From Niastella vici (GTDB lineage Bacteria > Bacteroidota > Bacteroidia > Chitinophagales > Chitinophagaceae): DNA of 64,000 nt. The number at the start of each line of letters is the position of its first letter. Position 1 is the first letter of the stretch. The notes under the pieces are model-generated. The model had not been told where the DNA came from and did not search any database. It saw nothing but the letters and a program-made list of their open reading frames with translations. Shown in pieces: positions 1-64,000 of this stretch. A program made the translations under genes and the position numbers. The stretch covers positions 62,001 through 126,000 of the forward strand of contig NZ_LVYD01000058.1 of assembly GCF_002077945.1 (NCBI RefSeq), given 5' to 3'.

Positions 1-19
1 TTTTCAGATTTGTATGCTT

Positions 20-166
20 TGTTTGGTGGTTTTTTATGCTTTGCAGGGCGATTTTATTGGTCTGCAGGGCGGTTTTATGAGCCTGTTGCGCAAGTTTAAA
101 TGTTTGCAGCGCGGGTTTATGAGCCTGCAATACGAGTTTATCAGCTTGCTGTGCGGGTTGAAGCTT
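20..166 (+). repeat. 21-bp tandem repeat array A (heptad-coding)
   Basis: Seven degenerate 21-bp units start at 20, 41, 62, 83, 104, 125 and 146. Read on the plus strand in frame 2 they encode seven-residue units of the type LQGDFIG, LQGGFMS, LQRGFMS and LQYEFIS, and the frame closes at a TAG at 182-184. The frame is open from the left window edge, so this may be the 3' end of a longer repeat-coding ORF. The pattern (Leu at 1, Gly or Glu at 3-4, Phe at 5) is the same as in array B on the opposite strand. Function unknown; it may be a DNA-level repeat rather than a protein. Confidence 0.6.
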
Positions 167-334
167 ATTCAGTTCGGGAATTAGCTTACTCCTGACAAGA
201 GTTCGTTAACTCAGGGAAAGAGTAAGCTGTAACTAAACACGTGCTGCGATTAACTCTGCATGCAATAGACTGAAATTGAAAAATTTTGCCACAAACACGA
301 TATGCGGCCTGTTCAAACTGAAAAAAACAATTCA

Positions 335-481
335 AACTCGTTATGTTGGCTGTTAAACTCGTCATTTAAAACAGTGAATTCGTCATGTAAAACAATGAAT
401 TCGCCATGTGAAACAGTGAATTCGCCATGTAAAACAGTGAATTCGCCATGTAAAGGGGCAAACTCATTATGCAAAGCCTTA
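335..481 (-). repeat. 21-bp tandem repeat array B (heptad-coding)
   Basis: Seven 21-bp units start at 335, 356, 377, 398, 419, 440 and 461; the central ones differ by only one or two bases. On the minus strand they lie in an ORF (313-630, ATG at 630) and encode LHGEFTV-type heptads, followed by a short tail and a stop. The plus strand is also open through the array. Array B faces array A, and both encode the LxGxF heptad. I do not recognise the family. The ORF could be a small repeat protein, but coding is not established. Confidence 0.6.
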
Positions 482-1339
482 ATGTTGCCAGCCCATTTTT
501 CACCGAATGAAATCAGGAAAATATAACCATGAAGCATGAAAGTAAAGCCGCGGTGCGGAGTGATGAAAACACGAATTAGCGGTTCCAACCCAAAAAATAA
601 AATAGATACACCAAATTTAAAACTCCCCATTTTTCAGTTGGCGCAAATTCTAATAAACCCACCCCATTCCTCCTAACCAGCATCCTCAAAAAGTAAGCAA
701 CCGGTCCCGAATTTAAAAAATTGACCGCCAGTAAAAAATAATCCGGAATCGGAATATTGCCCGGATCCCAAAATGCACGAAAGCTCAAAATTTGAAAATG
801 TCAGTTTTGGCTCGTCGCCCGTGAATTCAACTCAAACGATGCGACACTCGCCCCTTCATGCAGATCGAATTTTTAAAAACCGGCCATTTTGCAATTTGGA
901 AGATCAAAATTTAAAAATCGGCCGAAAATTGATTTTCAACCAATTTCAAAAAATATTATAAAAATGACGCATGCGAATTGTGTCGCACGAATGATATGTT
1001 TAAAAATTATAATGCATTTTCTGCAAATAGACCGGTAATACCATAGAAACGACAAAAACGTCAATTACGACAATTGCGTATCTGGTTGATTTTGAGTGTT
1101 TCTATGATGTGCTTTTACTGTTAATAACGCCAACGGATATCCATAGTGTTGTTTGTACGCGTATGAAGGATATGATAGCGTGTTTAAATAGCAGTCTGTT
1201 TTTATGCTTATGCCGTATACGAAATTCAAATGAAAATAAAGCCTGTAGCTGATTAATTAATAATGGTTTAATTAACATCCGTTAGTAACGGTTGATCAAT
1301 TATCAACGTTCAGACATCTTACTGGCTATAAATAAAAAA

Positions 1340-1405
1340 GGTGAGTCTCCTTTAAAGGGAGGCTCACCTTGCAAAAAAAATGAGCCGCTCTTAAAGAGCG
1401 ACTCA
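1340..1405 (-). terminator. Tandem intrinsic terminators after the MBL-fold gene
   Basis: There are two successive hairpins. One at 1340-1368 pairs GGTGAGTCTCC with GGAGGCTCACC. One at 1381-1405 pairs TGAGCCGCTC with GAGCGACTCA and has one mismatch. Both are bounded by A/T runs, so on the minus strand each hairpin is followed by a U-run downstream of the gene ending at 1431. The A-run and T-run on both sides make at least the first potentially bidirectional. Confidence 0.75.
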
Positions 1406-1430
1406 CCTTTGCTCAAAACTTTTATCTCAG

Positions 1431-2273
1431 TTATTTCAGATCTTCCAATTTGAATACTTCCTTATGACGTACGCCTCTATCTGTTTGTTGTAACGAACAA
1501 CATTCATTCACCGGGTCATGTTCAAAAAAGAGAATGTAATTGTTGTCCACTGCTTCGGTAAGGAATTGTTTTTTTTCCTGCATGGTTGAAAGCGGAAACA
1601 TATCGTACGCCATTACGTAGGGAATAGGCAGGTGAGCTACAGCCGGTAACAGATCAGCGACATATATAACAGTATGTCCTTTGTAGCTGATCTGTGGCAA
1701 CATCATCGCTTCTGTATGCCCGTACACGAACCGTACTTTCATGGTATCGGAAAATTGAACACCATCGGTGGGTTCAACAAATTTCAATTGCCCGCTTTCC
1801 TCGATCGGCAAAATATTCTCTTTCAGGAAGGAGGCTTTTTCACGGTCATTGGGTTGTGTGGCAGCTTCCCAATGCCGTAAGTTGCTCCAGTAGGTAGCAT
1901 TTTTAAAAGCAGGCACCAGTTTATCGCCCGAACGAATGATACTGCCACCACAATGATCGAAATGCAGATGGGTTAAAAATACATCGGTGATATCATCGGC
2001 ATGGAACCCGTATTTGGCCAGCGATTTGTTCAGCGAGTCGTCGCCGTTCAGGTAATAGTGTCGCATAAATTTATCATCCTGTTTATCGCCAATGCCGTTA
2101 TCAATTAAAATGAGCCGGTTCTCTTCCTGTATCAGCATGCTGCGCATGGCCCAGTTACACAGGTTGTTTTCATCAGAAGGGTTCAGTTTATTCCATATCG
2201 ATTTAGGCACTACACCAAACATAGCGCCGCCATCCAGTCTGAAATAGCCGGTATTTATTGAATATAACTGCAT
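1431..2273 (-). CDS. MBL-fold metallohydrolase
   Basis: Predicted Zn-dependent hydrolase of the metallo-beta-lactamase superfamily, about 280 residues and soluble. The metal-binding motif HLHFDH lies at about residues 102-107, with a later GHT histidine and an ADLLP-type aspartate, so both metal sites look intact. The substrate cannot be named; this subgroup includes lactonase-like and general hydrolases. I chose the ATG at 2273, giving the family-like N-terminus MQLYSINTGYF; the frame stays open to a TTG at 2336. The gene is the last of a minus-strand run and is followed by two hairpin terminators. Confidence 0.85.
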   Translation of the reverse strand: MQLYSINTGYFRLDGGAMFGVVPKSIWNKLNPSDENNLCNWAMRSMLIQEENRLILIDNGIGDKQDDKFMRHYYLNGDDSLNKSLAKYGFHADDITDVFLTHLHFDHCGGSIIRSGDKLVPAFKNATYWSNLRHWEAATQPNDREKASFLKENILPIEESGQLKFVEPTDGVQFSDTMKVRFVYGHTEAMMLPQISYKGHTVIYVADLLPAVAHLPIPYVMAYDMFPLSTMQEKKQFLTEAVDNNYILFFEHDPVNECCSLQQTDRGVRHKEVFKLEDLK

Positions 2274-2381
2274 GTTATAAATAGTGTTTGGTTCTAAGTT
2301 TTTAATTCCTGGTTCATTGTATCCCTGCTGCACCAATGATCTCTTCTGTTTGCAAAAATACTACCACAATTTTTTACATCA

Positions 2382-3758
2382 TTAGCCCTGGGCAGTGCCT
2401 GAGGATTGCTTTTGGGCCTTTTTTAACGCGCTCATTGTTAAACCCAGCCAAACAAAACCCAGCATAAAGAAAAACATGAGAGCCAGTACCGAGTTACGCA
2501 TGCCGCCAAAATGAATGGTTTGTTCTTCAATAAAAGCAAACGTGAACATACCAATCACCAGCGCTACTTTTTCAGTAACATCATAAAAGCTGAAGAAAGA
2601 AGCCGTGTCTTTTGTTTCGGGCATGAGGTTCGAATAGGTAGAGCGGCTAAGCGATTGAATACCGCCCATTACCAGACCCACAACAGCGCCAAGAATATAG
2701 AATTGAATATCTGTATACGTGTAGTAGGCACCAATGCAGGCGCCTATCCATATCAGCACCACAGTCATTAAGGTTTGAATATTACCAAAACGTTCAGAGG
2801 CCCGCGAAATAATAATAGCGCCGGGAATGGCCACCAGCTGAATGATCATGATGGTAATAATAAGCTTATCGGTGGGCAGGTGCAGTTCTTTCGCCCCGAA
2901 TTGTGTAGCAGCGAGAAAGACGGTTTGTATACCGGCACTGTACCAGAAGAAGGATACCAGGAACAATTTAAGAACGCGCATATGTTTCAGCTGGGTCCAT
3001 ACTTTCTTTAATTCAAGAAAGCCATTGCTGAATACATTTTTGAGCTCACGCCGTTCCTTCATTGTATTGATAGGCAAATACCGGAAAGGGATCTGGGCAA
3101 AACCAAACCACCACAAACCCACCAGCACAAACGAAATGCGGGCAGGCATAAAGTCTTTATCAAATTTGCTATGGAAGCCAAACGATTCCGGAAAGAATAC
3201 AACTATAAAACAAAGTATCTGCAAAATAACGCTGCCTATATATCCCCAGGTATAACCGCGCGCACTGATGCGGTCGCGCTGGTTATGTGGTACCAGATCG
3301 GGTAGAAAAGAATTATAGAATACGAGGCTGCCCCAAAAGCCAATGCACGATAACACCATACAAAAAATGCCAATCGTTAAGCTTGTTGAAGAAAGGCGAT
3401 TGGCGTTTTCCGGAACATATTCCGGCGCAAAAAAGTATAGCAGGCAACAGAATATAGCGCCCATGGTACAAAAAAAGCGCATGAAATTGCGCTTGTTACC
3501 CCGGTAATCGGCTATAGAAGTGAGTATCGGAATAATAAAGGCCACCACTATGAATGCGGTACCCAGGGCATAATTATATAAAGCCGTATTCACAAACCTG
3601 CGGCCCAGGAATTCTATTTCATTATCGGGCATCCGGTTTTTAGTGACGCCTTCAAAATAAGCCGGAAATATGGTAGAAGTAATCACCAGGTTGTAGGCCG
3701 AGTTGGCCCAGTCGTACATACACCAGGCGTTGATCACTTTACGGGGTGCAGTTTGCAT
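2382..3758 (-). CDS. UMF1-type MFS transporter (Atg22-like)
   Basis: Integral membrane transporter of 458 residues with about 12 hydrophobic segments. The N-terminus (WCMYDWANSAYNLVI) is the signature of the UMF1 family of the major facilitator superfamily, related to the fungal vacuolar effluxer Atg22. The substrate is unknown; amino acids are moved by the fungal relatives. The gene lies 108 bases upstream of the MBL-fold gene in the same direction and may share a transcript with uppP, which ends 49 bases before it. Length is normal for the family and no defect is seen. Confidence 0.88.
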   Translation of the reverse strand: MQTAPRKVINAWCMYDWANSAYNLVITSTIFPAYFEGVTKNRMPDNEIEFLGRRFVNTALYNYALGTAFIVVAFIIPILTSIADYRGNKRNFMRFFCTMGAIFCCLLYFFAPEYVPENANRLSSTSLTIGIFCMVLSCIGFWGSLVFYNSFLPDLVPHNQRDRISARGYTWGYIGSVILQILCFIVVFFPESFGFHSKFDKDFMPARISFVLVGLWWFGFAQIPFRYLPINTMKERRELKNVFSNGFLELKKVWTQLKHMRVLKLFLVSFFWYSAGIQTVFLAATQFGAKELHLPTDKLIITIMIIQLVAIPGAIIISRASERFGNIQTLMTVVLIWIGACIGAYYTYTDIQFYILGAVVGLVMGGIQSLSRSTYSNLMPETKDTASFFSFYDVTEKVALVIGMFTFAFIEEQTIHFGGMRNSVLALMFFFMLGFVWLGLTMSALKKAQKQSSGTAQG

Positions 3759-3807
3759 AATAGTAGCTTTGGACAGTTTAGGGGAATACGAGTGGCTATC
3801 TCATTTA

Positions 3808-4605
3808 TTAACCAATAACACCGGTATAAAAAAGGATGATTAAAGCCAGGCCAACAATGATACGGTACCAGCCAAACAGCCGGAAACCATGTTTCTGCAA
3901 AAAGGTAATAAAGAATTTGATGGCCAGTATGGCAACAATAAATGCGATAGCACAACCTAACAACAGCGTACCTATGTTTCCGCTATGGGTGAGTACTTCA
4001 GGTTGTTCTTTATACATCTTGTACAGGCTATAAACTGTTGCCGCCAGCATGGTGGGTACGGCCAGGAAGAAAGAGAATTCTGCCGCCAGGCGCCGGCTTA
4101 ATTTCTGTTGCATACCACCAATAATGGTAGCCGCGCTTCGGCTTAAACCGGGAAAAACGATCGAAAGCACCTGGTACAAACCAATGATAAAGGCTTTTTT
4201 ATTGCTGATGTTCGCTTCATTATCGATGGTTGATTTTTGAAACCATTTATCAACAAACAGCAGTACAATACCGCCCAGCAACATAATAAGTGCAATGATC
4301 ATGGGCTTTTCGAGCATGGCATCAATGTGCTTTTTAAACAAAGCGCCAAAGGCCAGGGCCGGTATAATGGCAATAATGAGCTTTATATAAAAGGAGATCT
4401 TTTTAAAATCAAAAAATTTGCGCCAGTACAGCACCACTACCGATAAAATGGCGCCAAACTGAATAACGATCTCAAACAGTTTGGCAAAGTCGCCGTTATC
4501 GCCCATGATGGCAGAGGCAATGGCCATATGCCCGGTTGATGAAATGGGTAAAAATTCGGTTAAACCTTCAATAATAGCAATGATGATGGCGTGTAACGTG
4601 CTCAT
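3808..4605 (-). CDS. uppP: Undecaprenyl-diphosphatase UppP/BacA
   Basis: Membrane phosphatase that dephosphorylates undecaprenyl diphosphate to recycle the lipid carrier for peptidoglycan and other envelope polymers. 265 residues, about eight membrane segments. The first catalytic motif (EGLTEFLPISSTGH) is near the N-terminus and the second (FPGLSRSAATI) is mid-protein; both are intact. It lies downstream of the DUF3098 and ftsX genes, an arrangement commonly seen in Bacteroidota, which ties it to envelope growth and division. Confidence 0.95.
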   Translation of the reverse strand: MSTLHAIIIAIIEGLTEFLPISSTGHMAIASAIMGDNGDFAKLFEIVIQFGAILSVVVLYWRKFFDFKKISFYIKLIIAIIPALAFGALFKKHIDAMLEKPMIIALIMLLGGIVLLFVDKWFQKSTIDNEANISNKKAFIIGLYQVLSIVFPGLSRSAATIIGGMQQKLSRRLAAEFSFFLAVPTMLAATVYSLYKMYKEQPEVLTHSGNIGTLLLGCAIAFIVAILAIKFFITFLQKHGFRLFGWYRIIVGLALIILFYTGVIG

Positions 4606-4744
4606 TTGTTGTTTTGTTGATCAGTTAACGAGTTAATGAATTAATTGGCTAACGGGTTAGCAGAACAGACAGGCTTAACTGTATAAAACAAATAAAGCGA
4701 TACCTTATCAAGCATCGCCTTATTACCTTATTAATTAGTTTGTA

Positions 4745-4999
4745 TTAACTATTCTTGGGCTTTTTGAAAATGGCATACACTTCAACACCCAGTCCCAGCA
4801 AAATCAAAATGGGCGCAATAGTGATTCGACGAGCGCTGTACACTTCATTTTCCCTGAAAACGTTGGGATCGTCGCTGTTGCCACCCGCCATTAAAATAAT
4901 ACCAATACCTACCAGAATAATACCTGCAATGATCCAGATATAATTTTCCCTGGTGAACAGGCTGGTAGCAGGAGCGGTTTGTTTTTTTGTTTCCTTCAT
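4745..4999 (-). CDS. DUF3098 small membrane protein
   Basis: Short protein of 84 residues, with two hydrophobic segments (YIWIIAGIILVGIGIILMAG near residue 25 and ITIAPILILLGLGVEVYAIF near the end) separated by a loop with NVFRENEVYSARR, typical of DUF3098. The function is unknown, but the family is regularly found between ftsX and uppP. I chose the ATG at 4999; an upstream in-frame TTG at 5008 adds only three residues. It is probably an inner-membrane protein acting with the division or cell wall machinery (inference from position). Confidence 0.85.
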   Translation of the reverse strand: MKETKKQTAPATSLFTRENYIWIIAGIILVGIGIILMAGGNSDDPNVFRENEVYSARRITIAPILILLGLGVEVYAIFKKPKNS

Positions 5000-5102
5000 T
5001 TGGGCCAATTATTAGGTGCGCAATATATGTAAACTTTGTGTGCCCGGTTCGTTAAAGGGGCATAAAAAATCTTTATCAACAGGAGCCAGCTGGCCGGGGC
5101 GC

Positions 5103-5978
5103 TTAATAAAGCTCGTCCAGTTTCATTTTCAGGTATTTTACCACGCTGCGATAGGTGCTGAACAGGGAAATGCTGATACCCAGCACTATCAAAAAGAGGA
5201 ACAGGGTGGCCACCTTGCCATTATCCCGCAGGTCGCGGAGATAGGGTAGAAAATATTCCGACAACATCATCAACCCGTAAATAAGGCCAATAGCCACCAG
5301 GGCGGCGATCAATCCATTCAGTACTGCCCGCATATTCAGCGGCTTGGCTATAAACCCGCGGGTAGCGCCCACCATTTGCATGGTCTTAATCAGGAACCGG
5401 TTACTGTACATGGCCAGCCTGATGGTATTATCAATAAGGATAATAGATAAGATACAGAACAGGGCGGCCAGTGAGGCAAATACGATGAGCCCGGCCCGTA
5501 CCGATGAACCCATTTTTTCCACCACAAAAGCAGGATATTTTACACTTTCGATCACCAGTTGCCGCTGCTCCAGGTCGGCCTTGATGGCCGCGATGGTATC
5601 CTTCTGCACATACATGTTCTTGAGGTTAAAATCAATGGAGGCAGGCAGCGGGTTCTCGTCCAGCAATTCCTGGAAATCGGTTTCCCCTTTGTCCATCCAT
5701 TGCTTTTTGGCGGCCTCTTTGTCTATGTATTCAACGGTTTTGGTGTAAGGGCGCGATTTAATGTACTGCATCAGTGTATCCACATCGGCCTGGGTAGCGT
5801 TTCTGCGCAGGTAAACCTGAAGTTTGATGTCTTCTTTCAGTTCTTCGGTATACCGGCTGGCATTTAATAACAGCCATCCGAAAACGCCTACAAAAAAGAG
5901 TACAATGGTAACGCCCAGGATGGCCATAAAGTAAGATGGTTTGGAACGCTTGGCCGATGCTTTTCCGAATTGCGCCAT
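5103..5978 (-). CDS. ftsX: Cell division protein FtsX
   Basis: Permease-like subunit of the FtsEX complex, which in other bacteria couples cytoplasmic ATP hydrolysis to activation of periplasmic cell wall hydrolases at the septum. 291 residues. A first membrane segment (residues 18-38) is followed by a periplasmic loop of about 130 residues, then three C-terminal membrane segments, matching FtsX topology. No ftsE is adjacent, which is common in this phylum. First gene of the ftsX-DUF3098-uppP cluster. Confidence 0.92.
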   Translation of the reverse strand: MAQFGKASAKRSKPSYFMAILGVTIVLFFVGVFGWLLLNASRYTEELKEDIKLQVYLRRNATQADVDTLMQYIKSRPYTKTVEYIDKEAAKKQWMDKGETDFQELLDENPLPASIDFNLKNMYVQKDTIAAIKADLEQRQLVIESVKYPAFVVEKMGSSVRAGLIVFASLAALFCILSIILIDNTIRLAMYSNRFLIKTMQMVGATRGFIAKPLNMRAVLNGLIAALVAIGLIYGLMMLSEYFLPYLRDLRDNGKVATLFLFLIVLGISISLFSTYRSVVKYLKMKLDELY

Positions 5979-6224
5979 GTATTATTTGTTTTTGAAGGGA
6001 TAATAATGCGTCAAAAGAGCGGCAAAAATAACGGTTTTATCCCGGTAAAACGGTTATTATCCGTATTTTTGACATCCTTCTAAACGATTAAGATGGTATA
6101 AAAATTTCAGGGGTCGGTGACTTTTTAACGTTTCCTCAACGTTTGATTGTCAGAGAGAAAGGCAAAAAGCAAACCAAAAATTAAGCAGAACTAAAATATA
6201 AGAACCCAGAACCAAGCACTAATT

Positions 6225-8996
6225 ATGGAATACAACTTCAGGGATATTGAAAAAAAATGGCAGGCACAATGGAAAGCGTCAGGCGCCTACAAGGTGAGCA
6301 ATGATTCCCCGAAACCTAAATTTTACGTACTGGATATGTTTCCTTACCCAAGTGGGGTGGGTTTACATGTTGGCCATCCGCTGGGCTATATTGCCAGTGA
6401 TATTTACAGCCGCTTTAAACGGTTAAAAGGGTTCAACATACTGCACCCCATGGGGTACGATGCGTTTGGGCTGCCCGCCGAGCAATATGCCATTGACCAT
6501 GGCGTGCATCCGGCAGTGAGCACCGATCAGAACATTAATAATTTCCGCCGTCAGCTCGATAATATTGGTTTTTGTTTCGACTGGGACCGCGAATTCCGCA
6601 CCAGCGACCCGGCCTACTACAAATGGACCCAATGGATCTTTCTACAATTGTTCCATAGCTGGTATAACCGCAAAACAAAAAAGGCCGAACATATCGATAA
6701 CCTGGTAAAAGCTTTCGAAAAGGAAGGAAATGCAGGGTATGAAATTCCGCACGACAAATACCAGATCGCCAAAACCGGAAAGCGGGTATTCTCCGCTGCG
6801 GAATGGGCCGCATTTACAGAAAAGGAACAGCAGGATATTTTGATGGAATATCGCCTGGCATATTGCGGCTATGGCGAAGTGAACTGGTGCGAGGCATTGG
6901 GTACCGTGCTGGCCAACGACGAAGTGGTGAACGGGGTAAGTGAAAGAGGTGGTCACCCGGTGGTTAAGAAAAAATTAAGACAGTGGTACCTGCGCATAAC
7001 TGAATACGCCGACCGCCTGCTGGAGGGGTTGGAACGCATCGAGTTCAGCGAATCGATGAAGGAAATGCAAACCAACTGGATCGGGAAAAGCTATGGGGCA
7101 GAGGTCAGCTTTAACCTGAAAGGTTCAAAAGAACTACTTACCGTATATACTACACGCCCCGATACCATATTCGGGGTCGACTTCATGGTAATAGCACCCG
7201 AACATGATCTTATAGAATCGATCACCACGCCCGAACATAAACAGGCGGTGGAAGATTATATTGCTTATGTAAAAAGCCGCAGCGAACGTGAGCGAATGGC
7301 CGAAAAGAAGATCTCCGGCGTTTTTACCGGGGCCTATGCATTGAACCCATTCGATGGCCGCGAAATTCCCGTGTGGATCAGCGAGTACGTACTCGCAGGG
7401 TATGGAACCGGGGCCATTATGGCCGTGCCTTGTGGCGATGAACGCGATCATAAGTTTGCACAACATTTCAGCATACCTATTACCAATATCATTGGTTCGC
7501 ATTATGATGGTAAGGAAGCCAATGCTACCAAAGATGCCAAACTCGAAAATTCAGGCTTCCTGAATGGCATGGTAATGCGCAATGCCATGGAAGTAGTGAT
7601 ACAGAAAATTGAAGAAATGGGCATTGGTGTGCGTAAGGTGAATTTTAAAATGCGCGATGCGGCTTTCAGCCGGCAGCGTTATTGGGGCGAACCATTTCCT
7701 ATTGTTTGGAAGAATGGTATTGCATATCCCATGGCAGAAAACGAATTGCCACTGGAATTGCCGCATGTAGAAAGTTATAAGCCGGGGCCGGAAGGCGAGG
7801 GGCCATTGGCGAACATTGCTGAGTGGACCTCACGCGATCTGGAAACGAATACCATGCCTGGTTATGCCGGCAGCAGCTGGTACTTCCTGCGTTATATGGA
7901 CCCGCAAAATGCCACCGAATTCTGCAGCCGTAAGGCCAGCGATTACTGGGGCCAGGTTGATCTGTATATCGGTGGTACCGAACATGCTGTTGGGCATTTG
8001 CTGTACAGCCGTATGTGGACGAAAGCCCTGTTCGATCTGGGCTATATTGGTCACGATGAGCCGTATAAAAAGCTTGTTAACCAGGGTATGATCCAGGGCA
8101 GCAGCCGGTTTGTATACCGTGTTCATGGCTCAAACAAATTTGTATCGCTTGGGTTAAAAGATCAATATTCAACCGATGCTATACACGTAGACGTTAACAT
8201 TGTTGATGGTTTAGAGCTCGATGTATCGGCATTTAAAAAATGGCGCACGGAATATGAAAACGCAGAATTCATGCTGGAAGATGGCAAATACATTTGCGGA
8301 ACCGAAGTAGAGAAAATGAGCAAGCGCCTGTACAATACCGTGAACCCCGATGATGTGGTGAATAAATACGGCGCCGATACCTTCCGCATGTATGAAATGT
8401 TCCTGGGACCCGTTGAACAAAGCAAACCCTGGGAAACAAAAGGTATTGAAGGGGTGCACCGCTTCCTCAAAAAGCTGTGGCGCCAGTTCTTTGATGACAT
8501 GAAAGGAAAAGTATGGAATGAAGAAAAGGCTACCCCTGCCGAGTTAAAAGTACTGCACCGCACCATCAAAAAAATTGAAGAAGATACCGAACGCTTCTCG
8601 TTCAATACCGGTGTTAGCGCCTTCATGGTGTGTGTAAACGATTTAATAGATCTGAAATGCAATAAAAAAGAAATTCTGCAACCACTGTTGATATTGCTTA
8701 CACCCTATGCGCCGCATGTGAGCGAAGAGTTATGGCATTTGCTGGGCAATACCGGTTCTATACTGGATGCTGAATTTCCAAAATTCAACGAAAGCTACCT
8801 GGTTGAAAGCAGCAAGGAATATCCTATTTCAGTAAATGGAAAGCTGCGTACAACCATTCATATTGCGATGGATGCCCCACAGGATGATGTGGAAAGAATT
8901 GTGTTGAGCAATGAGGTCATTCAAAAGTGGATGGAAGGCAAGCCGCACAAAAGGATCATTTATGTGAAGGGTAAAATGGTGAATGTGGTAGTTTAA
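6225..8996 (+). CDS. leuS: Leucyl-tRNA synthetase
   Basis: Class I aminoacyl-tRNA synthetase charging tRNA-Leu in the cytoplasm. 923 residues, full length. The HIGH-type motif appears as GLHVGHPLGY near residue 45 and the KMSKS-type motif as KMSKR near residue 695. The editing domain between them includes the TTRPDTIFG and GTGAIMAVP motifs, and the C-terminal anticodon-binding region contains ITEYADRLL and APHVSEELW type signatures. It stands alone between the minus-strand ftsX and a minus-strand secreted protein, and is followed by a strong terminator. Confidence 0.98.
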   Translation: MEYNFRDIEKKWQAQWKASGAYKVSNDSPKPKFYVLDMFPYPSGVGLHVGHPLGYIASDIYSRFKRLKGFNILHPMGYDAFGLPAEQYAIDHGVHPAVSTDQNINNFRRQLDNIGFCFDWDREFRTSDPAYYKWTQWIFLQLFHSWYNRKTKKAEHIDNLVKAFEKEGNAGYEIPHDKYQIAKTGKRVFSAAEWAAFTEKEQQDILMEYRLAYCGYGEVNWCEALGTVLANDEVVNGVSERGGHPVVKKKLRQWYLRITEYADRLLEGLERIEFSESMKEMQTNWIGKSYGAEVSFNLKGSKELLTVYTTRPDTIFGVDFMVIAPEHDLIESITTPEHKQAVEDYIAYVKSRSERERMAEKKISGVFTGAYALNPFDGREIPVWISEYVLAGYGTGAIMAVPCGDERDHKFAQHFSIPITNIIGSHYDGKEANATKDAKLENSGFLNGMVMRNAMEVVIQKIEEMGIGVRKVNFKMRDAAFSRQRYWGEPFPIVWKNGIAYPMAENELPLELPHVESYKPGPEGEGPLANIAEWTSRDLETNTMPGYAGSSWYFLRYMDPQNATEFCSRKASDYWGQVDLYIGGTEHAVGHLLYSRMWTKALFDLGYIGHDEPYKKLVNQGMIQGSSRFVYRVHGSNKFVSLGLKDQYSTDAIHVDVNIVDGLELDVSAFKKWRTEYENAEFMLEDGKYICGTEVEKMSKRLYNTVNPDDVVNKYGADTFRMYEMFLGPVEQSKPWETKGIEGVHRFLKKLWRQFFDDMKGKVWNEEKATPAELKVLHRTIKKIEEDTERFSFNTGVSAFMVCVNDLIDLKCNKKEILQPLLILLTPYAPHVSEELWHLLGNTGSILDAEFPKFNESYLVESSKEYPISVNGKLRTTIHIAMDAPQDDVERIVLSNEVIQKWMEGKPHKRIIYVKGKMVNVVV

Positions 8997-9020
8997 AAAA
9001 TGTAGTTGTTTAAAATATGT

Positions 9021-9056
9021 AAGGTGGGTCACTAAAAAGGTGACCCACTTTTTTTC
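9021..9056 (+). terminator. Intrinsic terminator of leuS
   Basis: GTGGGTCAC pairs with GTGACCCAC around a short A-rich loop (9023-9048) and is followed by a seven-T run. It lies 24 bases past the leuS stop. The stop codon of the convergent minus-strand gene (9032-9034) lies inside the hairpin. Confidence 0.85.
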
Positions 9057-10084
9057 TTTTTCTGTTTTATAAATCTAATCAACGCACTACTGTTCTCTGT
9101 ACTCTCTAACCGCGCTTCATAACGCTTGCCATCAACAATACAAACCATCAGCGAGGTGTTTGGCGGAATAGTTCCCAGGTTCTCGGCCACCATCACCATT
9201 TCATTGTCTTCCCCGAGCTCACTTACAGGTAAGGTGAGCGTGTAGGGCTTATTGTTCAACCGAACGTGTTCAAACACCATGCGGTCGTTAAGGAAAACGG
9301 CAATAGAATCCCCATCGACCACCGCATTATCATAAAACCGCAATTCAATGCTGTCGCCGGTAATGGGAATAACCGTTGCCAGCTTCTTTTCACGCGTAGA
9401 ATATTTCTGCTGCGCTGTGGATGGGGTAGCTGGCGTTGGTTTTTTCTTCTCAACGATCGGTGGTGCTTTAACAGTAATGGAAGGATCATTTTTAGGAACA
9501 GACTTCACTGTTGTGCTGGCAAGCTCGGTCTCCCTTTCTTCAGTTACTTCATTGGGCACACCATGTAACCGGGCAATACTGTCAATGATCTCGGGATCAT
9601 TGGCGCCATAGATATAATTCTCGATCACAAAATCCCATTCATCATGAAACCCCGAAGAATTGATCTTTTCAAGGGCAATAGTGCCTTTGGGTTTGTTTTT
9701 ATTATCACGTTTGGTGCTTTCGCCATCGAGCCGCATTGTTCTTTCACCGGGGCAATTAAAGTCTGCCACCGAAAGCAGGGCTTCTTTATCATCACCGAAA
9801 ATTTTGCCCGAGAGCCGGTCTTCGAGCATGGCATCGTCCCACCAGACAACACTGTTGTTGTTGGGATCAAAGTAGCCCTTCACCGCATAGCGAATATAGT
9901 TGCTGCGCGACGTGTAGTAATACGATGTGCCTAACAGGCTATCGCCTTTTTTAATGAGTTTCAATTCGGTATGGGCCGAACCGATCTTGCCTTTCCAGGC
10001 GCCCGTAATGGTTTGAGCTTGAGTTGACGTCAGAAAGAGACCACAAAACAGCAGGCCCAATAGCAGTGCGATACGTGTTTTCAA
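9032..10084 (-). CDS. Secreted hypothetical protein
   Basis: I do not recognise a characterised family. From a TTG at 10084 the protein is 350 residues and begins with a good signal peptide (KTRIALLLGLLFCGLFL, cleavage near TQAQ). The first half resembles lipocalin-like repeats (TITGAWKGKIGS...). A Lys/Pro/Thr-rich linker follows, then a beta-rich C-terminal part (IELRFYDNAVVDGDSIAVFL) of a type often seen in exported Bacteroidota proteins. The frame is open to an ATG at 10252, but that start would overlap the divergent gene at 10244 and bury the signal peptide. Likely periplasmic or extracellular. Confidence 0.75.
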   Translation of the reverse strand: MKTRIALLLGLLFCGLFLTSTQAQTITGAWKGKIGSAHTELKLIKKGDSLLGTSYYYTSRSNYIRYAVKGYFDPNNNSVVWWDDAMLEDRLSGKIFGDDKEALLSVADFNCPGERTMRLDGESTKRDNKNKPKGTIALEKINSSGFHDEWDFVIENYIYGANDPEIIDSIARLHGVPNEVTEERETELASTTVKSVPKNDPSITVKAPPIVEKKKPTPATPSTAQQKYSTREKKLATVIPITGDSIELRFYDNAVVDGDSIAVFLNDRMVFEHVRLNNKPYTLTLPVSELGEDNEMVMVAENLGTIPPNTSLMVCIVDGKRYEARLESTENSSALIRFIKQKKKKSGSPF

Positions 10085-10243
10085 GGCAATTGATTTTGCA
10101 GGTGATAGAGTTAAACGCCGGGTGAAGGGGTATATTTTGCACTGTTTTTCATTTAACGTTTTCACAGGGATTTCCGCCCCCGGATCCTCCGCCGGCTGTA
10201 AACTAATCTTTTTCCTTAACTGTTTTATTAGGAAATTAGCAAT

Positions 10244-10831
10244 ATGGCACATCCAAATACTGCATTGATCGAGGGGCTGCGTTCAGCGGCAGCCGGGCTG
10301 GAAAATGGCAATTATTATGCCTGGGGGCATCATGGCGCCTGTAATTGCGGACATTTATTACAGGCTACTACCAAATTGACAAAAGAAGAGATCGTTACCT
10401 ATGCCCATACCGGTACCGGTGAGTGGACGGAGCTGGCGCAGGAAGCCTGTGCGGTTACCAATGTACCGGTTAATTTGTTACTAATGAAGCTGCAACAATT
10501 GGGACTAACGCCTACGGATATTCATAATATTGAGTATCTCGAAGACCGGGAAGTGCTGAACCGGTTACCCGGTGGCTTTAGATGGCTGAAAAAAAATGTG
10601 CGTGAGCATGTAGTCTTGTATTTCGACACAATGGCGGCTATGCTGGAAGATAAATTGATCAGCAATATCGAAGTAAATTACAGCGAATTGATGCCGCAAA
10701 GAGAAGTGACAGTTGCCAGTGAACTGGAGTTAAAGATCAATGACTCTTTTTTGATTCCTCCTGGTCCCCGGTTCCCAACTCATTCTGATCTTTCTTGTAG
10801 TTCATCAGAATGGCATAAGACACAATCGTAG
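10244..10831 (+). CDS. Conserved hypothetical protein
   Basis: 195 residues, soluble, no recognised domain. The N-terminal half has a distinctive stretch (NYYAWGHHGACNCGHLLQ) with paired histidines and cysteines that could bind metal, followed by GTGEWTELAQEAC. The last 25 residues are low in structure, rich in Pro and Ser, and antisense to a candidate small membrane protein at 10737-10871, so the natural end may be less constrained. Divergent from the secreted protein at 9032-10084. Confidence 0.7.
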   Translation: MAHPNTALIEGLRSAAAGLENGNYYAWGHHGACNCGHLLQATTKLTKEEIVTYAHTGTGEWTELAQEACAVTNVPVNLLLMKLQQLGLTPTDIHNIEYLEDREVLNRLPGGFRWLKKNVREHVVLYFDTMAAMLEDKLISNIEVNYSELMPQREVTVASELELKINDSFLIPPGPRFPTHSDLSCSSSEWHKTQS

Positions 10832-10871
10832 CTGCCAGTATCATATAAAATATAATCGTCCACGTATCCAT
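10737..10871 (-). CDS. Candidate 44-residue single-pass membrane protein
   Basis: An ATG at 10871 opens a 44-codon frame ending at TGA 10737-10739. The product starts MDTWTIIFYMILAATIVSYA, which is one clean transmembrane helix, and continues with a charged tail (NYKKDQNELGTGDQEESKKS). Hydrophobic N-terminus plus acidic-basic tail is typical of small bacterial membrane proteins. It overlaps the 3' end of the plus-strand gene at 10244-10831 by 95 bases, so only one of the two ends may be fully functional. No family recognised. Confidence 0.4.
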   Translation of the reverse strand: MDTWTIIFYMILAATIVSYAILMNYKKDQNELGTGDQEESKKSH

Positions 10872-11075
10872 ACTCTGCAATGTTTATATATAGTAGTCAG
10901 AAATTATGCCATTTTATAATTTGTGTTGAAAAGTTCATGAATACTAAGTAGTTGTTTGTATCGTTGGATTTTACTTATTGCTTGATTATTAAGGAGATGA
11001 TTGTATATTAGCGAAAGGTCATAAACAAATTCATTTTAACAGGGCTGATTATTAGCGCATTATAATTTTATCAAC

Positions 11076-11786
11076 TTGGAGCCGGGCACATTTGAAAATA
11101 TCATCCGCAAGTATCAGAATACCTTTCACGGTGTAGTGGATTTCAATCCGGGTAAAGACCGGTTATCTACGCTTGATTTTACACAGCAGAATAAGGAGCT
11201 TACACCCGAAATCCTTGGTGATGAGCGTGTTTTTAGCGATTACATTCAACAAAAACTGCAATCGTCCAACTCCCGGTATGGTATAGGTGGTTATGCCGAA
11301 CACAGGACCATTTACAGCATCAGCCCACATTTTGATGGAAAACAACCCAGCGAGGAGCCTCGCCGGTTACATTTAGGCGTTGACGTTTGGGGCGCTGCCG
11401 GAACACCCGTTTATGCATTTATGGGGGGTATGATCCACAGTTTTGCATTCAATGATCAATTTGGTGATTATGGCGCCACGTTAATTTTATTGCATCAGTT
11501 GGATGGGGTGCCGTTTTATACATTATACGGGCATTTGAGCCTGCGTGATCTTCAATCTATTTCGGCCGGAAATTATGTTAGCATTGGACAAACCATTGCG
11601 CATTTTGGCGAGCTGCATGAAAATGGCCATTGGCCGCCGCACCTTCATTTTCAGATCATCCGGGATATGGAATTGAAAGAAGGTGATTATCCGGGCGTAT
11701 GTAAGTATTCTGAAAAAGAAAAATACCTCGCCAATTGTCCCGACCCTGATCTTATTCTACAACTTAGCCGGTATCTGAAACACTGA
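11076..11786 (+). CDS. M23-family metallopeptidase
   Basis: Predicted zinc peptidase of the LytM/M23 type, 236 residues. The motif pieces are present: HLGVDVWG (first metal His and Asp), LYGHLS, and PPHLHFQ (HxH pair) near residue 190. Members cleave peptide crosslinks in peptidoglycan. There is no evident signal peptide, so either the protein is cytoplasmic or the true start differs. The only usable in-frame start is the TTG at 11076. Monocistronic. Confidence 0.85.
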   Translation: MEPGTFENIIRKYQNTFHGVVDFNPGKDRLSTLDFTQQNKELTPEILGDERVFSDYIQQKLQSSNSRYGIGGYAEHRTIYSISPHFDGKQPSEEPRRLHLGVDVWGAAGTPVYAFMGGMIHSFAFNDQFGDYGATLILLHQLDGVPFYTLYGHLSLRDLQSISAGNYVSIGQTIAHFGELHENGHWPPHLHFQIIRDMELKEGDYPGVCKYSEKEKYLANCPDPDLILQLSRYLKH

Positions 11787-11983
11787 GCATATACTGGGGT
11801 TTAATTATTCAGGTTGGCAAATCGTTGTTTCATTTGTAGCAGCCATTTTTTCTTTTCTCCTGAGAAACGAATTTTACCATGTTTAGTTCAAAACCATGAA
11901 ACATGGTAACGCCATTTTAGCAATAAACGGGTTGAAACAGGCTTTTGATAGCTGCAATTTTGTATCACAAAAAATTGCTATCG

Positions 11984-12463
11984 ATGAAGAAGTTTAAAAT
12001 TGTTCCGTTATCAAAGGATTACGCAGCACATATAAGATCAACGGGTAAAGATGAATTTGGTCACTCAGTAATTGAGCAGGTGGCCACCGGATCGGGGCCC
12101 TGCCGGGTATCACTGAAGCCATTTAAAAAGGGGATCGATAAGCGGCTGTTGATCAGTCATAGTCCTTTCGCCGTTGACAATGCTTATAACCAGCCCGGCC
12201 CTGTGTTTATCAATAAAGAAGAAGTGGAGGAATACAAAGATGTGCATCGGTTCCCGCCAGAAATAAAAGCAAATAAGAAAAGCTTTCCATTATCATTGAT
12301 CGGCTATAGTAAAGACCAGGTGATGGTATTTACACAACTGGTGGGCGATGATGATGTAGATGAATTAATTGCCCGTACATTTGAGCTGTATCCCGAAATT
12401 GAATACCTGCATGCCCGCAATGCCGAGGCCTGTTGTTATATCTGTAAAATTGAACGGGTTTAG
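11984..12463 (+). CDS. DUF1203 domain protein
   Basis: 159 residues, soluble. The segment GPCRVSLKPFKKG followed by LLISHSPF and PGPVFI matches the DUF1203 family, whose role is unknown. The ATG at 11984 gives the natural N-terminus MKKFKIVPLS; an upstream in-frame start at 11945 would add an unrelated leader. It converges with a broken gene whose remnant ends 5 bases downstream. Confidence 0.8.
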   Translation: MKKFKIVPLSKDYAAHIRSTGKDEFGHSVIEQVATGSGPCRVSLKPFKKGIDKRLLISHSPFAVDNAYNQPGPVFINKEEVEEYKDVHRFPPEIKANKKSFPLSLIGYSKDQVMVFTQLVGDDDVDELIARTFELYPEIEYLHARNAEACCYICKIERV

Positions 12464-12468
12464 TTTGG

Positions 12469-12832
12469 TTAATGCTCCAGTTGCTGCCTGTGCAACCGGC
12501 TTATATATTGTTTGGCGATCCTGTTCTCAGGTTTTCTGTCGAACGTATAAAGCGTTAATAAAAAAAGCCATTCCGCCGGTTTCATTAAAAGGTAAACAAC
12601 GTCGCAGATGTATTTGTTGTTGAAAACACCCTAATAGCGGTGAATGATGTCACCAACCCGGTTATACGATTTACGGATGGGTTTATAAAGGTGCTATAAT
12701 TATCGTAATGATCTCTGTAGTTCGAAATAAAGCGCCCGTCGCTGGTTTGCGGGTGGTGAGGTAGCGTGAAAAATAATAAATTACAAATAAGCAGGAAAGA
12801 GCAAAAGGAACGAAAATAAACGAAAGATCCAT
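12469..12832 (-). pseudogene. Internally deleted DUF6688-like membrane protein gene
   Basis: Two pieces of one gene are visible on the minus strand. An ATG at 12832 opens 49 codons (MDLSFIFVPFALSCLFVIYY..., ending RTTEIITIIIAPL), a membrane-type N-terminus, then hits TAA at 12683-12685. In another frame the following DNA encodes a C-terminus reading KPIRKSYNRVGDIIHRY, an in-frame TAG (12631-12633), then NKYICDVVYLLMKPAEWLF and FDRKPENRIAKQY, stopping at 12469. The C-terminal part resembles my memory of DUF6688 proteins; the middle of such a protein is absent. I read this as a large internal deletion plus frameshift plus nonsense mutation. The family assignment needs a search. Confidence 0.65.
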
Positions 12833-12907
12833 GGGTGTTTTAGGAATTGAGATATAAAAATACTCAACAGCTTAGGTTTTCCAAGTCTCTTCCGCTTTTA
12901 TACTTCT

Positions 12908-13192
12908 TTATAACATCGCTTTCACAATTTCTTCCCATTCCTGTTCAAGGGAATAACCGGGCATTCGTTTACCGGCTTTGGTGTACCAGTAATTGGCATT
13001 CCACACATCACCTTCGCGGCGGTGCAAATAGGCATGTATCCAGGCTGCAGATTTATCAGGTACGTCCTGTATTAATGTGTGGGCCTGGTCCCAATCGCCC
13101 TTGGCATCGTACCATAAGGATTGCAGGTATACGTTGATGGTAGCGGGTGGCGTATTGGTTTGCAGGCTTTGCTGAAAGGTTTCGAAATTCAT
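12908..13192 (-). CDS. Small conserved hypothetical protein
   Basis: 94 residues, soluble, rich in Trp and Tyr (YLQSLWYDAKGDWDQAHTLI, AAWIHAYLHRREGD, NANYWYTKAGK). The pattern of paired helices is reminiscent of tetratricopeptide or Sel1-type helical repeats, but too short to assign. The ATG at 13192 follows 32 bases downstream of the F420-reductase-like gene on the same strand, so the two may be cotranscribed. Confidence 0.7.
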   Translation of the reverse strand: MNFETFQQSLQTNTPPATINVYLQSLWYDAKGDWDQAHTLIQDVPDKSAAWIHAYLHRREGDVWNANYWYTKAGKRMPGYSLEQEWEEIVKAML

Positions 13193-13225
13193 GGGTTAAA
13201 GGTATAAACTATAAGGTAGAAAACC

Positions 13226-13873
13226 TTATACCTTCAACAGCTTGAATGCATGTGTCCATTGGTTTTCGAGAAAACCCGGAATGCACCACAAAATGCATAA
13301 TGGCTCTATGGCGCGGGCGGCAGTGGCTTTTCCCATATCAGCTGTGTCCCATCCAAAGGAAGTTAATATTTCCGTTACTGTTTTTTTGGCTTTTTCGTCG
13401 TCGCCGCAAATGAACATAGTGGGTGGTCCGCCTTTTACGGTTGGTTTGTACATTTGGGCGTTACCCACACTATTAAACGCTTTTACCATTTTGGCCTGTG
13501 GAATTTGTTTTTGCAACCGTTCCATCAGCGACTCATTCAAGTCGGTAAAAAAGGAAAGCACCCCGTCTTTCGGCGGTGCAGCTGCTATGGGGTTGGTAGC
13601 ATCTATCACGATCTTGTTGTTGAAGTGAGAGGTGCCCGATAGCTTGATGGCCGAATCAGCTACTGAACCGGCAACGGCCAGCACCAGTATATCGCCGAAT
13701 TGGGCGGTTACACCAAATGTGCCGCATTGCCCTTTGGGGTTTTGCTGCTTCCATTTCTTTACTTCTTCCTTGCCGGGGTTGCGGGTGCCCAGCATGACTT
13801 CGTGGCCCTCGGCTAAAAAAGCAGTGGCCAGTTTTTGGCCAACTTCGCCGGAGCCAATGATGCCTATTTTCAT
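13226..13873 (-). CDS. F420-dependent-reductase-like NAD(P)-binding protein
   Basis: 215 residues. The N-terminus MKIGIIGSGEVGQKLATAFL is a Rossmann glycine motif, followed by GHEVMLGTRNP (cofactor phosphate loop) and DATNPI. This is the layout of the NADP oxidoreductase coenzyme F420-dependent family (PF03807-type). Most bacterial members lack F420, and the real substrate is unknown. I chose the ATG at 13873; the frame is open to 14317, but that extension is antisense to ruvB and has no matching fold. Confidence 0.88.
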   Translation of the reverse strand: MKIGIIGSGEVGQKLATAFLAEGHEVMLGTRNPGKEEVKKWKQQNPKGQCGTFGVTAQFGDILVLAVAGSVADSAIKLSGTSHFNNKIVIDATNPIAAAPPKDGVLSFFTDLNESLMERLQKQIPQAKMVKAFNSVGNAQMYKPTVKGGPPTMFICGDDEKAKKTVTEILTSFGWDTADMGKATAARAIEPLCILWCIPGFLENQWTHAFKLLKV

Positions 13874-13959
13874 GATCCTGTTTTTTTGTTCAGAATAAGC
13901 ACAGTACTCTATTAAGTTAGGGAATTTTGTGTTTCCATCCCGGTATGATTTAAGAACGG

Positions 13960-13967
13960 TACATTTG
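13960..13967 (+). promoter_or_regulatory. Bacteroidota -7 box before ruvB
   Basis: TACATTTG matches the phylum consensus TAnnTTTG and sits 27 bases upstream of the chosen ruvB ATG. No convincing -33 TTTG at the usual 19-base spacing. Confidence 0.45.
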
Positions 13968-13994
13968 CGTAGTTTTACAACTACGTCCAATCTA

Positions 13995-15029
13995 ATGGCC
14001 AATCCGAACTTAAATAACAATAAAGAAACGCTCAGTGCGGCGGATAAAGAGTTTGAGAATAATATCCGCCCCCGGGAAATAAATGATTTTTCGGGGCAGG
14101 GACAGATCATTGAGAACCTGACAATTTTTATCAAAGCCGCTAAAATGCGTGGCGAAGCCCTGGACCATGTTCTGTTCCATGGCCCGCCCGGTTTGGGTAA
14201 AACCACGCTCAGCCGCATTGTTGCTAATGAGCTGGGGGTGAATATTAAGGAAACGAGTGGCCCTGTTATTGAAAAGCCCGGCGACCTCGCCGGTTTGCTC
14301 ACCAACCTGGAGCCCAACGATGTATTGTTTATTGATGAAATTCACCGCCTGAGCACCGTGGTGGAAGAATACCTGTATGCCGCGATGGAAGACTACCGCA
14401 TCGATATTATGATCGACAGTGGTCCAAATGCAAGAAGCATACAATTGACGCTTAATCCGTTTACATTGATCGGGGCCACCACTCGCAGTGGTTTGCTGAC
14501 GGCTCCTTTATTATCGCGCTTTGCTATTAAGGAACGTCTGGAATATTATACGGCCGAAACATTGCAAAAGATCATTCAGCGTTCTGCCGGCATCCTGGGC
14601 ACAAAAATAACGTCTGATGCAGCCGGTGAAATTGCCCGGCGCAGCCGCGGTACTCCACGTATTGCCAATGCCCTCTTGCGCCGCATGCGCGATTTTGCGC
14701 AGGTGCTGGGCAATGGCGTTATCGATATGGGTATAACGCAGCATGGTTTACGGGCATTGAAGGTTGATGAACACGGTCTCGATGAAATGGATAACCGCAT
14801 TTTGCTAACCATTATTGATAAATTCAAGGGCGGCCCGGTAGGCATTACGACCATTGCAACAGCAGTGGGCGAGGAAACGGGTACGCTGGAAGAAGTATAT
14901 GAACCCTTTTTAATTCAGGAAGGTTTTATAAAACGTACGCCCCGCGGTCGCGAAGCTACGCACAAGGCGTATGCGCACCTGGGGCGGGTAGCGCCGGGAA
15001 GCGGCGGAACGAATACCTTGTTTGATTAG
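13995..15029 (+). CDS. ruvB: Holliday junction helicase RuvB
   Basis: AAA+ motor that, with RuvA, drives branch migration of Holliday junctions during recombination repair. 344 residues from the ATG at 13995 ([15 protein letters not shown]). Walker A is [12 protein letters not shown], Walker [11 protein letters not shown], sensor 1 [17 protein letters not shown], and the C-terminal winged helix contains [16 protein letters not shown]. Length and motifs are normal. ruvA is not adjacent, which is usual for the phylum. Followed by a hairpin terminator. Confidence 0.98.
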
Positions 15030-15054
15030 AACAAATTCTGCAATAGATAATAAA

Positions 15055-15098
15055 AAACGCTGAATATGTGGTTCAACCCATATACTCAGCGTTTTTTT
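15055..15098 (+). terminator. Intrinsic terminator after ruvB
   Basis: AACGCTGAATATG pairs with CATATACTCAGCGTT with small bulges, followed by seven T. The A-run before the stem suggests it can also serve the convergent response regulator. Confidence 0.85.
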
Positions 15099-15149
15099 AT
15101 AAAAAGGATCTTGTAATCGATCAGGTACTCCCCCTTTAGGGGGCGGGGG

Positions 15150-15851
15150 CTACGCCACCGGTACTACCAGGCGGAAGCCATTACCATGTATGTTCACGAT
15201 CTCAATGCTGTCATCATCTTTCAGGTATTTGCGCAATTTGGCAATATACACGTCCATACTACGGCCATTGAAATAGGTATCGCTGCCCCAGATCTTTTTG
15301 AGCGCCTGCTCACGTGGCAACAGGTCATTCATATGCTCGCACAGCATTTTCAGCAACTCATTTTCCTTGGGCGACAATGTTTGTGTTTTACCGCTGTGGC
15401 TCAGCTCGCGTAATTTGGGATTGAAGTGATAATCGCCCAGGTCGTATTCTTTATTTTCCTGTTCTTTATTCACTTCTTCATTCCTTTTCAGAATGGCCTT
15501 TATTTTCAATAACAATACTTCGCTATCGAATGGCTTGGTGATATAGTCATCGGCGCCCAGCTTGTAGCCCTGGATGATATCTTCCTTCATTGTTTTGGCG
15601 CTGAGGAAGAATAATGGAATATCAGGATCCACGTCGCGAATTTCTTCGGCCAGGGTGAACCCATCCATGTGGGGCATCATTATATCAAGTAAGCAAAGAT
15701 CAAATCTTTCGCGTTGAAAAGCGGCAAGACCCAGGCGACCGTCACGTTCAAGCGTCACATCAAAATCATTCAGTTCCAGGTAATTCTTCAACACCATTCC
15801 AAGGTTCTGGTCGTCCTCGCATAATAAAATTTTAGGTTTCTTTCCTTCCAT
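15150..15851 (-). CDS. OmpR-family response regulator (RprY-like)
   Basis: 233 residues: a receiver domain (acidic pair ED at 16-17, phospho-acceptor Asp in LCLLDIMMPHMDG, Lys in ITKPF) and a C-terminal OmpR-type winged helix with SMDVYIAKLRKYLKDD. The sequence is of the RprY type that Bacteroidota use with an RprX kinase in envelope or stress responses. No histidine kinase is adjacent, so the partner is encoded elsewhere. The stop codon abuts a CCCCCTTTAGGGGG inverted repeat at about 15129-15142. Confidence 0.9.
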   Translation of the reverse strand: MEGKKPKILLCEDDQNLGMVLKNYLELNDFDVTLERDGRLGLAAFQRERFDLCLLDIMMPHMDGFTLAEEIRDVDPDIPLFFLSAKTMKEDIIQGYKLGADDYITKPFDSEVLLLKIKAILKRNEEVNKEQENKEYDLGDYHFNPKLRELSHSGKTQTLSPKENELLKMLCEHMNDLLPREQALKKIWGSDTYFNGRSMDVYIAKLRKYLKDDDSIEIVNIHGNGFRLVVPVA

Positions 15852-16015
15852 TGTGATGTAGATTTAGTTCGATAGTGTAAATAAAGTTAAATCATTTGCG
15901 AAAACCGGCAATAGCCGCGTAATTTTTTGTTAATAATCCCTGTTTACCGGTTGAGTGGCAATTAATAAGTATGATCAGTTAATTGGTTAATTTTACATCT
16001 TTAATGCCAGCTCAT

Positions 16016-16387
16016 ATGCGTTTGACAACCGATAACAAATTCAAAAAGCTTATTGTCATTGGCGACAGGGTATTGATTCGCCCTGCAAAGCCCAATGAAC
16101 GTACCGATACCGGCCTTTACCTGCCACCGGGGGTGGGGGAGCGCGAAAAGGTACAACAAGGTTATGTAATAAAAACCGGGCCCGGTTATGCAATTCCCTT
16201 ACCGGTTGAGGAGGAAACCTGGAAAAGCAGCGAAGAACAGGTTAAATATGTGCCCTTACAGGCGAAAGAAGGCGACCTGGCCATCTTTTTACTAAGTGGC
16301 GCTACCGAAGTGCTGTACGAAAATGATAAGTACTATATCGTTCCGCAAAGCGCTATTTTGATGCTGGAGCGGGAAGAGGAGATGTAA
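16016..16387 (+). CDS. GroES-like co-chaperonin family protein
   Basis: 123 residues. The segment VIGDRVLIRPAKPNERTDTG, then LYLPPG and a VQQGYVIKTGPG stretch, matches the Cpn10/GroES fold, with an insertion (PVEEETWKSSEEQVKYVPLQ) in the middle and a C-terminal ILMLEREEEM. True groES lies with groL in these genomes; this is a divergent stand-alone paralogue of unknown partner. I chose the ATG at 16016; ATG 16004 and TTG 15983 are in frame upstream. Confidence 0.8.
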   Translation: MRLTTDNKFKKLIVIGDRVLIRPAKPNERTDTGLYLPPGVGEREKVQQGYVIKTGPGYAIPLPVEEETWKSSEEQVKYVPLQAKEGDLAIFLLSGATEVLYENDKYYIVPQSAILMLEREEEM

Positions 16388-16656
16388 TGTGCTGATGTGC
16401 TAATTAGCCAATCCCGACATTTGTAGGGACAAGTTGTGCTAATAAAAACACATACGTAATGTTATTGGGGAGTTATCGGTCGGTGGCGGATGGCTCCCTT
16501 TGTTTTTAATAGCCGGGCAATATTTAATTTGATCATTTTCAGCTTATTAGGATGCAGGCTAAGGGGCATTATACTTCTGTAAAAAATATAATCTGTTGCC
16601 TCCCACGGCTTGCTGATTCGGGGTAAACATGTATCTTTCTGCCACAAAATTCCATT

Positions 16657-18219
16657 ATGCCTGATAAAGATGCATTTGTTCAGCTGGTAAAGGATAATTA
16701 TACATTTAAAGGAGAATCATTTCGCATAGGTACTGCTGTATTGGATGGAGAGGTGCTCGCCGGGGCAGATGCATGCATCCCATTAAAAACAATGAACCGT
16801 CATGGGCTCATCGCCGGGGCAACGGGAACCGGTAAAACTAAAACCCTGCAACTGATAGCCGAGGCTTTGAGTGATGCCAGTGTGCCGGTATTGCTGATGG
16901 ATATAAAAGGCGACCTGAGCGGTATTGCCGCCGCCGGTTCTGAAAATAATAATATCAAAGAACGCCTGGCAAAGATCGGGGGGGAATATAAGCCTGCCGC
17001 TTTCCCCGTTGAGCTTATGACCCTGAGCAACGAAAAAGGCGTGCGCCTGCGTGCTACGGTAAGCGAGTTCGGTCCCATTTTGTTATCGAAGATACTTGAT
17101 CTTAACAATACACAGGAAGGCATTGTGTCGCTTATATTCAAATACTGCGATGATAATAAAATGCCTTTGCTCGATCTGAAAGATTTTGTGAAGGTGATAC
17201 AGTATGTGAGCAATGAAGGCAAGAAAGAAATTGAGCAGGCTTATGGTAAAGTTGCTACCACCAGTACCGGTACTATTCTACGTAAAGTAATAGAGTTACA
17301 ACAGCAGGGTGCCGATCTGTTCTTTGGCGAACCTTCATTCGAGATCGACGACCTCATGCGTATTGCCGATGATGGCCGAGGTATCATCAGCGTTTTACGT
17401 GTAACGGAGATGCAAAACCGGCCCAAAATGTTCTCCACCTTTATGCTGCAGATGCTGGCCGAATTGTATGCAACCCTGCCCGAAGCTGGTGACATGGATA
17501 AACCCAAACTGGTACTGTTTATTGATGAGGCCCACCTGGTTTTTCAGGAAGCAACCGATGCGCTGTTGCAGCAAATTGAAACGGTTATAAAACTCATTCG
17601 ATCAAAAGGCGTGGGTATTTTCTTTTGTACGCAGAACCCGCAGGATGTTCCCGCTGCCATATTAAGTCAGCTGGGCTTGAAAGTACAGCATGCCCTGCGT
17701 GCTTTCACTGCTGCCGACAGAAAGACCATTAAGCAGGCTGCTGAAAATTATCCCGAAACCGAATATTATAAAACTGCTGAACTACTTACCCAGCTGGGTA
17801 TTGGTGAAGCATTAGTGACAGCCCTGAACGAAAAAGGCATTCCCACGCCGTTGGTGCATACCATGCTTGTTCCGCCCCGTTCGAGAATGGATGTACTTTC
17901 TGATGCGGAAATTGATAACCTGGTGAATCAATCAAAACTGGTGAAAAAATATGCCAATGATGAAGACCGGGAAAGCGCCTGTGAAATATTAGCGGCCAAA
18001 CTGAACGACGCCGCGCAAAAAGCAGAACAACAAAAAGAAGAAGAAAAGCCGGCAAGATCATCGCAAAAAGAAGAAAAATCAACCCTGGAAAAAGTGCTCG
18101 AAAGTCCGGTCACCAAACAAATAGGACGTACCGCCGCCAACGTTATCACCCGTAGTTTGCTGGGGGCATTGGGGCTGGGCGGCAAGAGTTCGCGCCGTAA
18201 ATCGGGCAGCTGGTTCTAA
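16657..18219 (+). CDS. DUF853 / HerA-like ATPase (YjgR type)
   Basis: 520 residues. Walker A GATGTGKTKTLQ lies near residue 54 and Walker B LFIDEAHLVF near residue 290; these define a HerA/FtsK-type ATPase of the DUF853 family, related to E. coli YjgR. Its role is unknown. The C-terminal 90 residues are a charged coiled region (AQKAEQQKEEEKPARSSQKEE) ending in a basic tail (GLGGKSSRRKSGSWF). Monocistronic, with a TATCTTTC box at 16632-16639 close to the start. Confidence 0.9.
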   Translation: MPDKDAFVQLVKDNYTFKGESFRIGTAVLDGEVLAGADACIPLKTMNRHGLIAGATGTGKTKTLQLIAEALSDASVPVLLMDIKGDLSGIAAAGSENNNIKERLAKIGGEYKPAAFPVELMTLSNEKGVRLRATVSEFGPILLSKILDLNNTQEGIVSLIFKYCDDNKMPLLDLKDFVKVIQYVSNEGKKEIEQAYGKVATTSTGTILRKVIELQQQGADLFFGEPSFEIDDLMRIADDGRGIISVLRVTEMQNRPKMFSTFMLQMLAELYATLPEAGDMDKPKLVLFIDEAHLVFQEATDALLQQIETVIKLIRSKGVGIFFCTQNPQDVPAAILSQLGLKVQHALRAFTAADRKTIKQAAENYPETEYYKTAELLTQLGIGEALVTALNEKGIPTPLVHTMLVPPRSRMDVLSDAEIDNLVNQSKLVKKYANDEDRESACEILAAKLNDAAQKAEQQKEEEKPARSSQKEEKSTLEKVLESPVTKQIGRTAANVITRSLLGALGLGGKSSRRKSGSWF

Positions 18220-18329
18220 TAAGGCTTATTTGCAGCAATCATATAGGATCTTCTATTGTTTCCCGTGAGTTCCAACCTTACACCACTGGGTGTTCCCGGG
18301 TATTTATTCTTTTATTTAAAACAACAATT

Positions 18330-18890
18330 ATGAAGAAAGTATTTCTATTGCTCGCAGTATCCACCACTCTTTTCACCGCTTGTGAAAGCAATGCCAGCAA
18401 AACAACCGGAACAGCTGGCACAGACAGCGTAAAGTCTGAGTCAGCTACTGGCATGACTGAAAACAAAGCCGAACGCAACAAGAAAACAATGATGGCCAGC
18501 TACGATGCCATGGCCTCGCATAACGTAAACGAAATGCTGAAAGATTGCGCAGCTGATTGTGTTGATTATGGCGATGGAAGCATGCCTCCTATAAAGGGAA
18601 AGGATAGCATCGCTAAAATGTTAACTACAATGTTCAGCGCTTTTCCCGACTACAAAGGCAGCGACCTGAAATTTGTTGCCGATGGCGATTGGGTAATGGT
18701 ATGGGGCGACTGGACAGGTACTTTTAAAAATGATTTCATGGGCATGAAGGCCACCAACAAATCGTTTAAGATGAAAGATGTGGATATATTCAAATTGAAC
18801 GATGCCGGTCAAATTGTTGAACATCACAATGTACAATCGCCCAATATGATGATGATGCAGGTAGGAGCTGCCATGCCGGGTAAAAAATAG
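18330..18890 (+). CDS. NTF2-like (SnoaL-type) lipoprotein
   Basis: 186 residues. The N-terminus MKKVFLLLAVSTTLFTAC is a lipoprotein signal with lipobox Cys at about residue 18, followed by a Ser/Thr-rich spacer. The rest resembles the NTF2-like/ester-cyclase fold (MMASYDAMASHNVNEMLKDC, then GKDSIAKMLTTMFSAFPD and WGDWTGTFKN). Such domains bind small molecules; no substrate is indicated. Predicted to be anchored in a membrane of the envelope. Followed by a terminator shared with recQ. Confidence 0.82.
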   Translation: MKKVFLLLAVSTTLFTACESNASKTTGTAGTDSVKSESATGMTENKAERNKKTMMASYDAMASHNVNEMLKDCAADCVDYGDGSMPPIKGKDSIAKMLTTMFSAFPDYKGSDLKFVADGDWVMVWGDWTGTFKNDFMGMKATNKSFKMKDVDIFKLNDAGQIVEHHNVQSPNMMMMQVGAAMPGKK

Positions 18891-18917
18891 CTTTAATAAC
18901 AATTAATAATGATGCTC

Positions 18918-18953
18918 GGGTCTGGATGGTATCATATCATCCAGCCCTTTTTT
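18918..18953. terminator. Bidirectional terminator between lipoprotein gene and recQ
   Basis: GGGTCTGGATG pairs with CATCCAGCCC (one bulge) and is followed by a six-T run. The gene on the other strand ends at 18955, so transcripts from both sides end here. Confidence 0.7.
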
Positions 18954-18954
18954 A

Positions 18955-20856
18955 TTAAGCCGGTTTCACGTACCCTTCTTTATCGATGTAGATCTTGTTC
19001 TCTGTTTGCAGAAAATCGAGCACTTTATAAAGCTTCTCTTTTTTTATATCCGGAAGTTGTTGTGGCAATACTTCGCTGGCCACCGGTTGCTGGTTGATGA
19101 CATTGAAAATAGATTGGGAAATGTTTTCAAATTCAGCAGCCGATAAACCATGACCCTTTTGTTGCAGGCAATTGTCGCAAATGCCGCATGGCTTTGTTTT
19201 ATCGTCGCCGAAATAAGCCGCTATATACTGACTTCGGCATTGCTTTTCGATACGGATGTACCCCATCATGATGCGGATGCGCTCAATGAACAGTTGCTTT
19301 CTTTTTTCATAGCTGGTTATGTCAAAACGCAGGGTGGCTGGCCTTACCCGGTTCAACATCACATATATTTGTGGACTATCCTTGCGTGGAATGTATTCTA
19401 TGATGGCATGGGCATGTAATCGTTTCAGGTCCTGTATAATGGCGGCTTCCTCTTTGCGCAGTAAACCCGCTACACTTTTTTCATGAATGTTAACCGGAAT
19501 ATCGAAAATACCTTCGTATGTGCGTAACAGGGTTTTTATCAGTGGTTCCAGCAGCGGGTTGTCGCGCTCAAACTGGTATAACCATTCTTTATTGGTTATG
19601 AACTGCACACGGGCAGGTAAAAATATCTGTTCGTTATAAGATACCCAACCTTCCTGTTCCAGGGCTTTTATGGCATAAATGGCCATGTGAACATTGAGCT
19701 GGAATTTCTTTATAAAATCAGTGAAATCGAAATTATAATAATTGCCTTCCCCTGAGCCGGAGGGTATCTGCAAATAGTTCATCAACGCTTCATATACCTT
19801 TCTGATATTTTCCAGACTGGGAAAACGGATCCCGGGTAATTCGTGCAGTTCATCCAGCTCTTTGTGATCGAATAATAACACGGCGTATGATTTCTTTTCA
19901 TCACGGCCGGCGCGGCCTGCTTCCTGGTAATAATTCTCCAGGCAATCGGGTACATCGGCATGCACCACTACGCGCACATCGGGTTTATCGATGCCCATGC
20001 CAAACGCATTGGTGCAAACGATAGTGCGTATGGAGTTATTGATCCAGGCAGCCTGCTTTTGCACGCGTACTTCCTGCTGAAGACCGGCATGGTAGAAGTC
20101 GGCCGATATGCCATGCATGTTCAGCAGATCGCTGATCTCTTTGGTGCGCTTGCGGCTTTTGCAATAGACGATGCTGCTGCCCTTTACTTTTTGTAATATT
20201 TCGGTGACCTTGCCGATCTTGGTATCTACATTGAAAACACTGTATGATAAGTTCGGCCGTTCGAACGAGCGGCTGAATACCTTGTGATTGTGAAATTGCA
20301 GCTTCTCACAAATATCTTTCTGTACTATTGGTGTGGCAGAGGCGGTAAGCGCCAGAATGGGAATATTGGGAAGTTCTTCACGTAAGGCAGCAATGCGCAG
20401 GTACGGCGGTCTGAAGTCATAGCCCCATTGCGAAATACAATGCGCTTCATCAACTGCTATAAGATTGATATCAATCGCAGGCAGGTATTCAAGGAACAAT
20501 TTTGTTTCGAGCCGTTCAGGCGAAACGTAGAGGAACTTGCAATTGCTGTTGGTTGCGAGTTTGAGAATATTGATCACTTCCTTGCGGCCCATTCCCGAAT
20601 TAATAGCAAAGGCGGTAATGCCTTTTTTACGCAGGTTATCAACCTGGTCTTTCATTAACGCTATCAATGGACTTATAACCAGGCATAGTCCTTCCCGGGC
20701 CATGGCCGGCACCTGAAAGCAAATTGATTTGCCACCGCCCGTAGGCATCAGGGCGAGTGTATCTTTTCCGGCCAGCACAGAATTGATGATGTCTTCCTGC
20801 AATGGACGGAACGCGGCATGGCCCCAATATTCTTTTAATATGGAATGGATGCTCAA
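18955..20856 (-). CDS. recQ: RecQ-family ATP-dependent DNA helicase
   Basis: 3'-5' helicase of superfamily 2 for recombination and replication repair. 633 residues. Motif 0 FRPLQEDII, Walker A MPTGGGKSICFQVPA, motif II VDEAHCISQWGYDFRP, and the RecQ-Ct zinc cysteines (CRSQ..., CGICDNC) are all present. The protein ends after the winged helix, so there is no HRDC domain; this is a short RecQ form. Only 18 bases separate it from the upstream copper ATPase gene on the same strand, implying cotranscription. Confidence 0.95.
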   Translation of the reverse strand: MSIHSILKEYWGHAAFRPLQEDIINSVLAGKDTLALMPTGGGKSICFQVPAMAREGLCLVISPLIALMKDQVDNLRKKGITAFAINSGMGRKEVINILKLATNSNCKFLYVSPERLETKLFLEYLPAIDINLIAVDEAHCISQWGYDFRPPYLRIAALREELPNIPILALTASATPIVQKDICEKLQFHNHKVFSRSFERPNLSYSVFNVDTKIGKVTEILQKVKGSSIVYCKSRKRTKEISDLLNMHGISADFYHAGLQQEVRVQKQAAWINNSIRTIVCTNAFGMGIDKPDVRVVVHADVPDCLENYYQEAGRAGRDEKKSYAVLLFDHKELDELHELPGIRFPSLENIRKVYEALMNYLQIPSGSGEGNYYNFDFTDFIKKFQLNVHMAIYAIKALEQEGWVSYNEQIFLPARVQFITNKEWLYQFERDNPLLEPLIKTLLRTYEGIFDIPVNIHEKSVAGLLRKEEAAIIQDLKRLHAHAIIEYIPRKDSPQIYVMLNRVRPATLRFDITSYEKRKQLFIERIRIMMGYIRIEKQCRSQYIAAYFGDDKTKPCGICDNCLQQKGHGLSAAEFENISQSIFNVINQQPVASEVLPQQLPDIKKEKLYKVLDFLQTENKIYIDKEGYVKPA

Positions 20857-20874
20857 GTGTATTATGTTAGCCGG

Positions 20875-22995
20875 TTACGCTACTTTCTTAACGAACAACC
20901 GCACCGAATTTATCGCCAGCACCACATCACTCAACCCCATTACCAATGCACCAAAAGTGGGAGTGAGCAATCCAAACGCGGCAATAGGAATTGCAATGAT
21001 ATTATAGATAAATGCCCAGAAAAGATTTTGTCTGATGGTAACAAAAGTATGACGGCCCAGGCCCAACGCAAGCGGAAGGTTTTTGATGCCGCTGTTCATC
21101 AATACCACATCGGCTGTTTGTACAGCGATCTGTGAAGCTTCGCTCAATGAAATTCCAATGGTGGCTTTTGCCAGCGCGGGTGCATCATTGATGCCATCGC
21201 CCACCATGGCAGTTGGGCCCTGCAGGGTGAGGTCTTCAATAACGGCAAGCTTTTCTTCAGGCTTTTTTTCTGCGATCACTTCATCGATGCCCAGTAAATT
21301 AGCCAGCTGCTTGCATTTGATATGCCGGTCGCCGCTTAATAAAATAGTGCGCAGGTTGCGGTGACGCAGGTATTGTACAATAGTAATGGCTTCGGGTCGT
21401 ACTTCATCCTTTACGTCTATCCAGCCCAGCAACTGCCCGTTTTTCAGAATATATACATTATGCGTATCGTCGGTAGTTAATGCTATGGCCATCTCGAATG
21501 AACCGGCTACATAACTGTCGCCCGAGGCGGTAGTGGCAATCATGCCTGAGCCTTTTTTCTCTTCTATTGTAGCCCAGCGAATGGCATCTTTTCGTTTCCA
21601 GCTATTGGTTATGCACTGTGCAATGGGATGGTTTGAATATTTTTCCAGCGAAAAGGCAATGTGTTTGAATTCATCGGCATCCATATGCTCCCCAACCACT
21701 TCGTAATTGGCCAGCTCGAACCGGCCCGTTGTGAGGGTGCCTGTTTTATCAAACACCACCTGCTTAATGGTCCTGAAAAGTTCCAGGCTTTTGGCATTCC
21801 GGAACAAAACCCCGTTTTTGGCAGCCCGGCCCAGGCCAACAGCAATGGCGGCGGGGGTGGCCAGTCCCATAGCGCATGGACAGGCAATAACCAGAATGGC
21901 TATGCTGCGCATTAGCGCCCCGGTAAAGTCGTGCAACACCAGGTAATTCACAATAAAGGCAACTACGGCAATACCCAGCACAACCGGAACAAATATGGCA
22001 CTGATCTTATCGGCCAGCTGCTGTACGGGTGGTTTTTCGCTTTGCGCCTGTTTTACCAAATTAATAATATTCGACAGCACGGAGTCCTTTGCTTCGGCCG
22101 TAACCTGGGCTTTTATAATGCCATCGATGATGATGCTGCCGCCGATCAGTTTGTCTTTCCCTTTTTTGGTAATAGGCAAACTTTCCCCCGTGATAATGGC
22201 TTCGTTAACGGTGGCTTCGCCCGATAATATTTTGCAGTCGGCAGGAACCTGTTCGCCGCTTTTAATGAGAATAAGATCACCACTGCGCAGCTGGGTATTT
22301 TCTATGGGGAAAATTATTTCCTGGTGGTGTTCGTCAAAAGCGATCATATTGGCCATCACTTTTTGCGATTTGGCCAGGCTGTTCAATGCCCGCTGGGTTG
22401 ATTGAATAGAGGCATCTTCCAGAAAATTGCCCAGAAATACCAGGGTGATGATAGAGGCTGTGGTCTCAAAAAAAAGATATTGCGGGCCTAGGTTCAGCAA
22501 GGCGCCGGTAAGGCTATATATAAATGCCGCAGATGCGCCAATTGCAACCAGTACGTTCATATTAGGCATGCGGTTGCGAATGCTTTTAATGGCACTGCGC
22601 CCGAAAAAGTTCATACCTACTACATAAACAGGGAAACAAAGGCCCAATTGTAGCCAGGGGTTCATGAGCCAGTGAAAGTGCACCCATTTGTCGAACATAT
22701 GCAACATCAGCGGCAGGGTGAATGCCAGGCAGAATAAGAAGCGTTGTTTATGGTTGGCCAATAACTTTTTGCGCTTTGGGGCGCCTGGGATGTCTTCGTT
22801 TTGAACGGTATAACCCAGCGATTCTATGCCTTTGATGAGCTGTTGTTCGTTTTTGCCATCGATGTCAAAGCTCACTTCGCCCCCCATCAGGTTAACTTTC
22901 ACATTTTCCATACCCTCATGGGTGAGGTACTGCTGAACGGTCAGCGCACAATTTGAACAGGTCATGCCATCTACTTTCCAATTCACTTTATTCAT
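20875..22995 (-). CDS. copA: Copper-transporting P1B-type ATPase
   Basis: 706 residues. One N-terminal heavy-metal-associated domain with GMTCSNC, then membrane segments, the actuator TGES motif, the ion channel motif CPCAMGLATP, phosphorylation site FDKTGTLTTG, the P1B-specific HP dipeptide (SNHPIAQC), and GDGINDAPAL. CPC plus the single CxxC domain point to Cu(I) export from the cytoplasm. All catalytic motifs are intact. First gene before recQ on the minus strand; no chaperone or regulator is adjacent. Confidence 0.95.
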   Translation of the reverse strand: MNKVNWKVDGMTCSNCALTVQQYLTHEGMENVKVNLMGGEVSFDIDGKNEQQLIKGIESLGYTVQNEDIPGAPKRKKLLANHKQRFLFCLAFTLPLMLHMFDKWVHFHWLMNPWLQLGLCFPVYVVGMNFFGRSAIKSIRNRMPNMNVLVAIGASAAFIYSLTGALLNLGPQYLFFETTASIITLVFLGNFLEDASIQSTQRALNSLAKSQKVMANMIAFDEHHQEIIFPIENTQLRSGDLILIKSGEQVPADCKILSGEATVNEAIITGESLPITKKGKDKLIGGSIIIDGIIKAQVTAEAKDSVLSNIINLVKQAQSEKPPVQQLADKISAIFVPVVLGIAVVAFIVNYLVLHDFTGALMRSIAILVIACPCAMGLATPAAIAVGLGRAAKNGVLFRNAKSLELFRTIKQVVFDKTGTLTTGRFELANYEVVGEHMDADEFKHIAFSLEKYSNHPIAQCITNSWKRKDAIRWATIEEKKGSGMIATTASGDSYVAGSFEMAIALTTDDTHNVYILKNGQLLGWIDVKDEVRPEAITIVQYLRHRNLRTILLSGDRHIKCKQLANLLGIDEVIAEKKPEEKLAVIEDLTLQGPTAMVGDGINDAPALAKATIGISLSEASQIAVQTADVVLMNSGIKNLPLALGLGRHTFVTIRQNLFWAFIYNIIAIPIAAFGLLTPTFGALVMGLSDVVLAINSVRLFVKKVA

Positions 22996-23122
22996 GTTTC
23001 AATCCATGGGGTTGAGTGTTTGCAAATTTACCGCTCTATGGGTAAATGATCCCGGCATAAAAGCAATAATATGTCCACCGGGTTGCAATTTTAACTTAAA
23101 TCTGTCTTTCGGGCCCGGGTGT

Positions 23123-23130
23123 TATCTTTG
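23123..23130 (+). promoter_or_regulatory. -7 promoter box of tsaE
   Basis: TATCTTTG is a perfect match to TAnnTTTG and lies only 6 bases before the tsaE ATG at 23137, so the transcript would be leaderless or nearly so. Confidence 0.6.
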
Positions 23131-23136
23131 CGATCT

Positions 23137-23550
23137 ATGCAATTGCAATGTACTTTGGATAACATCAGGCAAACTGCACGCCGGTTTTGGGAACTTATTG
23201 ATGGGCGTAAGGTCATTGCCTTTTATGGTGATATGGGGGCGGGCAAAACTACCCTCATTCATGCCCTGTGCGATGAAAAAGGGGTCACCAGCACGGTGGG
23301 CAGCCCCACTTTTTCTATAATTAATGAATATATATACCCGGGCGGCAGGCTGTTTCATATTGACCTGTACCGGCTGAAAGATGAGGAAGAAGCTATCCGA
23401 ACGGGGGTCGAGGACTGCCTGTACTCGGGCGATATTTGCCTGGTAGAATGGCCTGGCCGTGCAGAAGCGATTTTGCCCGAGGACGCGGCCCGGGTAGAGA
23501 TCAGGGTGGTTGACCCGCAAACAAGAATTATTCACGTGTTGAACGGGTAA
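23137..23550 (+). CDS. tsaE: tRNA t6A synthesis ATPase TsaE
   Basis: 137 residues. P-loop ATPase that regulates the TsaB-TsaD complex in N6-threonylcarbamoyladenosine formation at A37 of ANN-decoding tRNAs. Walker A is GDMGAGKTTLIHAL, followed by STVGSPTFSIINEY and HIDLYRL, the family signatures, and LVEWPGR. The ATG at 23137 is 6 bases downstream of a perfect -7 box; an earlier in-frame start at 23119 would lie upstream of that box. It precedes the alanine dehydrogenase gene by 103 bases. Confidence 0.95.
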   Translation: MQLQCTLDNIRQTARRFWELIDGRKVIAFYGDMGAGKTTLIHALCDEKGVTSTVGSPTFSIINEYIYPGGRLFHIDLYRLKDEEEAIRTGVEDCLYSGDICLVEWPGRAEAILPEDAARVEIRVVDPQTRIIHVLNG

Positions 23551-23653
23551 GGCGGGAGGCAGGAAGCGAGCTTCCTACTTCAAAAACACCGACTTCCGAT
23601 TAAATTTGTAACTTGTGGCCCCAATAATGGGGGTAAAATCATTTACTGCTCAC

Positions 23654-24868
23654 ATGTCCCAGCAAAAGCCGATCATCAGCACTTCTTTTAGTTATGAAAC
23701 ATTGCAGGAAACTTTGGATATTAAACCCAAAGGGGCCGAGTTGCACATTGGCATACCCAAGGAAACAGCTTTCCAGGAAAACCGCATTGCGCTTACCCCG
23801 GAAGCAGTGGGGGTGTTGGTAAGTAATGGACATAATGTGGTCATTGAGCACAATGCCGGCGAGGCGGCCCATTTCCGTGATCGCGACTATAGTGAAGCCG
23901 GCGCCAAAATAGTATATGATAAAGCGGCTGTATATAAAGCGCCCATTCTGGTAAAAAGCGCCCCGGTGGTTGAAGACGACCTGCCTCATCTGCAATTTAA
24001 CCAGGTCATCATTTCGCCCATCCATTTATCGGCTATGAAGGCTGAATTCCTGCAAAAGATGATGGAAAAGCGCATTACGGCCATCTCGTTCGAAAACCTC
24101 AAAGACGATAGCGACAGTTTACCCATTGTTCGCAGTATGAGCGAAATTGCCGGCAGTGCGGTAATGCTTATTGCTGCGCAATACCTCAGTTCGGCCAACC
24201 ATGGCAAAGGCGTGTTGCTGGGTGGTATTTCGGGTATTCCGCCTACCAAGGTAATTATTCTGGGGGCAGGTATTGTGGGCGAGTTTGCTGCCCGTGCTGC
24301 ATTGGCCCTGGGTGCTTCGGTAAAAGTATTCGACAATAGTGTATACCGCCTGAAGCGGTTGCAAAATAATATCGGTCAACGTATGTGGACCTCAGTAATG
24401 GAGCCCCGAATACTGGCCAAACAATTAAAGACCTGTGAAGTGGCTGTAGGCGCACTGGGTTCGCCCAGCGGCCGCTCGCCTGTTGTTGTAACCGAAGAAA
24501 TGGTAAGCAATATGCGACCTGGAAGTGTGATCATTGATGTTAGTATCGACCGCGGAGGTTGTTTTGAAACATCCGAGATCACCAGTCATGAACAACCGAT
24601 CTTTATGAAGTACGGAGTGATCCACTATTGTGTGCCTAATATTCCATCAGGATTTGCACGAACCGCTTCACAGGCTATTAGTAATGTATTGATGCCTTTA
24701 TTGCTTGAAGCAGGTGAAGAAGGTGGTTTTGAAAACCTCGTATGGCACAAAGTGCACCTGCGCAGTGGGATATACCTGTTCAAAGGCGCCCTCACCAATT
24801 TTCATTTAAGCCAACGCTTCGATTTAAAATACACAGACCTCAACCTGCTGATCGCAAGTCAGCGTTAA
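23654..24868 (+). CDS. ald: Alanine dehydrogenase
   Basis: 404 residues. NAD-dependent interconversion of L-alanine and pyruvate plus ammonia. N-terminal half with GIPKETAFQENRIALTP, substrate region, then a Rossmann fold VIILGAGIVGEFAARAAL, and the GGCFETS and YCVPNIPSGFARTASQA segments near the C-terminus. This Bacteroidota form is longer than the 370-residue Bacillus enzyme, with a 40-residue N-terminal extension. ATG at 23654 chosen over an in-frame start at 23615; a TAAATTTG box lies at 23601-23608. Confidence 0.92.
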   Translation: MSQQKPIISTSFSYETLQETLDIKPKGAELHIGIPKETAFQENRIALTPEAVGVLVSNGHNVVIEHNAGEAAHFRDRDYSEAGAKIVYDKAAVYKAPILVKSAPVVEDDLPHLQFNQVIISPIHLSAMKAEFLQKMMEKRITAISFENLKDDSDSLPIVRSMSEIAGSAVMLIAAQYLSSANHGKGVLLGGISGIPPTKVIILGAGIVGEFAARAALALGASVKVFDNSVYRLKRLQNNIGQRMWTSVMEPRILAKQLKTCEVAVGALGSPSGRSPVVVTEEMVSNMRPGSVIIDVSIDRGGCFETSEITSHEQPIFMKYGVIHYCVPNIPSGFARTASQAISNVLMPLLLEAGEEGGFENLVWHKVHLRSGIYLFKGALTNFHLSQRFDLKYTDLNLLIASQR

Positions 24869-24871
24869 AGG

Positions 24872-24991
24872 TTGCATGTAATACATAATTATTTTTCATT
24901 TCAGGTAACAATAATATTATTAGTATATGCTATACTGGTAATGTGCGTGTTAATTGTGGGTGCAACACTAAAACTTTATTATTTACGTTAA
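24872..24991 (+). CDS. Possible 39-residue membrane peptide
   Basis: A TTG at 24872 opens a frame to TAA at 24989-24991. The product has one hydrophobic helix (VTIILLVYAILVMCVLIVGA) ending in KLYYLR. It lies directly after ald. The start codon is weak and the stretch is AT-rich, so it may be chance; it is listed because the helix and the basic end fit a small membrane protein. The rest of the 290-base gap holds the promoter at 25007-25037. Confidence 0.2.
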   Translation: MHVIHNYFSFQVTIILLVYAILVMCVLIVGATLKLYYLR

Positions 24992-25006
24992 TTAGTGCGT
25001 CAGACA

Positions 25007-25037
25007 TTTGACTTTAACGAGTTTCCTATTATTTTTG
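25007..25037 (+). promoter_or_regulatory. Bacteroidota -33/-7 promoter
   Basis: TTTG at 25007-25010 and TATTTTTG at 25030-25037 are 19 bases apart, an exact fit to the TTTG-N19-TAnnTTTG consensus. It would drive the secreted protein gene at 25158 with an untranslated leader of roughly 110 bases. Confidence 0.6.
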
Positions 25038-25157
25038 CGCATTCCCCAATTAACAATTGCCGCCACATTAACAAGAAAACGTAGATTCCCGTAATAAATA
25101 AACGTTTTTCACGTTTTCTATGGCCCCAAAGTTGCTAATTGGAATCAAATACCTGTT

Positions 25158-26402
25158 ATGAAGACAAGGCCCTATTTGTTAGCAGTACTCTGCTTACTGA
25201 TTAATGAAATCACTTCTTTTGCCCAAACCGTTCCCCCCATATCAGGTTGGGATCTGGATGAAAAAAGCGGCAGTTATACACTGAAACCGAAAGTACCCGG
25301 TGATACCAAAGAATTTATATATGAAATAATGCCTGTTGTAAAAATTGATGGGCAGTCGGTTGACGAATGGTTTGGCGGCGCTATTGATAAAGATATCAAG
25401 GAATCGGGGTTTACATTACCTGCATCTTCAGGTAAAAGAAACATTTCTACCAATCAAACTATTTTCTCCTACTCATCTGAGCTTACTGATAAAAAAGGCA
25501 AAGCCTGGTATGTAACCTATATCGGTTATCAGGTAGGCAATGGCGAAAATCGCATGGCCCGCGTAATGAGCTCCCCCGATGTAAAATATTATTCAACGTA
25601 TATGCGTCCTGTAGCCGATCATATTGGCCAGCTCGAAAAACTGGATGCATCTGCAGCAGCTGCCGGTAAGCTTACCCGGGCAACTCCCACGCATACCCGT
25701 CAGGAGGTAAAGGCCGCTCCTGTTGCTGTACAAAGCGAACCCATTCCTGAAAGAGGGTTGAAATCACAGGAAATAAATGGTATTCTCATTCATCTTGAAT
25801 ATAACACTACCAGCGATGGTAAAATGGTGCGCATTTATAAACCTTACCTGGTTTTAAATGATGGTTCAATTTACAGTGAACCGGTAATAAGCCCATACAG
25901 CCTCGATGTTGAGCAGTCGAAACAGAAAGAGCCTAAAAAATGGGGTACCTGGAAATTGAAGAACAACTCTTTCATGGTTGAGTGGACAGCCCGCAATGAA
26001 ACAGAAAAATGGTTCAAGAACTGGTTTTGGGCAACACCTTCGCAGAAAGAAGAAAAGCTCGACGGTTCGTTCATGACGGTAAACGGCATCGATAACGATG
26101 GCCTGAAAAGCTACGAGAAGGCAACTACCTCCAAATACATTGCTTTCAACAATTCAGGACAATTCACTATTACAGGCAGCGACAATAACAGTAACGCAGC
26201 TGTGCCTTCTTCTGAGTTCAATAAAAAGAATGAAGCCGGTACCTATACGCTCAATGATTACTCTATTGAGCTGCACTTTAATAACGGTACCGTTATCCGC
26301 CGCATATTCTATTTTTACCTGCAGGGTAAAACGCACTTTGGCGTGGGCAATTCGGTGTATAGTCCGAAGCAGTATGCCGAAGCCAGCACCACCAGCAATT
26401 AA
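25158..26402 (+). CDS. Secreted hypothetical protein, paralogue 1
   Basis: 414 residues with a signal peptide (PYLLAVLCLLINEITSFAQ). I do not recognise a characterised family. An N-terminal beta-rich part starts GWDLDEKSGSYTLKP, then come a Pro/Thr/Val-rich linker (about residues 165-200) and a C-terminal part with PYLVLNDGSIYSEPVISPY, KKWGTWKL and HFGVGNSVYSPK. The C-terminal layout (input display string, tabulated response and NNGT motif) is shared with the next gene, so these are tandem duplicates. Probably exported to the envelope or outside. Followed by a strong terminator. Confidence 0.85.
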   Translation: MKTRPYLLAVLCLLINEITSFAQTVPPISGWDLDEKSGSYTLKPKVPGDTKEFIYEIMPVVKIDGQSVDEWFGGAIDKDIKESGFTLPASSGKRNISTNQTIFSYSSELTDKKGKAWYVTYIGYQVGNGENRMARVMSSPDVKYYSTYMRPVADHIGQLEKLDASAAAAGKLTRATPTHTRQEVKAAPVAVQSEPIPERGLKSQEINGILIHLEYNTTSDGKMVRIYKPYLVLNDGSIYSEPVISPYSLDVEQSKQKEPKKWGTWKLKNNSFMVEWTARNETEKWFKNWFWATPSQKEEKLDGSFMTVNGIDNDGLKSYEKATTSKYIAFNNSGQFTITGSDNNSNAAVPSSEFNKKNEAGTYTLNDYSIELHFNNGTVIRRIFYFYLQGKTHFGVGNSVYSPKQYAEASTTSN

Positions 26403-26440
26403 CCGTTCTCTTTCGGTATAAACATATCTTATTTTGCATC

Positions 26441-26474
26441 AGGCACAGGAGCTTATCCTGTGCCTGCTTTTTTT
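26441..26474 (+). terminator. Intrinsic terminator between paralogues
   Basis: A perfect ten-base stem, AGGCACAGGA with TCCTGTGCCT, with a five-base loop, then GC and a seven-T run. Confidence 0.92.
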
Positions 26475-26617
26475 GCGGTTATTTACAGGCGCATATACAT
26501 GTTTAAAACATTTCTATGGAAAAGTTTTGAACATGTGAAAAAGATTTAGGCTGCGTAAACCTTCTTTCTTTTCTGTGGCCCGAAAATTGACTGACCATTC
26601 CCTGTAAATAACCTACT

Positions 26618-27874
26618 ATGAAAAATACGCTCCTGGTTTTAGTCCTGATCATGGGTTTGGGTATTCCCACTGTTTTTGCACAGTCTTCCTCGGTTCAGCC
26701 AATGCTGGGCTGGAGGATGGAGGAAAACAGAGGGCGTTTTGTTTTTAAGCCTACCGCTGTTTTCAGTGATGAAAATAAAGAATTCTCCTACGAAGTAATG
26801 CCGCTTGAAAAGGCCGAAGGAAAAACCTTCGACGATTGGTTTAGCGGTTCTATAGAGAAGAATATGCGCCTGTCGGGATTTTCCCTTCCAAAAAGTAAAG
26901 ACAAGAAAAATATCAGCTACAGCACGCTGTCGTCTTATTCGGGTAAAGTAACTGATAAAAGCGGTCATATGTGGTATGTAGCTTACATGGCTTACCGCAC
27001 AAACAACCAGCAGTACCGGCTGGCCAAACTGTTCAGCTCACCTGATATCACCTATTATACTAATTGCATGAAATCGGCCGCCATGCATTTTGGAAAACTG
27101 GCAAAGCAGGAAGGGGCGTTTGACCCCACCGGGCTTACTGATGTAGTCAAAAATACTGCCCCTGCGCCGGTAACACCACCCAGCGTTACCGAAAAAGTGC
27201 CCACACCACGCACCATCACCGAAACTGGCACAGGGCCGGTAAAAGGATTAAAAGCCACAGAAATAAAGGGAGTTGTTATAAACCTTGAGTATAGCTATGG
27301 GGTAGGAGGCGCTGTTGAAAGCGAGTATATGCCTTATTTGTTATTGAATGATGGCAGCCTGTACAGCAATCCGGTGGTGAGCCCCTATGAATTTGATGTA
27401 GCCCTTTCAAAACAACGGGAACCAAAAAAATGGGGCACCTGGAAGTTAAGCGGTGGCGCCATCACGGTTAACTGGCCCGCCAGAAATAAGACCGAAAGAT
27501 GGGAGAAGAACTGGTTTTGGGCCCGGCCGGCAGCAGGTAACGAAAAAATTGAAGGGGCGTTTACCAGTATTTCCGGAGCAGGTAATACGGCAATAGGCGG
27601 CAATGTAATGACAGTTTCATCAAAGAATATTTTATTTAATACGTTCGGCCGCTTTGCCCTCACGGGGGTAGGGGTTGGAACCAATTATACCGATTACAGC
27701 ATTGCTACTTCTGCTTATTCTAAAAAAGACGAAGCCGGCGCTTATGCCCTGAACGGGTATTCCATTGAGCTTCGGTTTAATAATGGCACTACCATGCGCC
27801 GGGCGTTTTATTTCTACCCCAAAGACAAGGCTCATTTTGGAATAGGCAATCACGTGTATATTCAGAAGAGATAA
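26618..27874 (+). CDS. Secreted hypothetical protein, paralogue 2
   Basis: 418 residues, signal peptide KNTLLVLVLIMGLGIPTVFA. It aligns along its length with the preceding gene product: GWRMEENRGRFVFKP, FDDWFSGSIEKNMRLSGF, PYLLLNDGSLYSNPVVSPY, KKWGTWKL, NWFWARP, and HFGIGNHVY all have counterparts. Function unknown. A terminator separates the two genes, and similar sequence (TTTCT-TGGCCC-AAA-TTG) precedes both starts, so they look like independently transcribed copies under the same control. Confidence 0.85.
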   Translation: MKNTLLVLVLIMGLGIPTVFAQSSSVQPMLGWRMEENRGRFVFKPTAVFSDENKEFSYEVMPLEKAEGKTFDDWFSGSIEKNMRLSGFSLPKSKDKKNISYSTLSSYSGKVTDKSGHMWYVAYMAYRTNNQQYRLAKLFSSPDITYYTNCMKSAAMHFGKLAKQEGAFDPTGLTDVVKNTAPAPVTPPSVTEKVPTPRTITETGTGPVKGLKATEIKGVVINLEYSYGVGGAVESEYMPYLLLNDGSLYSNPVVSPYEFDVALSKQREPKKWGTWKLSGGAITVNWPARNKTERWEKNWFWARPAAGNEKIEGAFTSISGAGNTAIGGNVMTVSSKNILFNTFGRFALTGVGVGTNYTDYSIATSAYSKKDEAGAYALNGYSIELRFNNGTTMRRAFYFYPKDKAHFGIGNHVYIQKR

Positions 27875-27925
27875 GGCGGCAAACGGCAATGAAATTACAG
27901 CGGTGCAAAGCTGCAGCTTAATCTC

Positions 27926-27953
27926 AAAAATCGCGAGCGATTCACGATTTTTT
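27926..27953. terminator. Convergent terminator
   Basis: AAAAATCG pairs with CGATTTTTT around an 11-base loop. It overlaps the stop codon of the minus-strand ABC gene and lies 52 bases after paralogue 2. Confidence 0.55.
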
Positions 27954-28571
27954 AAAATCTGCGATGCTTATTTTCTCCTTACAGAACGAATACTCCTGTT
28001 CATCATTCGAGCTTACGATCACCAGGCGGTCATTGCAATGATCGTTTATCAGTTTATGATAGAGTGCTATGCCGGCTGCATCGAGGTTGGTACAGGGTTC
28101 ATCGAGCAACACACAGGGCACATCGCTGAAAATGGCCTGCGCCAGTTTTACCCGTTGCTTCATCCCACTTGAGTAGAACCGGATCTGTTTTTGGGCGGCT
28201 GCCTGTAAACCAATGGCGTTTATAATTTCCGGAATGTCGTAATGAGGCAAAAAAGGCTTGAACTGTTTATGGAACTGCAGGAATTCATGCAGGGTCATTT
28301 CTTCAATCAGTTCAAGATAAGGAGCTGCTATGGAGATATATTTGAATGCCTGGTCAACGTGCACTTCGGTCTTTTGGGTTCCAACCTCATATTGCACGTT
28401 TCCCTCGCTCATCATCATGGCCCCGCCTATTACCTGTAATAAAGTAGATTTACCGGACCCATTGGGACCGGTAATAGCATAGGCAGCGCCTGAAATAAAT
28501 TCCTGGGTAATTTTTCGAAAGATCCAGTCGCGGTTAAAGCGTTTACCGGCATTAATCAGCGATATCTTCAT
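27942..28571 (-). CDS. ABC transporter ATP-binding protein
   Basis: 209 residues. Walker A GPNGSGKST, signature YSSGMKQRV, Walker B CVLLDEPCTNLD. A short stand-alone ATPase of the CcmA/lipid-exporter size class with no permease beside it. Its start overlaps the lpxA stop by about 20 bases, so it is translationally coupled to lipid A synthesis; the substrate is unknown. An alternative in-frame ATG is at 28577. Confidence 0.88.
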   Translation of the reverse strand: MKISLINAGKRFNRDWIFRKITQEFISGAAYAITGPNGSGKSTLLQVIGGAMMMSEGNVQYEVGTQKTEVHVDQAFKYISIAAPYLELIEEMTLHEFLQFHKQFKPFLPHYDIPEIINAIGLQAAAQKQIRFYSSGMKQRVKLAQAIFSDVPCVLLDEPCTNLDAAGIALYHKLINDHCNDRLVIVSSNDEQEYSFCKEKISIADFKKS

Positions 28572-29358
28572 CCACACTATTTTTTGAATAGCGTTTAATG
28601 ATGCCGCGGCCGCTTTCGCGAATAAAGGTTACAATTTCATCGCGTTCGTCGGTAGCGGGAAACTCTTCTTCCAGGTACTCGAGCGCCTGGCTGGTGTTTA
28701 ACCCTTTATTATAAATTACGCGATAGATATCGAGAATATGATTGATCTTATCGATAGTGAATCCACGTCTTTTTAACCCTACAGAGTTTACACCGGCATA
28801 GCTCAGTGGCTGACGGCCAGCTTTTATATAGGGAGGAATATCTTTACCTACTAATGAGCCGCCGCTTATAAAAGCATGCTGCCCTACCTTGGTGAATTGG
28901 TGCACGGCGCACATTCCACCTAAAATAGCCCAATCGCCGAGGATCACGTGACCAGCCACCTGCGAGTTGTTGCTGAGGATCACGTTGCTGCCGATGATAC
29001 AGTCGTGGGCAACGTGGCTGTAGGCCATGATCATACAATTTTTGCCGATCTTGGTCTTCCACCTGTCCTTGGTACCCCGGTGAATTGTTACAAACTCACG
29101 AATGGTAGTATTATCACCAATTTCTGTAATGGTATCTTCACCCTCAAATTTGAGGTCCTGAGGCATGGCTGAAATTACAGCGCCCGGGAAAATACGGCAG
29201 TTTTTGCCGATGCGGGCGCCTTCCATGATCGTTACGTTGCTTCCCACCCAGGTGCCTTCGCCTATTTCTACATTCTGGTGAATCACAGAAAAAGGATCAA
29301 CTTTCACATTTGTGGCTAACTTGGCATTGGGATGAATATATGTATGCGGATGAATCAT
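28552..29358 (-). CDS. lpxA: UDP-GlcNAc acyltransferase LpxA
   Basis: 268 residues from the ATG at 29358 (MIHPHTYIHPNA). First step of lipid A synthesis: transfers a hydroxyacyl chain from ACP to UDP-GlcNAc. A left-handed beta-helix of hexapeptide repeats covers the first two-thirds, with the conserved AYSHVAHDCIIGSNVI containing the catalytic His and the GLKRRGF motif before the helical C-terminus. It follows lpxC/fabZ on the same strand. Confidence 0.96.
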   Translation of the reverse strand: MIHPHTYIHPNAKLATNVKVDPFSVIHQNVEIGEGTWVGSNVTIMEGARIGKNCRIFPGAVISAMPQDLKFEGEDTITEIGDNTTIREFVTIHRGTKDRWKTKIGKNCMIMAYSHVAHDCIIGSNVILSNNSQVAGHVILGDWAILGGMCAVHQFTKVGQHAFISGGSLVGKDIPPYIKAGRQPLSYAGVNSVGLKRRGFTIDKINHILDIYRVIYNKGLNTSQALEYLEEEFPATDERDEIVTFIRESGRGIIKRYSKNSVDEDIAD

Positions 29359-29589
29359 TTTGTTTACATTCTTAAGGGTTGTAGCAGGATATTCATTCAT
29401 AGGCGTTACAGACATCCCATCCCCGGTGGGGTTTTGCTGGTGATCGTCACCTGAACTGTGTTTATGGATGGATTGACGTTTGATGTTAATTAATCTGCTA
29501 AAATAGACAAAACTAGTTCAATATACCCCTACGGCCTGATATATTTTATTGCTCATTATCCTTTTCAGGTATAATAACCAATTATTTAT

Positions 29590-30993
29590 TTACCGTTTTA
29601 CTACCTGCGCCATGAGGTCGGCTTCAGTGGCAATTTTGTTGCCTACATACACCGTTCCTCGCATTTCGCAAATACCACGCCGTATCGGGGAGATTAACTC
29701 CATTTTCAGGATCATAGTATCTCCGGGAACAACTTTTTGCTTGAATTTACAATTATCGATCTTCAAAAAGTATGTATCGTACTCTCCGGGCGGTAATGCA
29801 TTGATACAAAGAATTCCACCGGTTTGGGCCAGGGCCTCTACCTGCAATACGCCGGGCATTACCGGATTGCCGGGAAAATGGCCTGTAAAAAATGGCTCAT
29901 TGTAAGTCACATTCTTAATACCTACAATGTGTTTGTCGGTCAATTCTATGATCTTATCAACCAACAGGAACGGATACCGGTGTGGCAGGGTTTTCTCGAT
30001 CTGCTGCAGTGTGAATACCGGTGGCAAATTGGGATCATACACCGGTACATCCTTTACATGCTTGTTTCTCTTTATGTATTGCTTGATCTTACGAGCAAAG
30101 TCAACATTGGTACTGTGGCCCGGCCGGTTGGCAATGATATGGGCCTTGATGGGGTACCCGATGAGCGCCAGATCGCCCACCACATCCAGGGTTTTATGAC
30201 GGGCCGGTTCATTCGGAAAACGCAGTTCCAGGTTGTTGAGGTACCCTTCGTTCTTTACTTCAATGTTCTTGCGGTTGAATACCTTGGCCAGCCGGTCCAT
30301 TTCTTCCTTGGTAACAGGCTTGTCAACTATCACGATGGCATTGTTGATATCGCCGCCCTTGATAAGATTGTGTTCCAGCAACATTTCCAGCTCATGCAGG
30401 AAACAAAAAGTACGGCAGGAGGCAATTTCATCCTTGAAATCGCGCATGGTCTTTAAACCTGCATGCTGGGTGCCCAACACCGGACTGTTAAAATCAATAA
30501 GGGTGGTGATCTTATAATCTGTTGAAGGAAGGGCTGTCATTTCAACCCTTTTCTTTTCATCGTAATGGGTAATGTTGGTATCAATGCTGTACCAGACCTT
30601 GGCCGCATCCTGCTCCAGTACGCCGGCTTCTTCAATGATCTCAACAAAGGGGGCGCTGCTTCCGTCTGCGATAGGAATTTCGGGCCCGTTCAGCTCAATA
30701 AGGCAATTATCAACGCCCATACCCACCAGCGCTGCCAGAATATGCTCCACTGTGCAAACTTTAGTCTCGCCTTCCTGCAGGGTTGTGCCGCGTGAAGTAT
30801 CGGTAACCAGATCGCAATCAGCCTTGATAACCGGTTGTCCGGGCAGGTCAATGCGTTGAAACTGAAAACCAAAACCAGGGTTGGCTGGCTTCAGGGTCAT
30901 ATCCACATTAATGCCTGTATGTAAACCGGTACCGGAAATACTTGCAGCCGATTGCAGGGTATGTTGTTTATCTGGATTAAAGTTATTATTCAT
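29590..30993 (-). CDS. lpxC/fabZ: Bifunctional LpxC-FabZ fusion
   Basis: 467 residues. The N-terminal part (about 1-300) is the zinc-dependent UDP-3-O-acyl-GlcNAc deacetylase LpxC, with VCTVEHILAALVGMGVDNC carrying a zinc His and a later HKTLDVVGDLALIG. The C-terminal 150 residues are the hydroxyacyl-ACP dehydratase FabZ, with LPHRYPFLLVDKI and the catalytic GHFPGNPVMPGV. This fusion is known across Bacteroidota and couples lipid A commitment to fatty acid synthesis. ATG at 30993 chosen; the frame is open to 31200, but that segment has no LpxC similarity. Confidence 0.96.
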   Translation of the reverse strand: MNNNFNPDKQHTLQSAASISGTGLHTGINVDMTLKPANPGFGFQFQRIDLPGQPVIKADCDLVTDTSRGTTLQEGETKVCTVEHILAALVGMGVDNCLIELNGPEIPIADGSSAPFVEIIEEAGVLEQDAAKVWYSIDTNITHYDEKKRVEMTALPSTDYKITTLIDFNSPVLGTQHAGLKTMRDFKDEIASCRTFCFLHELEMLLEHNLIKGGDINNAIVIVDKPVTKEEMDRLAKVFNRKNIEVKNEGYLNNLELRFPNEPARHKTLDVVGDLALIGYPIKAHIIANRPGHSTNVDFARKIKQYIKRNKHVKDVPVYDPNLPPVFTLQQIEKTLPHRYPFLLVDKIIELTDKHIVGIKNVTYNEPFFTGHFPGNPVMPGVLQVEALAQTGGILCINALPPGEYDTYFLKIDNCKFKQKVVPGDTMILKMELISPIRRGICEMRGTVYVGNKIATEADLMAQVVKR

Positions 30994-31316
30994 TCTATTT
31001 TTTATAAAGAATGCGCAAAGATAGGGATTCCGCAAAGACGAAAAGGTTTGAAAATGACCTACATATCGTACAGCTGCAAAATAGTTGTTCCCATAGCCGG
31101 TTTTTACCGGAAACGCTGTAAGGTTTAACCGGTACCGTAAGCCTAGTGACCTTATTATCACAGCTTTAATAAGCCTGCAAACGCACATTAGCGTGGGCAA
31201 TGGGCTGTAATCAATTTTTTGATCAACTCATATAAGGGTTTTCTCAATTCATGTATGCTCCCATATGCGCAGCCTTGCCGCCACTATAGTTTTGTTGAAC
31301 CCTGAAAAAAATCATC

Positions 31317-32249
31317 ATGATACGTAAGATCTTAAAATGGACCGGTATTACTGTATTGTCATTAATACTGATTTTAGCGATTGTTGTTGCCAGCCGCCAG
31401 AACCTGCAGTTCAATGCGCCTTACCCGGCTATCACTGCTTCAACCGACAGTGCTGTTATTGCTCATGGTAAAGAGATCGCCTATGGCCCTGCCCATTGTG
31501 CCGATTGTCATTATGCCGGCAATGCCGACTCGGTGTTTAAACTGGGACAGGAACCGGCGTTGAGTGGTGGCCGTGTATTCGAACTGCCGCTTGGAAACTT
31601 TTATGTGCGCAATATAACCTCCGATCCTGTTGTGGGCATTGGCAGGTATACCGATGGTGAAATAGCCCGCGTGTTACGGTATGGTGTGCGGCCTAACGGC
31701 ACAGCGGTCATTGATTTTATGCCTTTTCATAACATGAGTGATGAAGACCTCACAGCCGTTATCTCATTTTTACGCACCTCAAAACCGGTTCGCAACCCCG
31801 TGCCCGATCATTCAGTAACCATGCTGGGCCGCGTGATCAATGCATTTATGATAAAACCAGTGGGGCCCACAGGCGAAGTGCCCAAATCAATACCGAGAGA
31901 TTCAACGGCTGTGTATGGAAAATACCTGGCCAACAGTGTAGCCAATTGCGTGGGTTGCCATACCAATCGCGATATGATGACGGGCGCTTTTATTGGCGAG
32001 CCATTTGCCGGTGGTTTAAAGTTTGAAGAACCGGGCATTCCTACGCTGGTATCGCCCAATATTAACCCCAACACACCGGGGCGTATATACGGCTGGTCGC
32101 AACAGGATTTTATTAACCGGTTTAAAATGGGAAAAACAATCCCATACAGCCACATGCCCTGGAATTCGTTTAAGCGAATGAGTGATAATGACCTGAAGGC
32201 GATCTATAATTTCCTGAAAACTTTACCGGCGGCAACAACAAAGAAATAA
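31317..32249 (+). CDS. Dihaem cytochrome c family protein
   Basis: 310 residues with an N-terminal membrane anchor (TGITVLSLILILAIVVA). Two haem c motifs, CADCH near residue 61 and CVGCH near residue 215, each followed by a likely Met ligand region (FMPFHNMSDEDL; SHMPWNSFKRMSDNDL), so two class I domains face the periplasm. It probably carries electrons, partner unknown. It lies on the opposite strand inside the lipid A block, between lpxD and lpxC. A TAGTTTTG box at 31287-31294 precedes it. Confidence 0.9.
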   Translation: MIRKILKWTGITVLSLILILAIVVASRQNLQFNAPYPAITASTDSAVIAHGKEIAYGPAHCADCHYAGNADSVFKLGQEPALSGGRVFELPLGNFYVRNITSDPVVGIGRYTDGEIARVLRYGVRPNGTAVIDFMPFHNMSDEDLTAVISFLRTSKPVRNPVPDHSVTMLGRVINAFMIKPVGPTGEVPKSIPRDSTAVYGKYLANSVANCVGCHTNRDMMTGAFIGEPFAGGLKFEEPGIPTLVSPNINPNTPGRIYGWSQQDFINRFKMGKTIPYSHMPWNSFKRMSDNDLKAIYNFLKTLPAATTKK

Positions 32250-32276
32250 GTCGCAAGACAAAAATTTTTATCTCCG

Positions 32277-32345
32277 CTTCCACCCCGGTCGCCGAAGGCG
32301 AAGCTGGAGAGCCACCCCCCTCAGCGGGAGGGCCGGGGTGGAAGA
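32277..32345. repeat. Intergenic inverted repeat
   Basis: CTTCCACCCCGG at the left end is the exact reverse complement of CCGGGGTGGAAG at the right end, enclosing a GC-rich stretch (GTCGCCGAAGGCGAAGC and CCTCAGCGGGAGGG). It would fold into a long hairpin. It resembles mobile intergenic palindromes rather than a terminator, as there is no T-run. Confidence 0.6.
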
Positions 32346-32460
32346 AGGGCAATTGGTTGTAAACAAAAATGGGTTGGCGGTGTAAGAACCATCAACCCAT
32401 TCATTTTAGGGGTGGGCATTCGCCAGTTGGCAAATGGCTAACCCTTGCATCTTTTAATCA

Positions 32461-32502
32461 AAAAAGTGAGCCGCTTCACCAGCGGGCGCAGCGGCTCACC
32501 TT
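32461..32502 (-). terminator. Intrinsic terminator after lpxD
   Basis: GTGAGCCGCT pairs with AGCGGCTCAC; on the minus strand a six-U run follows. The TGAGCCGCT half is identical to that of the hairpin at 1381-1390. Confidence 0.85.
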
Positions 32503-32515
32503 GTAATTCTTTTCG

Positions 32516-33565
32516 TTAAGATATCTTCTCAGTCATCAACTGCTTCACCAACTGTTCCAATTCTTTAATTCTTTTTTCCAGATCGGGCAGTTTGCGGCTA
32601 ACAGCCTGACTGCGCAGTGCGCTGGTGTATTCGAATGCGGGGCTGCCGGTTACAGCTGCATTGGGTGTTTTTATTGATTTGCTCACTCCGCTTTGCGCAT
32701 TGATTTTACTGCCATCGGCAATTTGAATATGGCCTACAATGCCGGCCTGCCCGCCGATCATTACATTATTCCCGATCTTGGTACTTCCACTAACCCCGGC
32801 CTGTGCGGCTATTACGGTATTATTTCCTACTTCAACATTATGGGCTACCTGAATCAGGTTATCAAGTTTGGCGCCTGATTTTATTACGGTAGAACCAATG
32901 GTGGCGCGGTCGATGGTGGCGTTGGCGCCGATCTCAACAAAACTTTCTACCACCACATTCCCGATCTGCGGAACTTTTTTAAAGCTGCCATCGGCCTGGG
33001 GGGCAAAACCAAAACCATCGCTGCCGATCACTGTGCCGGCATGTATGGTAACATTTTTACCGATCACACAACCATGATAGATCTTTACACCGGGATGTAC
33101 AATGGTATTATCGTCGATCGTTACATTATCGCCGAGGAATACGTTCGGGAATATCTTCACATTATTTCCCAACACCACGTTTTCACCGAGATAGGAAAAA
33201 GCGCCGATAAAAACCTGCTGGCCATATTTGGCCGATTTACTGATATAGGCCGGTTCCTGGATACCCGTTAATTTTTGGGTAGCCATTTCCTGGTATTTTG
33301 TAAGCAACGTGGCAAAAGCTGAATACGCATCGGCTACCCTTATCAATGTTGCACCCACAGGTTCTTTCAGTTCCTGTGAATCATTGATGATAACCAGCGA
33401 AGCTTTTGTACGGTACAGGTATTCTTCGTATTTGGGGTTGGCCAAAAAAGAGAGCTGACCGGGTTGGGCTTCTTCAATTTTTCCAAAGGAATGCACCAAC
33501 GCATCAGGGTTTCCCTCTACTTTGCCATTGATGATCATAGCTATTTGTGCTGCGGTAAATTGCAT
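32516..33565 (-). CDS. lpxD: UDP-3-O-acylglucosamine N-acyltransferase LpxD
   Basis: 349 residues. Third enzyme of lipid A synthesis, adding the second acyl chain. N-terminal uridine-binding domain, then a long left-handed beta-helix of hexapeptide repeats (IGSDGFGFAPQADGSFKKVPQIGNV..., containing the catalytic HNVEVG His region) and a helical C-terminal tail (RKLPDLEKRIKELEQLVKQL). The HD-domain gene lies upstream on the same strand. Terminated at 32461-32502, so it is not cotranscribed with lpxC here. Confidence 0.96.
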   Translation of the reverse strand: MQFTAAQIAMIINGKVEGNPDALVHSFGKIEEAQPGQLSFLANPKYEEYLYRTKASLVIINDSQELKEPVGATLIRVADAYSAFATLLTKYQEMATQKLTGIQEPAYISKSAKYGQQVFIGAFSYLGENVVLGNNVKIFPNVFLGDNVTIDDNTIVHPGVKIYHGCVIGKNVTIHAGTVIGSDGFGFAPQADGSFKKVPQIGNVVVESFVEIGANATIDRATIGSTVIKSGAKLDNLIQVAHNVEVGNNTVIAAQAGVSGSTKIGNNVMIGGQAGIVGHIQIADGSKINAQSGVSKSIKTPNAAVTGSPAFEYTSALRSQAVSRKLPDLEKRIKELEQLVKQLMTEKIS

Positions 33566-33696
33566 AGAATAGTATTCAATCTGTTATAGAGATCAAAATA
33601 ATAATAAAATTTGTCAAAGCTACTGCATATTGAAAAAACTGTAATATGTTTTGAAAGCTATGATACAGGAGTTAACATACCGATCAACATATCTGT

Positions 33697-34917
33697 TTAA
33701 CAATTGTAGTAACAAATGTAATATTTTTTCACAGGGCTTGCTAATGCCTGATGGATCAATGCATTATCAACTTTTGATATATCTTTCACTGTTCCATTCT
33801 TAAATAAAATAGTGATGCGTTCTTCGCTGGGGTCGTAGGTGGTGTTTTCTGCTTCCCCCGTGAAAATTAAATAATCGCAATCCGCATCTTTTATGTTCAA
33901 ATGGTGGCAAATGTTATTCCGCTGTGTTTTTATCCATTCCTGATCAAACGGTTCGGCCTGCAATTTAACTTTTAGTAAACGGCGTTCAATAAGGCAACGG
34001 CATAAAGTGCTAAGCACTGTGTCGGCATGAAATATCCAGTTTTTTATGGTAGCCAAAACGTCAAAATCGTCGAGCAGGCAAAATTTATCGAGATGTTGCT
34101 CTATAAACGCGGTGCCGGTAGCGCTTTTTAAAAAGAAATCAAAAGTCAGCGAGGCTGCCTGCACCTGTTGCCCCTGTTTAATTAGTTCTTTGGCGCGTTC
34201 GATGATCTTTACCAGTGTTTTTTCGGCGCCAAGTACCGTTTTGTGCAAATAAACCTGCCAGTACATAAGCCGCCGGGCCACCAGGAATTTTTCTATGCTG
34301 TAAATGCCTTTTTCTTCTACCATAAGATCGCCATCCTTTACGGCCAGCATCTTTAAAATGCGATCGTACCCGATAACGCCTTCCGATACGCCGGTATAAA
34401 AGCTGTCGCGGGTGAGGTAATCCATGCGGTCAACATCGAGCTGGCCGCTGATGAGCTGGTGAAGGAATGGCTTGGTATAATTATTGGTAAAAATGTCAAT
34501 GGCTTTACACAACTGACCCTTCATTTGTTCGTTGAGTACACGCATGATCAAAATACTGATGGTTTCATGATGCGTATTGTTGATCAGTACATTTTCAAGG
34601 GCATGTGAAAAAGGACCATGGCCTATATCGTGTAAAAGGATCGCAATTTTAGCAGCCGTTTCTTCTTCAGGAGTAATATCCACTCCTTTATTTTTCAGCT
34701 CGTTCAACGCATTGCACATAAGGTGATAGGCGCCCAGTGAGTGATGAAGGCGGGTATGCACCGCGCCCGGATACACCAGGTGGGCAAAAGCCATTTGATG
34801 AACGCGTCGCAAACGCTGGTACCAGGGATGCGCGATTACCTGAAAAACTAGCGGATCGTCAATGGTAATAAAACCGTAAACGGGGTCATTGATGATCTTT
34901 CTGATGCGGTTTGTCAT
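33697..34917 (-). CDS. HD-domain phosphohydrolase (dGTPase-like)
   Basis: 406 residues. The HD metal site is intact: HTRLHHSLGAYHL gives the first His and LLHDIGHGPFSHALE the HD pair, followed by GQLDVDRMDYLTRD. The family includes SAMHD1-like dNTP triphosphohydrolases, but the substrate here is untested. Commonly found just upstream of lpxD in Bacteroidota, as here. Divergent from the porX-like gene. Confidence 0.92.
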   Translation of the reverse strand: MTNRIRKIINDPVYGFITIDDPLVFQVIAHPWYQRLRRVHQMAFAHLVYPGAVHTRLHHSLGAYHLMCNALNELKNKGVDITPEEETAAKIAILLHDIGHGPFSHALENVLINNTHHETISILIMRVLNEQMKGQLCKAIDIFTNNYTKPFLHQLISGQLDVDRMDYLTRDSFYTGVSEGVIGYDRILKMLAVKDGDLMVEEKGIYSIEKFLVARRLMYWQVYLHKTVLGAEKTLVKIIERAKELIKQGQQVQAASLTFDFFLKSATGTAFIEQHLDKFCLLDDFDVLATIKNWIFHADTVLSTLCRCLIERRLLKVKLQAEPFDQEWIKTQRNNICHHLNIKDADCDYLIFTGEAENTTYDPSEERITILFKNGTVKDISKVDNALIHQALASPVKKYYICYYNC

Positions 34918-35076
34918 TCGCTGCCTGCTATTTTGTTAAAATTGCTGCCAAAAGCAGCGGGCAAAAGTACAAAGCCTGCGGGGATAAATTAAATTTGGTT
35001 AGATTGGTGCCGGAAGCAGATGCCCGGCACAGGCAAGTGAGAACTTAAAACTTAGCATACATATAAATAACTATAC

Positions 35077-36633
35077 ATGCCATTAGGTAAAATACTCTGG
35101 GTCGACGATGAAATTGAAAGTTTACAATCACAGATACTTTTTTTACAAAATAAAGGCTACGAAGTAACCGCGCTCACGAACGGTTTTGATGCCGTTGATT
35201 TTGTAAAAGAAAACCCACTCGATGTGGTGTTGCTCGATGAAACCATGCCCGGTATAACCGGACTGGAAACCCTCTCCAAAATAAAAGAGATCAATTCGCA
35301 GATACCGGTGGTAATGATCACCAAAAATGAAACGGAGAACCTGATGGACGATGCCATCGGCAGCCAGATAACCGATTACCTCATTAAACCGGTTAACCCC
35401 AATCAGGTGTTGCTGAGCCTTAAAAAGATCATTGATAAAAAAAGCCTGGTAGCCGAAAAAACCACCACTGCTTATCAGCAACAATTCCGCAATTTGTTTA
35501 TGGCACTGAACAGCAGTCCCGATTACAACGAGTGGATGGATCTTTATAAAAAACTGGTGTACTGGGAACTGGAAATGGAAAAAAGCGACAGTCCCGAAAT
35601 GCAGGAAGTGTTCCAAACGCAAAAGAACGAGGCCAATACCGAGTTCTTTAAATTCGTTTCAAAGAATTATGCACGCTGGGTAAATCCCAAAAGTGCCGAT
35701 GCGCCGGTAATGTCGCACAACCTTATTAAATACAAAGTGCTGCCACATATTGAAAAGGGAACGCCTACTTTTTTTGTGTTGATCGATAACCTGCGCTTTG
35801 ACCAGTGGCGGGCCATTTCACCCATCTTTGCAGAAAGTTTTCGTATACTCGAAGAAGACAGTTTTTACAGCATATTGCCCACGGCCACACAATACGCACG
35901 CAATGCCATCTTCAGTGGATTGCTACCGGTTGATATTGAAAAACATTTTCCCCAGCAATGGAAAAATGATGATGAAGAAGGTGGAAAGAATTTACATGAA
36001 GAAGAGTTTTTCCGCGGGTTTTTGAAACGGCAGCGGCGCGATGATATCAAATTCTCCTATACAAAGATCCTGAACAACCAGGCCGGGCAGGACCTCGTGA
36101 ACAATATTCATAACCTGATGGGGAACGATCTGAATATTATCGTGTACAATTTTGTAGATATGCTGAGCCATGCACGTACCGAAATGGAAGTACTAAAAGA
36201 GCTGGCCGGCGACGAAACCAGCTATCGCAGCGTTACCCGCAGCTGGTTCGAGCATTCGCCCCTGCACCAGGCATTGAAAAAGGTGGCCGATAAAAAACTC
36301 AACCTCATACTGGCTACTGATCATGGTACGGTGCGTGTTAAAACACCCGCCAAAGTGATCGGCGACAAACAAACTACCACCAACCTGCGGTATAAACATG
36401 GCCGCAACCTCAATTATGAACCCCGCGATGTACTGGCTTTCCGCGATCCCAGGGAGGCTGGTTTGCCGGTTCCAACAGTGAATTCATCGTTCATTTTTGC
36501 CCGGGAAGATATGTACCTGTGTTACCCCAATAATTACAATTATTATGTGAACTATTATCGCAACACTTTTCAGCATGGCGGCGTTAGTTTAGAAGAGATG
36601 ATTGTGCCGGTGATCAAGATGACCAATAAGTAA
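35077..36633 (+). CDS. porX: Response regulator with PglZ phosphatase domain (PorX)
   Basis: 518 residues. An N-terminal receiver domain (WVDDEIESL, phospho-acceptor in VVLLDETMPGITG, KPVNP) is followed by a helical linker (about 125-200) and an alkaline-phosphatase-superfamily PglZ domain (LIDNLRFDQWRAI, YARNAIFSGLLP, ATDHGTVRVKTP). PorX is the regulator of the type IX secretion system, paired with PorY and a sigma factor. It lacks a DNA-binding domain. Strong indicator of Bacteroidota. Confidence 0.93.
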   Translation: MPLGKILWVDDEIESLQSQILFLQNKGYEVTALTNGFDAVDFVKENPLDVVLLDETMPGITGLETLSKIKEINSQIPVVMITKNETENLMDDAIGSQITDYLIKPVNPNQVLLSLKKIIDKKSLVAEKTTTAYQQQFRNLFMALNSSPDYNEWMDLYKKLVYWELEMEKSDSPEMQEVFQTQKNEANTEFFKFVSKNYARWVNPKSADAPVMSHNLIKYKVLPHIEKGTPTFFVLIDNLRFDQWRAISPIFAESFRILEEDSFYSILPTATQYARNAIFSGLLPVDIEKHFPQQWKNDDEEGGKNLHEEEFFRGFLKRQRRDDIKFSYTKILNNQAGQDLVNNIHNLMGNDLNIIVYNFVDMLSHARTEMEVLKELAGDETSYRSVTRSWFEHSPLHQALKKVADKKLNLILATDHGTVRVKTPAKVIGDKQTTTNLRYKHGRNLNYEPRDVLAFRDPREAGLPVPTVNSSFIFAREDMYLCYPNNYNYYVNYYRNTFQHGGVSLEEMIVPVIKMTNK

Positions 36634-36807
36634 TAGCAGCAGGAAGAAGGGCGCGATAGTTGCTTAAATGATAATAATGACACTTTTGGCTCCCATTTTA
36701 GGCCTTTTTTGCCGTTTTTTGGGCGCGGAGGCGTAATTCTCAACGTTTTGCGCTGTTTTGTGTGGAAAAGTTGTGGGCTTGATTTCAAGCACTAAAATTG
36801 TGAATAG

Positions 36808-36815
36808 TAACTTTG
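36808..36815 (+). promoter_or_regulatory. -7 box
   Basis: TAACTTTG fits TAnnTTTG and lies 31 bases before the start of the 96-residue gene at 36847. Confidence 0.5.
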
Positions 36816-36846
36816 CGAAACATTTAAAGTCATTTACATCCAGACT

Positions 36847-37137
36847 ATGAAATTTACGCAGGCAACATTAGATAAAATTGAAGCGATTCTCGATGAGGCG
36901 GAATATGTGCTACGCTATGAACGGGGTAATTTTCAAAGCGGATACTGTATTTTGGAACAAAAGAAAGTAGTAGTATTAAATAAATTCCTCCAGCTCGAGG
37001 GCCGTATAAGCACCCTCATTGATCTTATTCCCCAGCTGAATGTAGATCCCGAAATATTCAGCCCGGAAGTACGTAAAACGTATAACGATGTGCTGGAAAG
37101 GCATGCATTAGTGCAGGCAGCGGAAGGCCAGAAGTAA
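36847..37137 (+). CDS. Small conserved hypothetical protein
   Basis: 96 residues, soluble, mostly helical. It begins MKFTQATLDKIEAILDEAEY and contains NFQSGYCILEQKKVVVLNKFL; similar small proteins are common next to porX and MBL-fold genes in this phylum, but I know no function. It is 23 bases upstream of the MBL-fold gene and probably cotranscribed. Confidence 0.8.
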   Translation: MKFTQATLDKIEAILDEAEYVLRYERGNFQSGYCILEQKKVVVLNKFLQLEGRISTLIDLIPQLNVDPEIFSPEVRKTYNDVLERHALVQAAEGQK

Positions 37138-37160
37138 GAGATAAGCTGTATTTTTACCGC

Positions 37161-37937
37161 GTGAGCTATCCTTCATTAACCATTACATTTTTAGGAACCG
37201 GTACCAGTGCCGGTGTACCAATGATCGCCTGTGATTGTCCGGTTTGTACTTCGCCCGATAAAAAAGACAACCGGCTTCGTTCCAGCATTATGGTGCAATC
37301 GCAAAACACCACGCTTGTGGTTGATTCGGGGCCCGATTTTCGTTACCAGATGCTGCGGGCCCGTGTAAAGCATTTAGACGCTATTGTTTTCACCCATTCG
37401 CATAAAGACCACGTGGCCGGACTCGATGATGTTCGGGCCTTTAACTTCTTTTCGCAACAGCCCATGCAGGTGTTTGCCAGCGAGCCCACCCAGGAAGTGA
37501 TCATTCGCGAATTCCCTTATGCTTTTTATGAATCAAAATATCCCGGTGTTCCCGATATTCAGTTAAATACAATTGGGTTGGAACCTTTTATGGCTGGCGA
37601 TATTCCCGTAACCCCTGTCATGGTTTGGCATTTAAAAATGCCGGTACTGGGTTTCCGGTTCGGCCGGTTTACTTATATCACCGACGCCAACCACATTGAA
37701 GAAAGCGAACTGGAAAAAATAAAAGGCACCGAAGTGCTGGTATTAAATGCCCTGCGGAAAGAAAAACATATTTCACATTATTCCCTGGGTGAAGCCATTG
37801 AAGTAGCCAAGGGCTTACAGGTACAGCAATGTTACCTTACCCATATGAGCCATCAAATGGGCCGCCATGCCGATGTGGAAGCCGAATTGCCTAACGGCAT
37901 CAACCTGGCGTATGATGGCCTGGTGATAAAAGTGTGA
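37161..37937 (+). CDS. MBL-fold metallohydrolase (PhnP-like)
   Basis: 258 residues. LGTGTSAGVP near the N-terminus, CDCPVC, and the metal motif THSHKDHVAGLDD place it with PhnP-type phosphodiesterases, with additional conserved ITDANH and THMSHQMGRH. PhnP hydrolyses cyclic phosphate esters; the cellular substrate here is unknown. Start codon GTG at 37161, the only sensible start. Confidence 0.88.
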   Translation: MSYPSLTITFLGTGTSAGVPMIACDCPVCTSPDKKDNRLRSSIMVQSQNTTLVVDSGPDFRYQMLRARVKHLDAIVFTHSHKDHVAGLDDVRAFNFFSQQPMQVFASEPTQEVIIREFPYAFYESKYPGVPDIQLNTIGLEPFMAGDIPVTPVMVWHLKMPVLGFRFGRFTYITDANHIEESELEKIKGTEVLVLNALRKEKHISHYSLGEAIEVAKGLQVQQCYLTHMSHQMGRHADVEAELPNGINLAYDGLVIKV

Positions 37938-37942
37938 GTTGC

Positions 37943-39445
37943 CTACGCCTTCCTGCTATACTTTGAGATCATCTCATACAATTCACCTGGTTTAAAAGGT
38001 TTCGCGAGGTAATCCGTCATGCCAAACTCGCGGGTTCTTTGTAAAATATCCGCCGAGGCAGAAGCGGTCAATGCAATGATGGGAATAGCGTCATTAAAAT
38101 TCCTGATGTGTTGCGTGGCATTATACCCATCCATTACCGGCATTTGCAGGTCCATCAGCACAATATCATATTCGGTTTGCCGCACTTTATTAATGGCGAT
38201 GGCCCCGTTTTCGGCAATGTCAACAGCGCCATTCCAGTTGGTGATCATTTTCTTTGCTACCATAATATTGAATTCAACATCTTCAACCAGTAACACCTTA
38301 ATTCCCGACAGATCATTTTTTCCGGCAAAGGCTTGTTGCTGCTGTGGTTCCTGTTTTCCTTTTTTAAAAGTTATGGTGAAGAAAAAGGTTGAACCGTGGC
38401 CCACCTCACTATTCAAATATATATCACTGTTATAAAGCGCCGCCAGCCGTTTAACGATGGCCAGCCCAAGGCCCGAGCCGCCAAATTCGCGGGCAATATC
38501 AACATTGGCCTGGGTGAACCGGTCGAATATCAACAACTGTTTTTCTTTTTCAATACCAACACCGGTATCGGTTACTGAAAAGTAAACGGTTGCTTCATCG
38601 GCCGTTGCTTTTTGTAATGCCATTTGCAAGGTTATTACACCGTTGCGGGTGAATTTAACGGCATTCGACAGCAGGTTATGTAATATTTGTCCCAACCTCA
38701 CTTCATCGGCCAGCACATATTTAGGCAATGCCTCGTCAACGATCATATTGATGGTGTTGCCCCTTTCTGCGGCTCTTATGTGGTGAGCTGTTTTTATATT
38801 TTCAGCAAGCTGTTGTAAGCTGGTGTTCTTTTCGGCCAGTACAATTTTTCCTTCTTCTATTTTTCCAAAGTCAAGGATATCGTTGATAAGGCGGAGCAGG
38901 TTTTCGGCCGAAATGTTCAATGCTTTCAGGTTTTCGAGCTGGCTGGGCAATAGTTGGTCCTGCAACAACAAATGCGCAATGCCAATGATGGCATTGAGTG
39001 GGGTGCGTATTTCATGGCTCATCACCGACAGAAAATCGCTTTTCGCACGGGCGCCGTCTTCGGCCTGTTCTTTTGCCCTGATGAGCTCGGCTTCAGTTTC
39101 CTTTCTTTTCTGGATCTGTTTTTCGAGCCAGGCCTTTATGTTGATCAGTATATTGTCTTCCTTATCTATAATGGCGGCAGCCTGCGGATCGTGTGCAATG
39201 ATGGCATCCTTTAATTTTTTTACCGACTGGCTGTATATATTATTCTGCAGCTGCAGGGTATGCAATATGTCCTGGTATTCTTTTTCACTTACAAGAAAAG
39301 CGTGCTCGGTCAGTTGCTGCTCGTTCTCAAAATTCTTATACGACTGATCAACCAGCTTTAAAAACTGTTGAATGACGGGGTCAAACTTATGCTGGCCGCC
39401 CAGGGTTTTCTCAATCTGCTTCTCCAATAATTTATGGTACTGCAT
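37943..39445 (-). CDS. Hybrid sensor histidine kinase without own sensor
   Basis: 500 residues, cytoplasmic. The first 120 residues are a helical region without PAS, GAF or membrane segments. Then a dimerisation domain with SVMSHEIRTPLNAIIG (phospho-His), a catalytic domain (HNLLSNAVKF, DTGVGIEKE, GSGLGLAI) and a C-terminal receiver (VLLVEDVEFNIMV, IVLMDLQMPVMDG, AKPFKPGEL). It lies 15 bases after the FIST gene. This domain set and position match the NahK kinase partnered with NosP. Confidence 0.92.
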   Translation of the reverse strand: MQYHKLLEKQIEKTLGGQHKFDPVIQQFLKLVDQSYKNFENEQQLTEHAFLVSEKEYQDILHTLQLQNNIYSQSVKKLKDAIIAHDPQAAAIIDKEDNILINIKAWLEKQIQKRKETEAELIRAKEQAEDGARAKSDFLSVMSHEIRTPLNAIIGIAHLLLQDQLLPSQLENLKALNISAENLLRLINDILDFGKIEEGKIVLAEKNTSLQQLAENIKTAHHIRAAERGNTINMIVDEALPKYVLADEVRLGQILHNLLSNAVKFTRNGVITLQMALQKATADEATVYFSVTDTGVGIEKEKQLLIFDRFTQANVDIAREFGGSGLGLAIVKRLAALYNSDIYLNSEVGHGSTFFFTITFKKGKQEPQQQQAFAGKNDLSGIKVLLVEDVEFNIMVAKKMITNWNGAVDIAENGAIAINKVRQTEYDIVLMDLQMPVMDGYNATQHIRNFNDAIPIIALTASASADILQRTREFGMTDYLAKPFKPGELYEMISKYSRKA

Positions 39446-39460
39446 AAGGGCTTGCTTGGA

Positions 39461-40600
39461 TTAAATTTCCGTAAATGTGGTAATGGTCATGGTTTGATTA
39501 TGCAGTAAGGGAAGGCTGCCGGTTTGTAAAGGCGATATTTCCCCATATGAATAAAAACCTGTGGTACAGGTGGCCGTTCCAAAAATTTCATTTACGGCAT
39601 GTACTTCTTCTTCGGTTCTGTCGCGCAAGATCAGTTTGCGGCCAATACAACTGATCAGTATCGCCAAATCGGGTTTGGCGATCGTTTCATTAACAGTATG
39701 CTGCGCTGCGCGGGACGATCCATCGATCAGTTTATTAAAACTGGCCTTCATCAAACGCACCTGGCTGCCTTCAGGCATATTTCCCGCAAACACCATGAAA
39801 CGTTCCTGTTCATTGATCGACAAAATGGTTCTAACCACTGCTTTATCGGCACCCGGTTCTTTAACCGCTAAAGGAAAAAGCATGGCCGAACCTGGCAATT
39901 CTTTTTTATAAGGTCCCAGGTAAGCCTGATAAAGTTCGAAGGCATTTTTGCCATCTATTTCGTGTAAGATATTTTTATCAGAGCGGGTAATGGTGCGGGG
40001 CGGCCCAAATTCATCCCAACCGCCAAATGACCCATGGCCTACCTGTAACTGCCGGCCATAAAAACCAATAGCTACAATGACCCCTTCGGCAGGCAATTGA
40101 TTTAATCCCACAAAAGTTTTTGTAAAGCGCGAACCATCGCCTGCCAGTCCGCCCGTAACGGGAACGCTGTTCGTATTGGTTGTATTAAAACCGGCAACCA
40201 GTTCACTGCCATTGATATTTGTGCCATCAGAAATGATAAAGGCGGCGCTGAGGTCGTTTTGTTGCAGCTGCTGCATCAGGTACTGACCGGCATCATAACT
40301 GTTTTGGTGGCGATTGATAGTGGTTTCGGCACAATGGATAGTGGTATTGTCAAATTGGATGGCGGTAACTACAACACTATTGTCAAAAACATCGGTATGA
40401 ATAATTTCGCCCGAAGTAGAAGAAAGAATAATGTGCGCTTCGGGATAGCTGCGTTCCAGGTAATTAAAAACAGCCGTGTCGGTGATCAGCGACGGTTCGC
40501 CAAATACCAGCACCAACTGGCATTGCATGCGGTCGAATTCGTCGGCGTGCACGTAAATTTTCCATGCCTTATCGTAGTACTGCAGTTGTTGAATTTTCAT
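39461..40600 (-). CDS. FIST-domain sensor protein (NosP-like)
   Basis: 379 residues covering the FIST N and C domains, with features such as LVFGEPSLI, IILSSTSGEI, VPVTGGLAGDG and ILISCIGRKLIL. FIST proteins bind small ligands; NosP members bind haem and sense nitric oxide. I cannot prove a haem ligand from the sequence alone. Its pairing with a sensorless hybrid kinase implies that this protein supplies the input to that kinase. Confidence 0.88.
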   Translation of the reverse strand: MKIQQLQYYDKAWKIYVHADEFDRMQCQLVLVFGEPSLITDTAVFNYLERSYPEAHIILSSTSGEIIHTDVFDNSVVVTAIQFDNTTIHCAETTINRHQNSYDAGQYLMQQLQQNDLSAAFIISDGTNINGSELVAGFNTTNTNSVPVTGGLAGDGSRFTKTFVGLNQLPAEGVIVAIGFYGRQLQVGHGSFGGWDEFGPPRTITRSDKNILHEIDGKNAFELYQAYLGPYKKELPGSAMLFPLAVKEPGADKAVVRTILSINEQERFMVFAGNMPEGSQVRLMKASFNKLIDGSSRAAQHTVNETIAKPDLAILISCIGRKLILRDRTEEEVHAVNEIFGTATCTTGFYSYGEISPLQTGSLPLLHNQTMTITTFTEI

Positions 40601-40788
40601 ACGGGTTATTGTTTAAAGGGTACAGATAAGGATATATGTGTAACGTGGATTGAATCAAATACTTATATTTAGGCATAAAAAAGTAAGTGTTTTTTTCCCA
40701 CCTTTTGAAAAGATTCTAATAAACCCTTAGTGAAAGGCAATGATTCGTAGTAAGAAGTTGAAAAGTTGATAAAGCTCAATTCTTGCTA

Positions 40789-41718
40789 ATGGAAAGCAAC
40801 TGGAAAGATTATTTCGCCTTCACGAAAAAGGAACGCGCCGGCATACTAATGCTGTTGGGGTTAATTGCGGCCGGTATTATGGGCCCTTATTTTTTCGATA
40901 CTCCTGATCCTCAACCTGAAATACGGGTGGAGGCCATCCGCTTGCAGCAGGCTCAGCATGAACAGGCGGCCGACGACCAGTTCCGCCATGTGGCAGGATC
41001 CCGCTCACAACAACCCGCTTTTAAAGAAGGTTATTATAAACCAGGGCGGGAACCGGCCGTGACAGCGCTTTTCCCCTTTGATCCCAATACGTTGGATGCG
41101 GCAGGTTGGAAGAAGTTGGGTCTCAACGACCGTATGATCGGCACCATACAACATTATAAAGCCAAAGGCGGACAGTTCAGAAAGCCTGCCGATCTGCAAC
41201 GAATGTATGGTTTGAGGAAAACTGATTTTGACCGGTTGGCGCCTTTTATAAAGATTGCTGCCCCGTCGCCTTTTGTGTATGCGGCAAGGCCACGGGTGAA
41301 ATATGTAAAGGCCCCGCCGGTTATCATTGATATAAACCAGGCCGATACCACTGCTTTTATTGCCCTGCCCGGCATTGGAAGCAGGCTGGCCAGCCGCATC
41401 GTCAATTTCCGTACAAAGCTGGGCGGGTTTGTTTCGGTTCAACAGGTAGGGGAGACGTTTGGATTACCCGATTCTACCTTTCAATTAATAAGACCACGCC
41501 TGCAGTGCGCGCCCGTTGCCTTGCAAAAGATCAATATCAATACGGCCGATGCCAATACCCTAAAACAGCATCCGTACATCCGCTGGAACATTGCCAATGC
41601 GATTGTGCAGTACCGGCAGCAACATGGTATTTTTCATTCACAGGAAGAATTGCAGCAGATCGTGCTCATAACGCCTGAATTGTACCAGAAAATAGCGGCT
41701 TATGTAACGGTTGAATGA
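40789..41718 (+). CDS. Helix-hairpin-helix protein (ComEA-like)
   Basis: 309 residues. An N-terminal membrane segment (AGILMLLGLIAAGIMGPYFF) anchors it; the exported part contains three successive helix-hairpin-helix units: LDAAGWKKLGLNDRMIGTI, INQADTTAFIALPGIGSRLA and ININTADANTLKQHPYIRWN. HhH proteins of this type bind DNA, as in ComEA of competence. No competence genes are adjacent. The ATG at 40789 is chosen over a TTG six bases upstream. Confidence 0.82.
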   Translation: MESNWKDYFAFTKKERAGILMLLGLIAAGIMGPYFFDTPDPQPEIRVEAIRLQQAQHEQAADDQFRHVAGSRSQQPAFKEGYYKPGREPAVTALFPFDPNTLDAAGWKKLGLNDRMIGTIQHYKAKGGQFRKPADLQRMYGLRKTDFDRLAPFIKIAAPSPFVYAARPRVKYVKAPPVIIDINQADTTAFIALPGIGSRLASRIVNFRTKLGGFVSVQQVGETFGLPDSTFQLIRPRLQCAPVALQKININTADANTLKQHPYIRWNIANAIVQYRQQHGIFHSQEELQQIVLITPELYQKIAAYVTVE

Positions 41719-41878
41719 AAAGGCAGAAGGCTTCTGTGGGTTTGCCAATCAAAAGGTTATGACACTTATATATTAAAGTTTTGAAAAAGATTACTAACAT
41801 TTGTTAGTGTGTCAAAAAAAGCTACTATATTGCATCAGCCTTTAACGATTCTTGCGATATAATCAGGTAAATTTAAGT

Positions 41879-43021
41879 ATGAATTTTCAAACCTCTGAGC
41901 TTACAGATCAGGTTGCTCAAACCGCTCGTGACTTTGCGCTACAGCACATTAAACCTTATGTGATGGAGTGGGACGAAACCCAGGAGTTTCCCCTGCATGT
42001 TTTTAAAGAAATGGGAAAATTGGGTTTAATGGGAGTATTGGTGCCCGAGGCATATGGCGGCGCCGGTCTTTCTTATTACGAATATGTAGTTATTATTCAG
42101 GAGATCTCCAAAGTATGTGGTTCTATTGGCTTAAGCTTGGCTGCGCACAATTCATTGTGTACCGGTCATATTTTGAGCTTTGCTAATGAAGAGCAGAAGA
42201 AAAAGTATTTGCCCAAACTGGCAACCGGCGAATGGCTGGGGGCCTGGGGATTAACGGAGCCCAATACCGGAAGTGATGCAGCCAATATGAAAACGGTGGC
42301 CGTTAAGGATGGCGATCACTGGGTGTTGAACGGCACCAAATGCTGGATCACCCATGGAAAGAGCGCCGATGTTGCAGTTGTTATTGCGCGTACGGGCGAA
42401 CCAAGGGCAAAGAACAATGCAACGGCCTTTGTGGTTGAACGAAGCATGCCGGGTTTCCGCGGCGGTAAAAAAGAGAACAAGCTGGGCATGCGCGCCAGTG
42501 AAACTGCTGAAATGATCTTTGATAATGTACGGATACCCGATGCCAACCGCCTCGGTAATTTTGGCGATGGGTTCAAGCAATCATTAAAGGTGTTGGATGG
42601 CGGCCGTATTTCAATAGCCGCGCTGTCGCTGGGTATTGCGAAGGGTGCTTACGAAGCAGCTATTCAATATGCCAAGGAGCGGCACCAGTTTGATCAGGCA
42701 ATTGCCAATTTTCAGGGTATCTCATTTAAACTGGCCGACATGGCCACAGAAATAACTGCTGCTGAATTGCTGACCCTGCAGGCATGCGATCTTAAAATGC
42801 GTGGGGAATCCATGAGCAAGGAAGCGGCTATGGCAAAATATTATGCCAGTGAAGTAGCTGTTAAAGTGGCTACCGATGCCGTACAGATCTTTGGCGGCTA
42901 TGGTTATACGAAAGATTTTCCCGTTGAAAAATATTATCGCGATAGTAAATTATGCACCATTGGTGAAGGCACATCTGAAATTCAGAAGGTTGTTATCGCC
43001 AGGGAAGTGTTACGGGCCTAA
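41879..43021 (+). CDS. Acyl-CoA dehydrogenase
   Basis: 380 residues, flavoenzyme catalysing alpha-beta dehydrogenation of acyl-CoA. Conserved pieces: GAWGLTEPNTGSDAANMKT, WITHGKSADVAVV, ERHQFDQAIANFQ, and the C-terminal QIFGGYGYTKDFPVEKYYRD followed by EGTSEIQ. Chain-length specificity cannot be told. The ATG at 41879 gives the usual length; the frame opens at 41852. Followed by a hairpin terminator. Confidence 0.93.
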   Translation: MNFQTSELTDQVAQTARDFALQHIKPYVMEWDETQEFPLHVFKEMGKLGLMGVLVPEAYGGAGLSYYEYVVIIQEISKVCGSIGLSLAAHNSLCTGHILSFANEEQKKKYLPKLATGEWLGAWGLTEPNTGSDAANMKTVAVKDGDHWVLNGTKCWITHGKSADVAVVIARTGEPRAKNNATAFVVERSMPGFRGGKKENKLGMRASETAEMIFDNVRIPDANRLGNFGDGFKQSLKVLDGGRISIAALSLGIAKGAYEAAIQYAKERHQFDQAIANFQGISFKLADMATEITAAELLTLQACDLKMRGESMSKEAAMAKYYASEVAVKVATDAVQIFGGYGYTKDFPVEKYYRDSKLCTIGEGTSEIQKVVIAREVLRA

Positions 43022-43070
43022 TTGATGATGAATACTGCTCAAGGTTGCTTGTCATGACAGAGGACCCCGA

Positions 43071-43091
43071 TAAAAGTCGGGGCCTTTTTAT
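43071..43091 (+). terminator. Terminator after acyl-CoA dehydrogenase gene
   Basis: CCCCGA pairs with TCGGGG around a five-base loop, followed by CCTTTTTA. Confidence 0.75.
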
Positions 43092-43268
43092 TTACGGCAT
43101 AATATCATCATCATCATCTTTGGGGCCGTACTTATCGAACAGTTTATCGATAGCGCCACCGAAGATGGGGAATTTATCTTTTGCAAAATTCTTGATGATC
43201 TCAACGGCTTTATAGGCCTGTTGTTCTGTTAATCCTTCTGCCATTAACTGCTTTATCAGTTCCTGCAT
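43092..43268 (-). CDS. 58-residue hypothetical protein
   Basis: An ATG at 43268 opens a 58-codon frame (MQELIKQLMAEGLTEQQAYK..., then IIKNFAKDKFPIFGGAIDKLF, ending in an Asp-run and IMP) with a TAA at 43092. The GLTEQQAYKAVEIIKNF segment is UBA-like in pattern and the composition is that of a real soluble protein. No function known. It lies 24 bases after the hairpin that follows clpX. Confidence 0.7.
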   Translation of the reverse strand: MQELIKQLMAEGLTEQQAYKAVEIIKNFAKDKFPIFGGAIDKLFDKYGPKDDDDDIMP

Positions 43269-43302
43269 ATAATAAGTTTGAATGAGATTAATTAATACGA
43301 AT

Positions 43303-43334
43303 AAAAAACGTCAGTATGATGGCTGACGTTTTTT
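43303..43334 (-). terminator. Terminator after clpX
   Basis: AACGTCAG pairs with CTGACGTT; T-runs on both strands make it potentially bidirectional. Confidence 0.8.
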
Positions 43335-43379
43335 GAAATTCTTTTGTCAGCAAGACGAAGGTCCTGATGACTATTTTGA

Positions 43380-44618
43380 TTATGCTACTTTCAGCAAACT
43401 CATCTTGCTCTTGTCGAAATTCTTCTGCGCGTATTCCAGGTTCAAATGGAAAACGGTTTGCTTTGAAGAAGGTAATTCAAACATGGCGTCGGTGAGTATG
43501 CTTTCGCAAATGCTGCGTAAGCCACGGGCGCCCAGTTTGTATTCAACTGCCTTATCAACCATGAAGTCAAGCACATCATTGTCGATGGTAAGCGCAATAC
43601 CTTCCAGTTCAAACAATTTTTTGTATTGTTTGATCAGTGCATTTTTGGGTTCTGTTAAAATAGAGCGGAGGGTAGATTTATCCAATGGATTGAGGTGAGT
43701 AACTACCGGTAAACGGCCCAGTAACTCGGGAATTAATCCAAACGACTTCAGATCGGTGGCATTAATGTATTGCAACAGGTTCTTTTTCATGTGTTCCTGC
43801 AGCTCTTTATTTACATTAAAACCGATGGCATTGGTATTTACCCGGCGGGCAATTACTTTGTCGATACCATCAAAAGCGCCACCGCAAATGAAAAGAATAT
43901 TCTGGGTGTTGATCTTTATCAGCTTTTGTTCAGGGTGTTTACGGCCGCCCTGGGGTGGAACCAGTACATCGGTGCCCTCGAGCAGTTTCAGTAAACCCTG
44001 TTGCACGCCTTCACCGCTTACATCACGGGTGATAGACGGGTTATCGCCTTTGCGGGCAATTTTGTCTATTTCATCGATATACACGATGCCTCTTTCGGCA
44101 GCGGCTACGTCATAATTACATACCTGTAACAAGCGGGTAAGAATACTTTCCACGTCTTCACCCACATAACCGGCTTCGGTAAATACGGTAGCATCCACAA
44201 TGGCGAATGGCACGTTCAACAAGCGGGCAATGGTTTTTGCCAGTAAGGTTTTACCGGTACCTGTTTCGCCAACCATCACGATGTTGCTTTTTTCAATATC
44301 TACATCGTTTTCGGTGGGTTTTTGCTGCAGGCGTTTATAGTGGTTGTAAACAGCTACTGCTAATACCTTTTTAGCTTCATCCTGACCGATTACATATTCA
44401 TCCAGAAAACGTTTAACCTCAATAGGTTTCTTAACGTTTAGCTTGAAGGAAGTGGAAGGTGGGGTACTTTCATGGCGGATCATCAGCTCCTGTTCAATGA
44501 TCTCGCGTGCATGCTCAACGCAATTTTCACAAATATGTCCTTCCTGCCCGGCAATAAGAATCTTTACTTCATCGCGGCTGCGTCCGCAAAAAGAACAGTG
44601 TAATGTTGTTTTAGCCAT
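43380..44618 (-). CDS. clpX: ATP-dependent Clp protease unfoldase ClpX
   Basis: 412 residues. The N-terminal zinc-binding domain ([11 protein letters not shown], then CENCVEHA) is followed by an AAA+ core with Walker [13 protein letters not shown] and Walker [12 protein letters not shown], the [10 protein letters not shown]-like pore region, and sensor [11 protein letters not shown]. It unfolds tagged substrates for ClpP. Two clpP genes lie upstream on the same strand. Confidence 0.97.
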
Positions 44619-44672
44619 GTTTAGTATAAAAATCGCTTACAAAGGTATCTAAATGATATGCCAAATCCCAAT

Positions 44673-44720
44673 TAAAAATCCCAAACTCCTTTTTAAGAAA
44701 ATTAGTATGTGGAATTTGGG
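44673..44720 (-). terminator. Terminator between clpP2 and clpX
   Basis: On the minus strand CCCAAATTCC pairs with GGAGTTTGGG and is followed by ATTTTTAATT, a terminator shape. It implies clpX may also have its own promoter in this 124-base gap. Confidence 0.55.
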
Positions 44721-44742
44721 ACTTTTACGGGTTTATACGTAC

Positions 44743-45384
44743 CTATAGTTTTTCAACTTGCTGATCTACAATGCCATACTCGATTGCTTCTTTTGCATCC
44801 ATCCAGTAGTCGCGATCAAAATCTTTCATGATCTGTTCAAATTTCTTACCGCAGTTTTCAGCCAGAATGCGGGCACCCATTTCTTTGGTCTTGCGGGTTT
44901 GTTTGGCCTGAATTTCCAGATCAGCACTTACACCCTGCATATAGCCGCCCAAACTGGGTTGGTGAATCATTACTTCGCCATGGGGGAAAATGTAGCGTTT
45001 TCCTTTAGCGCCGGCGCTTAACAAAATAGAACCCATAGACGCTGCCAGTCCCATACACACGGTGCTTACCGGGCTTTTCAGCATACGCATGGTATCGTAA
45101 ATGACCATGCCACTGGTAACCACACCGCCCGGGCTGTTGATAAAGAATTTAATTTCTTCACCGGGTTTATCGGCATCTAACAGTAAAAGACGGGTTACAA
45201 TATCTTTAGCTGATTTATCTTCCACAACACCCCACAGGTATACTGTTCTTTTTTCAAAAAAGAACTTTTCCATTTTTTTGGCTAATACGCCGAAATCCTG
45301 TTTTTCCTCTTTGCCGTTTTCTTTTGGTTCATCTTCATCATCCATGCGAAATGGCTGGAACAAATGATTTGAATATATCTGCAT
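44743..45384 (-). CDS. ClpP protease, paralogue 2
   Basis: 213 residues. The catalytic triad motifs are present: Ser in GLAASMGSILL, His in VMIHQPSLGG and the Asp region DRDYWMDAKEAIEYG. The N-terminus carries an acidic Lys/Glu-rich extension (MDDEDEPKENGKEEKQ) absent from the neighbouring ClpP. It is a divergent ClpP that may form a mixed or regulatory ring. An alternative start is the internal ATG at residue 14. Confidence 0.9.
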   Translation of the reverse strand: MQIYSNHLFQPFRMDDEDEPKENGKEEKQDFGVLAKKMEKFFFEKRTVYLWGVVEDKSAKDIVTRLLLLDADKPGEEIKFFINSPGGVVTSGMVIYDTMRMLKSPVSTVCMGLAASMGSILLSAGAKGKRYIFPHGEVMIHQPSLGGYMQGVSADLEIQAKQTRKTKEMGARILAENCGKKFEQIMKDFDRDYWMDAKEAIEYGIVDQQVEKL

Positions 45385-45420
45385 GATATTTTTGTTTGAA
45401 GTTCGATTTAATAGTTAGTC

Positions 45421-45527
45421 AGAACAATGTACGCATCGCTTCGCCTGCTGTCCCCCGACTCGTCGGGGCCGCCAAAGCTTTAGCGGAGGCGCAAGCCAAG
45501 GCGCAGGCAGGTAACCGAATGGCCAGC
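45421..45527. repeat. GC-rich intergenic repeat element
   Basis: Contains CCCCGACTCGTCGGGG, an eight-base palindromic hairpin, and repeats of CGCCTGC/GGCGCAGGC type. It lies in the 143-base gap between the two clpP genes and its composition differs from its surroundings. A comparable GC-rich palindromic stretch occurs at 46430-46490. Confidence 0.5.
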
Positions 45528-46220
45528 TTAGTCTTTCTTGTCTTTCCGCGGGTTGATCAGCAACACTTCATCAACGAGGCCATATTCCTTGGCTTCGTCA
45601 GAAGTTAACCAGTAGTCGCGGTCGCAGTCTTTTTCAACCTGTTTTACTGTTTTTCCGGTGTGGAAGGAGATTGCATCATACAGGTTCTTTTTGATCTTTT
45701 TGATCTCCTGAACTGTGATCTCGATATCACTGGCCTGGCCGCCGATGGCGCCGCTGGGCTGGTGCATCATTACCCGGCTATGGCGTAAGGCAGTGCGTTT
45801 ACCTTTTGTACCGGCGCATAACAATACAGCTGCCATGGAAGCGGCCATACCTATGCATATAGTCGATACATCGGGAGTGATGTAATTCATGGTGTCGTAC
45901 ATACCCAAACCAGAGTATACATTACCGCCGGGCGAGTTAATGTACATCTGAATGTCGCGTGTACGATCGGTGCTTTCCAGGAACAACATCTGGGCGGTTA
46001 CGATGTTTGCCACTTCGTCATTGATGGGGTAGCCAAGGAAGATAATGCGGTCCATCATCAACCGGCTGTAAACGTCCATGACAGCGATATTCATGGGACG
46101 TTCTTCAATAATATTGGGAGTGAGGTTCGTAACCTGGTGCTTTTGGTAACTGTACAGGGTATTGCTTGAAATACCTCTGTGGTGTACCGCGTATTTTTCA
46201 AATTCTTTTCCAAGATTCAT
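45528..46220 (-). CDS. clpP: ClpP protease, paralogue 1
   Basis: 230 residues. Canonical ClpP core: Ser in GMAASMAAVLLCAG, His in RVMMHQPSGAIGGQA, Asp region CDRDYWLTSDEAKEYGLVDE. Serine protease chamber that works with ClpX. N-terminal 40 residues form a propeptide-like region. It is followed by a repeat element, then paralogue 2 and clpX. Trigger factor, often adjacent in this phylum, is absent from the window. Confidence 0.95.
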   Translation of the reverse strand: MNLGKEFEKYAVHHRGISSNTLYSYQKHQVTNLTPNIIEERPMNIAVMDVYSRLMMDRIIFLGYPINDEVANIVTAQMLFLESTDRTRDIQMYINSPGGNVYSGLGMYDTMNYITPDVSTICIGMAASMAAVLLCAGTKGKRTALRHSRVMMHQPSGAIGGQASDIEITVQEIKKIKKNLYDAISFHTGKTVKQVEKDCDRDYWLTSDEAKEYGLVDEVLLINPRKDKKD

Positions 46221-46645
46221 AGTACTTTTCTATTATTTGAGTGGGCAATTTAAGTTTTTGTCAAATACCAAATACCGTGCAATTTAAAAAAACAGTCATT
46301 TTGGCCTAATATCTTCATAAACAAGGTTTTTGGGCCTGCTAATGAGGCAGACGGACTGGCAGCCGGCGCCAGTTTTTACCCCTTCCGGCAGCCTAACAGG
46401 TACTGTTATGTAAAAAGGGAAGAACAGCAGAGCCGGACCCCCGCTGCGCCTTCGCGAAGGTTCGGCCAGGCAAGGCCGGTCAGCTTTGAAACCCAACCAG
46501 GTACACAGCTTAACCAAACAGTCATTAGTTTTATTCTGCATGAATAATAAGTGCTGAATCAACAATTGAAAACGGCAGTAGTTCAATACTGTCAAAAAGC
46601 AGCAAACGAACAATTGTTTGTAGGCTGGAATGTTAAATAAGATTT
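46221..46645. other. 425-base intergenic region with an 11-bp direct repeat
   Basis: No convincing gene. AAACAGTCATT occurs at 46290-46300 and 46516-46526, flanking about 215 bases that include ACTGGC...GCCAGTTTTT (near 46347) and GC-rich palindromic sequence at 46430-46490. A minus-strand open frame at 46296-46613 has protein-unlike composition. Confidence 0.4.
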
Positions 46646-46721
46646 AGTCCACTCGTTTGGTAGAAAAAATTTTTAAGATCCGTCTTTCTGTGTTATCTTT
46701 GATCTACAAATTGAGTAGACT
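46646..46721 (+). promoter_or_regulatory. Sulfur operon promoter with two operator-like palindromes
   Basis: A perfect -7 box TATCTTTG lies at 46693-46700. A palindrome-like site (TCTA...TAGA core, ending AGTAGACT) lies at 46701-46721, directly after the box and over the expected start site. A weaker copy (AGTCCA...GGTAGA) lies at 46646-46666, upstream of the expected -33. Both resemble AGTCTA-N9-TAGACT, which also occurs three times before the TonB receptor gene. A repressor or dual regulator of sulfur genes is the likely reader (inference). Confidence 0.65.
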
Positions 46722-46725
46722 TATT

Positions 46726-46794
46726 ATGTTTCGCTCCCACACAATACACATCATGTACATCTCCTGTTGCAATAAATATTGTTGTTGCTGTTAA
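46726..46794 (+). CDS. Cysteine-rich leader peptide of the sulfur operon
   Basis: An ATG at 46726, 25 bases after a perfect -7 box, opens a 22-codon frame that ends in the residues SCCNKYCCCC and TAA at 46792-46794. Six of the last nine codons are Cys (TGT or TGC). It precedes cysH by 79 bases. Leader peptides rich in the pathway's end product are a known way to couple charged-tRNA supply to expression; here cysteine-tRNA shortage would stall ribosomes on the Cys codons. A second short ATG frame (46801-46848) follows. Not proven to be translated. Confidence 0.8.
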   Translation: MFRSHTIHIMYISCCNKYCCCC

Positions 46795-46873
46795 TACTCA
46801 ATGATTACCCGCTTTTCAGCCGTCTTTGCTTCTCAGGTTCCAGATTAATGAATGAAATGAATGATAAACGTAT

Positions 46874-47590
46874 ATGAGCTCAACACTACAGTCAAACTTG
46901 TCAGATTTAACCCACCAATCAGATAGACTAAATATTCATGAATTTATAAAACTGGTTACGGAAAAATTCCCTGGCAAGGTTACTTTTTCAACCAGCTTCA
47001 GCTTTGAAGATCAGGTAATTGCCCACGAAATATTGAGCAATAAGCTGCCGGTGAACATATTTACTTTAGATACCGGAAGGTTATTTTCTGAAACATATTC
47101 TGTTTGGAACAATACCAACGAAAAATACCAGGCGAATATAGCAGCCTACTATCCCGATTACCGTTTGCTCGAAGAATTTGTCACCGAAAAAGGCCCGAAT
47201 GCATTTTATGAGTCGGTTGAGAACCGCAAGCAATGCTGCTTTATTCGTAAGGTAGAACCGCTAAAAAGGGCACTGGCCGGCAACGCCATCTGGATTACCG
47301 GTTTGCGCGCCGAACATTCGCCCGACCGTAAAGACCTCAGCGTAATAGAGTGGGACGAAACCAACCAGATCATCAAGTACAATCCCATTTTGCACTGGAC
47401 AACCGAGCAGGTACGGAAATACATCGACGAAAATAATGTACCATATAATATATTGCATGACCGCGGATTTGTGAGCATTGGCTGCCTTCCCTGTACCCGC
47501 GCTATTCGCCCCGGCGAAGATTTCAGAGCCGGCCGTTGGTGGTGGGAAGATGCAGCTAAAAAAGAATGTGGTTTGCATATACATAAATAA
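46874..47590 (+). CDS. cysH: Phosphoadenylyl/adenylyl-sulfate reductase CysH
   Basis: 238 residues. Reduces activated sulfate to sulfite with thioredoxin. The PP-loop-type region (TFSTSFSFEDQVI) and the motif pair CC (RKQCCFIRK) and CxxC (GCLPCTRAI) are present; the four cysteines are those that hold a [4Fe-4S] cluster, indicating adenylyl-sulfate (APS) as substrate rather than PAPS. No APS kinase gene is in the operon, consistent with this. First structural gene after the leader. Confidence 0.93.
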   Translation: MSSTLQSNLSDLTHQSDRLNIHEFIKLVTEKFPGKVTFSTSFSFEDQVIAHEILSNKLPVNIFTLDTGRLFSETYSVWNNTNEKYQANIAAYYPDYRLLEEFVTEKGPNAFYESVENRKQCCFIRKVEPLKRALAGNAIWITGLRAEHSPDRKDLSVIEWDETNQIIKYNPILHWTTEQVRKYIDENNVPYNILHDRGFVSIGCLPCTRAIRPGEDFRAGRWWWEDAAKKECGLHIHK

Positions 47591-47619
47591 TTATTAACTG
47601 AATTCCTGAAAACAGAAAT

Positions 47620-48528
47620 ATGAGTAAGTATAGTTTAGATTATTTGGATCATCTGGAGTCGGAAGCTATTCATATCTTCCGCGAGGTAGCAGGACAATTT
47701 GAAAGACCGGCTTTATTATTTTCCGGTGGGAAAGATTCCATTACGCTGGTACAACTGGCGTTAAAGGCTTTCCGCCCCGGTAAATTCCCCTTCCCGCTGG
47801 TACACATCGATACCGGCCATAACTTCCCCGAAGCATTGCAATACCGTGATGAACTGGCCAAAAAAATTGGTGAGAAATTAATAGTACGTAACGTAGGCGA
47901 TACCATTAAAGCAAAGAACCTCACCGAACCCAAAGGAAAATTCGCCAGCCGCAACGCATTACAAACCTACACGCTGCTCGATACCATCGAGGAGTTCAAG
48001 TTTGATGCCTGCATTGGTGGTGCCCGCCGCGATGAAGAAAAAGCAAGAGCCAAAGAGCGCATCTTCTCTGTACGCGATGAGTTCGGTCAATGGGACCCCA
48101 AACTGCAACGCCCTGAGCTGTGGAATACCTATAATGGTAGAATAACCAAAGGGGAGAACGTTCGCGTATTCCCAATCAGTAACTGGACCGAGCTGGATGT
48201 ATGGAACTATATCCGCCGCGAAAAGATCGAACTGCCTTCCATATATTTTTCACACGAACGCGAGGTGATCGATCACGAAGGACAACTGGTAGCTGTAAGT
48301 GATTTTATAAAACTCGATGCTACCGACAAGGTGCTAAGGAAGAATGTACGTTATCGTACTGTAGGTGATATGACGTGTACTGCCGCAGTAGAATCGCATG
48401 CTTCGAACATCGACGACATCATCAGCGAGATCACTGCAACAAAAACCAGTGAACGCGGTGAAACCCGTATCGATGACAAGGTATCGGAAGCAGCTATGGA
48501 AGACAGAAAGAAGAACGGATATTTTTAA
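47620..48528 (+). CDS. cysD: Sulfate adenylyltransferase subunit 2
   Basis: 302 residues. ATP-sulfurylase catalytic subunit with the PP-loop motif LFSGGKDSITLVQLA and the conserved GARRDEEKARAKERIFSVRD. Forms a heterodimer with CysN to make adenylyl sulfate from sulfate and ATP. It follows cysH by 29 bases. The 82-base gap to cysN holds AT-rich sequence with a GGGATTT / AAATCCC complementary pair. Confidence 0.95.
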   Translation: MSKYSLDYLDHLESEAIHIFREVAGQFERPALLFSGGKDSITLVQLALKAFRPGKFPFPLVHIDTGHNFPEALQYRDELAKKIGEKLIVRNVGDTIKAKNLTEPKGKFASRNALQTYTLLDTIEEFKFDACIGGARRDEEKARAKERIFSVRDEFGQWDPKLQRPELWNTYNGRITKGENVRVFPISNWTELDVWNYIRREKIELPSIYFSHEREVIDHEGQLVAVSDFIKLDATDKVLRKNVRYRTVGDMTCTAAVESHASNIDDIISEITATKTSERGETRIDDKVSEAAMEDRKKNGYF

Positions 48529-48610
48529 TTTCTGATTTAGCGATTTTGGGATTTTTAGATCTGATCAAATCCCCGAAATCTCGAAATCCCCAAATCTCAA
48601 AATTCTTAAA

Positions 48611-49849
48611 ATGGATTTATTACGGTTTATAACAGCAGGTAGTGTAGATGATGGCAAGAGCACATTGATCGGCCGTTTATTATACGATAGCAAAAGTATA
48701 ATGATCGACCAACTGGAGGCTATTGAGAAACAAAGTAAAAACAAAGAGCAGGGAGAAATTGATCTGGCCTTGTTGACCGATGGTTTACGTGCAGAAAGAG
48801 AGCAGGGCATTACGATCGATGTGGCGTACAAATATTTCTCAACGCCCAAACGTAAGTTCATTATTGCCGATGCGCCCGGGCATATTCAATACACCCGTAA
48901 CATGGTGACCGGCGCTTCTACCGCCGACCTCGCCATTATATTAATTGATGCCCGTAATGGCGTGGTTGAACAAACCCGCCGCCATTCTATCATAACTTCT
49001 TTGCTGAACATTCCGCATGTGGTAGTGGCCATCAATAAAATGGACCTGGTCGATTACTCACAGGATGTTTACAATAATATTGTGATCGATTATGCCGAAG
49101 TGGCAAAATCGCTGGGACTGAAAGATGTAACCTACATCCCCATCAGCGCCGCGTTTGGCGATAACATCGTAGAAAAGTCGCCAAAGCTGAGCTGGTACGA
49201 AGGCTCATCTTTGCTGAACTTTCTTGAATCAGTGGAAGTAGAAAAAGATATTAACCTCGCCGATCCGCGTTTCCCTGTGCAATATGTGATCCGTCCGCAA
49301 ACAGACGATCTGCACGATTATCGTGGTTATGCCGGTAAGGTCATCAGCGGTATTTACAAGAAAGGAGATGCCGTTACCGTGCTTCCCTCAGGAAGAACAA
49401 GCACCATTAAAAATATTGAACATAACGGGGTAGATGTAGCCGAAGTGTTTGCACCACAAAGCGCTATCCTGCACCTGGAAGATGATATTGATATCAGCCG
49501 GGGTGATATTATCGTAAAAAACGATAACCTGCCCAGGGTTACCCAGGAGCTGGATGTGGTGTTGTGCTGGATGGATAACAAACCACTGGTAACCGGTAAC
49601 AAATATTTACTGCAGATCAACAGCCGCGTAGTAAAAAGTGTGATAAAAGAAATTGAGTACAAGCTGGATGTAAATACCCTGCAAAAGACCGATGCCACAT
49701 CAGCCGGTTTGAATGATGTAATAAAAGTGAAAATAAAAACAGCATCACCCATTCCGTACGATTCGTATAGCGAATTGCGCGAGAACGGCGGTGCCATCCT
49801 GATAGATGAAACAAGCCACGTAACAGTAGGCGCCTGTATGATTAAATAG
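48611..49849 (+). CDS. cysN: Sulfate adenylyltransferase subunit 1 (GTPase)
   Basis: 412 residues. EF-Tu-like GTPase: P-loop GSVDDGKSTLIGRLL, switch region EQGITIDVAYKYFST, DAPGH and NKMD motifs. Stimulates the CysD reaction. The protein ends after the EF-Tu-like beta domains, without the CysC APS-kinase fusion found in some bacteria; this agrees with a CysH that uses adenylyl sulfate directly. Confidence 0.95.
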   Translation: MDLLRFITAGSVDDGKSTLIGRLLYDSKSIMIDQLEAIEKQSKNKEQGEIDLALLTDGLRAEREQGITIDVAYKYFSTPKRKFIIADAPGHIQYTRNMVTGASTADLAIILIDARNGVVEQTRRHSIITSLLNIPHVVVAINKMDLVDYSQDVYNNIVIDYAEVAKSLGLKDVTYIPISAAFGDNIVEKSPKLSWYEGSSLLNFLESVEVEKDINLADPRFPVQYVIRPQTDDLHDYRGYAGKVISGIYKKGDAVTVLPSGRTSTIKNIEHNGVDVAEVFAPQSAILHLEDDIDISRGDIIVKNDNLPRVTQELDVVLCWMDNKPLVTGNKYLLQINSRVVKSVIKEIEYKLDVNTLQKTDATSAGLNDVIKVKIKTASPIPYDSYSELRENGGAILIDETSHVTVGACMIK

Positions 49850-49891
49850 CCGGGTAGTAAACAGCGTGTTGAACTTTGAATATTGAATAAC

Positions 49892-50719
49892 ATGAGTACG
49901 AGCGAATTTATACAGCATTTATATGCACAACATAAAAAGGTAGATACCTCATTTCCCGATAAGGAAATGGCGGAGCAGTTCATTGATCAGGTTTTTAATT
50001 TTTTGTTCTTACCCAACAAAAAACATCAGCAGGTCAGCGATCTGGAAAAAGAGCTCAACATCTTAAAGAGCTATTTATCGAGCCTGGCGTATGATGTGGT
50101 GCATACGGAAGACAAGGCCGAACTGATCACAGAAACATTTTTTGCGGTCATCCCCGACCTGTATGCAACGTTGATGAAGGATGCAAATGCGTTGTTGTTG
50201 TTTGACCCGGCCGCGCGGTCAGTAGAAGAAGTGATAGTGGCGTATCCCGGGTTTTATGCAACAGCAGTGTATCGCTTGTCGCACCAGTTATGGGAGCAGG
50301 GTGTTGGAATTTTGCCCAGGCTGTTCACCGAATATGCGCACAGCAAAACAGGAGTTGATATTCATCCCGGCGCCCGTATAGGCGATGCCTTTTGCATTGA
50401 CCATGGAACCGGAATCGTAATAGGCGAGACCACAGAAATTGGTAATAACGTAAAAATATATCAGGGTGTAACATTGGGCGCTTTGAACGTATCGAAAGAT
50501 AATGTAACAAAACGCCACCCGACCATTGAAGATAATGTGACCATTTACTCAGGCGCCACCATTTTAGGAGGCACAACGGTGATAGGAAAAGATAGCATCA
50601 TTGGCGGTAATGTTTGGCTAACGTACAGCGTACCCTCATTCTCGGTGGTATATCATAAAAGTGAAGTGAAAGTACGGGATAAAAATCCATTTCCCGAACC
50701 ATTAAACTTTGTCATCTAA
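49892..50719 (+). CDS. cysE: Serine O-acetyltransferase
   Basis: 275 residues. Acetylates serine to O-acetylserine for cysteine synthase. N-terminal helical part, then a left-handed beta-helix (GVDIHPGARIGDAFCIDHGTGI, EIGNNVKIYQGVTLGAL) with the His/Asp pair of the active site and a hydrophobic end (PLNFVI). The C-terminal Ile fits the insertion into cysteine synthase. ATG at 49892 selected over a TTG at 49883. Confidence 0.94.
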   Translation: MSTSEFIQHLYAQHKKVDTSFPDKEMAEQFIDQVFNFLFLPNKKHQQVSDLEKELNILKSYLSSLAYDVVHTEDKAELITETFFAVIPDLYATLMKDANALLLFDPAARSVEEVIVAYPGFYATAVYRLSHQLWEQGVGILPRLFTEYAHSKTGVDIHPGARIGDAFCIDHGTGIVIGETTEIGNNVKIYQGVTLGALNVSKDNVTKRHPTIEDNVTIYSGATILGGTTVIGKDSIIGGNVWLTYSVPSFSVVYHKSEVKVRDKNPFPEPLNFVI

Positions 50720-50734
50720 TAAAACTGATTTGTT

Positions 50735-51700
50735 ATGATCACAGAAAAAGCAAAAAATATTACAGATAACCAAAACAACCAGCGAATGAGAGCCGGTAAC
50801 ATTTTAGAAACGATTGGCCAAACCCCCCATGTTAAGATCAACAGGCTGTATGGCGAAGGACACGAAGTTTGGATAAAACTCGAACGTAACAATCCAGGCA
50901 ACAGCATTAAGGACCGTATTGCATTGTCGATGATCGAAGATGCAGAGAAGAAAGGTATCCTGAATAAAGACAGTGTGATCATTGAACCTACTTCGGGCAA
51001 CACCGGTATTGGTTTGGCCATGGTATCAGCAGTAAAAGGATACAAATTGATACTGGTAATGCCAGAATCAATGAGTGTGGAAAGAAGACAGTTGATGGAA
51101 CTGTATGGCGCTTCATTTGAATTAACACCCCGTGAAAAAGGGATGAAAGGCGCTATTGAAAAAGCAAAGGAACTGGTTGCCGCAACGCCCAATTCCTGGA
51201 TGCCCCAACAGTTCGATAATGCAGCCAACGTAAAAGTTCACCGCGAAACCACCGCACAGGAAATTCTGGAAAGCTTTCCTGACGGCATCGATTACCTGAT
51301 CACTGGTGTTGGTACCGGCGGACATATCACCGGTGTGGCAGAAGTGCTGAAAGAAAAATTCCCTAACCTGAAAGTATTTGCAGTAGAACCCGAGTTATCG
51401 GCTGTGATCAGCGGCGGTGCTCCCGGACCACATCCTTTGCAGGGATTGGGCGCTGGTTTCATTCCTTCTATCCTGAATACAAAATTGCTCGATGGAACGG
51501 TGCTGGTAGGAAAAGATGAAGCATTTGTATATGCACAACGCCTGGCCAAAGAAGAAGGAATACTGGCTGGTATTTCAACCGGTGCCGCCCTGGCAGCAGT
51601 AGCAAAGAAATTAGCCGAGATACCAAAAGGAGCTCGCGTATTAACATTCAACTACGATACCGGCGAACGGTATTTGTCAATAGAAGGCTTGTATAAATAG
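50735..51700 (+). CDS. cysK: Cysteine synthase
   Basis: 321 residues. Pyridoxal-phosphate enzyme making cysteine from O-acetylserine and sulfide. The lysine lies in [16 protein letters not shown], the substrate loop is [13 protein letters not shown], and the phosphate-binding loop is [10 protein letters not shown]. 15 bases after cysE. Either the CysK or CysM subtype; the residues do not settle it. Confidence 0.93.
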
Positions 51701-51712
51701 TAAAGTAAGTAC

Positions 51713-52576
51713 ATGCAAACAAACCAAACATCTGGTAAAGTGATACTTGCTGCTGCCGGTCCCGGTGATCCCGAACTGGTAACGGTAAAAACAGTACGCT
51801 ACCTGCAACAGGCTGATGTGGTGTTGGCCGACCGTTTGGTTAGTTCGGCCATCCTGCAGCAGTATGTGAACAGCAAGGCAGAGATCGTGTACGTAGGCAA
51901 GCAATGCAGCCGCGGTTCTTCTACTCCGCAGTATACCATTAATGAACTGATGGTACACTACGCATTACAGGGCAAACTGGTGGTGCGGTTAAAAGGGGGA
52001 GATGCCACTATGTTCTCGAACATACTCGATGAGCTGCAAAGCCTGGTGCAACACAATATACCCTATGAAATTGTACCGGGTGTAACGGCGGCGTTGGGAG
52101 CAGCAGCCTATGCAGGCATTCCTTTAACGGCACGGGGGTATACAACTTCCGTTCGGTTCCTGACCAGCTATAAACTGGATGTTCTTACCCCAACATACTG
52201 GAAAGAGCTGGCACAAACCAACGATACCCTTGTATTTTATATGTCGTCTGAAACATTGGACCATGTAGTGGATAGCCTGGTGCAGCATAATATCAGCAGC
52301 GATAAGTTGCTGGCAGTGATTGAACAGGCAACAACGCCCCTGCAAAATGTACATGTAACCAATATATATGAATATGACCAACAGTTGCGGGGAAAAACAT
52401 TTGTTTCTCCTTCGCTGGTGATCATAGGAAAAGTGGTGGCTTTGCACGAACGGTTCAAATGGATTGCGAACAGCGAAAGTGCCGAGCATTATTTTAAACC
52501 ACTGGCAAAACTGATTACAACGACACCCGATTCTGAAAATGCGGAAAAAGTAAATAAATATGTTAGCAGAGCATAA
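51713..52576 (+). CDS. cobA: Uroporphyrinogen-III C-methyltransferase
   Basis: 287 residues. SAM-dependent methylation of uroporphyrinogen III to precorrin-2, the first step to sirohaem for sulfite reductase. Motifs VILAAAGPGDPELVTVKTV, VRLKGGDATMF and GVTAALGAAAYAGIPLTARG are present. It ends inside the cysJ start (17-base overlap), implying coupled translation. Length is normal for a stand-alone SUMT, so the later CysG functions sit elsewhere in the operon. Confidence 0.94.
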   Translation: MQTNQTSGKVILAAAGPGDPELVTVKTVRYLQQADVVLADRLVSSAILQQYVNSKAEIVYVGKQCSRGSSTPQYTINELMVHYALQGKLVVRLKGGDATMFSNILDELQSLVQHNIPYEIVPGVTAALGAAAYAGIPLTARGYTTSVRFLTSYKLDVLTPTYWKELAQTNDTLVFYMSSETLDHVVDSLVQHNISSDKLLAVIEQATTPLQNVHVTNIYEYDQQLRGKTFVSPSLVIIGKVVALHERFKWIANSESAEHYFKPLAKLITTTPDSENAEKVNKYVSRA

Positions 52577-54308
52577 ACTGAAATTGTTACAGGATTTAGT
52601 AAGGTCTTCAACCAAAGAAGAACTGGTTTGGATAAATGGATTCCTGGCCGGCGTGTTAATGAATTGCCACGATCAGCCTGCACTGGCTTCTACTGCAGCA
52701 CCTGCAACAGCAGCTGCACCCGTGGCTGCCCCTGTTGAAAGCAAACCAACCGTATCTAAAATAACTATAGCATACGGTACTGAAACCGGTAACTCAAAAA
52801 AGCTGGCTACCGACTTGGCCGCTAAAGCAAAGAAAAGTGGTATCCAGGCCAAAGTGGTAAGCCTTGATCAATATCGCCTGAATGATCTGGCGAAAGAAGA
52901 ATATTTCTTCACCATCATCAGCACACAAGGCGAAGGCGAACCACCTGCTACTGCAAAGAAATTTTACGACCACATCCATCAGAATGGTTTCAAGTTGCCT
53001 CAAATAAAATTTGGCGTATTGGCGCTCGGCGATACATCATACCCCCTGTTTTGCAAAGCTGGTGAAGATGTAGATCAGCAATTGCAAAAACTGGGCGGAC
53101 AACGCGTTGTTAACTTAATAAAATGTGATACCGATTACCAGGGGGATGCAGATGGCTGGTTCTCGCAGGTATTGCATTCATTAACCACCACTACCAGCAG
53201 CAATGGTACAGCCAGCGTAGGCGCGGTAGTAACGGCTAAAAAGCCAACCGGCAAAAAAGTTTACAATGGTAGCATCATCACCAACGTAAACCTGAACGAC
53301 AGAGGTTCTCAAAAAGCAACTCATCATATTGAAATAGTGGCCGATGAACTGGAATACCAACCCGGTGATTCAATCGGTATTGTTCCTGAAAACGCACCCG
53401 CTATTGTAGATTCTATTATCGCAGTGACCCGTATCGACAGCAAAAAGACAGTATCGTTTCGTAATGAATCTCATACCGTGCTTGAATTATTGAAAAAGAA
53501 ACTGAACATCGCTTATTTGCCGGAAAGGGTGGTAAAGCAGTATGCATCTATTGTTAAACAGGATATTCCTGAAACAAAGATCAGTTTGCTCGATCTGTTG
53601 AAAATATACCCGGTGAACAATGCGGCCCAGTTTGAAGAAGTGATCGGCATTCTGGAACCCATAACGCCGAGATTGTACTCTATTTCTTCTTCACCCAATG
53701 CACACAGCGGTGAAGTACATATTACTGTAGCCCGCGACAATTTTAAAGTGAACGGCGAAGTAAAACATGGTTTGGCTTCAAACTTCCTGGCTGAACTGCC
53801 AGTTGATGGTTCGCTGGAATTTTATGTACATAAAAATAACCAGTTCCGGTTACCTGCTGAAGACAAAGACGTTATTATGATCGGGCCCGGAACCGGTATT
53901 GCGCCTTTCAGGTCTTTCATTGCTGAGCGCGATGCTGCCGGCGCCAGTGGTCGTAACTGGCTGTTCTTTGGCGACCAGCACTTCACTACCGACTTTTTAT
54001 ATCAAACAGAAATTCAAAACTGGATCCAGACAGGCGTACTCACCAAAGTGAACGTGGCCTTCTCAAGAGACCAGAAATCAAAAATATACGTACAACATAA
54101 AATGCTGGAGAATGCCAAAGCATTTTATGAGTGGTTGCAGAACGGAGCCTATGTATACATCTGCGGCGCTAAAGAACCAATGAGTGTAGATGTGGAATAT
54201 ACCATTCTGCAGATCATTGAAAGATTTGGAAGTAAATCAAGCGCCCAGGCGGTGGAGTATTTGAGCCAATTGAAAGAAGAAGGCCGCTTCCTGAAAGATG
54301 TGTATTAG
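52560..54308 (+). CDS. cysJ: Sulfite reductase flavoprotein CysJ
   Basis: 582 residues. An N-terminal 65-residue Ala/Pro-rich region precedes a flavodoxin domain (IAYGTETGNSKKLATDL), then FAD- and NADPH-binding domains (RLYSISSSP, MIGPGTGIAPFRSF, YICGAKEPM). Passes electrons from NADPH to CysI. The start ATG overlaps the end of cobA. Confidence 0.94.
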   Translation: MLAEHKLKLLQDLVRSSTKEELVWINGFLAGVLMNCHDQPALASTAAPATAAAPVAAPVESKPTVSKITIAYGTETGNSKKLATDLAAKAKKSGIQAKVVSLDQYRLNDLAKEEYFFTIISTQGEGEPPATAKKFYDHIHQNGFKLPQIKFGVLALGDTSYPLFCKAGEDVDQQLQKLGGQRVVNLIKCDTDYQGDADGWFSQVLHSLTTTTSSNGTASVGAVVTAKKPTGKKVYNGSIITNVNLNDRGSQKATHHIEIVADELEYQPGDSIGIVPENAPAIVDSIIAVTRIDSKKTVSFRNESHTVLELLKKKLNIAYLPERVVKQYASIVKQDIPETKISLLDLLKIYPVNNAAQFEEVIGILEPITPRLYSISSSPNAHSGEVHITVARDNFKVNGEVKHGLASNFLAELPVDGSLEFYVHKNNQFRLPAEDKDVIMIGPGTGIAPFRSFIAERDAAGASGRNWLFFGDQHFTTDFLYQTEIQNWIQTGVLTKVNVAFSRDQKSKIYVQHKMLENAKAFYEWLQNGAYVYICGAKEPMSVDVEYTILQIIERFGSKSSAQAVEYLSQLKEEGRFLKDVY

Positions 54309-54354
54309 AACGAAGCGGATGAATTTAATTTGAAACTTGAAACAGCATTTAACG

Positions 54355-56043
54355 ATGAGTACAAACGATAATAAGAATCTGTCTTCTACCGAAAAAATAA
54401 AAATGGCCAGCGATGGCTTGCGCGGTACATTAAAAGAAAGCCTGCGCGATGAAATAACCGGTGCGATCCGTGAAGATGACACAGCGTTGGTTAAGTTCCA
54501 TGGCATGTATCAGCAGGATGATCGTGACCGCCGCGAAGAGCGCAGTGCCAAAAAGCTGGAATGGCTGTATTCTTATATGCTGCGTTTGCGGCTGCCCGGT
54601 GGCTTTATGACCGCTGATCAATACATAGGCTTACATAACATAGCCGGTGAACATTCAACCGGAGTTATTAAGATCACCACCCGCCAAACCATACAGCTGC
54701 ATGGTATTTTAAAATCGCATGTAAAACCAACCATTAAGGCTTTCAACACCATACTCATTGATTCTATTTCAGCCTGTGGTGATGTAAACCGTAATGTGGC
54801 TTGCGCATCACACCCCAAGTTCTCGCCAATACATGAGGAAATATTCTCTTACGCGGGAAAAATAAGCCAATTGGGTTTACCAAAAACAAAAGCATATTAC
54901 GAAATATGGCTCGATGAAAAGCCATTGCTCGATAAAAAGGAAAAAGAGGAAGTAGAGAAAGATCCTTTATACCAGGATCGCTATTTGCCCCGGAAGTTCA
55001 AAATTGGTATAGCCATTCCGCCAAACAACGACGTGGATGTATTTACCAATGACCTTGGTTTGATTGCCATTATTGAAAATGGCAATCTGATAGGGTTTAA
55101 TATTGCTGCCGGTGGCGGTTTGGGCACTACTCATGGTAACGCAGCCACGTACCCGCGCCTGGCATCTATGCTGGGTTTTGTACGTGGCGAAGAACAAACA
55201 CTGAAAGCGGTACTGGAAGTAATTACTATTCAGCGCGACCATGGCAACCGAAGCGATCGTAAACTGAGCCGCCTTAAATACACCATCGACAAAATGGGTG
55301 TGGAAGCTTTCAAAGCAGAACTGGAAAAACGTTGTGGTTTCAAACTCGAAGAGTCAAAACCATATACCTTTACTAGCAGAAAGGACGAATACGGCTGGCA
55401 CAAAAACCACGAAGGGAAATGGTATTATACCGTATTTATTGAAAATGGCCGTATAGCCGATGAAAAAGTTGCTTTAAAAACAGCTTTGCTCGAAGTGGCA
55501 AAAACCGGTAAAACCAATTTCAGGTTCACCAGTAACCAGGGTTTGATCATCAGCGACATTGCCCAAAAGGATAAGAAAGCTGTAGAAAAGATATTGACCG
55601 ATTTCGGAATTATTGCACATACAGACAATGCAGGGGCTGTACGTAAAAATGCCATCGCCTGCGTAGCGTTCAATACCTGTTCGCTGGCGTTGGCCGAAGC
55701 ACAACGCTACTTGCCATCGCTCATCACGAAAATTGAGCCTATCCTGGCTAAGTATGGCCTGGAGAACGACGAAATTTCTATGCGCATGACCGGTTGTCCC
55801 AATGGTTGCGGAAGGCCCTATGCAGCAGAGATCGGTTTTATAGGCACTGCCTATGGCCGTTATAATTTGCATTTAGGTGGCGACCGCGAAGGTTTCCGTT
55901 TGAATAAAAAGTACAAAGAAAATATTGACGAGCCCGCCATTTTGAAAGAGCTGGATGAACTATTTGAGAAATATAGCAAGAACAGGCAAAAAGGCGAAAC
56001 TTTTGGCGATTTTGCAGTTCGGGAAAAGTTGGTAACGATTTAA
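54355..56043 (+). CDS. cysI: Sulfite reductase haemoprotein CysI
   Basis: 562 residues. Reduces sulfite to sulfide using sirohaem and a [4Fe-4S] cluster. The cluster ligands lie in CVAFNTCSLALAEA and TGCPNGCGRP near the C-terminus; the nitrite/sulfite reductase ferredoxin-like half-domains (GGFMTADQYIGLHNIA, GIVIK-type) are present. Expected in a complex with CysJ. The ATG at 54355 is chosen; an upstream TTG at 54337 is in frame. Confidence 0.94.
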   Translation: MSTNDNKNLSSTEKIKMASDGLRGTLKESLRDEITGAIREDDTALVKFHGMYQQDDRDRREERSAKKLEWLYSYMLRLRLPGGFMTADQYIGLHNIAGEHSTGVIKITTRQTIQLHGILKSHVKPTIKAFNTILIDSISACGDVNRNVACASHPKFSPIHEEIFSYAGKISQLGLPKTKAYYEIWLDEKPLLDKKEKEEVEKDPLYQDRYLPRKFKIGIAIPPNNDVDVFTNDLGLIAIIENGNLIGFNIAAGGGLGTTHGNAATYPRLASMLGFVRGEEQTLKAVLEVITIQRDHGNRSDRKLSRLKYTIDKMGVEAFKAELEKRCGFKLEESKPYTFTSRKDEYGWHKNHEGKWYYTVFIENGRIADEKVALKTALLEVAKTGKTNFRFTSNQGLIISDIAQKDKKAVEKILTDFGIIAHTDNAGAVRKNAIACVAFNTCSLALAEAQRYLPSLITKIEPILAKYGLENDEISMRMTGCPNGCGRPYAAEIGFIGTAYGRYNLHLGGDREGFRLNKKYKENIDEPAILKELDELFEKYSKNRQKGETFGDFAVREKLVTI

Positions 56044-56046
56044 AAA

Positions 56047-57576
56047 ATGCTGGGAAGCATGACAACAGAACAAACAATACCGGTAAAACAAACGACTGGC
56101 GCAACAACCGACCAGGGCAATCTTTTATTTCCTGTTTTTTTAAAGCTGGAAGAATTAAAAGTATTGCTGGTAGGAGGGGGCAAGGTAGGTGCAGAAAAGC
56201 TTTCTGCACTGCTGGGTAATTCGCCGGCTGCCCCGGTTACTGTTGTTGCTCGTAGCATTTCTGAAGAAGTACGCAAGCTGGCAAAGCATCACCCCAATGT
56301 TACCCTTCATGAACGCGCCTTCATGGAAAGCGACCTGGAGAATAAAGACCTGGTAGTGATCGCGGTAAATGAAAAGGAATCGAGCCTGGCTATCAGGGCG
56401 GCTGCCAAGGAAAAAAAGATCCTGGTAAACGTGGCCGATACCCCTGAGCAATGTGATTTTTATTTGAGCTCCATTGTGCAGAAAGGCAATCTGAAGATCG
56501 CCATTTCAACCAACGGTAAATCACCAACAGCGGCAAAACGCATCAAGGAAGTATTGAACTATGCATTACCGGCCGAGCTCGATGACATGATCAATAACCT
56601 GCACGCGGTACGCAATAAGCTGAACGGGAACTTTGAATACAAGGTAAAACGGCTGAACGAGCTCACCCGCATACTTATTGAAAAGGATAATGTAGAACGG
56701 GAACGACGGGTGCGCAAAATTGTTACGTACTCGCTGATCGCGTTCGGACTGATGCTCATTGGCCACTTCCTCTTTTCTTATTTACCCTTTCAGCGCATAG
56801 CCGATGATACAGTAAAATGGTATCAGCAGCTTGACCCAAACTTTCACTGGATGTTGCTGGCCGGTTTCCTGGCGCAATTGGTTGATGGCGCTTTGGGAAT
56901 GGGTTATGGCGTAACCAGCGCTACTATTTTATTAACAGCCGGCGTGCCCCCTGCCGCCATGAGTGGCAGTATTCACACGGCTGAAATGTTCGCCAGTGGC
57001 GCCTCGGGTTACAGCCACTATAAGTTTGGCAACGTAAATAAAAAGTTATTCAAGGCATTGGTGATTCCCGGGGTTTTGGGAGCTGTATTCGGTGCCATTC
57101 TGTTAGTAAAATTTGGTGATTCACAAACAGCCTATATAAAACCCGTTATTGCCACCTATACCATGTTGCTGGGTATACGCATACTATGGAATGCCTTTAA
57201 AAAGGAGCAGAAGAAAAAGAAATTCAAACATTATGGCTGGCTGGCTGGTTTTGGCGGCTTCCTCGATTCGTTCGGCGGTGGGGGTTGGGGTCCCATTGTA
57301 ACCACTACGTTAATTACCAAGGGCCGTAGCCCGCGGTTTGTAATAGGTTCTGTAAGCCTGACCGAATTTTTTGTTACCCTGGCAAGCGCCTTTACATTCT
57401 TCATTTCCCTGGGTGTAACCCACTGGCAGGTGATCGTGGCACTAATAATCGGCGGTTTGCTGGCTGCTCCTGTAGCGGCAAAACTAGCTGGTAAATTACC
57501 CCGTAAAACCTCCATGATCTTATTAGGTTTTCTGGTAATATTCTGGAGCCTGAAGATCATTGTAAAGATCTTTTAA
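56047..57576 (+). CDS. Sirohaem synthase domain fused to TSUP/TauE-SafE transporter
   Basis: 509 residues. Residues 30-215 match the N-terminal part of CysG/Met8: Rossmann loop LLVGGGKVGAEKLSALL, NVADTPEQCDFY with the catalytic Asp131, and ISTNGKSPTAAKRI. This makes sirohydrochlorin and may insert iron. From about residue 230 on the protein is a membrane transporter with roughly eight segments and the TauE/SafE (TSUP) signature DGALGMGYGVTSA. The frame is continuous with a clean start, so the fusion is real. It may export or import sulfite or sulfate. Last gene of the cys cluster, just after cysI. Confidence 0.88.
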   Translation: MLGSMTTEQTIPVKQTTGATTDQGNLLFPVFLKLEELKVLLVGGGKVGAEKLSALLGNSPAAPVTVVARSISEEVRKLAKHHPNVTLHERAFMESDLENKDLVVIAVNEKESSLAIRAAAKEKKILVNVADTPEQCDFYLSSIVQKGNLKIAISTNGKSPTAAKRIKEVLNYALPAELDDMINNLHAVRNKLNGNFEYKVKRLNELTRILIEKDNVERERRVRKIVTYSLIAFGLMLIGHFLFSYLPFQRIADDTVKWYQQLDPNFHWMLLAGFLAQLVDGALGMGYGVTSATILLTAGVPPAAMSGSIHTAEMFASGASGYSHYKFGNVNKKLFKALVIPGVLGAVFGAILLVKFGDSQTAYIKPVIATYTMLLGIRILWNAFKKEQKKKKFKHYGWLAGFGGFLDSFGGGGWGPIVTTTLITKGRSPRFVIGSVSLTEFFVTLASAFTFFISLGVTHWQVIVALIIGGLLAAPVAAKLAGKLPRKTSMILLGFLVIFWSLKIIVKIF

Positions 57577-57585
57577 TAGCATACT

Positions 57586-57817
57586 CCTGGTATAAATTGT
57601 ACCGGGATTTAAAATAAATTATAAGTCTAGTAAAATAATGGACTATATTTGCGCATTATCATCCCGGTTTCTATAGTTACCGGGTTTTTTAAAGCCTGTT
57701 TAGTCTAGTGTAATTGTAGACATATAGGAATGAATGATCCCCCGGTTTTGATTATTTGAATAAGCGACCGGGTTTTTATATAAATTTTTAGTCTATTAAA
57801 TTAATAGGCTTTTATTC
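57586..57817 (+). promoter_or_regulatory. Triplicate hairpin-operator leader before TonB receptor
   Basis: Hairpins of CCCGGT/ACCGGG type lie at 57586-57606 (weaker, CCTGGTA/TACCGGG), 57663-57684 (then six T) and 57741-57772 (then five T). Each is followed by an AGTCTA palindrome at 57624-57644, 57702-57722 and 57790-57810. The first palindrome ends at a perfect -7 box, TATATTTG (57644-57651); the later copies have decayed boxes. The modules repeat at about 77-88 bases. The same palindrome marks the cys operon promoter. Likely a tandemly duplicated promoter region with transcription stops between copies. Confidence 0.7.
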
Positions 57818-57832
57818 GCAAAATCAACGAAC

Positions 57833-60800
57833 ATGAAAACAGCAAATCCTTCAGGCTGGATGCTATTAACCAAAACCTTTTACATAGGACTCTTTGAGAA
57901 ATTAAATGGGGCTCAAAAACTGAAATACGGCGTTCTGTCGTCTCTCGTTCTGCTCATGTGCTCCGCTTCCTTTGCGCAAACAGTGGCCCTTATTGAAATA
58001 TCTGGACAGGTGGTGAATCAGGAAAAGAATGAACCCCTGGGCGATGTAAGTGTACAGATCAAAGGTTCAGTAACAGGAACCATAACCGACAATACCGGTA
58101 ATTTTATTATTCGCACAAAGCAAAAATTACCTTTTACCCTGGTGTTTTCTTCTGTAGGGTTTAAGCCGCAGGAACTGGAAGTAAAAAGCCTTGGTTCCAA
58201 ATTACAGGTAGCCATGGTAACGCAAACGGTGTTGGGGAATGAAGTGGTAGTAACCGCTTCCCGTGTTCCGGAAAATATCCTTAAATCGCCGGTAGCTATT
58301 CAAAAGCTCGATATCCGTGCGATCAAGGAAACACCTGCGCCTAACTTTTACGATGCTCTCGAAAACGTAAAAGGTGTGCAAATGACCACTTCCAGCTTAA
58401 CCTTCAAAGTGCCTAATACGCGTGGTTTCAACATCCCTAACAATTTCCGGTTTATGCAGCTGGTAGATGGGGTTGATATGCAGGCTGCCACCCTGGGTGT
58501 GCCGCTGGGTAATGCCATTGGCCCCACCGAGCTGGATATTCAAAGCGTTGAAATTACGCCCGGCGCGGCTTCGGCTTTGTATGGCATGAATGCGATCAAC
58601 GGTATGGCCAACCTGCTTACCAAAAATCCATTCAACAGTCAGGGCTTGAGCATTTATCATAAAACAGGATTGAACCATGTTGACGGTATAGACCATACAC
58701 CCGCATTTTTGACCGAATCTGCAATACGGTATGCGAAAGCATTATTCCATAACAAGTTTGCTTTTAAAGTGAACGTGGGTTATATGCAGGGGATCGACTG
58801 GCGTTCGAATTCCCGCCTCGATCAAAACCCGAATAACCTCAAAAGCGCTAACCCTAATTTCCCTTCTTTGGATGGTGCAAACAATATTGCATTTGACGGC
58901 TGGAATAAATATGGAGACGATGCGCTGGCCGGAAGTAATACTTCTTCTATCAGCGGCCTCACTATTGATGGTAAAACCAACCAAACCTTGCGCGTAGTGC
59001 GCACTGGTTATTGGGAAACTGATCTGGTAAGTCCGAAAGTGAGCAACCTGAAAGTAGATGCGGCCGTTCATTATCGCTTAACGGAGAATACCGAGTTATC
59101 CTATTCATACCGCTTTGGTAAAATGGACGGCGTGTTTCAACGCGGTAACAAGATCAGGCTCGATGGCGTTAAAGTGCAGAACCATCACCTGGAGTTGAAA
59201 GGTAAGGATTATGTGATCCGTAGTTATGTATCAATTGAAAATACTGGTAACTCGTATAATGTAAAACCGTTGGCCGATAACCTTGACCTGGCCAGTGGTG
59301 GATCGAGCACAGCCTGGGCCGCCAAATACAAAAATGCGCTTACTGAATATGCCAGCAATAATGGCGGATTAACATCAGCTAACCTGGCAGCGGCTAACGT
59401 GTATGCCCGGGCAAAAGCAGATGCCGGCCGTGTTGAGCCCGGCACCCCTGAATTTGATGCATTAAAGAATACCATCATTAAAATTAACAACTGGGATATA
59501 AAATCGAGCGCTATCCCTGATGCACCCGCGACCGGTGGTGCGGCCCTGATACAAAAAAGCCGCCTGTACCATACCGAAGCACAATGGGACCTGTCGAAAT
59601 ATACGAAAGTGGTTGACCTGCTGGTAGGTGGTGATGCCCGTATTTACGAAGTAATTCCCGACGGTAATAATTTTGTTGATTTCAGCCGTCCCATTGATGA
59701 AAGGAACAAGCCGGTAATGGTTGATGGCAAGGTGCCTGATAGCAGTAATTTTGGCAGCAATGTGTATTACAAAAAATTTGGCGCCTTTGCGCAGGTTACC
59801 AAAACCTTTTTCGATGATAAGCTGAAATTGTTTGGTTCATTGCGGTACGATTACAATCCCGAGTTTGATCCCAAATTCACGCCCCGCCTGGCAGCAGTGT
59901 ATACCTTTAATCAACGTCATAATTTCCGCTTTACTTATCAGCAGGGATATCGTTTCCCGGCTTTGTTTGAAGCCTTATCGTATGTAAATAATGGCCGCGT
60001 AAAACGCGTGGGCAGCCTGTCGTACATCAACGATGGATTGGGATACCTGGAGAACAGTTATACACAGGCTTCAGTAGTAAACTTCAATGCAGCCGTAGCA
60101 GCAGCAGGTAATTCCGATGCGGCTGCGCTGGCTAATCGCGATCTGCTGGTTTGGGCGAACCTGCCTAAAGCGCGTCCTGAGCAGATCACTTCTTTTGAGA
60201 TCGGTTATAAAAGTGTGCTGCTGAATAATACATTGATCATTGATTTGGATGCTTATACCAACAAATACGATGGATTTTTGGGACAGGTGCAGGTATTTGT
60301 ACCCAAGGGTGAAACTGTGGGCAGCGATGCAGCGGTAATTGCCATGCTCGACCGCAATCGCGATGCTACCACTGCCAGTGGCGGCAATGCAGCCAGCAAA
60401 GGGCAGGACCGCTATCGTGTATACACCAATGCAAAGAATGCCTATTACAACTATGGTTCGGCGTTGGGCGTAACCTGGAATTTCTTTAAGAAATATACGG
60501 CATCGGGTAATTTGAATTTCAATCAAATGAAGGCAAACCATACCGATGATATCTTTGTAACAGGGTTCAATACTCCTAAATGGTCAACTAACCTGTCGTT
60601 CGGAAATCGTGAAATATTTAAGAACGTAGGCTTTAATGTTGTATGGAGATGGCAGGATTCGTTCCTGTGGGAAAGCCCGCTGGTGACCGGAAATATTTCT
60701 GCCTATAGCACCGTTGATGCACAGGTTACCTATCGTGTTCCTAAGGTTAATGCCAGCATAAAAGCCGGCGGCGCCAATTTGCTGAATCACCGTTATATTC

Positions 60801-60871
60801 AATATGCAGGCGGACCAACTATTGGCGGCTTGTATTATGTAGCATTTACAATTGACGGATTACTAAAATAA
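57833..60871 (+). CDS. TonB-dependent receptor of the sulfur regulon
   Basis: 1012 residues, outer membrane. A signal peptide (YGVLSSLVLLMCSASFAQ near residue 45) is preceded by a long N-terminal extension; then a carboxypeptidase-D-regulatory-like domain (ISGQVVNQEKNEPLGDVSV), a plug domain (VVVTASRVPENILKSPVAIQKLD, PNTRGFNIPNNFRFMQLVDGVD) and a beta-barrel ending in YVAFTIDGLLK. No SusD partner follows. Its promoter shares palindromes with the cys operon, so it probably takes up a sulfur compound or a cofactor needed for sulfur assimilation (inference); the ligand is unknown. Confidence 0.9.
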   Translation: MKTANPSGWMLLTKTFYIGLFEKLNGAQKLKYGVLSSLVLLMCSASFAQTVALIEISGQVVNQEKNEPLGDVSVQIKGSVTGTITDNTGNFIIRTKQKLPFTLVFSSVGFKPQELEVKSLGSKLQVAMVTQTVLGNEVVVTASRVPENILKSPVAIQKLDIRAIKETPAPNFYDALENVKGVQMTTSSLTFKVPNTRGFNIPNNFRFMQLVDGVDMQAATLGVPLGNAIGPTELDIQSVEITPGAASALYGMNAINGMANLLTKNPFNSQGLSIYHKTGLNHVDGIDHTPAFLTESAIRYAKALFHNKFAFKVNVGYMQGIDWRSNSRLDQNPNNLKSANPNFPSLDGANNIAFDGWNKYGDDALAGSNTSSISGLTIDGKTNQTLRVVRTGYWETDLVSPKVSNLKVDAAVHYRLTENTELSYSYRFGKMDGVFQRGNKIRLDGVKVQNHHLELKGKDYVIRSYVSIENTGNSYNVKPLADNLDLASGGSSTAWAAKYKNALTEYASNNGGLTSANLAAANVYARAKADAGRVEPGTPEFDALKNTIIKINNWDIKSSAIPDAPATGGAALIQKSRLYHTEAQWDLSKYTKVVDLLVGGDARIYEVIPDGNNFVDFSRPIDERNKPVMVDGKVPDSSNFGSNVYYKKFGAFAQVTKTFFDDKLKLFGSLRYDYNPEFDPKFTPRLAAVYTFNQRHNFRFTYQQGYRFPALFEALSYVNNGRVKRVGSLSYINDGLGYLENSYTQASVVNFNAAVAAAGNSDAAALANRDLLVWANLPKARPEQITSFEIGYKSVLLNNTLIIDLDAYTNKYDGFLGQVQVFVPKGETVGSDAAVIAMLDRNRDATTASGGNAASKGQDRYRVYTNAKNAYYNYGSALGVTWNFFKKYTASGNLNFNQMKANHTDDIFVTGFNTPKWSTNLSFGNREIFKNVGFNVVWRWQDSFLWESPLVTGNISAYSTVDAQVTYRVPKVNASIKAGGANLLNHRYIQYAGGPTIGGLYYVAFTIDGLLK

Positions 60872-60898
60872 ATTGAAAGGATAAGGAGCATTTGAGAG

Positions 60899-60931
60899 CA
60901 ACCATCCACTGCAAGGTGGGTGGTTTTTTTG
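60899..60931 (+). terminator. Terminator after TonB receptor gene
   Basis: ACCATCCAC pairs with GTGGGTGGT around a six-base loop, followed by a seven-T run. Confidence 0.88.
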
Positions 60932-61053
60932 TGGAGTGGATTAAGGGAAGGCCGGGTTCCGCAAAGTTGCCATCGGCCGCAAGGGACAGAAGGCCTATTC
61001 ACCGGTTGTTTCCCGATCGATTCAATAGTCGATCAAGACATATCTTAATAGTG
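60932..61053 (+). ncRNA. Possible structured transcript
   Basis: This 120-base stretch lies between two terminators and has no convincing ORF. It contains complementary AAGGCC/GGCCTT-type segments and GATCGATTCAATAGTCGATC, a hairpin-forming palindrome. No riboswitch class was recognised. It could be a small RNA or simply dead space. Confidence 0.2.
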
Positions 61054-61087
61054 AACGGGACTGCGAAGGCGGTCCCGTTGTTTTTTT
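61054..61087 (+). terminator. Intrinsic terminator
   Basis: AACGGGACTGC pairs with GCGGTCCCGTT (one wobble) around GAAG, then G and a seven-T run. No gene is seen upstream within 180 bases on the plus strand, hence the candidate transcript at 60932-61053. Confidence 0.88.
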
Positions 61088-61296
61088 ATTACCTGTAAAT
61101 GCGGCCTTAAAATTGAAAAAAAACCTTATAAAAAGAAGTAAGTATCATCGTTAATAAGAAAACCGGCGTAACACTGAAATTTGTATTGATAAAATTCGTA
61201 AATTTTAAAATCAATAAGTCTCCGTACCTCCTGACAATGTTATGGTATTGACAAATTCCCGGCTGGTTCTCATTTTATAAGTTATTCTGGATAGGG

Positions 61297-61512
61297 ATGA
61301 AAAAGCTACCGGCTTTCATAATATTAATATCACATCAGAATTTTTCCATGTTTTTACCGGCTATGGAAGAAAAGGACCGTTATTGTGCCAACGAAGGCAG
61401 CTGCTCAAAAGACGGGTTTCCGCTGCTAAATGAAAACAAATCTGTACCGCCTGTTTTGAAGTTCATTTTGCGCCGTCAAAAGTGTAAAGATAGATGCTTG
61501 CCCCTTCCCTGA
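61297..61512 (+). CDS. Small Cys-containing ORF before the efflux operon
   Basis: 71 residues from an ATG at 61297. It begins MKKLPAFIILISHQNFSMFL, has a central RYCANEGSCSKD and ends with basic residues and CKDRCLPLP. Small cysteine-containing proteins (HYC_CC_PP type) often precede CusA-type efflux operons in Bacteroidota, but the match here is poor and the end of the frame lies inside a hairpin at 61500-61528. It may be a decayed member or chance. Confidence 0.35.
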   Translation: MKKLPAFIILISHQNFSMFLPAMEEKDRYCANEGSCSKDGFPLLNENKSVPPVLKFILRRQKCKDRCLPLP

Positions 61513-61528
61513 TCAGAAGGGGCGTTTT
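61500..61528 (+). terminator. Terminator or attenuator before TolC gene
   Basis: GCCCCTTC pairs with GAAGGGGC around an eight-base loop, followed by GTTTTG. It lies 34 bases before the next gene, so it could modulate read-through. Confidence 0.6.
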
Positions 61529-61561
61529 GTATTTATATTTCTTATTGTAAAGGACCGAATC

Positions 61562-62815
61562 ATGAATCATTGTAAGGCCATGCTTATAGGCTTTGCTACA
61601 TTTTGTGCATTCTACGCAAATGCACAGGACAGTCTTTTTTTGACAATAGACAGGGCCGATAAAATATTTGTTGAGAAAAATCTTATGCTGGTTGCCGGCC
61701 AGTTGAATGTTGATGCACAAAAAGCATTGGAAATTCAGGCCAGGTTATATCCAAATCCCCAATTCACAGCGGGCTTTAATACGTGGGATGCAGACAATAA
61801 AAAATTATTTTATGCCGGCAAATCAGGTGAAAAAGCTTTTGAATTTGATCAGTTAATATTGCTGGGAGGCAAACGAAAAAAGCAGATCGAGCTGGCAAAA
61901 CAAAACATCAGGCAGGCGGAGCTGGAGTTGGAAAACCTGATGAGAAACCTGAAATATGAGCTTCATAAAAGTATGTTCTCTGTTTATTTCGATCTTCTTA
62001 CGTTAGTAAAGTATAATGGTCAGCTTCAGCAACTTGAAACCATAATCGCTTCCTATGAAGAGCAGGAAAAAAAAGGTAATATAGCTTTAAAGGAAGTGGT
62101 AAGGCTAAAATCAGTTTATATAAAACTGAATAACGACAAAACTGAACTTTTTCAGGCCATTCAGCAAGAGCAAAAAGATCTGCAATTGATTTTACAAACC
62201 AAACAGTTTATCACCCCCCGTTTAGATAGCCTGGCATGGGATAAATATGAACAACTAACTATCCTGGATTCACTTCAACAGCTCGCTTTGCAATATAGGG
62301 CCGATTATAGGTTAACCGCGCTCAGCAAAACGATGACTGAACTGAATGTTCAGTACCAGAAAAGCCTGGCCATACCTGATCTAACGCTTGGAACTTCCTA
62401 TGATCAACGAGGCAATGCTTTCAATCGCCAACTTATGTTAACAGTTGGTGTGCCGCTGCCTTTATGGAACCGTAACCAGGGTAACATCCGTTTTGCTGAA
62501 ACACAAACCAGGTTATCAGTAGTTAATCAGCAGACCATGCAGGCAGCTATTGAAAGCGAAGTGAATGCTGCCTGGTATACTATGCAACGAAGCATTCAGG
62601 AATATCAGAAAACAAAACAAATATATAACGCTGATTTTTTCGATGTATACAATGGCATGACCGTTAATTTTCTTAAACGCAATATCAGCCTGATAGAATT
62701 TGTTGACTTTTTTGAATCGTATAATGAAAGTGTTGCCGAGGTCAATCGCATCCGGAAACAATTGGTCTTATCTGCTGAGAATATTAATTACTCTGTTGCA
62801 TACCCTTTATATTAA
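61562..62815 (+). CDS. TolC-family outer membrane efflux protein
   Basis: 417 residues with a signal peptide (LIGFATFCAFYANAQ). Long coiled helical segments (IELAKQNIRQAELELENLMRN; YQKSLAIPDLTLGTSYDQRG) and two TolC-like repeats identify an outer-membrane factor of the CusC/NodT kind. First structural gene of a tripartite efflux operon; its stop is 4 bases before the start of the adaptor gene. Confidence 0.9.
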   Translation: MNHCKAMLIGFATFCAFYANAQDSLFLTIDRADKIFVEKNLMLVAGQLNVDAQKALEIQARLYPNPQFTAGFNTWDADNKKLFYAGKSGEKAFEFDQLILLGGKRKKQIELAKQNIRQAELELENLMRNLKYELHKSMFSVYFDLLTLVKYNGQLQQLETIIASYEEQEKKGNIALKEVVRLKSVYIKLNNDKTELFQAIQQEQKDLQLILQTKQFITPRLDSLAWDKYEQLTILDSLQQLALQYRADYRLTALSKTMTELNVQYQKSLAIPDLTLGTSYDQRGNAFNRQLMLTVGVPLPLWNRNQGNIRFAETQTRLSVVNQQTMQAAIESEVNAAWYTMQRSIQEYQKTKQIYNADFFDVYNGMTVNFLKRNISLIEFVDFFESYNESVAEVNRIRKQLVLSAENINYSVAYPLY

Positions 62816-62819
62816 ACTC

Positions 62820-63905
62820 ATGTTTATGAAATATAACTTGTTTTGGCTGGCTATCGTGACCCTGACTTTTTCGTGCGGTAATCATAAACCAATCGACAGT
62901 GCAGGCAACGTCTTTGCTTTAACCGATACCATGTTATCAAAAACAAAGTTTGCGAAAGCAGCGGTGCAGGATGTAAAGAATGAATTGAGGCTGTATGGGA
63001 AAATTACCGCTGATAATAGTAAATTATCCCAGGTGTTTCCGATAGTAGGTGGAAATGTAATTAAAGTAAATGTAGAATTGGAAGATTATGTAAAGCAGGG
63101 CCAGGTACTGGCAATTATTCGTAGTGGCGAAGTGGCTGAATATGAAAAAGAGCGATTGGATGCAATTAGTGATGTGGCAATAGCTGAAAAGAACCTGCAG
63201 GTGGCAAAAGACCTGTTTGCGGGTAAATTAAATTCTGAAAAAGATGTGGTAGCTGCCGAAAAAGAACTTGAAAAATCCAAGGCCGCTTTGCAACGAAGTA
63301 ATGAAGTCTACGGCATTTATAATTTGAAGAAGGGCGCCCTGTACAACGTTACTGCTCCGATCAGCGGATTTATTATTGAAAAGAACGTTACCCAGAATTT
63401 AATGTTAAACAGTAATAATGTTAATAACCTTTTTTCTATTGCCCAGATAGATGAAGTGTGGGTGCTTGCAAATGTAAACGAATCTGACATTGGCCTCATA
63501 TCACAGGGCATGGACGCATCCATTAAAACCATCAGCTATCCTAACAGAACGTTTACAGGTAAAGTGGATCGTATTTTTAATATCCTTGACCCCGATACAA
63601 AAGCGATGAAAGTCCGTATTCGCATCCCTAATACCAACCTGGCATTAAAACCCGGGATGAGCGCTACTGTTTCATTACAGTACGCCGAACACAGGAAATT
63701 GATCACTATTCCATCATCGGCAATAATCTTTGATAAAAGCAAGAACTGGGTAATGGTATATAAAGACCGGAGCCATATTGAAACCAGGATCATTGATGTG
63801 TACAGGCAGATAGGAGATAGCACTTACGTGCTCGATGGGTTGCAGGAAGGTGAAACAATAATTTCGCAAAACCAGATGCTGATCTATGATGCTTTAAACG
63901 ATTAA
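62820..63905 (+). CDS. RND efflux periplasmic adaptor (CusB/CzcB-like)
   Basis: 361 residues. The N-terminus (FMKYNLFWLAIVTLTFSC) is a lipoprotein signal. A lipoyl/barrel-sandwich region (VFPIVGGNVIKVNVELEDYVKQGQVLAII), a helical hairpin with long Lys/Glu runs, then beta-barrel regions (TAPISGFIIEKNV) mark a membrane-fusion protein. It joins the outer-membrane factor to the inner-membrane pump. ATG at 62820, four bases after the previous stop. Confidence 0.93.
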   Translation: MFMKYNLFWLAIVTLTFSCGNHKPIDSAGNVFALTDTMLSKTKFAKAAVQDVKNELRLYGKITADNSKLSQVFPIVGGNVIKVNVELEDYVKQGQVLAIIRSGEVAEYEKERLDAISDVAIAEKNLQVAKDLFAGKLNSEKDVVAAEKELEKSKAALQRSNEVYGIYNLKKGALYNVTAPISGFIIEKNVTQNLMLNSNNVNNLFSIAQIDEVWVLANVNESDIGLISQGMDASIKTISYPNRTFTGKVDRIFNILDPDTKAMKVRIRIPNTNLALKPGMSATVSLQYAEHRKLITIPSSAIIFDKSKNWVMVYKDRSHIETRIIDVYRQIGDSTYVLDGLQEGETIISQNQMLIYDALND

Positions 63906-63930
63906 TTCCAGGCTGTCTTAAAAAATCATC

Positions 63931-64000
63931 ATGAACAAATTCATTCGAAATATAATAGGCTTTTCGCTCAGGAACAGGTTTTTTACTTTTTTTTGGGTAG
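63931..64000 (+). CDS. CusA/CzcA-type RND pump, truncated at window edge
   Basis: Only the first 23 codons are present (MNKFIRNIIGFSLRNRFFTF...), matching the start of heavy-metal RND permeases such as CzcA/CusA. With the TolC and adaptor genes before it, this is the inner-membrane pump of a metal efflux system; the metal cannot be named. Partial. Confidence 0.8.
   Translation, partial: MNKFIRNIIGFSLRNRFFTFFWV

Follow-up and report, generated by a model that had tools for sequence, protein, structure and literature searches.

The sulfate-assimilation operon of Niastella vici is preceded by a short leader open reading frame (ORF) that ends in a run of cysteine codons, an observation that is real and lies far beyond chance expectation. 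Because leaders of the same Cys-end design, otherwise unrelated in sequence, stand before cysteine-related genes in many related bacteria, the ribosome itself probably measures cysteine at these operons. From the comparisons presented here, we hold with high confidence that the leaders sense cysteine through their Cys codons; and, given the conservation of the leader, its recurrence before cysS and a sulfatase operon, and the conserved operator motif, a cysteine-sensing leader combined with an operator layer is very likely.

The window analyzed here is a 64,000-nucleotide stretch of contig NZ_LVYD01000058.1. The leader (MFRSHTIHIMYISCCNKYCCCC; positions 46726-46794, forward strand) comprises 22 codons, from the ATG at 46726 to the TAA at 46792-46794, and the cysH start codon follows 79 nt after its stop. 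The Cys-codon cluster, the presumed stall site (46765-46791, forward strand), has Cys in six of nine codons (14, 15 and 19-22 of the leader), and the peptide thus ends in CCCC. The initial annotation had described exactly this arrangement, a 22-codon ORF with six Cys among its last nine codons and a CCCC end, followed by cysH, and every element of it is found in the sequence. It had also reported a perfect -7 box at 46693-46700; the box is present (TATCTTTG, matching TAnnTTTG, which we take to be the -7 box consensus of Bacteroidota), although the sequence reading places it at 46694-46701 on the forward strand. The leader ATG lies 24 nt past the box, and the positions of box and ATG predict a 5'UTR of about 20 nt. 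The first gene of the operon, cysH (phosphoadenylyl-/adenylylsulfate reductase; 46874-47590, forward strand), matches Pfam PF01507 and scores above the NCBIfam cut-offs for NF002537, TIGR02055 and TIGR00434. The remainder of this sulfate-assimilation and cysteine operon (47620-57576, forward strand), delineated from ORFs, Pfam and NCBIfam, encodes, in this order, cysD, cysN, serine acetyltransferase (its cysE-type NCBIfam match is below the cut-off), cysK, a sirohaem-type methylase, a CysJ-like flavoprotein, a sulfite-reductase-like protein (54337-56043, forward strand; labeled by reading), and a sirohaem synthase/TauE fusion. A further Cys-rich short ORF, MIKAALRSFCCSCCIRY, is located elsewhere in the window, at 40233-40286.

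Within the genus, represented by 10 genomes including our own, nine genomes carry cysH (the tenth has a completeness of 61%). Loss of the ORF or of its Cys cluster in close relatives, which according to the initial annotation would speak against leader control, was looked for; instead, the leader is retained in all nine cysH-bearing genomes (our own included), with its stop 72-88 nt ahead of cysH and with Cys ends that include TCNKYCCCC, CCNKYCCC and CCNKYCCCN. The comparison of upstream regions for Cys codons with synonymous substitutions, also proposed there, revealed a bias toward synonymous change. Across codons 1-21, the variants found in the genus comprise 10 synonymous codon types and 9 amino-acid types. 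Synonymous types therefore make up 53% (10 of 19), compared to 16% of the full set of single changes to the consensus, and 12 of the codon-position changes fall on the third position, compared to 6 and 3 on the others. Long invariant blocks of the genus alignment extend across both operators (see below), the -7 box, which is unchanged in all nine aligned genomes, and the leader, and the spacer between leader and cysH is variable. By comparison, the leader is shown to behave as a selected coding sequence, with Cys as its selected content.

At the family level, 233 of the 394 genomes have a cysH match. From the approximately 150 places among the matches listed, 100 cysH upstream regions were picked, one to several per genus, so that the sample leans toward CysH proteins nearer to that of the window. 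An ATG-initiated ORF with at least four Cys among its last 12 codons, inside 400 nt upstream of cysH, was detected in 54 of these 100 regions, from 28 of the 44 genera (one of the 54, the weak hit at locus L153, falls within an upstream gene's region and is likely to be spurious). In the same 100 regions, the reverse complement yielded none, the reversed sequence one and the complement none, and 20 dinucleotide shuffles gave a mean of 0.20 and a maximum of one. When at least five Cys were required, 39 of the 100 regions passed, compared to none in every control. No other amino acid tested in the same way was as enriched, the next being Leu, with 12 regions versus 7 on the other strand. Outside the Cys run, the peptides are unrelated between genera, as in MLHTIAMQYNNSRYYYNCCCCC, MVSISLHMRCCCCCSCC and MIMLFTPHIINGCCCCNTCCNC, and the Cys runs are kept. 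The other 46 family loci have no ORF with at least four Cys inside 400 nt; among them, some ORFs carry two or three terminal Cys, and in some loci cysH closely follows another gene.

Pooling the family, the genus and near relatives resulted in an extended set of 66 leaders in 117 loci from 30 genera. These leaders have a median of 21 codons (11-36) and a median spacer of 64 nt (36-216), and the last Cys directly abuts the stop in 46 of the 66 and is at most one codon away in 59. We considered two readings in which cysteine sensing plays no part. One is that the ORF is due to chance or that a (TGY)n repeat is kept as a DNA or RNA motif rather than as codons; the low complexity of such runs is compatible with this, as is an unfiltered scan of our own genome for CCC followed by a stop, which gave 105 matches versus 32 for the reversed pattern. 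However, TGY triplets in the last 12 codons of the 66 leaders are distributed 361:32:4 over the three frames, and both TGT and TGC occur at each of the last six positions, which indicates that the codon, not the repeat, is kept; furthermore, the interrupting codons vary, and the shuffles yield 0.2 ORFs against the 54 observed. The repeat as a nucleic-acid motif was rejected on the frame bias and the mixed use of TGT and TGC, and we regard this whole reading as extremely improbable. The other possibility is that the Cys-rich peptide itself is functional, for example, in metal binding or in redox sensing by the nascent chain. Cys runs could indeed bind metal. Copper sensing by a nascent exported protein has been reported, as far as the accessible part of the source goes (PMC9973294). 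Against such a function, the peptides vary from 11 to 36 amino acids with unrelated N-termini, no conserved spacing or partner residues were seen, and the targets are cysteine and sulfur genes, including that for cysteinyl-tRNA synthetase, all of which makes it highly unlikely.

Outside this sample, we surveyed 80 named cysH loci, one of which (L199) has no upstream sequence. A leader was identified in 8 of the 80, seven of these being Chitinophagales or an unassigned Bacteroidetes, among them Chitinophagaceae bacterium DXS and Sediminibacterium sp. Gen4; at least two of the eight (L157 and L168) are genomes that are also in the family set. Outside Chitinophagales, cysH of Rufibacter ruber is preceded by the leader MVYPSHIERMRFCCCSPCCCCC. 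The named cysH loci of Flavobacterium, Chryseobacterium, Pedobacter, Mucilaginibacter and Sphingobacterium have no leader inside 700 nt of cysH. A pattern scan of 294 family genomes matched in 25, and among its 26 loci intergenic leaders were found only at the three of the genus. Such leaders will escape homology searches, since the peptides have little in common apart from their Cys runs.

The same device was detected before other genes, which supports its role in cysteine sensing. Leaders precede cysS in 15 of 50 family genomes (30 best-scoring loci and 20 more picked from the matches listed), for example, MARYSIYTCCCCCC and MRFYHLYCCCC, compared to 0.05 in shuffles and 1 in the reverse complement; the cysS gene of our own genome has no leader. 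Our own genome does contain a second operon with the leader device besides that of cysH: on contig C43 (locus L300, 72000-82000), a 23.7-bit operator is followed by the leader MRPSKISEPYRALAVAGVVLHYANSSYRSFCCCC and then by genes for SusC, SusD and a sulfatase (PF00884). This leader has 34 codons, a Cys run and a 193-nt spacer. A close SusC match is present in four of the 10 genus genomes (our own included), the fourth being a partial match, and both other full-length matches (91 and 57% identical) are preceded by an operator and a leader, the peptides ending in ...NSSYRSFCCCCC and ...LLKECCCCC. The sulfatase leader was found through its operator. Among the 105 CCC-stop matches in our own genome, 30 were examined as loci and had no leader; the sulfatase leader is among the other 75, and more leaders may exist in this genome.

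When 296 genomes of the class were scanned for five Cys codons followed by a stop, 118 had a match. Among 50 places examined, an intergenic Cys-run ORF was found in eight, all from the 20 loci that had been chosen for a TAA stop, blind to the downstream gene, and none from the other 30. Two of the eight (L344 and L346) come from one genus. These leaders precede four PAPS reductases, two cysteinyl-tRNA synthetases, one MetX-like protein and one other protein, that at L334 described below. The leader before the MetX-like gene (L337, 1382-1483), from another family of the class, ends in six Cys and lies 42 nt before the gene, the product of which scores below the NCBIfam cut-offs.

The TCTA...TAGA palindromes that the initial annotation had noted around the promoter turned out to be two copies of one conserved 23-bp operator motif. 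Its consensus is TAGTCYACnAAWTTnGTRGACTA, an odd-width palindrome; an even-width motif mixed two registers and was discarded in favor of the odd 23-mer. Bit scores refer to a model trained on one locus per genus from 50 genera. The upstream copy in the window (TAGTCCACTCGTTTGGTAGAAAA; 46645-46667, no strand assigned) scores 22.8 bits, and the second copy (TGATCTACAAATTGAGTAGACTT; 46700-46722, no strand assigned), which overlaps the predicted transcription start, scores 14.7 bits. The operator often adjoins the -7 box: of the 45 operator loci across the family with TAnnTTT inside 20 nt, 33 have this motif beginning 5 nt ahead of the operator. In two-way cross-validation, in which each half of the genera served once for training and once for testing, 87 of the 117 loci and 38 of the 50 genera scored above the shuffled 99% level. 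At a threshold of 12 bits, the operator is present at 53 of the 66 loci with a leader and at 32 of the 51 without. The motif search on shuffled sequence gave 24.5 lax 'sites' versus 35.1. In a scan of our own genome, exact matches include both window sites and the sulfatase operon, the upstream window site being an exact match of GTCYAC-N7-GTRGA; the one-mismatch pattern yielded 80 + 76 matches (156) versus 260 + 266 (526) for the reversed control, and, because it is rarer than this control, isolated weak operator matches should be ignored. A 20.7-bit operator-like match at 46908-46930, inside the start of cysH, could be a chance occurrence or an intragenic site.

Three more operator copies, starting at 57623, 57701 and 57789 (together 57623-57811, no strand assigned; 16.4, 13.3 and 21.9 bits), precede the gene for a TonB-dependent receptor (57833-60871) located directly after the cys operon. 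This gene has no Cys leader, and the substrate of the receptor may be a sulfur compound. Conversely, the operator was sought in the 300 nt before cysS and found at none of the 15 leader-bearing loci. Given cysS leaders without operators and the receptor gene with operators and without a leader, we treat operator and leader as separate layers. Gene neighborhood suggests that the operator is probably bound by a regulator of the Rrf2 family. In three other genera (L019, L145 and L156), the first gene upstream of cysH encodes an Rrf2 protein, and the Rrf2 homolog of our own genome is 62, 47 and 68% identical to the respective proteins, whereas a second Rrf2 protein of our own genome aligns to that of L156 at only 22%. 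The homolog, encoded on contig C49 at 94719-95120, matches Rrf2 (PF02082), scores above the cut-off of TIGR00738, and adjoins an adenosylhomocysteinase-like gene (labeled by reading). This arrangement resembles CymR and IscR in that an Rrf2-family protein is paired with a palindromic operator at cysteine genes. It differs in that the assignment of the operator comes from gene neighborhood and the regulator is below both model cut-offs (61.3 bits versus a cut-off of 195 for the CymR equivalog model; IscR also below cut-off).

How the leader would control the downstream gene was addressed through the folding and composition of the spacer. In classical transcription attenuation, a terminator and an antiterminator hairpin would alternate. 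It would fit a leader peptide whose regulatory codons precede an amino-acid operon; yet intrinsic-terminator-like hairpins were found in only 2 of the 66 spacers, on which terminator-based attenuation was rejected, and an Rfam scan of the window gave zero matches at gathering scores, leaving this alternative most unlikely. In translational attenuation, the mRNA would fold over the cysH start when cysteine is available, and a ribosome stalled on the Cys run would open the fold. The leader design is the same as in the actinobacterial case, judging from the available part of PMC1262725, and mycobacterial cysteine genes are described, in a citing passage, as being under translation attenuation. 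In silico, blocking the Cys run raised the openness of the cysH start region slightly, from 0.499 to 0.541, and full leader transcripts have a mean z of -0.53, with z < -1.5 at 16 of the 66 loci, none of them in the genus; because of these 16 loci, structure may play a part at some of them. On the other side, openness of the start region is 0.499 for the native leader and 0.497 for a shuffled one (native lower in 30 of the 66), dinucleotide shuffles of the spacer together with the cysH start fold more strongly than the native sequence (mean z of the native sequence +0.76; z < -1.5 in 4 of the 66), and all nine genus leaders have positive z for both the spacer with the cysH start and the full transcript. 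The cysH regions without a leader are about equally weakly structured. Sequestration of the start site was rejected, openness being unchanged by the shuffled leader, even with the 16 folded full transcripts in mind, and we consider translational attenuation unlikely.

A signature of Rho loading is C-rich, G-poor, weakly folded RNA, and Rho is encoded in our own genome (TIGR00767, 624 bits, above the cut-off). Over the 66 spacers, C accounts for 0.235 and G for 0.124, with C exceeding G in 63 of the 66, compared to 28 of the 66 in the promoter control. On average, this C>G bubble starts at the leader stop codon: in the first 20 nt past the stop, C is 0.28-0.31, and G does not exceed 0.17 over some 120 nt. 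An excess of C over G is also common ahead of genes in general, at 24 of 31 window genes and 50 of 90 others, but the mean C-G difference per nt is 0.119 in leader spacers versus 0.026-0.052 there. In an independent set, the spacers of cysS leaders, C exceeds G in 14 of 14 with a mean of 0.108 (L351, with a spacer of 283 nt, is within the 15 leaders and outside these 14), compared to 25 of 35 and a mean of 0.044 for leaderless cysS. The sulfatase spacers lack the bubble (C:G of 41:43, 38:42 and 56:44), two of the eight class-scan spacers are balanced (16:18 and 21:20), and the window spacer (46795-46873, forward strand), which has no terminator hairpin, is a weak candidate Rho loading region, with 16 C and 13 G among its 79 nt. 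Beginning at the leader stop, most spacers at cysH and cysS are rich in C and poor in G, which suggests Rho-dependent termination as the downstream step; we propose it tentatively, in view of the sulfatase spacers and the weak spacer of the window.

In the mechanism that we favor, ribosome-read cysteine sensing, RNA polymerase would start just upstream of the 22-codon leader, under the control of an operator to which a regulator of the Rrf2 family probably binds. When Cys-tRNA is plentiful, the ribosome would pass the Cys run, terminate and leave, and the operon would then be switched off in or just past the spacer; the agent would most likely be Rho, acting on RNA that is left exposed, rich in C and poor in G. 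Under a shortage of Cys-tRNA, ribosomes would come to a halt within the Cys run, up against the stop, and cover the start of the spacer, and the operon would remain on. Because a stall early in the run would bare most of the spacer, partial shielding, ribosome queues or coupling to cysH initiation would be needed. Here we infer the stalling, the off switch and the identity of the regulator. The idea of the initial annotation that a Cys-codon leader provides a second control layer gains support, on comparative grounds, from its presence in all nine genus genomes with cysH, in 28 of the 44 genera, before cysS and before the sulfatase operon. A fuller picture, somewhat more speculative than the Rho step by itself, is that of a multi-operon, ribosome-read cysteine regulon in Bacteroidota that might encompass sulfate assimilation, cysteinyl-tRNA synthetase, the MetX-like protein and organosulfate scavenging, with a Rho site that is exposed or shielded from the leader stop onward without an RNA fold (at cysH and cysS) and an Rrf2 layer at the sulfur operons, not at cysS.

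Mycobacterial polycysteine ORFs open a hidden ribosome-binding site, and the transcript begins at the start codon of the ORF. The leaders described here are similar to the mycobacterial and actinobacterial type in having a Cys run up to the stop, in their position before cys genes, in their occurrence at several operons per genome and in the lack of a terminator, and by design they would work like the mycobacterial system. They differ in belonging to another phylum with no shared sequence seen, in the short predicted 5'UTR and the Rrf2-type operator, in the excess of C over G in most spacers before cysH and cysS, with no sign of start-site sequestration, and in their additional presence before cysS and the SusCD/sulfatase operon. 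As our folding analysis did not detect sequestration, and as sequence offers no kinship that could be assessed, we do not assign them to the mycobacterial type. A different parallel is E. coli tnaC, where the ribosome arrests at the leader end beside a Rho-loading region at the stop codon; arrest (here presumed) at the leader end next to a (here candidate) Rho-loading region is common to both, but tnaC senses free tryptophan through a specific nascent chain, whereas the presumed signal here is hungry Cys codons.

In Actinobacteria, leaders that precede cys operons, carry Cys codons right up to the stop and have no obvious terminator have been predicted in PMC1262725, the accessible part of which suggests Rho and polyY motifs and itself calls the prediction rather weak. 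Polycysteine short ORFs of mycobacteria have been described, according to the part of the report available, as cysteine-responsive attenuators (Canestrari et al. 2020). In Rhodobacterales, uORFC-8-2 upstream of cysS has, in the portion of PMC8632094 at hand, two tandem Cys codons, a conserved RNA fold and an intrinsic terminator; it is similar to our leaders as a Cys-codon leader before cysteinyl-tRNA synthetase, and differs from them in that here the Cys runs are long and no terminator was found. The initial annotation was right in stating that other phyla are known to control cysteine genes through leaders: besides mycobacteria, it has been proposed for cysS of Rhodobacterales (PMC8632094, as above). 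For Bacteroidota, it knew of no such description, and our literature search, in which subscription journals were thinly covered, likewise retrieved none for cysteine leader peptides; PMC9723704, in the part available, reports clues to leader-peptide attenuation before amino-acid operons of Flavobacterium psychrophilum, without naming the operons, and its supplement possibly mentions such peptides. Thus, the principle of ribosome-based cysteine sensing is known from Actinobacteria and Rhodobacterales, and its occurrence in Bacteroidota is new as judged by this search, extending such sensing to a phylum for which no description was found. The findings would also tie cysteine sensing to the scavenging of organosulfates by SusC/SusD and sulfatase genes, and, with spacers that are C-rich and free of terminators, Rho-based leader control would become open to direct testing in Bacteroidota.

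Altogether, Cys-run leaders were seen in five families of the class. At L334 (1497-1619), a Cys-run leader with a 27.9-bit operator is located before the gene for a small carboxypeptidase-regulatory-domain protein, and its neighbor on the other side is a cysteine-desulfurase-like gene (labeled by reading). In Mucilaginibacter RYN_311 (L204, 6167-6265), a leader ending in seven Cys precedes a Porin_O_P gene directly after cysHDN, with an operator-like palindrome recognized by eye and a 62-nt spacer that contains 14 C and a single G.
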